A DNA stretch of 34,634 nt from Frankiales bacterium (GTDB lineage: Bacteria > Actinomycetota > Actinomycetes > Mycobacteriales > SCTD01): the NCBI GenBank assembly GCA_025352005.1, contig JANXUE010000143.1:1-34634 (forward strand). The letters run 5' to 3'. Below the pieces are notes generated by a model, which did no database searches, was not told the origin of the DNA, and saw only the letters and a program-made list of their open reading frames with translations. Numbering within the stretch: the first letter of the stretch is position 1; each line of letters begins with the position of its first letter. Positions 1 through 34,634 of the stretch are shown here, in pieces. The position numbers were made by a program, and so were the translations under genes.

Positions 1-40
1 GGGGGGGGGGGGCGCCCCCCCCCCCAAAGGGGGGCGGGGC
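1..40. other. Low-complexity G/C homopolymer run at window edge
   Basis: G12-C-G-C11 followed by AAAGGGGGGCGGGGC; looks like a contig-end artefact rather than biology. Confidence 0.7.
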
Positions 41-47
41 GGAGCGG

Positions 48-458
48 TCAGGCGCCGAGCACAGGTTTGAGCTGCAACAGGCGGCCGAGCAGGCCGTTGA
101 CGAAAGCAGGGCTCTCCGCTGTCGACAGCGAGGCGGCCAGCTCGACAGCCTCGCTCACCGCGACGGCATCGGGGACGTCATCGGCCCAGAGCAGCTCGAA
201 CACCCCGATCCGCAAGACGGCCAGGTCGACCGCCGGGAAGCGGTCGATGGTCCACTCCTGCGCGTAGGTCTCGAGGAGCTCATCGATCCGTGCCCGATGC
301 GTGGCGACGCCCTCGACGAGGGTTACGGCGTACTCCGGCACGGGCGGATCGGACTGGGCGAGGCGGACCTTGAGCGTCTCTACTGGGTCGGCCCCCCGCT
401 GGTCCGCCTCGTAGAGGACGTCCAGGGCGCGCTTGCGGGCCTTGCTCCGTGCACCCAT
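48..458 (-). CDS. nusB: Transcription antitermination factor NusB
   Basis: 136 aa; MGARSKARKRALDVLYEADQRG start and EAVELA...PAFVNGLLGRL core typical of NusB; next to efp. Confidence 0.95.
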   Translation of the reverse strand: MGARSKARKRALDVLYEADQRGADPVETLKVRLAQSDPPVPEYAVTLVEGVATHRARIDELLETYAQEWTIDRFPAVDLAVLRIGVFELLWADDVPDAVAVSEAVELAASLSTAESPAFVNGLLGRLLQLKPVLGA

Positions 459-461
459 CAG

Positions 462-1031
462 CTAGTTCTTGTCGTTGATGCGACCGAGGTAGCGACCGTC
501 GCGGGTGTCCACCTTGATCTTCTCACCGGTGGTGAGGAACAGCGGGACCTGGATCTCGGCGCCGGTCTCGAGGGTCGCGGGCTTGGTGCCGCCGGTGGAG
601 CGGTCGCCTTGCAGCCCCGGGTCGGTGTGCCGGACGAGCAGCTCGACCGAGGCGGGCAGCTCGATGTAGAGCGCCGCGTCCTCGTGGATCGCGACGACCG
701 CATCGGTGTTCTCCAGCATGTAGTCGGCGTTGCCGCCAACCGTCAGCGCCGGGACGTAGAGCTGGTCGAAGGTGCTCTTGTCCATGAAGACGAAGTCGGT
801 GCCCTCCTTGTAGAGGAAGGTCATATCGCGTTTGTCCACCTGCGCGATGTCGACCTTGAGGCCGGCGTTGAAGGTCTTGTCGACGACCTTGCCGGTGACG
901 ACGTTCTTCAACGTGGTGCGCACGAAGGCGCCACCTTTGCCCGGCTTGACGTGCTGGAACTCGACGACACCCCAGAGGCCGTTGTCGAGCTGGAGCACCA
1001 TGCCGTTCTTGAGGTCATTCGTAGATGCCAT
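462..1031 (-). CDS. efp: Translation elongation factor P
   Basis: [43 protein letters not shown], canonical EF-P with PGKG loop; start moved to the internal ATG at 1031. Confidence 0.97.
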
Positions 1032-1135
1032 GGGACGGAAGTCTAGTGGGGGTTCTCGCTGGCCCCACCCCGGACAGCGCCCGCCCAATGGCCATGACCT
1101 CAACGCCGTGGCACTGGCGATCTGGTGCCGCTGGG

Positions 1136-1519
1136 CTAGAGCACGCCGGGCGTCATCCAGCCACCGAGGCGGTCGGCCAGCGCTTCGACTCCGAGCTGGC
1201 CGTGCACGAGCTCCCCCAGCGTCTCGACGACGTCGTCCTCGACGACCACAAGCGGCGCGCCGTTGGCTGCGCAGAACAGCCTGGTCGCGACCCAGGCGGC
1301 CCGTAGGTTGTTGCTCATCAGCGGCTGCGTCATGGCCAGGGAGGTGAGCAGTGCAGCCGCCTTCAGGCCCAGCGACAGGTAGACGTCGACGCCGCCAAGC
1401 TGCGCCCGCGGGCGCACCAGAGCGCTCACGAGAAGCCCCCCGTCGCGGACGGTCGCGGTCGGCCCCGCGAGCCAGTCCAGAACGTGCATCAGGTCCTCCA
1501 CCTCGAGGTAGCGGGTCAT
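1136..1519 (-). CDS. Doc/Fic-family (death-on-curing) toxin-like protein with degenerate Fic motif
   Basis: [19 protein letters not shown]...; region [23 protein letters not shown] aligns to HPFxDGNKRTAW...NG; start overlaps the antitoxin stop by 4 nt (ATGA). Confidence 0.75.
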
Positions 1520-1716
1520 GCGCTGCCCAGGCGACGCAGGACGGCGGAGTCCTGCTCGAGGATCGTCTCCAGGAGCCGCACCCGCTCGCGGTGCCAGCCG
1601 GAGGTGTATTCGAGTACGGCGGTGCGGGCCGCGTCCTCGAGGCTGCAGCCCTCCTTGTCGGCGGTCCGCTGCAGCGCCTGCGCCTCCTGCTCCGAGAGCC
1701 GGAGCGCGATGATCAC
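1516..1716 (-). CDS. Ribbon-helix-helix antitoxin-like protein
   Basis: 66 aa [41 protein letters not shown]..., an RHH/CopG-type N-terminus; 4-nt overlaps with both aroQ stop and toxin start. Confidence 0.75.
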
Positions 1717-2129
1717 GCCGACATCTGCAACAGGTGGCGCAGGGCCACGCGGTAGCCGTCGACACCCATTCCGGTGATCGTCGCCTTGGCAATGGCGCTG
1801 ATGACGCTCTGGTGTCGGAAGTCCTCACGGGCAGCGGTCTGCGACAGGTGCACCTCGATGAGGACCGGTGCGAGCGTGGCGGCGTCCCGCAACGCATAGG
1901 AGTAGTGGCCCCACGCTCCGGGATTGAGGACGACGGGCGTTCCGGTGTCGGCCGCCTCGTGCAGCCAGCCGATCATCGTCGCCTCGTCATCTGTCTGCCG
2001 GACGTCAGCCTCGGGGGCGACGTCTTGGCAGATCTGCACCAGTTCGGCATAGGTGGTCAGCCCGTAGACGTCCGTCTGCCGGGTACCGAGCCGACCGAGG
2101 TTGGGGCCGTTCAGGACGAGGATCTTCAC
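1713..2129 (-). CDS. aroQ: Type II 3-dehydroquinate dehydratase
   Basis: VKILVLNGPNLGRLGTRQTDVYG...LNPGAWGHYSYALRDA...EVHLSQTAAREDFRHQS; GTG start at 2129. Confidence 0.93.
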   Translation of the reverse strand: MKILVLNGPNLGRLGTRQTDVYGLTTYAELVQICQDVAPEADVRQTDDEATMIGWLHEAADTGTPVVLNPGAWGHYSYALRDAATLAPVLIEVHLSQTAAREDFRHQSVISAIAKATITGMGVDGYRVALRHLLQMSA

Positions 2130-2142
2130 GGGGCGCCAGTTT

Positions 2143-3243
<1,101 letters not shown>

Positions 3244-3289
3244 CTAGCCAGCGCCGAGCGGGACCCGCGTCCACCCCGCCGTGATGCGC

Positions 3290-3346
3290 GGACCTCTCCG
3301 GGTGAAAGGGATGCTGGTCGGCATCCACTCCCTGCCGGAGAGGTCC
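3290..3346. repeat. Nested perfect inverted repeat (12-bp outer arms, 6-bp inner arms); possible terminator or REP-like element
   Basis: GGACCTCTCCGG (3290-3301) / CCGGAGAGGTCC (3335-3346) enclosing GGATGC (3309-3314) / GCATCC (3321-3326). Confidence 0.85.
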
Positions 3347-3383
3347 ACGTGAGGTCACCGGGGGTCGCCCGGTCTGAGTGTGG

Positions 3384-5654
3384 CTACGGCGTCACGGTCA
3401 GGGCGTCGACGCCGATCGCGTTGCCCTTGCTGGCGCTGACGTGCGAGCCGAGCCCGACGACCTTGATGGTGTGCAGGCCACGGACCAGTCCGGTCACGGT
3501 GGCCACCCTGACGCCGCAGCCGCTGAAGGAGCGGTAGGTACTGACGCGGGCTTTGCGGACGTTGTCGACGAGGACGTCGACGTAGCCGTTAGCCGGGGCG
3601 AGGCACGCCGTGAGCGCGACGCCGGTGCCGCGGAAAGCCAGGGCAGCGGAGGGGTGGAACGTCGCCGTCGGGGCCGCCGCGTGGTAGCGACCGCCGACCG
3701 CGTTGGACGAGGACAGCACCGACCAGCCGCTGCTGTAGGTCAGGGCCGGGCTGGCGTCGTCCACCAGCGGGTTGACCGTCAGGACCGGACCCGCGGCGAG
3801 CGCGCTGTTGCCGGCCAGGTCCTTCACGGTGCTGGCGACCACCACGGTGTAGGTCGCGCCCGGAAGCAGCGGCTTGGTCGGTGTGAGCGTCGCAGTGCTG
3901 TTGCCGGTGACGGTCAGGGTCGCAGGGGCCGCCGGGCTCAAGGTGACCGAGCTCGAGGACAAGCCGGTCACGGGCTCGGAGAAGGCCAACGTCAGCCGCT
4001 GGTTGACCGCGACCCTGCTGCTCGGGCTGACCGACAGCAGGCGGGGCGGCGTGGAGTCACGGGTGAAGGCCTGGCTCAGCGACCAAGGCAGCTTGTGGGC
4101 CGACGGGTCCAGCGGCTGCACGCGCCACACGAAACTGCCGTCGCCGTAGAGCTTCTTCGCCGACGTGTACGACGCCTGGTCGACGATGGCGTCATCGACG
4201 ACCACGTCGAATGCCGGGTGGTCGGAGCTGGCGACCTGCACGTGATAGGCGTAGGCATCCAGTGACGCCGCCTGGCCGGTCTTCGCCGCGAGGGCTGCGG
4301 CATAGCTCTGCCAGCTCAACGTGAACTCGCCCGTCGAACCGGGCTTCGTGCCGAGGGTTGGCCGCGGAGTGACCTTGCGGAACGACGCGGGCGTCGGCGA
4401 CTTGTCGCCGCAGCCGCTCACGTCACAGGCCTGGACGGCGTAGAAGTAGCTACCGGAGGCGCCGCTGTCGGCCCAGGCGTCCGTCGGGGTCCACGACAGG
4501 CCGGCGGTGTCGACGATGCGCTGGATGTTGGTGAAGGCGTCGTCGAGCGCGACCGTCACGCGGTAGCGGGAGGCGCCCGGTGCGGCGGTCCAGCGCAGCG
4601 TCGGGAAGTCGACGCAGGTGGCGCGCTCGGCCGGGGCAGTGGGAGTCGTGTCGAGGGTGCACAGGTTGTCGGGGTCGCTCGCCACCGAGGCGGTCGGGAC
4701 CAGGACCGTCGGATCGTAGGTGCCGACGGGCGCGACGCCGGTCGAGGTGAGGTCGACGACAGGACTCCAGCTGCCTGCGGCCACCGGGTGGGTCGGGTCG
4801 CAGCCACCGCCCGTGTCGCCCGGGCAGTTGGCTGGGATGCTCGCGTCAGGAGCACCCGACGGCGGGAGGTCGGAGATCCCGGCCGCCGTGGCCGGGGAGG
4901 TCGAACCGTCGGTAGCGGCGTCGACGAAACGGTCCAGAGCGCGCACCCGCCAGTGCAACGGTGCTCCGGACCCGAGCAGGGTAGAGGTGCACGGACCGGC
5001 GTTGTCCTCTGCGTGCTGGACGTGCTCGGTGAAGAAGGTGACCCGGCTGCGGACGGTGTAGCAGGTGTCGACCGGCCCTACCGGCTGGCCCTGACCACCG
5101 TCGGCAAACTCCTTGCTGCTCACCTGCACCTCGTAGGCGGACGCGTTCGCGACCGGCGTCCAGGCGAATTCGGGCCGCCCGCCGACGGGACCCGACGGGG
5201 TGAGCGTCACGGGCGCGGTGCGCCAGCCGCGGGTGAACTCCGCATCCGCCTGGGGCTGGCTGCTCTCGGACGTCCAGTGTCCGACCAGGGAACCCTTCAG
5301 CGCCGCGACCCGCCAGACGTAGGAGGCGTAGGGCAGCGCGACGGGAAGGGTGAACTCGGAGGTGACCACGTCCTGGGTGAGGACAGGGTCGTTCGACCAG
5401 GTCGCGTCCCGGCCGACCTGCACGCGGTAGCCAGAGGCGCCGGCGACGGGCGCCCAGTTCAGCCGGACCGTCTGGAGTGCGGTGTGCGGGTAGGCCGCGG
5501 CGCTGTCGTCGGGACTCAGGCTGACCGGCGCGGCGAGCGGCGCGGCGACCGGCTCCGTCGCGGCCAGGCTGGGCAGAGCCGTCAGCGGTAGCAGGGCCGT
5601 GGTGAGGGTCGCGAGGGTGGCGAGGGCGGCGCACCGGCGGGCTGAGGGGGTCAC
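3384..5654 (-). CDS. Secreted multidomain Ig/fibronectin-like protein with Big_5 (SbsA-type) Ig-like domain
   Basis: GTG start at 5654 with AGGAG upstream; N-terminal signal-like ARRCAALATLATLTTALLPLTALPSLAA; repeated VRLNWAPVAGASGYRVQVG / PEFAWTPVANASAYEVQVS / LRWTAAPGASRYRVTVA modules; TPPRLLSVSPSSRVAVNQRLTLAFSEPVTG domain. Confidence 0.8.
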   Translation of the reverse strand: MTPSARRCAALATLATLTTALLPLTALPSLAATEPVAAPLAAPVSLSPDDSAAAYPHTALQTVRLNWAPVAGASGYRVQVGRDATWSNDPVLTQDVVTSEFTLPVALPYASYVWRVAALKGSLVGHWTSESSQPQADAEFTRGWRTAPVTLTPSGPVGGRPEFAWTPVANASAYEVQVSSKEFADGGQGQPVGPVDTCYTVRSRVTFFTEHVQHAEDNAGPCTSTLLGSGAPLHWRVRALDRFVDAATDGSTSPATAAGISDLPPSGAPDASIPANCPGDTGGGCDPTHPVAAGSWSPVVDLTSTGVAPVGTYDPTVLVPTASVASDPDNLCTLDTTPTAPAERATCVDFPTLRWTAAPGASRYRVTVALDDAFTNIQRIVDTAGLSWTPTDAWADSGASGSYFYAVQACDVSGCGDKSPTPASFRKVTPRPTLGTKPGSTGEFTLSWQSYAAALAAKTGQAASLDAYAYHVQVASSDHPAFDVVVDDAIVDQASYTSAKKLYGDGSFVWRVQPLDPSAHKLPWSLSQAFTRDSTPPRLLSVSPSSRVAVNQRLTLAFSEPVTGLSSSSVTLSPAAPATLTVTGNSTATLTPTKPLLPGATYTVVVASTVKDLAGNSALAAGPVLTVNPLVDDASPALTYSSGWSVLSSSNAVGGRYHAAAPTATFHPSAALAFRGTGVALTACLAPANGYVDVLVDNVRKARVSTYRSFSGCGVRVATVTGLVRGLHTIKVVGLGSHVSASKGNAIGVDALTVTP

Positions 5655-5792
5655 TCGTGCTCCTGAAGGGTCCTGTACCCAAGGCCTGTCGCATCGGGTC
5701 GGGGCGCGCACGCACGCGTGACGTTCCCCGTTGTCCCCTTGTGTCGGCAGGGACCCCTGGGGTTCTTGGGGCCTGGGATCTATCCCTGTCGC

Positions 5793-6308
5793 TCAGGACA
5801 GGTCGCGGACCTCACCAGCGACCTCGCCGGCGATCTCGTCGACGACCTGCTCGGGGGTCTTGCCGTCGGTGTCGACCTCGTGGTCGGCGACTTCCCGGTA
5901 CAGCGGGAGCCGGGCCCCCATCAAGGCGTGCAGCGACGCCCGAGGGTTGAGTGCGAGCACCGGCCGGTCCCGGTTGAGCCCCACCCGACGGGCGGCGTCG
6001 GGCAGGCCGACGTTGAGGAAGACGACCCGCACGGCCTTGAGGAGCTGCCTCGAGTCGGCGCTGAGGACAGCTCCCCCGCCCAGGCTCAGGACGCCCTCGT
6101 GCTCGGCGAGCGCCACTGCGACCGCCGTTCGCTCGAGCGCGCGGAAGGCCTCTTCCCCCTCGTCGAAGAAGACGTCCGAGATGCTCTTGCCGGCCACCGC
6201 GACGATGTCGTCGTCGGTGTCGCGGAACGGCTGACCCAGGCGCTCCGCGAGCAGCCTTCCGATAGTGGTCTTCCCGGCTCCGGGAGGACCGACGAGCACG
6301 ACCGTCAT
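5793..6308 (-). CDS. aroK: Shikimate kinase
   Basis: [35 protein letters not shown]...LSLGGGAV...NRDRPVL. Confidence 0.96.
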
Positions 6309-7486
6309 CGGATCGCGAGGCCCTTGAGGTAGCCCTCGCAGTTGCGCCGGGTCTCCTCGAGGGAGTCACCACCGAACTTCTCCAATGCAGCGTCTGCGAT
6401 CACCAGTGCCACCATTGCCTCCGCGACGACCCCGGCAGCGGGTACGGCGCAGACGTCGCTGCGCTGGTGGTGCGCCTCGGCCCGCTCGCCGGTGGCCGTG
6501 TCGATGGTGCGCAGGGCACGCGGGATGGTGCTGATCGGCTTCATCGCCGCCCGGACCCGGAGCACCTCCCCGCTGGTCATGCCGCCCTCGGTGCCACCGA
6601 GGTTGCCGCTGGTCCGGGTCAACCCCTGCTCCCCGCGGACGATCTCGTCCATGACCTGGCTGCCGCGCTTTCGGGCGGCGGCGAAGCCGTCACCGACCTC
6701 GACCCCCTTGATGGCCTGGATGCCCATGAGCGCGGCCGCGAGCTTTGCGTCGATCCGTCGGTCCCAGTGAACATGGCTGCCCAAGCCCGGCGGGAGGCCG
6801 TAGACGAGGACCTCGACGATCCCGCCGAGGGTGTCGCCCTCCTTGTGCGCGGCGTCGACCTCGGCGATAAGGCGAGCCTCCGCCTCGCTGTCGAACACCC
6901 GGACCGGGCTGGCGTCGATGCGGTCGAGGTCCTCCGGCGTCGGCAGAGCCGTTCCGGCGGAGACCTCGGCGCCACCGATGCTCACGACGTGGCTAAGAAC
7001 CTCGATCCCGTAGGCCTGCTTGAGAAACTGGCGGGCCACCGTGCCGAGCGCGACCCGCGCAGCGGTCTCCCGGGCACTGGCGCGCTCGAGGACCGGGCGG
7101 GCGTCGTCGAAGCCGTACTTCTGCATCCCGACGAGGTCGGCGTGGCCGGGCCGGGGCCGGGTCAGGGGCGCATTGCGGGCGCGGGCGTCCAGCAGCTCCT
7201 GCGGGACTGGGTCGGGGGCCATGACGGTCTCCCATTTGGGCCACTCGGTGTTGCCGATCGTCAGCGCGATCGGACCGCCCTGCGTCACCCCGTGCCGCAC
7301 GCCGCCCTGGAAGCTGACCGCGTCCTTCTCGAAGGCCATCCGGGCTCCCCTGCCATGACCGAGACGGCGCCGGGCCAGGTCGTGGGCCAGGTCGTCAGAG
7401 GTCACGGAAACGCCCGCAGGGAGTCCCTCAAGCACCGCCACGAGGGCGGGGCCGTGGGACTCCCCAGCGGTGAGCCAACGAAGCAT
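6305..7486 (-). CDS. aroC: Chorismate synthase
   Basis: [26 protein letters not shown]...[35 protein letters not shown]; internal ATG start at 7486; ATGA overlap with aroK. Confidence 0.97.
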
Positions 7487-7517
7487 GGTCACAGTCTCCC
7501 ATGCGGCGCCGTCGGAA

Positions 7518-8219
7518 CTAGCGGACGTACTTGACTTCCCTCTGCGACAGGTTGAAAGGTTGGTCGTCACCCACCTGGACGACGGCCGTCCAAAGTCCGC
7601 TGGACTCCTGCTGCAGTGACAGCAACCGTAACTCAGAGGTCCTGCCGAACACGCTACCGGGCTTCGCCTGCTGCTGGGCCGACCCGACCTTGAAACTGCC
7701 CGTGAGGTTACTTCCGGAGCCGTAGACGCTCGTCAGCGACAGCGTGTACGTCGTGGCAACTGGCTTGGCCGGCGTCGTCGACGTGCTGGTCGGGGTCGTC
7801 GATGTGCTGGTCGGGGTCGTCGACGTGCTGGTCGGGGTCGTCGTCGTGCCTGTGGGCGCCGCCGGAGCCGCTGTTACTACCTGCACGGGGGCTGCGACCG
7901 GCTGGATGTAGAGCGGCTTGAAGGGGTCGCGGCCGAGCGGGGCCACCGAGAGGGCCGGCAACTGGGCAGCTGGCTTGACAGCATTCTTGCTCGTCGGCTT
8001 TGCGTTCTTGGCGACGGTCTTCACGACTGCCTGGGCGTGCTGCACCTGCGGGACGAAGGCATGCGGCTCGCTGCTCGAGCCGCCCATGAGCAGGTAGTAG
8101 CCGCCGCTCAGGAGGAGCAGAGCTCCCGCTGCGCCGACCGCGATGATGGCGCGGCGGTTGCTGCCGGGAGAGGGAGTGGGGTCCGCGTCGACCGCGAGGG
8201 GCGTCAAAGTGTCAGTCAT
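7518..8219 (-). CDS. Small membrane-anchored T4P-associated protein (PilP-like position)
   Basis: 233 aa; one N-terminal TM ([24 protein letters not shown]), Thr/Pro linker, C-terminal beta-type domain; immediately downstream of pilO. Confidence 0.65.
7774..7836 (-). repeat. Three tandem 21-bp units encoding a Thr/Pro/Ser linker
   Basis: GTCGTCGACGTGCTGGTCGGG x3 with one C/T difference; encodes (TPTSTST)n. Confidence 0.9.
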
Positions 8220-8228
8220 CTCAGTCTC

Positions 8229-8888
8229 CTACTTGCCCACGGGAGCGACGGCGGTGGTGGGGCGACCGGTAGCCATGTACACGGTCCCGGTAACAGTGGT
8301 GGACAGGGTCGACGCAGTTGCCGTCGTCCCGGCGGTGGGCTTCAGCGGGTTCCCGCCCGGCGTGGCGACGAAGTTGGTCACCTTCATCGCCCGACTGAGG
8401 TTCTCGACGGAGTCCAGGAACTGCTCAACCTGGAAGTAGCCGCCCACGACGTTGAGCACCAGCCCGATCGACTGCAGCTGACCGGCACTCCCCGAGACGG
8501 GCGCGGCTCCCCCAGGTGCCACCGCCGTGGCGGTCGCCCCGCCAGCGACGGGAATCGGCTGGCTGGGTGCGAGGGATACGAGCTCGACCCCCGTCTGGTC
8601 AGCAGCCTTCGTCAGGGCCCTGACCAGGGACGGCAGGGCCGGGTTGTCGGGGATCTTGGCCGCGACAGCGGCCAACTTTGCCTGCTGGGCGGGAAGGTTC
8701 TTAGCCTGTGCCTTGAGCATGGCGAGCTGCGTCTGCAGGGACGCGTTGGCGCTGACCTGCTGCGCCGCCTGGGAGCGCAGCGCGGCCGCATCGGAGTGCT
8801 TGGGCGACACCAGGAGGAACCACCCGCCTGCCAGCACGGAAAGGACACCGACGACGGTGAAGGCGATCCACTGCTTGAGCTTGTCCAT
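8229..8888 (-). CDS. pilO: Type IV pilus inner-membrane component PilO
   Basis: 219 aa; N-terminal TM, coiled coil, QSIGLVLNVVGGYFQVEQFLDSVENLSRAMKV typical PilO ferredoxin-like fold; follows pilN. Confidence 0.85.
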   Translation of the reverse strand: MDKLKQWIAFTVVGVLSVLAGGWFLLVSPKHSDAAALRSQAAQQVSANASLQTQLAMLKAQAKNLPAQQAKLAAVAAKIPDNPALPSLVRALTKAADQTGVELVSLAPSQPIPVAGGATATAVAPGGAAPVSGSAGQLQSIGLVLNVVGGYFQVEQFLDSVENLSRAMKVTNFVATPGGNPLKPTAGTTATASTLSTTVTGTVYMATGRPTTAVAPVGK

Positions 8889-8890
8889 GA

Positions 8891-9619
8891 TCAGCCTCCG
8901 GCCGGCTTGGCGTAACGACCGGACAGCGCAGCGCTGGTGAGGGAGGCGGTCGAGCTGAAGTTCACGATCTTCCGCGTCCCCAGGAGCGCCTCGGTCGAGG
9001 TGGAGAAGTAGGGGTTGACGTAGGTCTTGAGCCCAGCAACAGACTCGAGCCAGGTGGCGACGTCGTCATGAGAGAAGGCGACGCCGGTGACTGTGAAAGT
9101 TCCCACGGGGCTCAGTACGGCCACCGGCGCAGCCACCCTCGACGTCGCAGCGCCTGCAGCCACAGGAACTACCGGCGCCGCAGCGGCTGTGGCCACGGGC
9201 GGTGTGTGGGTGTAGGCCACGTTCGACAACCAGACGTTGCTCGGCACCGACAGGCTCAGGTCGTTGAGCAGCTGCGAGAACCGGACCTCGTCCCCCATCG
9301 CCTGCGTCAACTGAGCCTGTGCGGCCGTCGCCGCCGAGTAGACGGACGTCACGTTGCTATAGGTCAGGACCTGACGCTGCAGGACCTGCTTTTGCTGCGT
9401 CGCGGTGTCGAGGTCGCCCTGTGCGCTGGCAACTCCGTGCGAGGCCGACAGCACCAGGAGACCCACGATGCCGACCGAGGCCAGCACAGCCGAGCCGAGC
9501 GCGAGCTGGATGCGCCGGAACTGGCGCCTCTCCGCGATCTCCGGCGGCAGCAGGTTGACCCGCGGCAGCAGCTGGACCGAGGTCCCCAAGAGTCGGGTCT
9601 CCGCAGTCAGGACAGTCAT
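8891..9619 (-). CDS. pilN: Type IV pilus inner-membrane component PilN
   Basis: LLPRVNLLPPEIAERRQFRRIQLALGSAVLASVGIVGLLVLS; PilN signature (NLLP) plus TM; ATGA overlap with pilM. Confidence 0.88.
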   Translation of the reverse strand: MTVLTAETRLLGTSVQLLPRVNLLPPEIAERRQFRRIQLALGSAVLASVGIVGLLVLSASHGVASAQGDLDTATQQKQVLQRQVLTYSNVTSVYSAATAAQAQLTQAMGDEVRFSQLLNDLSLSVPSNVWLSNVAYTHTPPVATAAAAPVVPVAAGAATSRVAAPVAVLSPVGTFTVTGVAFSHDDVATWLESVAGLKTYVNPYFSTSTEALLGTRKIVNFSSTASLTSAALSGRYAKPAGG

Positions 9620-10680
9620 GACGAGACCCCCATGGCGAGACCCACCGGAACGGTGACCATGGGCTCGACGTATGCAAGCTGGTCAGGCGTCAGGCCGGTC
9701 TTGCCGAGCTTGAGTGTGGACATGGGACGGGCGGACTGCACGGGAAGTCTGGTGGCGCTGGCGAGTCTGTCGGCGAGACCCGCGAGCCTCGAACCCCCAC
9801 CGGAGAGGACAACACGGCCGATGCGGGCGGCACCCGGCTGGGCCATGAAATAGTCGAGCGAGCCGCGTACCTCTTCGACGAAGGCGCCGCCGGTGGACTC
9901 GATGGCCCGGGCGGCGGGGTTGGCGTCGACCGCACCGGAGGCGCTCGCCATACCGATCTCCTGCTTGTGGGCCTCGGCCTGGTCCAGCGGCACTCCGAGG
10001 CGTTCCGCGATGGCGTCGGTGATGTCGCCACCGCCCATCATGAGGATGCGGACGAAGCGCGGGACGCCGCCCTGGTGGACCACGATGTTGGTGATGTTGG
10101 CACCGACGTCGACGAGGGCCTCGGCGTGCAGCGAGTCCAGGCCGGTGCTGTCGATAGTGACGAGAGCACGCAGCACGGCGAAGGAGGTGAGATCCACCAT
10201 CTGCGGCTGCAGCCCGGCCTTCTGAACCGCCTCGAGCGCGCTGTCCACCATGTCCCGCGCAGCCGCGACGAGGAGCACCCGGAGCATCCGACCGCCGGAC
10301 TCGTTGGTGAACTCCTCGAGCGGGTGGAAGTCCAGGATGGCCTGCTCGACCGGCATCGGGATGAAGTCCTGCACCTGGAACGCGAGGGACTTCTTGAGTT
10401 CATTGGCAGGCAGCCACGGCAGGTCGACCTGGCGGACGACGACCCTCTGGTTCGCCACGCCCACGACGACTTTGTTGCTGCTGAACTTGGCCTGGGCCCA
10501 CAACTGCTTGATCGCTGCGGCCACGGCCTCGGCGTCGACGACCTCACCGTCACGAACGGCGCCGACCGGAAGAGCTACCTGACCGAAGCGCTCGAGCGTC
10601 GCCCCACCCTTGCCGAGCGTGAGCTCGGCAGCCCGCACACCGGAGGTACCGATGTCGAGACCAACGACTTTGCCTGCCAC
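9616..10680 (-). CDS. pilM: Type IV pilus assembly ATPase-like PilM
   Basis: MAGKVVGLDIGTSGVRAAELTLGKGG...VVLSGGGSRLAGLADRL; actin-like PilM/FtsA fold motifs; GTG start. Confidence 0.93.
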   Translation of the reverse strand: MAGKVVGLDIGTSGVRAAELTLGKGGATLERFGQVALPVGAVRDGEVVDAEAVAAAIKQLWAQAKFSSNKVVVGVANQRVVVRQVDLPWLPANELKKSLAFQVQDFIPMPVEQAILDFHPLEEFTNESGGRMLRVLLVAAARDMVDSALEAVQKAGLQPQMVDLTSFAVLRALVTIDSTGLDSLHAEALVDVGANITNIVVHQGGVPRFVRILMMGGGDITDAIAERLGVPLDQAEAHKQEIGMASASGAVDANPAARAIESTGGAFVEEVRGSLDYFMAQPGAARIGRVVLSGGGSRLAGLADRLASATRLPVQSARPMSTLKLGKTGLTPDQLAYVEPMVTVPVGLAMGVSS

Positions 10681-10692
10681 TGCCTGTCCCCT

Positions 10693-10741
10693 CGGAATGC
10701 GGCCTTGCAGCCGCGAGGTTCCGGTCTTCGTGTCCGACCGG
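10693..10741 (-). promoter_or_regulatory. Structured pilM leader with two overlapping hairpins
   Basis: CGGAA-GCGGC/GCCGC-TTCCG fold (10693-10723) and CCGGTC/GACCGG (10721-10726/10736-10741) share 10721-10723. Confidence 0.45.
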
Positions 10742-10798
10742 TGTCAGGAGTGATCTCGGTCAATCAGACGGCTGGCTTGAGTCATCGGGGTCAGCCGG

Positions 10799-10816
10799 TT
10801 CCGCCGTCCGGCGGAA
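10799..10816 (-). terminator. Hairpin downstream of pilD, candidate terminator
   Basis: Perfect TTCCGCCG-TC-CGGCGGAA just after the pilD stop; no clear U tract. Confidence 0.5.
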
Positions 10817-10822
10817 TGCGGC

Positions 10823-11611
10823 TCACCCGACCGTGGCGCCCAGGTAGGCATCCGCCAGCTGCTGACCGACGAGAATCCCGGTCAGCGCACCGGCGAGCAT
10901 GAACGGCCCGAAGGGGACCTTGGTCTTGCGTCCGCCACCGGCGAACAGCACGACTCCGATCCCGAAAATGCCTCCGTAGAGGAAACCGGTGAACAACCCG
11001 ACGGCGAGCGCTCCATAGGAGACCCAGCCTAGGTAGGCCCCGAGCGTCGGCGCGAGCTTGACGTCCCCGAAGCCCATGCCGGCTGGGTAGGCGAACCACA
11101 GGGCGAAGTAGACCCCGAAGGCGACCGCAGCCCCAATGCCGGCCCTGATGAGGTCGTCGTACTCCCCAGTCAAGACGGCGGCCCCGCCCAGCAATGCAGC
11201 CGCCACCGGGTAGGACGGCAAGGTGAGCGCATCTGGAAGGCGCTTGAGGTCGATGTCGATCATCGCCAGGGCGACGCCGACAGCGGCCAGGTAGAGATAG
11301 GCAGGCAGGACCGCATCAAAACCGAAGCGCAGCGCCAGGACCGCGAACACGAGGCCAGTGAAAGCCTCGACCAAGGGGTACCGCGCGCTGATTGGCTCCG
11401 CGCAGTCGCGGCACCTGCCCCTGAGCATCAGCCAGCCCAGGACCGGCACGTTGTCACGCGGCCGGATCGGGTTCTCACAGCGAGGACACGCACTCGGTGG
11501 GCTGATCACCGACTCGCCCCGCGGAACGCGCCAGATGACGACGTTCAGGAACGAACCGATCATCAGCCCGACGAGGCCGGTGAAGCAGGTCAGCAGCAGG
11601 ATCACGAGCAT
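10823..11611 (-). CDS. pilD: Prepilin peptidase / N-methyltransferase
   Basis: GSFLNVVIWRVPRGESVISPPSACPRCENPIRPRDNVPVLGWLMLRGRCRDC...GMGFGDVKLAP; two CxxC pairs and GxGD-type active site. Confidence 0.95.
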   Translation of the reverse strand: MLVILLLTCFTGLVGLMIGSFLNVVIWRVPRGESVISPPSACPRCENPIRPRDNVPVLGWLMLRGRCRDCAEPISARYPLVEAFTGLVFAVLALRFGFDAVLPAYLYLAAVGVALAMIDIDLKRLPDALTLPSYPVAAALLGGAAVLTGEYDDLIRAGIGAAVAFGVYFALWFAYPAGMGFGDVKLAPTLGAYLGWVSYGALAVGLFTGFLYGGIFGIGVVLFAGGGRKTKVPFGPFMLAGALTGILVGQQLADAYLGATVG

Positions 11612-11649
11612 GTTTCTAGTCGACGCCGGTGAGGGAGGGGCACAGGCCG

Positions 11650-13182
11650 TCAGTTGACGTCGGTGCCGTCGTCCTCGCGCCAGTTGGTGACCTGGACCTC
11701 AAGGGTTGCTCCAGGCGGGTTGCTGGTGAAGCACTGGTCCAGGTAGAAGTCGATGTTCCCACCGAAGTCGATGGTCTTGGCGTATACCGTCCCGATCGTG
11801 TTGCGCCCACCTGTACCCGTGAGGGTTCCGTCCGGCACGAAGATCGCGGCGGCGAGGAACGGCGAGCTGTTGCCGCCTTGATAGCTCAATCCCTTGCTGC
11901 CGCCGGCGACCACGATCGTGACGTTGTTGGAGGTGCACCCCCCGGAGCTGTCGAGGCCCCTGAGGAAGCTGCTGGGGAAGTCACTGGATTTCAGCGAGAC
12001 ATCCCCTGTCGTGGTCACCGGGTCGCTCGTGTCCCAGTACAGAACTGGGGAGGAGATGCCGGCAGCTGCCAAGCTGGTCAGGGTGGCGCTGATGGCGCTC
12101 GTCGCCAGGTTGTACGTGCCCTCAGCCTGCGCTGTCGAGCGAAGCTGGTCGTACTGGGCGTCCGTGAGGCCCCGCGGTCGGTATCCGTAGATGCTGGTCA
12201 GGTCCTGCTGCGTGAACAGCGACGTCGTCGGATAGACGCTTCCATCGGAGCGGACGTAGGCGTTGTAACACGGTAAGTCTGCAGACGTGAACATTGCCGG
12301 CGAGGCAGGGCCGGCACTGGCGCCGCCGTCCTGGTCGAAGCGGAACATGGCGTTGCAGCGGGAGGTTCCTGCCTTGTGGATCGGGGCGCCACCACCACCA
12401 GAAGTGCAGCTGGTGTTACTCGTCGAGATGCCTCCGACAGCATGCGCCGCCGCAGGCTGGTCATAGAACAGGTCAAGAGCTGTGCGGCCAGCGGCAGCGT
12501 CGTAGGAGAACTGAACTCCACTGCCGCTCGCGGCGTCGTTCTGCCGGTTGTACATGCAACCGCCGGTGAAGATGCTCTCGTAATGCAGACCGACGTTGCC
12601 GTTGCCGCTGAAGTTGGTCTCGGAGAACACGCCGAGCGGGTAAGACAAGGGCCGCATCTGCACGTCGACCGCCAAGCGGCGCGCTCCCGGCCCGCTGCCC
12701 GCGACGCCCGTCGAGTGGATCCGGTACTTCCCGAAGCACTGCCCGGGCGGCGATGCGTGCCGCGCCGGGCAGTTGGGGACGTAGGGCTTCACCGTGCTGA
12801 TCCAGACCTTGAAGCAGTCACTCGACAGGACGCACGCGCCCGTTCCGCCATCGACCCGGATCTGCTTGGGACTGGACGAGTTCACCCAGGGGTTGGGCGA
12901 CGTCGTGCACCCTGACACCGGTCCGCCGGGAGGCTCCTGGCACGTCAAGCTGCCCAAGGTCGTCCCCCGCAGGTACTGGAGAGCCTGCGCTACGCCCGCC
13001 TCTGAGGACGCGAGCGCCCCGAGGGACTGGCGGTCCCGACTGCTGTTGCCAAGGTTGTTCACGGTCAGAGCCGTGGCCGTGAGGGTGAGGGCCCCGACGA
13101 CGGCGATGACCAGGATCACCGCGAGCATGGCAATGCCCTGGTCGTCGCAAGGGTTCCGGCGGCGCATCGCAGTCTCCGTCAT
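11650..13182 (-). CDS. Large PilX-like minor pilin / pilus assembly protein
   Basis: 510 aa; MTETAMRRRNPCDDQGIAMLAVILVIAVVGALTLTATALTVNNLGNSSRDRQ; PilX-type N-terminus, long Cys-containing C-terminal region. Confidence 0.75.
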   Translation of the reverse strand: MTETAMRRRNPCDDQGIAMLAVILVIAVVGALTLTATALTVNNLGNSSRDRQSLGALASSEAGVAQALQYLRGTTLGSLTCQEPPGGPVSGCTTSPNPWVNSSSPKQIRVDGGTGACVLSSDCFKVWISTVKPYVPNCPARHASPPGQCFGKYRIHSTGVAGSGPGARRLAVDVQMRPLSYPLGVFSETNFSGNGNVGLHYESIFTGGCMYNRQNDAASGSGVQFSYDAAAGRTALDLFYDQPAAAHAVGGISTSNTSCTSGGGGAPIHKAGTSRCNAMFRFDQDGGASAGPASPAMFTSADLPCYNAYVRSDGSVYPTTSLFTQQDLTSIYGYRPRGLTDAQYDQLRSTAQAEGTYNLATSAISATLTSLAAAGISSPVLYWDTSDPVTTTGDVSLKSSDFPSSFLRGLDSSGGCTSNNVTIVVAGGSKGLSYQGGNSSPFLAAAIFVPDGTLTGTGGRNTIGTVYAKTIDFGGNIDFYLDQCFTSNPPGATLEVQVTNWREDDGTDVN

Positions 13183-13937
13183 GAGGCGTTCCTGAGGTCG
13201 ACCTGGGTCCGGTAGACTTGGGGGTGGTTGTCGATGTTCATGGTCACGTTCAAGACCACTGAGTCGATGTTCGCGAGCTCCACGTCCAGCAACCCGTTGA
13301 CGTTGCCGACCGGGTTGCCCGCTTCATCGAGCTCACGCCAAGTGGTGACGCCGTCGCTGGGGTCGATGTCATAGCGGTAGTTGTTGCTCCGGTACTCGAC
13401 CTTGAAGGCCGACACGTTTCCGGCCAGCAGCGGCTGCCCGCCCGAGCAACTGGTGCTGGTAGCGCTGATCGGGGTGACAGCCGGCGTGACCTGGTTGTCG
13501 ATCACGTAGAGCTGCCTGGTGGTCGGCTCGAAGCAATAGGTGATGTCTTCAGGGTTCCCGCCGTTGTGGGCGGAGCAGGCCGGCAAGCTCGTGTCCCGAC
13601 CGGGGAGGGCGACGCCGCCGATGCAGCTGTCACCGTCGAAGTCGGCCTGGATCCGGATTCCGACCACGCCGTTGCTGTTGAAGGTCGGTCCGTCAGGGTT
13701 GACCGCCGTGACCACAGAGCTCGCCTGCCGCAGGTCCCGCGCCATCCGGTTCAGGGCCTGACGGGCTTCCTCGTTCAGGTCGTGGAGCTCGTTAGAGGTC
13801 TTGACGACCCCGCTGCTGACCTTCAGCGCCGAGAAGGTCACAGCGAGGAGCACGAACACCACGACCATGGAGATCAACATCTCGACGAGCGTGAATCCCG
13901 CGTCCTCGTCGGTCTCGACCGCCCGAAGCCGCCTCAT
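13179..13937 (-). CDS. PilW-like prepilin-type protein
   Basis: MRRLRAVETDEDAGFTLVEMLISMVVVFVLLAVTFSALKVSS; class III prepilin N-terminus; ATGA overlaps on both sides. Confidence 0.85.
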   Translation of the reverse strand: MRRLRAVETDEDAGFTLVEMLISMVVVFVLLAVTFSALKVSSGVVKTSNELHDLNEEARQALNRMARDLRQASSVVTAVNPDGPTFNSNGVVGIRIQADFDGDSCIGGVALPGRDTSLPACSAHNGGNPEDITYCFEPTTRQLYVIDNQVTPAVTPISATSTSCSGGQPLLAGNVSAFKVEYRSNNYRYDIDPSDGVTTWRELDEAGNPVGNVNGLLDVELANIDSVVLNVTMNIDNHPQVYRTQVDLRNAS

Positions 13938-15673
13938 CGCTGGTCGTCCGCGACGCAGGTCAGTTGGCCGAGCTGCACCTTGATGGAGGAGTAGCCGGAT
14001 CCGGCCTCGTTGGTCAACGTCGATGCCGTCGACAGCGACATAATGCCGTTCGTGAACCCTCGCACTCCGGAGGTGGCACCGGTGTTCACGACGTTCGGGA
14101 GATTGCTGGTCAACGACGAGACGATCACCTGACTCAAGAGGCTGAAGTTGCCCAGTCGGGTCGTCGTGGGGTCCCACACGTCACTGCCCGAAGCCAGCAC
14201 CGGCGCCGCCCCAGCCGTCGTGTCGTAGGTCCAGGTGGCCGTGTGCCATCTCGGCATGATGTCTAAAGGAGGCGTAATCTTCTGCCCCCACCACCCCAGG
14301 GCCACGGAGTACTTGCCCACAATGGTCCCGTCGGAGCCACAGTCGACGGTGGACGAGTTCAGCGTCATCGACACCAAACCCTTCCCTCCGGACTCGGGGT
14401 TGTTGGGGAACAGGATCACCTGGCGCTTCGCGAAGGCCGAAGCGCCGGCGATCGACTTCTGCGGGATGGACGTGAGGGCGTTGGAGCTCACGTAGACGCC
14501 TCCGGACATGGCGGCCGAGCTTCCGGAACCCGTGTCGGGCGCCTTGACGTAGGGAGGGGCACCCATCTCGTAGCCGAGAAGGTCAGAGGAAGGGACTCCC
14601 AGACCACCTCCGTCGAGGTTGTCGTAGCTCAGCAGGCCACAGGACCCGCCGCTGTTGTCCGTCACTGCCCCCGAGAGGGCGTTGGTCGGTGTGGCTGCCG
14701 TCGTGACGTCCGTCGGCGCGTTGGGGAGGCCCGTGGACACATCCCCGGTCACGTCTGTGACGGCGGTCCGACCAAAGCCGTACCAGCGACAGCCTGAACC
14801 GCCCGACGCACTGACCGTGCCCGAGCTGACGACCGCGTTCGTGGGCAGGTTGAACTGGGTCAACAGCCCCGTGACGGACGTGGTCCCACTCTTGCTCGCG
14901 ATGGCGCCGGTCGCATATCCAGCCACCGTCGAACCACTCGACTGCGAGCCATCAGCGCTGGCGACTCCCTCCTGCAGCTCCAAGGTGGTGCCATCGGCGC
15001 CCGTCGAGGTGACGTCGACGGCTACAGAGCGGGCCTGCGTCTGGATGACTGGCGCTGCCGCGCGCCCTTCGGATACCCGCGTGTAGTTGCCAAGCTGCTT
15101 GGCCTTGCCGGCGCTCGTCCACTTAGTGATGACGGTGATTCCCAGCAGGAGCGAAGGTGCCTGGTCCTTCCCCACGGTCTGGCTGTCGTAGACGCTCTGG
15201 AAACGGGAGGCCGGGATCACGGTGCCGTCAGGTGCCAGGAACTGTGCGTCGATGACCTGGGTGTAATCACTGGCTCCAGCGAGCTGCCCCGTCGTCACAC
15301 GGTAGAACGGGCCAGCCGGCTCCCCACCCGACGCGACCGCGGTCGCTACGTAGGACCCGTTCATCGCGGTGCCGCCGCTCGTCAGCGTTGTCGTCGGCGC
15401 CGCTGACGTCGCATTGGTGTAGTAGAGGTCGAGCAGGTCGAGGAAGGGACCGTTCTGGCGGTCGACGTGGAACCGGAGGTCGCGGATCTGCTCGATCCGC
15501 TCCTGGGAGAGGTTCTTCGCCCGCGTGTCGAGCTTCAGGGCAACCGTGGACCGGAGCATCCCGATGAAGGCGGGGAGCGAGGCCGTGAGCACCAGAGCAG
15601 TCAGACCCAGCGCGATCATGACTTCGACGAGGGTGAACCCCTCCTCGCCGCGACGGCGGTTACATATAGACAC
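13934..15673 (-). CDS. Large PilV-like prepilin-type protein
   Basis: 579 aa; MSICNRRRGEEGFTLVEVMIALGLTALVLTASLPAFIGMLRST. Confidence 0.82.
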   Translation of the reverse strand: MSICNRRRGEEGFTLVEVMIALGLTALVLTASLPAFIGMLRSTVALKLDTRAKNLSQERIEQIRDLRFHVDRQNGPFLDLLDLYYTNATSAAPTTTLTSGGTAMNGSYVATAVASGGEPAGPFYRVTTGQLAGASDYTQVIDAQFLAPDGTVIPASRFQSVYDSQTVGKDQAPSLLLGITVITKWTSAGKAKQLGNYTRVSEGRAAAPVIQTQARSVAVDVTSTGADGTTLELQEGVASADGSQSSGSTVAGYATGAIASKSGTTSVTGLLTQFNLPTNAVVSSGTVSASGGSGCRWYGFGRTAVTDVTGDVSTGLPNAPTDVTTAATPTNALSGAVTDNSGGSCGLLSYDNLDGGGLGVPSSDLLGYEMGAPPYVKAPDTGSGSSAAMSGGVYVSSNALTSIPQKSIAGASAFAKRQVILFPNNPESGGKGLVSMTLNSSTVDCGSDGTIVGKYSVALGWWGQKITPPLDIMPRWHTATWTYDTTAGAAPVLASGSDVWDPTTTRLGNFSLLSQVIVSSLTSNLPNVVNTGATSGVRGFTNGIMSLSTASTLTNEAGSGYSSIKVQLGQLTCVADDQR

Positions 15674-16151
15674 GCGAGGTCAGCCCTTCAACGTAGATGG
15701 TGTAAACCTTCGACCTCGAGCTGCTACGGATCAGGATGGTGGCGGGGGTCGCCGTGCCACGGGGGTAGAAGTAGACGCAGCTGTGACCGCTCGGACAAGC
15801 CGGTGCAGGGCTGGGCAGCGTGACCGTCTCAGACAGCGTGACCCTGGACGACTGCGTCGTCCGTGCCCCTTCAACGGCAGTCCCACCTGTGCCGCACGCG
15901 TACTGCCAGAGCACGTAGGCCCGCGTCGACGAGAAGTCCACGCAGTAGGTCCGCCCCTCGGACACCGAGCGCTCAGCCGTCTTGCGCAACTGGCTGACCA
16001 TCTCCTGGGAAGACCCCTGCTGCTCCGAGGTGCGCTGCCAGTTCAGGACCCCCGCGGCCCCGATCGCGGCAAGGACGGAGCCGATCAGCATCGTGACCAG
16101 TAGCTCGAGCAACGTGAAGCCTGCGTCAGCGTCACCACGGGACCGGTTCAT
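15660..16151 (-). CDS. GspH/FimT-type minor pseudopilin
   Basis: MNRSRGDADAGFTLLELLVTMLIGSVLAAIGAAGVLNWQRTSEQQG; short beta-rich C-terminus. Confidence 0.82.
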   Translation of the reverse strand: MNRSRGDADAGFTLLELLVTMLIGSVLAAIGAAGVLNWQRTSEQQGSSQEMVSQLRKTAERSVSEGRTYCVDFSSTRAYVLWQYACGTGGTAVEGARTTQSSRVTLSETVTLPSPAPACPSGHSCVYFYPRGTATPATILIRSSSRSKVYTIYVEGLTSRVYM

Positions 16152-16594
16152 GGGCAGGCTCCTGGCTCGAGCCCGTTCAGGGCGCTGTACCGGAAGGTCT
16201 TCACGCTGCCGTTCGGATCAGTGAGCGCGACGCACCAGCCAGTGGGGTTGTTGAGGTTGGCTGATGCCCCAGTGGCCGGCGCTTGGCTTCCAACTGTCAA
16301 CCGGGCGTAAGTGCTGTAAGACGATCCGTCTGTCAGGACGATCTGGCCGGGGGTGCCATAGCCGAGCGTGATAGGCCCAGGGCTCTCGATGAAGTACGTC
16401 GCGACTTCCTTGCCCAAGCTACTGACGTCGGCTTTCACTCCCGCGTCATGGGCCTTCGCCCGCTGGCTCAGAAAGACGGGAATCGCGATCGAGGCCAGCA
16501 CCCCCAAGATGATCATGACCACGAGGAGCTCGATCAAAGTGAACCCACGCTCGTCGCACAAGGGTGAGCTTTGTGCCTTCAGCCGGCGGGTCAT
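16148..16594 (-). CDS. Type IV pilin (second PilA-like)
   Basis: MTRRLKAQSSPLCDERGFTLIELLVVMIILGVLASIAIPVFLSQRAKAHDAG; paralogous to the pilin at 16696-17169. Confidence 0.88.
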   Translation of the reverse strand: MTRRLKAQSSPLCDERGFTLIELLVVMIILGVLASIAIPVFLSQRAKAHDAGVKADVSSLGKEVATYFIESPGPITLGYGTPGQIVLTDGSSYSTYARLTVGSQAPATGASANLNNPTGWCVALTDPNGSVKTFRYSALNGLEPGACP

Positions 16595-16641
16595 GAATTC
16601 TCCTTCGGCGAATTCAAGGCGTGACTTGAGATGAACAGCCG

Positions 16642-16674
16642 GGAAGGGCCGACCCTGATGGGTCCGCCCTCCCC
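16642..16674 (-). terminator. Hairpin between major pilin and downstream minor-pilin operon (candidate terminator/attenuator)
   Basis: GGGAAGGGCCGACCC-TGAT-GGGTCCGCCCTCCC, long near-perfect stem just after the pilA stop; U tract weak. Confidence 0.6.
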
Positions 16675-16695
16675 TGATAGCCAGTTAGGTGGCGG

Positions 16696-17169
16696 TTAGC
16701 CGTTGGCGTCGGTGCAGGCGCCCGCAGTGAGGCCGCCGGCGGCGGAGTACTCAAAGCCGACAACGGACTTGTCGCCCTGGGCGTCCTGAACCGTGACGCA
16801 CCAGTGCGTTGCGTCCACGAAGAACTGGTTGAACAGGGTGACGTTGTTGCTTGACTTACCCAGGTCAGTAGCCGCGTAGGCAGCGATCGCCGGAGGGCCG
16901 ACTACGGCCGGGGCGCTCAGGGAGTAGCGACCGGCGGCGGTCTGAACAACGACCGGCGAAACGGTGTTGTCGACGTAGTAGGTCGCGATCTCCTTGCCGA
17001 TGGTGGAGACATCGGCCTTGGCTGCGGTGTCCTGCGCCTTCTTACGCTGGTTCAAGAACACCGGGATGGCGATCGCGGCGAGGATGCCGATGATGATCAT
17101 GACGACCAGGAGCTCGATGAGGGTGAAGCCACCCTCGGACTCCTGCGACTTACGGATACGAGCCAGCAT
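16696..17169 (-). CDS. pilA: Major type IV pilin
   Basis: MLARIRKSQESEGGFTLIELLVVMIIIGILAAIAIPVFLNQRKKAQDTAAKADV; G/F prepilin cleavage site; SD GGAGG (17178-17182) 8 nt before ATG. Confidence 0.93.
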   Translation of the reverse strand: MLARIRKSQESEGGFTLIELLVVMIIIGILAAIAIPVFLNQRKKAQDTAAKADVSTIGKEIATYYVDNTVSPVVVQTAAGRYSLSAPAVVGPPAIAAYAATDLGKSSNNVTLFNQFFVDATHWCVTVQDAQGDKSVVGFEYSAAGGLTAGACTDANG

Positions 17170-17200
17170 TGCGATGTCCTCCAGGACTGGATATGTGTGA

Positions 17201-17249
17201 GCCGCGCGGTGGTCCTGCAACTCCTCGCGCGGCCCTCCGAGGAGGGGCC
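17201..17249 (-). promoter_or_regulatory. Putative expression platform: two overlapping hairpins between aptamer and pilA start
   Basis: GGCCCTCC-GA-GGAGGGGCC (17231-17249) and GCCGCGCG/CGCGCGGC (17201-17208/17226-17233) share 17231-17233. Confidence 0.5.
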
Positions 17250-17254
17250 GGCCG

Positions 17255-17325
17255 AGGCAGCTGGGCTGACTGCGATGAGTCCCCTGGCTTTGCGTCCCCG
17301 CCTCACGACGGGTTTGCCTTTGCTT
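17255..17325 (-). ncRNA. Cyclic di-GMP-I (GEMM) riboswitch aptamer in the pilA leader
   Basis: Minus-strand GCAAAGGCAAACCCGUCGUGAGGCGGGGACGCAAAGCCAGGGGACUCAUCGCAGUCAGCCCAGCUGCCU: conserved GGCAAACC, P1b CCCGUC-GUGA-GGCGGG with GNRA loop, GGGACGCAAAGCC, P2 GGG..CCC/GACU..AGUC, closing AGGCA/UGCCU. Confidence 0.87.
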
Positions 17326-17351
17326 GGCGTTGCGGCTCTATGACAATAGAT

Positions 17352-17379
17352 ACTTCGGCTAGATCAGGTAGACCCTTTA
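17352..17379 (-). promoter_or_regulatory. Sigma28/WhiG-like promoter candidate for pilA
   Basis: TAAA (17379-17376) - 16 nt - GCCGAAGT (17359-17352), resembling TAAA-N15/16-GCCGATAA; predicted start just upstream of the aptamer. Confidence 0.4.
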
Positions 17380-17423
17380 GCGCTCCAAACAGGATTCTCG
17401 AAAGAACTGATCGACAACGCAGA

Positions 17424-17453
17424 ACGGCCCCGCCGAATGTTCGGCGGGGCCGT
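17424..17453 (-). terminator. Terminator hairpin downstream of pilC
   Basis: Perfect 14-bp stem ACGGCCCCGCCGAA-TG-TTCGGCGGGGCCGT followed by UUCUGCGUUG on the minus strand. Confidence 0.75.
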
Positions 17454-17484
17454 GGTTGTGCTGACTGAAGCGACGTACAACGAA

Positions 17485-18711
17485 CTACTTGATGAGGTCG
17501 AAGATCTTGAAGATGGGCATGTACAGTGCCACGATCATCGACCCGACGATGCCACCCAGGAACGCGATCATGAGCGGCTCTATGAGCGCGGTCAGCGACT
17601 CCGTAGTCGACTCGACCTCCTGGTCGTAGAACTGGGCGATCTTGTGGAGCATCGTGTCGAGTGCTCCGGTTTCCTCTCCTACCGCCATCATCTGCACCAC
17701 CATGGGTGGGAAGACGGGATGCTCGGTCAGGGGTCGTGTCAACGACTCACCCGTGCGCACGCTCTCCTGCACGGCTCGGGTGGCCCGCTCGAGGACGACG
17801 TTGCCGGTCGTCTCGGCCACGATGTCGAGGCTTTGCAGGATGGGCACACCGGACTGCATCATCGTGCCCAGGTTGCGGGCGAAGCGGGTCAGCGCGATCT
17901 TGCGGAAAAGCTCGCCGAAAACGGGGAGCTTGAGCTTGAGCGGGTCGACGATGTTGCGCACCTGCTCGGTGCGCTTGATCTTCGCCCAGACGGTCCGGCC
18001 GATGATGACCAGGATGATGAGGGGGATGATTCCGACCTTCAGACCCGTGGACAGGCTCACCAGGATCTGCGTCGGGAGCGGCAGCTTGCCACCAAGGGTC
18101 TTGAACAGCCCCACGAAGGTCGGCACGATGAACAGGAGCATCCCGATCACGGCCAGGACCGCGATGCAGAGAACGACGACCGGATAGGTCATCGCAGACT
18201 TCACCTTGCCGCGGAGCTTGACCTCAGCCTCGTAGTTATTGGCGATCTGCAGCATCACTGAGTCGAGGAAACCGCCGACCTCGCCGGCCTTGCACATGTT
18301 GACCATGAGCGGCGGGAACGCGTCGGGGTGCTTGGCCATGGCTGAAGACAGGCTGTTGCCGGTCTCGATGTCGTTGCGCACCTCACCCAGGACACGGGCC
18401 AGCTCCTTGTTCTCCGTCTGGTCGACGAGGATGTTGAGCGCGCGAAGCAGCGACAGACCAGCGTTGACCATTGTGGCGAACTGGCGCGAGAAGATCGCGA
18501 GGTCCTTGAGCCCGACCTTCTTCGGACCCCCGAAGCCGGGGATCTTCAGCTCCTTGCTCATACCGGCGTTGGTCTGGTTGATGCTGATCGGCGCGTAGCC
18601 CATCGACTTCAGCTTCGTGGCGACCTGACTCGGGGACTCAGCGTCGAGCGTTCCCGTCTTCACCGAGCCGCTCTTGTCGCGGACCTTGTACTCGTACGTC
18701 AGAGATGCCAT
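17485..18711 (-). CDS. pilC: Type IV pilus platform protein PilC
   Basis: 408 aa; FSRQFATMVNAGLSLLRALNIL, CKAGEVGGFLDSVMLQIANNYE, AVGEETGALDTMLHKIAQFYDQEVE; T2SF domains. Confidence 0.96.
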   Translation of the reverse strand: MASLTYEYKVRDKSGSVKTGTLDAESPSQVATKLKSMGYAPISINQTNAGMSKELKIPGFGGPKKVGLKDLAIFSRQFATMVNAGLSLLRALNILVDQTENKELARVLGEVRNDIETGNSLSSAMAKHPDAFPPLMVNMCKAGEVGGFLDSVMLQIANNYEAEVKLRGKVKSAMTYPVVVLCIAVLAVIGMLLFIVPTFVGLFKTLGGKLPLPTQILVSLSTGLKVGIIPLIILVIIGRTVWAKIKRTEQVRNIVDPLKLKLPVFGELFRKIALTRFARNLGTMMQSGVPILQSLDIVAETTGNVVLERATRAVQESVRTGESLTRPLTEHPVFPPMVVQMMAVGEETGALDTMLHKIAQFYDQEVESTTESLTALIEPLMIAFLGGIVGSMIVALYMPIFKIFDLIK

Positions 18712-18723
18712 CGCCCTGTCCCC

Positions 18724-20262
18724 TTATGCCCGGCCGCTGAGGCGCTGGAAGTCCTCGACGTGGTGGCACTTCTCGAGCGCCGCGTCGTAGGTAATCTTGC
18801 CCTTCTTGACCAGCTCTGCGAGGTGCTGGTCCATCGTCGCCATGCCGTGCTTCGCCCCAGCCTGCATGGCCGAGTAGATCTGGTGGGTCTTGCCTTCACG
18901 GATGAGGTTGCGGATCGCCGGAGTGGCAACCAGGATCTCCGTCGCCACCACGCGCCCCTTGCCGTCCACCGTGCGGACGAGCTGCTGGCAGACAACGCCC
19001 TGCAACGCCCCGGCGAGCTGGACGCGGACCTGCTGCTGCTGGTGCGGCGGGAAGACGTCGATGACGCGGTCGATCGTCTGGGCGGCATCCTGCGTGTGCA
19101 GGGTCGCCATGACCAGGTGGCCGGTCTCGGCGGCCGTGAGGGCGACCTCGATCGTCTCGAGGTCCCGCATCTCACCGACCAGGATGATGTCGGGGTCCTG
19201 GCGCAGGACGTGCTTGAGGGCGGCCTTGAAGGACCAGGTGTCCTCCCCGACCTCCCGCTGGTTGACCAGGCACTTCTTGTGCCGGTGCAGGAACTCGATC
19301 GGATCCTCGACCGTCATGATGTGGTCCTGACGCTGACGGTTGGCCAGGTCGACGACAGCGGCGAGGGTCGTGGACTTGCCGGAGCCGGTGGGGCCGGTGA
19401 CCAGCACGAAGCCGCGCGGCAGCATGGCGAAGTTGGCGACGGCCGGCGGGACGCCGAGGTCCTCGAGGGCCCTGATCTCAAAGGGGATCAGGCGGAAGGC
19501 GGCGCCGAGCGCGTCGCGCTGTTTGTAGATGTTGACGCGGAAGCGGGCCCGACCGGGGACGCTGTAGGCGAAGTCGAGCTCGAGGTTCTCCTCGAACTTC
19601 TCGCGCTGCTTTTGGGACAGCACTGCGTAGACCAGCTTGGTCATCACCTGGGGCGTGAGGACTGCGCGCCCCTCGACGGGGACCAGGTGGCCGTTCTCCC
19701 GCACCGTCGGGGGAGCGCCGACCGTGAGGTGCAGGTCGGAGCACTTGCGGTCCAGGACCTCGATGAGCAGCTCGGTGAGGAAGTTGCTGTCGTCGCTGGT
19801 GTCCTCGGCGCCGACGCGGACTGCGGGCGACTCAGCAGCCTGGGCCGAGGCCTGAGCCTTCACCAGGTCCGGGCTGGGCAGTGGCTGCGTGGGAATGGCG
19901 CTGACCACCGGTGCGGCGAGGCCAGGGGCCGGTGCGGCCAACGGTGTGGGAGCAGCCAGCGGAGCTGGTGAGACATGGGCAACCACCCTCGGGGCCGGGG
20001 CGGGAGGGGCCAACGGCGCAGCGAGAGCAGTGGGCGGGGCCGAAGGCGCCATGGCAGCAACAGGCTCTGCATACACGGGCACCGGAGGCGCGACGATCGG
20101 AGCGGCCGGGGGGCTGAAGGCCAATGTGGGCTGGGCCAGGTCCAGTGCGTCAGCTGCATGCAGCTGAGGAGCGGGCGTCCAGTTCGGGTCGAGCGGCGAC
20201 GGGGAGACCGCCGCGGAACCGAAGTACCCATCAGCTCCCGACGATCCCTGCTGCGTGTCCAC
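18724..20262 (-). CDS. pilT: Type IV pilus retraction-type ATPase PilT with long Pro/Ala-rich N-terminal extension
   Basis: GPTGSGKSTTLAAVVDLANRQRQDHIMTVEDPIEFLHRHKKCLVNQREVG...HLVMATLHTQDAAQTIDRVIDVFPPHQQQQVRVQLA; low-complexity N-terminal segment of about 150 aa. Confidence 0.94.
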   Translation of the reverse strand: MDTQQGSSGADGYFGSAAVSPSPLDPNWTPAPQLHAADALDLAQPTLAFSPPAAPIVAPPVPVYAEPVAAMAPSAPPTALAAPLAPPAPAPRVVAHVSPAPLAAPTPLAAPAPGLAAPVVSAIPTQPLPSPDLVKAQASAQAAESPAVRVGAEDTSDDSNFLTELLIEVLDRKCSDLHLTVGAPPTVRENGHLVPVEGRAVLTPQVMTKLVYAVLSQKQREKFEENLELDFAYSVPGRARFRVNIYKQRDALGAAFRLIPFEIRALEDLGVPPAVANFAMLPRGFVLVTGPTGSGKSTTLAAVVDLANRQRQDHIMTVEDPIEFLHRHKKCLVNQREVGEDTWSFKAALKHVLRQDPDIILVGEMRDLETIEVALTAAETGHLVMATLHTQDAAQTIDRVIDVFPPHQQQQVRVQLAGALQGVVCQQLVRTVDGKGRVVATEILVATPAIRNLIREGKTHQIYSAMQAGAKHGMATMDQHLAELVKKGKITYDAALEKCHHVEDFQRLSGRA

Positions 20263-20346
20263 GTGCCCTCCTCCGTTGCCCGAGAACTCGGTTCACGCCT
20301 GCATCGACCGGACGGCCGCCTGCCTTGAGCCGATCGGCCCAGACCG

Positions 20347-22014
20347 TTACACCACGACGCGGAAGATCTCCTCAACCGACGTGATCCCGGCCAGAACCTT
20401 GAGCATCCCGTCGTGGCGAAGCGTGATCATCCCCTGCTCGACGGCGTGCCGACCGATGACCATGGAGGACGCCCGCTCGACCGTCATCCGCTCGATCTCC
20501 TCGTCGACGGCCATGACCTCGTGCAGGGCAAGACGACCCTTGTAACCCGTCTTGGAGCAGGCGGAGCAGCCAATGGGGCGGTAGATGGTGGGCAGCGGCA
20601 TCCCGTCCTGCCAGGGAAAGCGGCCCGCGATGAGGGCTTCCGGCGTCGGGACGTAGGCCTCCTTGCACTTGGCGCAGAGCTTGCGCGCGAGGCGCTGGGC
20701 GAGCACGCAGTCCAGGGCAGAACCGACGAGGAAGGGCTCGATGCCCATCTCGGTCAGCCGCACGATCGCGGACGGGGCGTCGTTCGTGTGCAGGGTCGTC
20801 AACACCAGGTGACCGGTGAGGGAGGCCTCGACGGCGATGTGCGCCGTCTCCTTGTCGCGGATCTCGCCGAGCAGCACGATGTCGGGGTCGGACCGCAGGA
20901 TCGAGCGCAGCGCCGCGGCGAAGGTGAGGCCGGCCTTGACGTTGGTCTGCACCTGGTTGATGCCCGGGAGCCGGTACTCCACGGGGTCCTCGACGGTGAT
21001 GACATTGACCTCGGGCCTGCTGACGATGTTGAGGGTCGCGTACAGCGTCGTCGACTTTCCCGAGCCGGTCGGGCCGGTCACCAGAATCATCCCGTAGGGC
21101 TTCACGAAGCTCTTGGAGTAGACCTCGTAGTTGGAGTCGGAGAAGCCCAGGTCGGACAACTTGAGCATGGCCGTGGAGTTGTCCAGGACACGCATGACGA
21201 TCTTCTCGCCCCATACGGTCGGCAGGGTCGCGACGCGAAGGTCGATCTTCTTGCCGTTGGCGTTGACCGACAGGCGGCCATCCTGCGGGATACGACGCTC
21301 CGCGATGTTGATGTCGGCCATGATCTTCAGGCGGGACGTCACGCCCGAGGTGATCGTCTTCGGGGAGCGCATCACCTCGTGCAACACACCGTCGATCCGG
21401 AACCGCACACGCAGATCGCGTTCGGCCGGCTCGATGTGGATATCGGAGGCACGGTCCTGGATGGCCTGCGTGATCAGCAGGTTGACGAACTTGACGATGG
21501 GGGCGTCTTCGACGACCTCTTTGACCTTGCTGAGGTCGTCGTCGTCGTCGTTCTTGGCGTCGAGCGCCAAGGTGAGGTCGTCCATCTCGGCGTCGCCGCG
21601 GTGGTATTTGTTGATTGCGGCCAGCACGTCAGGCTTGGTCGCGACGACCGGCTTGACCTCCATGCCGCTGATGGAGCGGATGTCGTCGAGGGCGAAGACG
21701 TTGGCCGGGTCGGCCATGGCCACCAACAGCTTGCCGTCGTCGTACCCGATGGGCAAGGCGGTGTGACGGCGGCAGACCGCATCGGAGATCCGGGAGACCG
21801 CGGAGCCGTCAACGCTGTAGTCGCTCAGGTCAACGAACTGCATGCCGATCTGGGTCGCGAGGGCTGCCACGAGCTGGGACTCCGTGAGGGTCCCCAGGTC
21901 GACAAGCACCCGGCCCAGGCTGCGTCCGAGCCGCTGCTGCTCCTCGACCGCGCCGCCGAGCTGCGCGTGGGTGACCAGACCGCCCTCGAGCAGGATGTCG
22001 CCCAACTGCTTCAC
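20347..22014 (-). CDS. pilB: Type IV pilus extension ATPase PilB with MshEN-like N-terminal domain
   Basis: 555 aa; GPTGSGKSTTLYATL, TVEDPVEYRLPGINQVQTN, TTLHTNDAPSAIVRL, CxxC pairs LCAKC/GCSAC; QLGDILLEGGLVTHAQLGGAVEEQ-QRLGR-SLGRVLVDLGTLTESQLVAALATQ. Confidence 0.95.
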   Translation of the reverse strand: MKQLGDILLEGGLVTHAQLGGAVEEQQRLGRSLGRVLVDLGTLTESQLVAALATQIGMQFVDLSDYSVDGSAVSRISDAVCRRHTALPIGYDDGKLLVAMADPANVFALDDIRSISGMEVKPVVATKPDVLAAINKYHRGDAEMDDLTLALDAKNDDDDDLSKVKEVVEDAPIVKFVNLLITQAIQDRASDIHIEPAERDLRVRFRIDGVLHEVMRSPKTITSGVTSRLKIMADINIAERRIPQDGRLSVNANGKKIDLRVATLPTVWGEKIVMRVLDNSTAMLKLSDLGFSDSNYEVYSKSFVKPYGMILVTGPTGSGKSTTLYATLNIVSRPEVNVITVEDPVEYRLPGINQVQTNVKAGLTFAAALRSILRSDPDIVLLGEIRDKETAHIAVEASLTGHLVLTTLHTNDAPSAIVRLTEMGIEPFLVGSALDCVLAQRLARKLCAKCKEAYVPTPEALIAGRFPWQDGMPLPTIYRPIGCSACSKTGYKGRLALHEVMAVDEEIERMTVERASSMVIGRHAVEQGMITLRHDGMLKVLAGITSVEEIFRVVV

Positions 22015-22104
22015 GCGTGCTCCCCCAGGGTCAGGCCGTCACTAGTCCTTCGGCCCGATCGGGTGATCCCTTGACCTCAGCGGGCAACCGGCCCCGCGGG
22101 ATTG

Positions 22105-22365
22105 TCAGTCTCGCTGGGCGAGGACGGACGCAATCTCCTCGAGGGCCTTCGCCTGTGGGGACCCCGGCACGAGCGACGCGGTCGAGCCGTCCCGAAAGCC
22201 CAGCTCCACGCGCGGTCCAGCGGGAGCGGGCGGAGCGGCCACCGGAGGAGGAACAGGCAACGGGGTGTAGACGGGTGAGGGCTCGACAACCCCTACCAGG
22301 GAGGGGATCGCGGAGACAGCAGGCCCGAGCGCATGCTTGCCCGCCCTGCGGCGGAAGGGCCACAT
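22105..22365 (-). CDS. Small Pro-rich protein of unknown function, translationally coupled to the GTPase gene
   Basis: 86 aa MWPFRRRAGKHALGPAV...VELGFRDGSTASLVPGSPQAKALEEIASVLAQRD; TGATG stop/start overlap. Confidence 0.6.
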   Translation of the reverse strand: MWPFRRRAGKHALGPAVSAIPSLVGVVEPSPVYTPLPVPPPVAAPPAPAGPRVELGFRDGSTASLVPGSPQAKALEEIASVLAQRD

Positions 22366-22949
22366 CAGGCGCGGGCAGGCTCAGCGGCGTCGACCGAGTC
22401 CACGACCGAGTACAGCAGGGCCAACAGGACCGCCTTGACCGACTCACGGTCGGTCGCGTCGCACGGGACGATCGCGACCTCGTCGTCGAGGGAGAGCACG
22501 TCCCGGACGTGCTGCTCGTCGTCGGGCCCGATACCGGCGGAACGGTTGAGGGCCACGACGAACGGCACGCGGGCCATCTTGCGGAAGGCCTCGAGGATGC
22601 CGACAGCCTCGTCGAGGGAGTCCTGCCGGGAGCTGTCCACGAGCAGGATGTAACCGAGCATCCCCTCGCCGAGGATCTCCCACATGAAGTCGAAACGGTC
22701 CTGGCCGGGAGTGCCGAACAGGTACAGCACGAGGTCCCGGTCGATGGTGATGCGACCGAAGTCCATGGCCACTGTCGTCTCGGCCTTGCGGGACTTGGTG
22801 TGGTCGGTGACGTCCTTCTCGGTCGACAGGACCGTGATCTCGCTGATGGTGCGGATCAAGGTCGTCTTGCCCGCGGAGAACGGACCCGTCACGACGATCT
22901 TGACTGCGGTGCCGCCGTGCTTGCGACGTCCTGGGGAACGGGTGCTCAT
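22365..22949 (-). CDS. MglA/CvnD-like small Ras-type GTPase
   Basis: KIVVTGPFSAGKTTLIRTISE P-loop, ETTVAMDFGRI, LFGTPGQDRFDFMWE; G4 position reads NRSAG rather than NKxD. Confidence 0.87.
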   Translation of the reverse strand: MSTRSPGRRKHGGTAVKIVVTGPFSAGKTTLIRTISEITVLSTEKDVTDHTKSRKAETTVAMDFGRITIDRDLVLYLFGTPGQDRFDFMWEILGEGMLGYILLVDSSRQDSLDEAVGILEAFRKMARVPFVVALNRSAGIGPDDEQHVRDVLSLDDEVAIVPCDATDRESVKAVLLALLYSVVDSVDAAEPARA

Positions 22950-22951
22950 GG

Positions 22952-24118
22952 CTACAACCCCCTCACACCGGCGATGAGCCTCAACAGCAGGCTCTTGTTC
23001 ACAGACGGATCACGATCGATGTACGACGACGGCGCGGGGTCGGGCTGCAGTTGCGGCGCCAGGGCATGCGCCCCCTGTACGGCGCCGACGCCGGCGGACG
23101 GAGCGCTCGGGCTGTGGGCGGACACGCTGGCAGCGACGGCCGAGCTGCGCATCCCCCCGGACAAGGCGCCGAGGCGGGCCAGGGCCGGCAACGCCTGTTC
23201 GGCGTGGTCGGGCTGGCGCGGCGGTGTGAAGGGCTCGGGTCGCTCAGGGATGACCGGTGGTCGTGCCATCGCGGCCGCAGGGGACACGGGGGCGACGGGG
23301 GCGACGGGGGCGACGGGCACGTCGACGACCGGTGCGACGCCACCCTCGAGGGCAGCGAGCAGCTCCTGGCGTTGGGCCAGGGGGCTGGGCCCCTCGGGCC
23401 GCTCCCCCACGACGACCAGGCCGCGGTCGGCGAGGCCGGCCAGGGTCGACACCACGACGTACTCGCCGGTGCCGGTGAGGGTGACGAGCTGCGCGACGGT
23501 ACGTGCGCCGTCAACGAGGGCGAGCAGCGACCACTCCTCGCGGGACAGGACCGGGTCGGTCCCCGGCACCGGCTGCAGCGAGACGACCGCAGCTCCTGTC
23601 GCGACCTTCTCGGTGAGAGTCGCCCAGGTGTCGAGCCGACGGCGGCCCTCAGCCACCACGTCCTCGACGGGCAGCGAGGCCCCGAGGTCGTCCGGATCGG
23701 CCTCGTCGACAACAAAGGCGAAGTCACCGTTCGGCCAGCGAAGCAGCTCGAAGACCGCATCGGTGGCCTGCTCCGCGGCGTAGCCGGCGAGCACCTCGGC
23801 GTCGAGCCGGCCGGTGTCGGCGAAGGTCTTGGCCAGACCGGAACCAGGAGCCTCGAGGACCTTCTCGACGGCGTCGGCGAGGGTCTCGTCGTCGACGAGG
23901 CCCGCTCCGACGAGGCGGCGGCCCAGAGCCTGGCAGCTCACGTCGCCGCGGCCACCGGTCACGGCGCCGTCGCGCAAGTGCACGACCCCGTGCAGCGCGT
24001 CGCCGTCGCCGTTACTGGCAGCACGGCGCAGGTGCAGCGTCCCCGTCTTCTTCGTATAGCTCAAGAGCTGGAAGATGTCCGGGAGGCTGAACGCGTCAAG
24101 CGTTCCCTCGAGTCTCAC
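22952..24118 (-). CDS. DUF4388 (PATAN-type) domain protein
   Basis: MRLEGTLDAFSLPDIFQLLSYTKKTGTLHLRR typical DUF4388 start; Pro/Ala/Val-rich C-terminal linker. Confidence 0.82.
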   Translation of the reverse strand: MRLEGTLDAFSLPDIFQLLSYTKKTGTLHLRRAASNGDGDALHGVVHLRDGAVTGGRGDVSCQALGRRLVGAGLVDDETLADAVEKVLEAPGSGLAKTFADTGRLDAEVLAGYAAEQATDAVFELLRWPNGDFAFVVDEADPDDLGASLPVEDVVAEGRRRLDTWATLTEKVATGAAVVSLQPVPGTDPVLSREEWSLLALVDGARTVAQLVTLTGTGEYVVVSTLAGLADRGLVVVGERPEGPSPLAQRQELLAALEGGVAPVVDVPVAPVAPVAPVSPAAAMARPPVIPERPEPFTPPRQPDHAEQALPALARLGALSGGMRSSAVAASVSAHSPSAPSAGVGAVQGAHALAPQLQPDPAPSSYIDRDPSVNKSLLLRLIAGVRGL

Positions 24119-24145
24119 GACTGTCCCGTCAGGTCAGTGGGTCGG

Positions 24146-24829
24146 TCAGGACCAGGTCGGGTTGTCGCCCGGCAGGACTGAGCCCGTCGGCGCGTAGGAC
24201 GTCCAAGCGGGGGCCTCGGCCTGAGCCGCGTAAGCCACCGGCTCCGCGTAGGACGGCCCGGTGTAACCCGGCTCGAGGTAGGCAGGCTCAGCGTAGGCAG
24301 GCTCAGCGTAGGTAGGGGCCGGCTCCGCCGGCAGGGCGGGTACGGCGGTGAGCAGCGGCTCGGTGGCCGCGGCCGGATCGGCGGGCGCCCCGGCAAGGAC
24401 TCCGGCGGGGACTGCATCAGAGGCAAGGAGCGGCTCGTCCTCGGCCCGCAGGACGTCGGCGACGAGCGCCGACGCGCGGCGCACCTCGTACAGCATCATG
24501 CCGACCTTGGCGCCCTTGGCGGCGACGGCGACCAGCACCGCCTCGTCGTCGCACGACACCAGGAAGACGGTGCCGGAGTCGCCTTCGATGTAGACCTGGG
24601 ACAGCTCGCCACGGCCAAGGCCCTGCGCTGCGCGCTCGCCGAGTGAGAGCAGGGCGGCGCTCATCGCGGCCACCCGGTCCTCGTCCATCGACGGCGGCAG
24701 CGCGGAGGCCATCGGCAGGCCGTCGAAGCTGACGACGGCAGCCGCCTCGATCTCCGGGGTCTGCGACAGCAGGCCGTGGATGGCCCGGTCGAGACGATCC
24801 GAACGGCTTCCGGCCTGCAGGTCTGACAT
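24146..24829 (-). CDS. Roadblock/LC7 domain protein with C-terminal aromatic repeat tail
   Basis: LDRAIHGLLSQTPEIEAAAVVSFDGLPMASALP...MSAALLSLGERAAQGLGRGELSQVYIEGDSGTVFLVSCDDEAVLVAVAA; internal ATG at 24829; tail AYAEPAYAEPAYLEPGYTGPSYAEP. Confidence 0.87.
   Translation of the reverse strand: MSDLQAGSRSDRLDRAIHGLLSQTPEIEAAAVVSFDGLPMASALPPSMDEDRVAAMSAALLSLGERAAQGLGRGELSQVYIEGDSGTVFLVSCDDEAVLVAVAAKGAKVGMMLYEVRRASALVADVLRAEDEPLLASDAVPAGVLAGAPADPAAATEPLLTAVPALPAEPAPTYAEPAYAEPAYLEPGYTGPSYAEPVAYAAQAEAPAWTSYAPTGSVLPGDNPTWS
24278..24307 (-). repeat. Perfect tandem 15-bp repeat within a degenerate array encoding (Y-A-E-P-A)n
   Basis: GTAGGCAGGCTCAGC twice in tandem; degenerate flanking copies. Confidence 0.8.
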
Positions 24830-24940
24830 GGCGCGCCCCTTCCAGCGGTCGGCCGTGCGCACGACCTAGAACCTGCTTCGGCGCGTTATGGGATGGCCTT
24901 GAGCGCGGGGCCAGGGGGCCGTCGCCGGGCCCGACCCGGA

Positions 24941-25711
24941 TCAGCGCGGGAGAGCCGCGCGCATCGCCGCGAGCGGTGCCGGACGCCCCGTCATCAGCGT
25001 GACCTGGGCGCCGGCCTGGTGCAGCAGCATGGCGATGCCCCCCACGACGGTGGCCCCGGAGCTGGCATAGCGGTCGGCCAGGACGGTCGGCCAGGGGGCG
25101 TAGACCACGTCGAGGAACGTTCCCGCCGCGCCGGGCTCGAGCACGTCACCGGCGCCGGAGGGGGTGGTGTTGACGACCACGTCCCCGTCGGCCGGTGCGA
25201 AGCCGCCGACCGTGACGCGCACGCCCAGGCTCCCCCCGAGCGAGACCAGCGGCGAGGCACGCGCCGGCGACCGCGCCTGCACGGCCACCGACGTGACGCC
25301 GAGCCGGGCCAGGGCCACCAGCGCGCTGGCCGCCGTAGCTCCTGCCCCCAAGATGACAGCGGTGGACGCGGTGGTCGTACCGGCTTCGCGCAGGGCGGCG
25401 AGCACGCCGTCGATGTCGGTGTTGTGGCCTTCGCGCGCGCCGTCCCGGAGCACGACCGTGTTGGCCGCCCCGGTCAGCGCGACATCCGGCGCGGACCAGG
25501 TGAGCAGCGGCAGGATGGTCTGCTTCAGGGGCATCGTGAGCGACAGCCCCGCCCAGTCAGACCCGAGCCCGGCCAGGAAGTCGGTCAGGCCGGCCGGCTC
25601 GAGCTGGACGGCGTCGTAGGTCCAGTCGAGCCCCAGCGCGTGGTACGCCGCCCGGTGCAGCGCGGGCGACAGCGAGTGCGCGATCGGCGAGCCGAGGACC
25701 GCAGCGCGCAC
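24941..25711 (-). CDS. aroE: Shikimate dehydrogenase
   Basis: MRAAVLGSPIAHSLSPALHRAAYHALGLDWTYDA...LTMPLKQTILPLL...GHNTDIDGVLAAL...VILGAGATAASALVAL. Confidence 0.95.
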   Translation of the reverse strand: MRAAVLGSPIAHSLSPALHRAAYHALGLDWTYDAVQLEPAGLTDFLAGLGSDWAGLSLTMPLKQTILPLLTWSAPDVALTGAANTVVLRDGAREGHNTDIDGVLAALREAGTTTASTAVILGAGATAASALVALARLGVTSVAVQARSPARASPLVSLGGSLGVRVTVGGFAPADGDVVVNTTPSGAGDVLEPGAAGTFLDVVYAPWPTVLADRYASSGATVVGGIAMLLHQAGAQVTLMTGRPAPLAAMRAALPR

Positions 25712-26788
25712 CTAGTAGACGCCGTCGCGCTGGGCCTTGGCCTTCGCGGCGAGGAACTCCTCGTAGGAGCTGGTGAACAGCGAGTGGCCGGCCTTGTCGA
25801 TCGTGATGAAGTAGAGCCAGTCCCCGGTGGCGGGTGTGAGCGCGGCCTGCAGGGCCTTCTCCCCTGGCGAGTCGATCGGCGTCGGCGGCAGGCCCTTGTT
25901 GCGGTAGGTGTTGAAGGGCGACTCGACGTTGATGTCGACCAGCGACAGCCGCGCCTTCTTCTGCTCGCGGAGGTAGTTGACGGTTGAGTCCAGCTGCAGC
26001 GGCATCCCCTTGGCGAGCCGGTTGAGCACGACCCTCGCGACCTTGGCCCGGTCGGCGTCCAGCGCGGTCTCCGCCTCGACGAGGCTGGCGATCTTGACGA
26101 TGTCGTAGGGCGTGAGACCCAGCTTGTGGGCGCCGCCCTCCAGGTCGAGCGCCGCGGCCTCGTCGTCGAACTTGCCGGTCATCTGGGTCAGGGCGGCGAC
26201 AGCGGCCGAGCCGGGCTCGACGTCGTAGGTGGCGGGGAACAGGAAGCCCTCGGGCTTGTTGCCCGCGTAGGCCGGCAGACCCAGGACGGTGGGGTTGGCC
26301 AGTGCCGCCAGCACGTCCTGCCGGCCCAACTGGGTGTAGGTCACCAGCCGGTCGACGACCAGCGCCAGACTGATGCCCTCGGGCAGCGTCACTCGCCCGC
26401 GCACCCGGCTCTTCGCGTCCAGCATCAGGGCGAGCGCATCGACCCCGGACATCCGGCGCCGCAGGCTGTAGTAGCCCGGCTGGAGCTTGCTGCTGCGAGG
26501 GTCGGCCTTGGCGGCCCTGGCGAAGGCCTGCTGGCTCTTCACGACGCCCTTCGCGACCAGCGTCGTGCCGATCGCGGACGCTGAGTCACCGGAGAGGACC
26601 CGCACCACCGCGGTGCCCGAGCCCTGGCCCGAGTAGTCCGGCGTGGCGAAGGCGCTGCCGTACAGCGCCTTCCCGCCCACCACCAAGGCGGCCAGCACAG
26701 CGAGCACGACGGTGCCGATGATCAGCAGCCCGACGGGCTTGGGGAGCCGTTTGGGGGGACGTCGGGTCTGTGTGTCGAGCAGGGTCAC
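25712..26788 (-). CDS. mltG: Endolytic murein transglycosylase MltG
   Basis: N-terminal TM then LysM/YceG-like domain; KIASLVEAETALDADRAKVARVVLNRLAKGMPLQLDSTVNYL...NTYRNKGLPPTPIDSPG; GTG at 26788 preferred over TTG at 26848. Confidence 0.93.
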   Translation of the reverse strand: MTLLDTQTRRPPKRLPKPVGLLIIGTVVLAVLAALVVGGKALYGSAFATPDYSGQGSGTAVVRVLSGDSASAIGTTLVAKGVVKSQQAFARAAKADPRSSKLQPGYYSLRRRMSGVDALALMLDAKSRVRGRVTLPEGISLALVVDRLVTYTQLGRQDVLAALANPTVLGLPAYAGNKPEGFLFPATYDVEPGSAAVAALTQMTGKFDDEAAALDLEGGAHKLGLTPYDIVKIASLVEAETALDADRAKVARVVLNRLAKGMPLQLDSTVNYLREQKKARLSLVDINVESPFNTYRNKGLPPTPIDSPGEKALQAALTPATGDWLYFITIDKAGHSLFTSSYEEFLAAKAKAQRDGVY

Positions 26789-26798
26789 GCCGATGATC

Positions 26799-27248
26799 CT
26801 AACTTTGGCGATCTTCGCAAGGGGCGCGCTGCCACCCACGACGCTCAAGGAAACCCTGCAGCAGGGCGACGGCCGCCGCCTGGTCGATGACCGCGCGGGC
26901 CCGCTTGCCCTTCCTGCCCGACGCGCGCAGGGCTGCGGCCGCGGTCACCGTGGTCAGCCGTTCGTCCACCAGCTCCACGGGTACGGCGACCTCGAGGGCG
27001 AGCGCGGCCGCCCAGTCGCGGGCCATCGCAGCGCTGGCGGACAGGCTCTGGCCGTTCAGGCTGGTCGGCAGCCCGACGACCACGAGGACCGCCTCCCGCT
27101 CGAGGACGATCTCGACGACCCGTGCCACGCCGGGAGCCGGGACGGTCTCGACCGGGCTGGCCAGGATGCGGTGCGGGTCGCTGGCAGCCACGCCGACCCG
27201 GACCGTCCCGACGTCGACGGCCACGACGACGCCGGGTGGGGCCGTCAC
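26799..27248 (-). CDS. ruvX: Holliday junction resolvase-like RuvX/YqgF
   Basis: VVVAVDVGTVRVGVAASDPHRILASPVETV...VVVGLPTSLNGQS...LVDERLTTVTA; probable GTG start at 27248. Confidence 0.92.
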   Translation of the reverse strand: MTAPPGVVVAVDVGTVRVGVAASDPHRILASPVETVPAPGVARVVEIVLEREAVLVVVGLPTSLNGQSLSASAAMARDWAAALALEVAVPVELVDERLTTVTAAAALRASGRKGKRARAVIDQAAAVALLQGFLERRGWQRAPCEDRQS

Positions 27249-27258
27249 GAGGCGGCCG

Positions 27259-29922
27259 TCACGAGGAGGTGGCGACCCGGCCGACGAGGTGCTCGGCAAG
27301 CTCCAGGGCTCGCCCGATCCCGGCCGGGTTCGTACCGCCGCCCTGGGCGACGTCGTCCTTGCCGCCGCCCTTGCCGTCGACAGCCGAGGCCACCTCTTTC
27401 AGCAGGTCGTTGGCCGACAGCCCACGTGCCCGGCCGGCATCGTTGACGGCGGCGACGAGCGTGGCCCGGTCACCACCGGCGGCGACGAGGACCGTTCCGG
27501 GACCGGTCAGGCGGTCCCGGATGTCCAGGGCCAGGCCACGGACGAGGTCGCTGGGGGTGCCGGCGGGCGCCTCGACGCCGACGAACGCCAGGCCGAACAC
27601 GTCCTTGGCGCCGGCCGCGAAGGCTGCTGCCTGCTGCAGGACCGCGCGTGCCTTCAGGGTCGACAGCTGCTTCTCGGCCTCGCGGAGCTTGTCCACGATC
27701 GACTGCACCCGCTCGGGCAGCTCCTCTGCGGGCACCTTGAAGACGCCGGCCAGCTGGGCGAGCAGCACGTGCTCACGTGCGAGGTAGGAGTAGGCGTCAA
27801 GCCCGACGAGGCCCTCGACCCGCCGCACCCCCGAGCCGATGGAGGCCTCGCTCAGCAGCTTGACCATGCCGAGCTGGCCGGACCGTGCAGCGTGCGTGCC
27901 ACCGCACAGCTCGCGCGCGTAGTCGCCCACCTCGACGACCCGCACCGCGTCGCCGTACTTCTCACCGAACAGCGCCATCGCCCCGATCCGGCGGGCCTGT
28001 TCCTGCGTGGTGACGAAGGCGCGCACCTCCAGGTCGGACAGCGCGATCGCGTTGATCTCCTGCTCGACGTCAGCCAGGACCGACGCCGGGACCGCGCTCG
28101 GGGAGGAGAAGTCGAAGCGGAAGCGGCCGGGCGCGTTGAGCGAGCCGGCCTGCGTCGCCTGCTCCCCGAGCGCATCCCGAAGCGCCTTGTGGACCAGGTG
28201 CGTGGCGGTGTGGGCCCGGCTCACCGCGCGCCGTCGCTGCACGTCCACCTCAGCCTGTACGGCGCCGCCGACGGTCACCTCACCGGACAGGACCCGCGCC
28301 CGGTGCACGACCAGCCCGGGCAGCGAGCGCTGCACGTCGAGGACCTCGAGCACGGTGCCGTCAGCCAGCACGAGCCGCCCGCGGTCCGCGAGCTGCCCCC
28401 CTCCCTCGGCGTAGAACGGCGTGCGGTCGAGCACGACCTCCACGCTCGCGCCCTCACCCGCGGCGCTGGCGCTGATCCCGTCGACCAGCAGCCCCCGGAC
28501 GGTTGCCCCACTGACGACCTCGTCGTACCCGGTGAAGTCCGTGGCGCCGGCAGTATCGAGCAGCGCGCGGTACGCCGAGACGTCGACGTGGCCAGTCTTC
28601 TTGGCCCTGCTGTCCTGCTTGGCCCGCTGCCGCTGCTCCTGCATGAGGGAGCGGAAGCCCTGCTCGTCGACGGTCAGTCCCTGCTCGGCTGCCATCTCCA
28701 GGGTCAGGTCGATCGGGAAGCCGTGCGTGTCGTGCAGGGCGAACGCGATTCCACCTGACAGGACGCCGCCGGCCTTGCGGGCCTGGGGAACGGCCGTGTC
28801 GAAGATCGACGCACCCTTGCTGATCGTCTCCAGGAAGGACGCCTCTTCCCCCTGCGCGACGGCCTGGATCCGACCGTGGTCCTCCACCAGGGTGGGGTAC
28901 TGCGGTCCCATCGCCGCGATCGTGACCTCGACCAGCTCCTGCACGGTCGGGTCGAGCGCTCCCAGCAGCCGCATCGCACGGACCGCCCGGCGGACGATCC
29001 GGCGCAGCACGTAGCCGCGACCCTCGTTGGACGGGATAATCCCGTCGCCCATCATCATCACGGCCGTACGGGTGTGGTCGGCGATCACGCGCAGGCGCAC
29101 GTCGGAGCCGTGGTCGGCGCCGTACCGCACGCCGGTCAGCTCGCTGGCGCGGTCCAGGATCGCCCGGCTGGTGTCGATCTCGTAGAGGTTGTCGACACCC
29201 TGCAGGATCGTCGCCATCCGCTCCAGGCCCATGCCGGTGTCGATGTTCTGCCTCGGCAGCGGGCCGGCGATGTCGAAGTCGACCTTCGAGCGTAGGTGGG
29301 ACAGCTGGAACTGCATGAAGACCAGGTTCCAGATCTCCAGGTACCGCTCGCCGTTGACCGCGGGACCACCCTCGGCTCCGTACGCCTCACCGCGGTCGTA
29401 GTTGATCTCCGAACAAGGGCCGCCGGGACCGGGAACGCCCATGTGCCAGTAGTTCTCAGACAGCCCGAGCCGCTGGATGCGCTCGTCCGGCACACCGACC
29501 TTGCGCCACAGGTCGTAGGCCTCGTCGTCGTCGAGGTAGACGGTCGGCCAGATCCTGGACTCCTGCAGCCCGTAGCCGCCGTCGGCGACCGGGCGGGTCA
29601 CCAGGTCGTAGGCGAACTCGATGGCGCCGGCCTTGAAGTAGTCGCCGAAGCTGAAGTTGCCTGCCATCTGGAAGAACGAGCCGTGCCGGGTGGTCTTCCC
29701 GACCTCGTCGATGTCCAGGGTGCGGACGCACTTCTGCACGCTGGTCGCCCGGGACCACGGCGCCGGCTGCTCACCGAGGAAATACGGCTTGAACGGCACC
29801 ATGCCCGCGTTGACGAGCAGCAGCGTCGGGTCGTCGGCGATCAGGGACGCCGACGCGACGACGGTGTGGCCGTTGCTCTCGAAGTGCCCCAGGAAGCGGT
29901 TGTGGATCTCCTCCGACCTCAT
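27259..29922 (-). CDS. alaS: Alanyl-tRNA synthetase
   Basis: 887 aa; [50 protein letters not shown]. Confidence 0.98.
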
Positions 29923-30170
29923 GGGCCGTCCAGCGCGTCGTGCCTGCCGTCCAGCCCCAGCTCGGTACGGAGCTCGTCCTCGCGCTCGGCCATGCCGGCC
30001 CGCACCTCGGAGCCGAAGTCGCGGATCGCGCCGCTGAGGTTGTTGAGCGCCCCGGACAGGCCGGACTGTACGCCAGCGGGCGTCAGCTTCTGGGCGGTCG
30101 CGGTGAGGCGGCGCACGATCAGCACACCCGCGGTCGCACCCAGGGCCACGTAGAACAGCCGTCTCGTCAT
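29919..30170 (-). CDS. Small membrane-anchored protein (DUF6167-like)
   Basis: 83 aa [37 protein letters not shown] overlaps on both sides. Confidence 0.65.
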
Positions 30171-30574
30171 CGCTTCTTGTTCTCCGCCTTGATCTCAGCT
30201 TTGACGCGCTTCTCGATGTCCTTGGCGCTGCGCTTGCTCGCGGCGTTGCGGACGCCGTAGGAGAAGGCCGCGACCTTCACGACGGGGCTACCCAACGTCG
30301 CGGCAAACAGCGAGGTCAGAGCGCTCACGTTGCCGCTGATCGACTGGACGTTGGCGGTGATGGCGTCAACGCGAACCAGCTCGGAGTTGACCTGGGTCAC
30401 GGTGCCGGTGACCTCGCCGAGCAGCGGGACGGTGGTGGCCGTGAGCTCCGAAACGGTCTTGGTCAGCGCGTCGATCGTGCGGCTCAGCCGTAGGAAGACG
30501 TAGGTCAGCCCGAGCATGGCCAACGCGAAGAAGACCGCGAAGATCAGTCCGATGACGTTGCCGATGTCGACCAT
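30167..30574 (-). CDS. DUF948 membrane protein
   Basis: [59 protein letters not shown]. Confidence 0.85.
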
Positions 30575-31960
30575 CTAGTGCTCCTTTGACGTGGCTGGCG
30601 GTTCTGTGCTGACCGGTGTGCGCGACCGGAACCCCTGTGTGACGTCCTCGGCAACGACCGTACGGTGCCCACGCAGAACCTCGCGCAAGCCCGCGAGCCG
30701 CTCTCGGGCGACGCGCTCGACCCCGAGGTCGCCCGGCGAGTAGTACTCCCGCCCGACGACCGGGTCGGGGGCGTACTGCTGAGCCACCACCCTCCCCGGG
30801 ACGTCGTGAGGGTAGCGGTAACCGGTGTGCCCGATCTTTCGGCTTCCCTCGTAGTGGGCGTCGCGCAGGTGCGGTGGCACCGTCCCCGTCAGCCCGCGGC
30901 GTACATCGTCGATGGCCGCGTCGATCGCGAGGATCACCGCGTTGCTCTTGGGCGCCAGCGCGAGGTGGATCGTGGCCTGGGCCAGGTTGATCCGCGCCTC
31001 GGGCATCCCGATCAGCTCCAGCGCGCTCGCGGCGGCCACCGCCGTCTGCAGCGCGCTCGGGTCAGCCATCCCGATGTCCTCGCTGGCGTGCACCACCAGC
31101 CGGCGGGCGATGAACCGCGGGTCCTCCCCCGCCTCGATCATCCGGGCCAGGTAGTGCAACGCGGCGTCCACGTCGGACCCGCGGATGCTCTTGATGAACC
31201 CGCTGATCACGTCGTAGTGCTGGTCACCGTCCCGGTCGTAGCGGACGGCCACGCGGTCGACGGCCTGCTCGAGCTTGTCGAGGGTCACCGTCCCGTCGTA
31301 CGCCGCCGCCTCCAGGGCTGTCAGCGCCCGGCGGGCGTCTCCGCCGGCCAGCCGCAGGAGGAACTCCATCGCGTCGTCGTCGACCGTTGCGTCGACCCCG
31401 CGTGGGTCGCTGGTGGCCCGTTCGACGACCGTCCGGATGTCGTCGTCGGACAGCGGCTGCAGGGTCAGCAGCAGGCTGCGGGACAGCAGCGGGCTGATGA
31501 TGCTGAAGAACGGGTTCTCGGTCGTGGCCGCCACCAGGGTGACCCAGCGGTTCTCGACGCTCGGCAGCAGCGCGTCCTGCTGGGTCTTGGAGAAGCGGTG
31601 CACCTCGTCGACGAACAGCACGGTCTGTGCGCCGGTCTCCCCCAGTGCCCGCTTGGCGTCCTCGACGACCTGCCGGACGTCCTTCACCCCGGCCGTCACG
31701 GCGGACAGCTCCCGGAACCGGCGCTGGGTGCTGCGGGCGATGGTCATGGCAAGGGTCGTCTTGCCCGTCCCGGGCGGTCCCCACAAGATCACGCTGAGCG
31801 GGGCGTCGCCTTCGACCAACCGCCGCAGCGGCGCCCCGGCGCCGAGTAGGTGCTGCTGGCCGACAACCTCGTCCAGCGTGCGGGGACGCATCCGTACCGC
31901 AAGCGGCGCGACGCGGGCAGCCGCGTCCTGCTCAGCGGCGTCGAACAGGGACGGCTCCAC
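30575..31960 (-). CDS. rarA: Replication-associated recombination protein RarA (MgsA)
   Basis: [74 protein letters not shown] start at 31960. Confidence 0.93.
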
Positions 31961-32068
31961 CCTCTGGACCCTATGCGCGGCCCCCAGGGCGCTGCTCCTG
32001 TGGTTGACGGCCCTGGCGGTACGGCGACTTCGAACCGGCTGAACGCCGTCCTTGGCTAGCCTGAAAGG

Positions 32069-32809
32069 GTGCCCCCGACCGTCCTGACCTCCGCGGCGGA
32101 GGTGCTGCTCGCGACCGACCACGACCCCTACGCGCGCGGGTCGCTGCGGCGCTCTGACGTGTCCGGGTGGGCAGCGCACGGCGCGGTGGCCTGGCGCGCG
32201 ACGGACGCCGAGGAGCGACTTCCCTACCTGATGACATTGGGCCAGCCGGCCCAGGTCGCCCGGTTGGTCGAGGAGATCCTGCCCGAGCTGCGCGACCGTA
32301 CCCGCGTCACGCTGCCACGCGGGACGGCCGCGCTTCTGCCCGCGTGGGTGGCCCTGGACGGCACCGACTGGGACCACCGCTGGATGGGCGACACCCCATT
32401 GCTGCAGCCCGGTGAGGACCGCGTGGGGCCCGTCGACGAGGACGACGTCGCCTTGCTGCTCGCGGCGGCTTCACCGCACGCCTCGGCCCTCCCTGGCGAT
32501 CCTTCCGTCGTGCGCTGGCTCGGCGTCCGGGGTCCGGACGGCCTGCTGGCCTGTGCGGCGGACACCTCCGCCGCGACCCGGGTAGGCCACCTGTCCTCGA
32601 TCGCGGTGCACCCCGACGCCCGCGGTCAGGGGCTGGGCGCGGCGGTGACGGCCGCCGTGATCCGGCTCCTGTTCGCCGAAGGCTGCGACGTCGTACAGCT
32701 CGGGATGTACGCCGACAACACCGCCGGGCGGGCGCTCTATGACCGCCTCGGGATGCACGACGACCACCCCTTCACCAGTGGGCTGCTGCAGGTGCGCTCG
32801 CGCTGGTGA
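32069..32809 (+). CDS. GNAT-family N-acetyltransferase
   Basis: C-terminal [58 protein letters not shown] acetyl-CoA motif. Confidence 0.85.
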
Positions 32810-33003
32810 GTCGGCCGCGGTGAGTCGACCGGTCCGCGTCCTCGGCCGGCGCTACGTAGGCGACGGGTAAGCCGAAGACCTGCTCGTGCACGACCGGGAC
32901 CGAGCGATGTCGGTGACGGTCAGGCGGACAGGGGGCGACATCGTTCCAGAGGCGCTACTCCCGTTCGACACGATCCCGACGGCGGGTGTTCGACGAGACG
33001 GGG

Positions 33004-33783
33004 CTACACGGCCTCGGCGAGCGCCCGGTCACACCCGTCCTGTTCGGCACCGAACCAACGGCGCAGCAGCGCAGCCGGGTGGCTCCGCAGGACCTCGGCG
33101 CCGCGGGTCAGTTCGATGGCCGCCACGTACTTGCTGAACGAGACCGGCCGGGCGCCGAGGCCGACGAGCAGCCGGTCCACGTCGGTGCGGGGGCCGACGG
33201 ACTTCACCTCGAGGACGGTCAGGTCGGGCCGCAGCCTTGCGCCCCCGAAGCGCAGGTCGCGGTCCACGGTGACCCGGAGCTGCTCTATGGTCCCCACCAG
33301 TGTGGTGCGCCTGCAGGTCATGTCCACCGTCGGGCGGAGCCGGTCGACCACGTCGGGCAGGTATCGGGGGCCGTAACAGCGGTCCAGGGCATCGCGCAGA
33401 AACCCCCTGCCGGTGCTGTCGAGCTCGGTGGCGGCCCCGTCGAGGGCGTACTTCACGGTGTGGCCGCCACCCCCTTTGCCCTTGAGCTCCAGACGGACCA
33501 ATCCGCTGTCGAGGTAGCTCCTGGTCCGGGCCTTGAAGCGCCGGCGCACCCCCTGGGCGTGGTGCCGGGCCGTGAGCAGGTCGACGGTGTCGTAGTAGCG
33601 AGTCTGGTAGCGGCTGCTGCGTAAGCCATCGACCTCGAGAACCGCGACGTGACCGGCCAAAGCGTCGACCAGAGGGGTGAGTACGTCGGTGGCGATGACG
33701 TACTTGCGGTCCTGACGGGCCTGCAGGGAGCTGGCAGCTGACAGGTCCTGAAGGCAGATACCGGGGAGGTCCAGAAGGCTCAT
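33004..33783 (-). CDS. VTC domain (CYTH/polyphosphate polymerase-like) protein
   Basis: RQDRKYVIATDVL, SRYQTRYYDT, VRRRFKARTRSYLDSGLVRLELKGKGG, LTVLEVKSVG, FSKYVAAIEL; basic and acidic tunnel motifs look intact. Confidence 0.85.
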   Translation of the reverse strand: MSLLDLPGICLQDLSAASSLQARQDRKYVIATDVLTPLVDALAGHVAVLEVDGLRSSRYQTRYYDTVDLLTARHHAQGVRRRFKARTRSYLDSGLVRLELKGKGGGGHTVKYALDGAATELDSTGRGFLRDALDRCYGPRYLPDVVDRLRPTVDMTCRRTTLVGTIEQLRVTVDRDLRFGGARLRPDLTVLEVKSVGPRTDVDRLLVGLGARPVSFSKYVAAIELTRGAEVLRSHPAALLRRWFGAEQDGCDRALAEAV

Positions 33784-34406
33784 CGCAGATGCACCCGTTG
33801 GGTCGCCGGCAGTTCGGGGCTGCGGTCGGGCCGGACGTTGACGGGCGCCCCACGGGGGCGGTGACGCACCTCGACGCGGGTGGTCTCGCGGACGTAGTCG
33901 ACCTCGAGCACCTTGGTGCTGAGCACCTCGGTGGCCATCCGCTGTTCGAGGTCGAGCACAAGCGCAGTGCTGTCGGCGAGCACGCGGTCCAGCAGGACCT
34001 GGCTTGTCGTGGCCGCATCGGACAGCACCGGGCTGTCGACGAAGTACAGCGTCAGGAAGATCGCGGCGTCCAAGGCGACCGAAAGAGCCAGCGGCCGACC
34101 AGGCAGGGCGTTGACGAGAGCGGCGGCCAACGCAAGGAAGAAGTAAGCGATCTCTATGTTGGCGTAAGCCTCGCTGCGTAGCCGGATGATCGACAGGACA
34201 CCGAACACCCCGAAGCCCACACCCGCCGAAAGACTGTCGTTGGAAAGGAACGTCAACACCGCGAACAACCCGATGTTGAAGGACACGTAGACCGCGAACA
34301 GGTCCGGGCGGGCGTGCCGGCGCAGGAACATCGCACCCAGCGCGGTGATTGTCACGAGGTCCATGCAAAAGCGATAGAGACCGTCTGCGAGCGCGGGGCT
34401 GCTCAC
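33780..34406 (-). CDS. DUF4956 membrane protein
   Basis: Multiple TMs and GVGFGVFGVLSIIRLRSEAYANIEIAYFFLALAAALVNAL; ATGA overlap with the VTC gene. Confidence 0.83.
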   Translation of the reverse strand: MSSPALADGLYRFCMDLVTITALGAMFLRRHARPDLFAVYVSFNIGLFAVLTFLSNDSLSAGVGFGVFGVLSIIRLRSEAYANIEIAYFFLALAAALVNALPGRPLALSVALDAAIFLTLYFVDSPVLSDAATTSQVLLDRVLADSTALVLDLEQRMATEVLSTKVLEVDYVRETTRVEVRHRPRGAPVNVRPDRSPELPATQRVHLR

Positions 34407-34624
34407 GCTGCAGCTGCCGCACAGGTCAGGCCAGTGACCTGCAGAACGGGGTGCAGCTCGATCTCATCGACGGCAGCGCCCCGGGCGTTGTCGGCCTCGG
34501 TGTCTCCGGTATGGGGGGTGTCGTGGAACTGCACGCCGGTCAGTACAGCCGTGCCGGTCAGCGCTGTGTTCTTGCTGCGCAAGGCGGGGCAGGCACGCTG
34601 CACGGCGCCCCGGGCGGCCCCCAT
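34403..34624 (-). CDS. C-terminal part of an ORF running to the window edge; secreted-type domain ending DEIELHPVLQV
   Basis: TGVQFHDTPHTGDTEADNARGAAVDEIELHPVLQVTG resembles the ELHPV-type C-terminal motif of some secreted bacterial proteins; ORF probably continues beyond 34634. Confidence 0.45.
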   Translation of the reverse strand: MGAARGAVQRACPALRSKNTALTGTAVLTGVQFHDTPHTGDTEADNARGAAVDEIELHPVLQVTGLTCAAAAA

Positions 34625-34634
34625 GGCGGCGCGG

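Follow-up and report, generated by a model that had tools for sequence, protein, structure and literature searches.

In the window (the whole 34.6 kb stretch of DNA analysed, from an uncultured actinobacterium), the mRNA of pilA, which encodes the major pilin, carries a class-I c-di-GMP aptamer in its 5' leader, and it is probable that this RNA works together with a FliA/WhiG-family promoter blocked via the anti-sigma factor RsiG, and with a fold switch between helices P1 and P0 that would alter pilA output. Judging from sequence, c-di-GMP would most likely act twice on pilA, at the promoter via RsiG-WhiG and then on the leader RNA. We give even chances to the broader proposal that this is a widespread type of actinobacterial pilA leader, in which RsiG-WhiG is followed by a class-I riboswitch with a new platform, the 5' end of the mRNA forming P0 around the aptamer. 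All features described below lie on the minus strand.

Aptamer identification and anatomy

The window was screened against all of Rfam by means of cmscan, which gave one match above the curated cut-off: c-di-GMP-I-GGC (RF03167) at 17327-17252, full length (model positions 1-80), with 66.6 bits (curated cut-off 59 bits) and an E-value of 8.2e-14. The c-di-GMP-I model (RF01051), with which a sequence-only reading had suggested searching, scores 59.0 bits at the same site against a curated cut-off of 35 and thus places the element in this family. Searched over the draft genome of 3.07 Mb, each model finds one copy, namely the aptamer of the window; since the draft is 89% complete and consists of 323 contigs, further copies could be missing.

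The c-di-GMP-I (GEMM-I) aptamer (17252..17327) ends 82 nt before the pilA ATG (17169). The sequence-only reading had correctly put it in the leader upstream of this ATG, at a distance that it overestimated as about 90 nt, and all aptamer letters that it quoted are found on the minus strand. Its central claim, a c-di-GMP-I (GEMM) aptamer in the major pilin leader, is borne out by two curated covariance models, by strong covariation and by a pilC-pilA position that is kept in other species. The pocket alignment, together with this evidence, supports the view that the leader of this pilin mRNA contains a true class-I riboswitch aptamer, which would be expected to bind c-di-GMP. Taken alone, the aptamer belongs to a known class and is nothing unusual within it.

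P1, as read from the sequence and left out of the covariation scoring, pairs GCCAAG (17323..17328) with CUCGGC (17251..17256) and contains a single A.C mismatch, which provides the P1 closing junction of class I; relatives have a stronger P1, for instance CCGAG/CUCGG. The assignment of P1 to AGGCA/UGCCU in the sequence-only reading was wrong, as the model pairs the GC of GGCAAACC with the GC of GACGC at the base of P2. P2 is the hairpin CCCGUC-GUGA-GGCGGG, capped by the GNRA tetraloop GUGA (17307-17304) that is a further class-I feature, and P3 runs from AAGCC to AGCUG. J1-2 seems to be 4 nt, not 5, in most pilA leaders. The internal loop of P2 (columns 13-15 and 33-35 of alignment A2; 17315-17313 in the window) shows paired changes among relatives, AAA occurring with GAC and ACA with GUC; 50 of the 55 pilA leaders described below have ACA and two have AAA, the window being one of the latter.

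Gene neighbourhood

The pilA-like gene (16696..17169) encodes a major pilin of 157 aa (MLARIRKSQESEGGFTLIELL; Pfam N_methyl, 30.4 bits). It is preceded by a Shine-Dalgarno-like GGAGGA (17177..17182) that, by sequence reading and folding, lies partly within a local hairpin GUCC/GGAC. Upstream, pilC (17485..18711; Pfam T2SSF; PDB 3jc8 PilC, E=4e-100) is followed by a terminator-like hairpin (17425..17452, read from the sequence), so pilA probably has its own transcript. The closest named relatives of the PilC of the window are from Frankiales and Frankiaceae MAGs. Further upstream lie a pilT-like ATPase gene (18724..20262; Pfam T2SSE), assigned as PilT from its position and a weaker ATPase match, and pilB (20347..22014; Pfam T2SSE and MshEN; PDB PilF/PilB), which encodes an extension ATPase with an MshEN domain. 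The first Arg of both c-di-GMP binding motifs of MshEN (PMC5013675) is replaced, QLG and SLG standing instead of RLG, which makes c-di-GMP binding by PilB uncertain. Ahead of pilB are genes for roadblock-like, DUF4388 and small GTPase-like proteins (22365-24830), the roadblock and GTPase assignments being made by sequence reading only.

Relatives and covariation

A covariance model (R1) was built from 25 family sequences and searched in loci around PilC homologues from named organisms, in 250 genomes of the order and in 395 genomes of the class. It matched in 29 of the former genomes and 43 of the latter, and 17 of the 80 PilC loci have an aptamer scoring above 30 bits between pilC and pilA, including loci from Egibacteraceae and Nitriliruptoraceae MAGs; the PilC-locus search returned no aptamer match for the Cellulomonas and Demequina loci. 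The genes downstream of the 118 aptamers were divided by an automatic rule into 55 pilin-like ORFs with an FTLIE motif and 63 other ORFs. Some of the 55 pilA leaders are duplicates, a record being present in both of two collections, and 38 are distinct by leader identity.

The aptamer fold covaries strongly across these related actinobacterial RNAs. Among 92 distinct sequences 95.4% of the cells are paired, against 83.8% upon shuffling, and 175 cells have double changes, against 44.6 in shuffles (a level that none of 500 shuffles reached) and a maximum of 17 when the structure is slid along the alignment. As this alignment was made to fit the structure, it is biased in favour of it; an independent MAFFT alignment of the 25 sequences leaves the picture unchanged (41 versus 12.0).

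Several of the other genes served (L056, L062, L033, L051 and others) encode short secreted proteins and have the aptamer directly before the ribosome site, often with a putative signal peptidase gene next to them. This suggests a wider c-di-GMP regulon. A natural loss of the sensor is seen in the pilA leader of a Sporichthyaceae MAG (L080:5288-5342), which retains the promoter and the flanking boxes described below and has an aptamer without P3.

Promoter and RsiG-WhiG

Upstream of the aptamer we predict a FliA/WhiG-type promoter, CTAAAG-N15-GCCGAA (17354..17380), from its pattern and its conserved place in relatives. By position, transcription is expected to start near GUCAU (about 17344-17340). 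Compared with the flagellar/WhiG consensus TAAA / GCCGATAA (PMC8325347), both the -35 and the -10 element are present, the latter as a partial match that agrees at GCCGA and departs after it. Of the 55 pilA leaders, 47 have a strict version of this promoter at a distance of 20-40 nt upstream of the aptamer, and 50 rounds of dinucleotide shuffling produced no instance of it; it precedes only 3 of the 62 aptamers of other genes. A second WhiG-type promoter, CTCAAG-N15-GCCGAA (24877..24903), was found by pattern search, with 47 nt separating it from the first gene of the roadblock/DUF4388/GTPase stretch downstream. The regulon of WhiG was sampled by pattern search only, and the pattern gives 20 matches genome-wide, barely above the 15 of a reversed control, so that single matches mean little; four of the 20 fall in the window.

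The genome encodes one FliA/WhiG sigma factor (TIGR02479, 286.6 bits; 400 bits with S. venezuelae WhiG, PDB 6pfj_A) and, as revealed by motif search, an RsiG homologue with two copies of E(X)3S(X)2R(X)3Q(X)3D in one ORF, which matches RsiG (PDB 6pfj_T) with E=1.4e-32. In Rubrobacter, type IV pili are under RsiG-WhiG control (PMC8325347). Of 45 genomes with the aptamer, nearly all of which have pilA leaders, 42 contain an RsiG match, as do all 29 of those of high quality; in a class sample that shares genomes with this set, 97 of 297 contain one; the counts of 42 and 97 each include a few weak matches. Shared ancestry may in part explain this association. A second RsiG-like ORF in the same genome (L180:1327-1905) has one intact motif (ESNVSYWRRIIQARLD); no PDB match was obtained for it. 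Ten GGDEF domains are encoded, hence c-di-GMP is likely made.

The most likely reading is that a FliA/WhiG-family sigma factor transcribes the pilA leader, a choice of sigma suggested by the promoter elements and their conserved place. A plain c-di-GMP-I riboswitch behind a promoter read by the housekeeping or another sigma factor, with no RsiG-WhiG layer, would account for the imperfect -10, which differs from GCCGATAA after GCCGA, and for a genome-wide pattern count close to the control. We regard this as unlikely, given a motif whose position is constant in almost every pilA leader, against 3/62 for other riboswitch genes, and which recurs at the head of the genes that precede pilB.

Ligand pocket

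In the numbering of Vc2 (PMC3764141), the alignment places the pocket residues of the window at G20 (17318), A47 (17291), A48 and C92 (17257), the set expected for class I. RF03167 has a conserved G in its consensus at position 47, and from this consensus we read the family name GGC as G20/G47/C92. The window has A here, the canonical class-I residue, and none of the 118 relatives has G. The pocket is therefore that of canonical class I and not of the 'GGC' variant, despite the better score of RF03167. The conserved pocket positions are also kept in related leaders: 109 of the 118 aptamers have G20/A47/C92, the exceptions including four with C20, two with A20 and three with U92.

Sensing of another cyclic dinucleotide, be it cGAMP as in a GEMM-Ib relative, for which the sequence-only reading had left room, or a separate ligand of c-di-GMP-I-GGC if there is any, is very improbable. 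It could draw on the higher score of RF03167 (66.6 versus 59.0 bits with RF01051) and on a J1-2 that seems one nt shorter in most pilA leaders. The cGAMP riboswitches have A at the specificity position 20, where the window has G, and A47 departs from the G of the RF03167 consensus. In addition, the GGDEF domains with an extractable signature (fewer than ten were recovered) have the usual GD and none has the Ser that marks Hypr-type enzymes.

Substitutions at position 20 do occur among the relatives. C20 replaces G20 in four GEMM-I-like aptamers (L054:4852-4926, L059:3272-3346, L064:5978-6052 and L154:424-498), and A20, as in cGAMP riboswitches, is present in L156:1501-1575 and L235:714-807, the former belonging to a pilA leader from a different family within the same order.

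A degenerate or non-functional relic, to which the A.C mismatch in P1 and the P3-less aptamer of L080 with its retained promoter and flanking boxes might point, is scarcely credible for an element that is full length, well over cut-off, intact at all tested pocket residues and strongly covarying across relatives.

Leader folds and expression platform

An outer helix, which we call P0, is formed by GAGCCGC, immediately 5' of the aptamer, and a box GCGGCUC(AC) that precedes the start codon by 25-35 nt. In the window its 5' strand, GAGCCGC (17332..17338), is close to where the mRNA is predicted to begin, and its 3' strand, GCGGCUC, is at 17199..17205. Both the promoter class and P0 were missed by the sequence-only reading. 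Compensated versions are found in relatives: GAGCUGC/GCAGCUC (L220), GAGCCAC/GUGGCUC (L081), GAACC/GGUUC (L089) and GACCGCU/AGCGGUC (L091). In a helix-run test, own boxes compared with swapped ones gave p=0.0004 over 28 non-redundant leaders and 0.004 in 20 divergent ones; an earlier, looser test, in which duplexes could fold freely, gave a weak result (p about 0.011).

Between aptamer and gene, a hairpin H1 (GGCCCCUCC/GGAGGGCC; 17231..17249) adjoins P1; as read by eye from the leaders, its pairing is kept in relatives and its sequence varies. A helix H2 (17201..17233) joins the middle box GCCGCGCG (17233-17226) to CGCGCGGC (17208-17201), so that its 3' strand overlaps that of P0. The swap test gave p=0.0001 for H2 over all leaders and 0.056 over the divergent ones, and the helix competes partly with P0 and H1. 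The minimum-free-energy fold of the window leader, with a stability that is only moderate in comparison with shuffles (z=-1.9), contains P0 and an alternative extended hairpin (17219..17262) in which CCUCG (17257-17253) pairs with CGAGG (17227-17223), capturing C92 and the 3' strand of P1. This extended hairpin is a candidate for the ligand-free state.

Three platforms were considered and rejected. An intrinsic terminator is disfavoured as there is no U-run after H1, and output at the level of translation or mRNA stability is accordingly the reading we adopt. A simple anti-Shine-Dalgarno switch could use CCUCC of H1, which in the window is able to base-pair with the ribosome site; relatives retain the pairing of H1 and not this sequence, and predicted Shine-Dalgarno accessibility barely changes, and with inconsistent sign, between P1-open and P1-closed leaders when P1 or P0 is forced or forbidden. 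The local hairpin GUCC/GGAC at the Shine-Dalgarno is, by eye, absent in several leaders and does not qualify as a conserved element.

Proposed mechanism

We propose that c-di-GMP, together with the anti-sigma factor RsiG, would block the FliA/WhiG-family sigma factor, as has been shown for Streptomyces and Rubrobacter. In the leader RNA, binding of c-di-GMP would close P1, in competition with the extended hairpin that otherwise holds the 3' strand of P1. The ligand is expected to favour a folded leader closed by the outer helix P0, and this P0-closed leader would change translation (or stability) of the pilA mRNA. As for the sign of the riboswitch, the analysis favours neither of two designs: a coherent one, with pilA reduced by c-di-GMP in each step, and an opposing one, with the riboswitch on.

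If this holds, a single second messenger would control the same gene via a protein anti-sigma switch and via an RNA switch in the resulting transcript, and RsiG-WhiG control of type IV pili would reach beyond Rubrobacter to other actinobacteria. The sign of the riboswitch would then decide between a tight double lock and a band-pass response to c-di-GMP, which would make the pilA leader a concrete system to compare the two kinds of logic.

Comparison with known systems

Vc2 of V. cholerae (GEMM-I, RF01051) shares the P2/P3 fold, the GNRA loop and the equivalents of G20, A47, A48, C92, C44 and G83. The leader described here differs from Vc2/RF01051 in its actinobacterial host, in a J1-2 that is apparently one nt shorter and in the second, outer helix P0 that closes the leader. 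With c-di-GMP-I-GGC (RF03167), the best-scoring Rfam family and above its cut-off, the difference is that the conserved G47 is lacking and the canonical A is present.

In C. difficile, Cdi-2-4 before pilA1 (PMC6200980) is likewise a c-di-GMP riboswitch in the leader of a major type IV pilin. It is a class II aptamer with an unrelated fold that allows transcription read-through upon ligand binding, and no RsiG-WhiG promoter has been reported for it (PMC6200980). Rubrobacter likewise has WhiG-type promoters in type IV pilus genes with c-di-GMP as input (PMC8325347), a paper that does not mention a riboswitch. The RsiG of Rubrobacter is a single-motif protein that acts as a dimer; the present genome has the twin-motif form. 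The pairing of RsiG-WhiG with a riboswitch and the P0-coupled leader had no description in the open-access literature searched, which misses most subscription journals. The less ordinary part of the system is that actinobacteria keep a class-I aptamer coupled both with a promoter of WhiG type and with an outer helix that the predicted 5' end of the mRNA forms.
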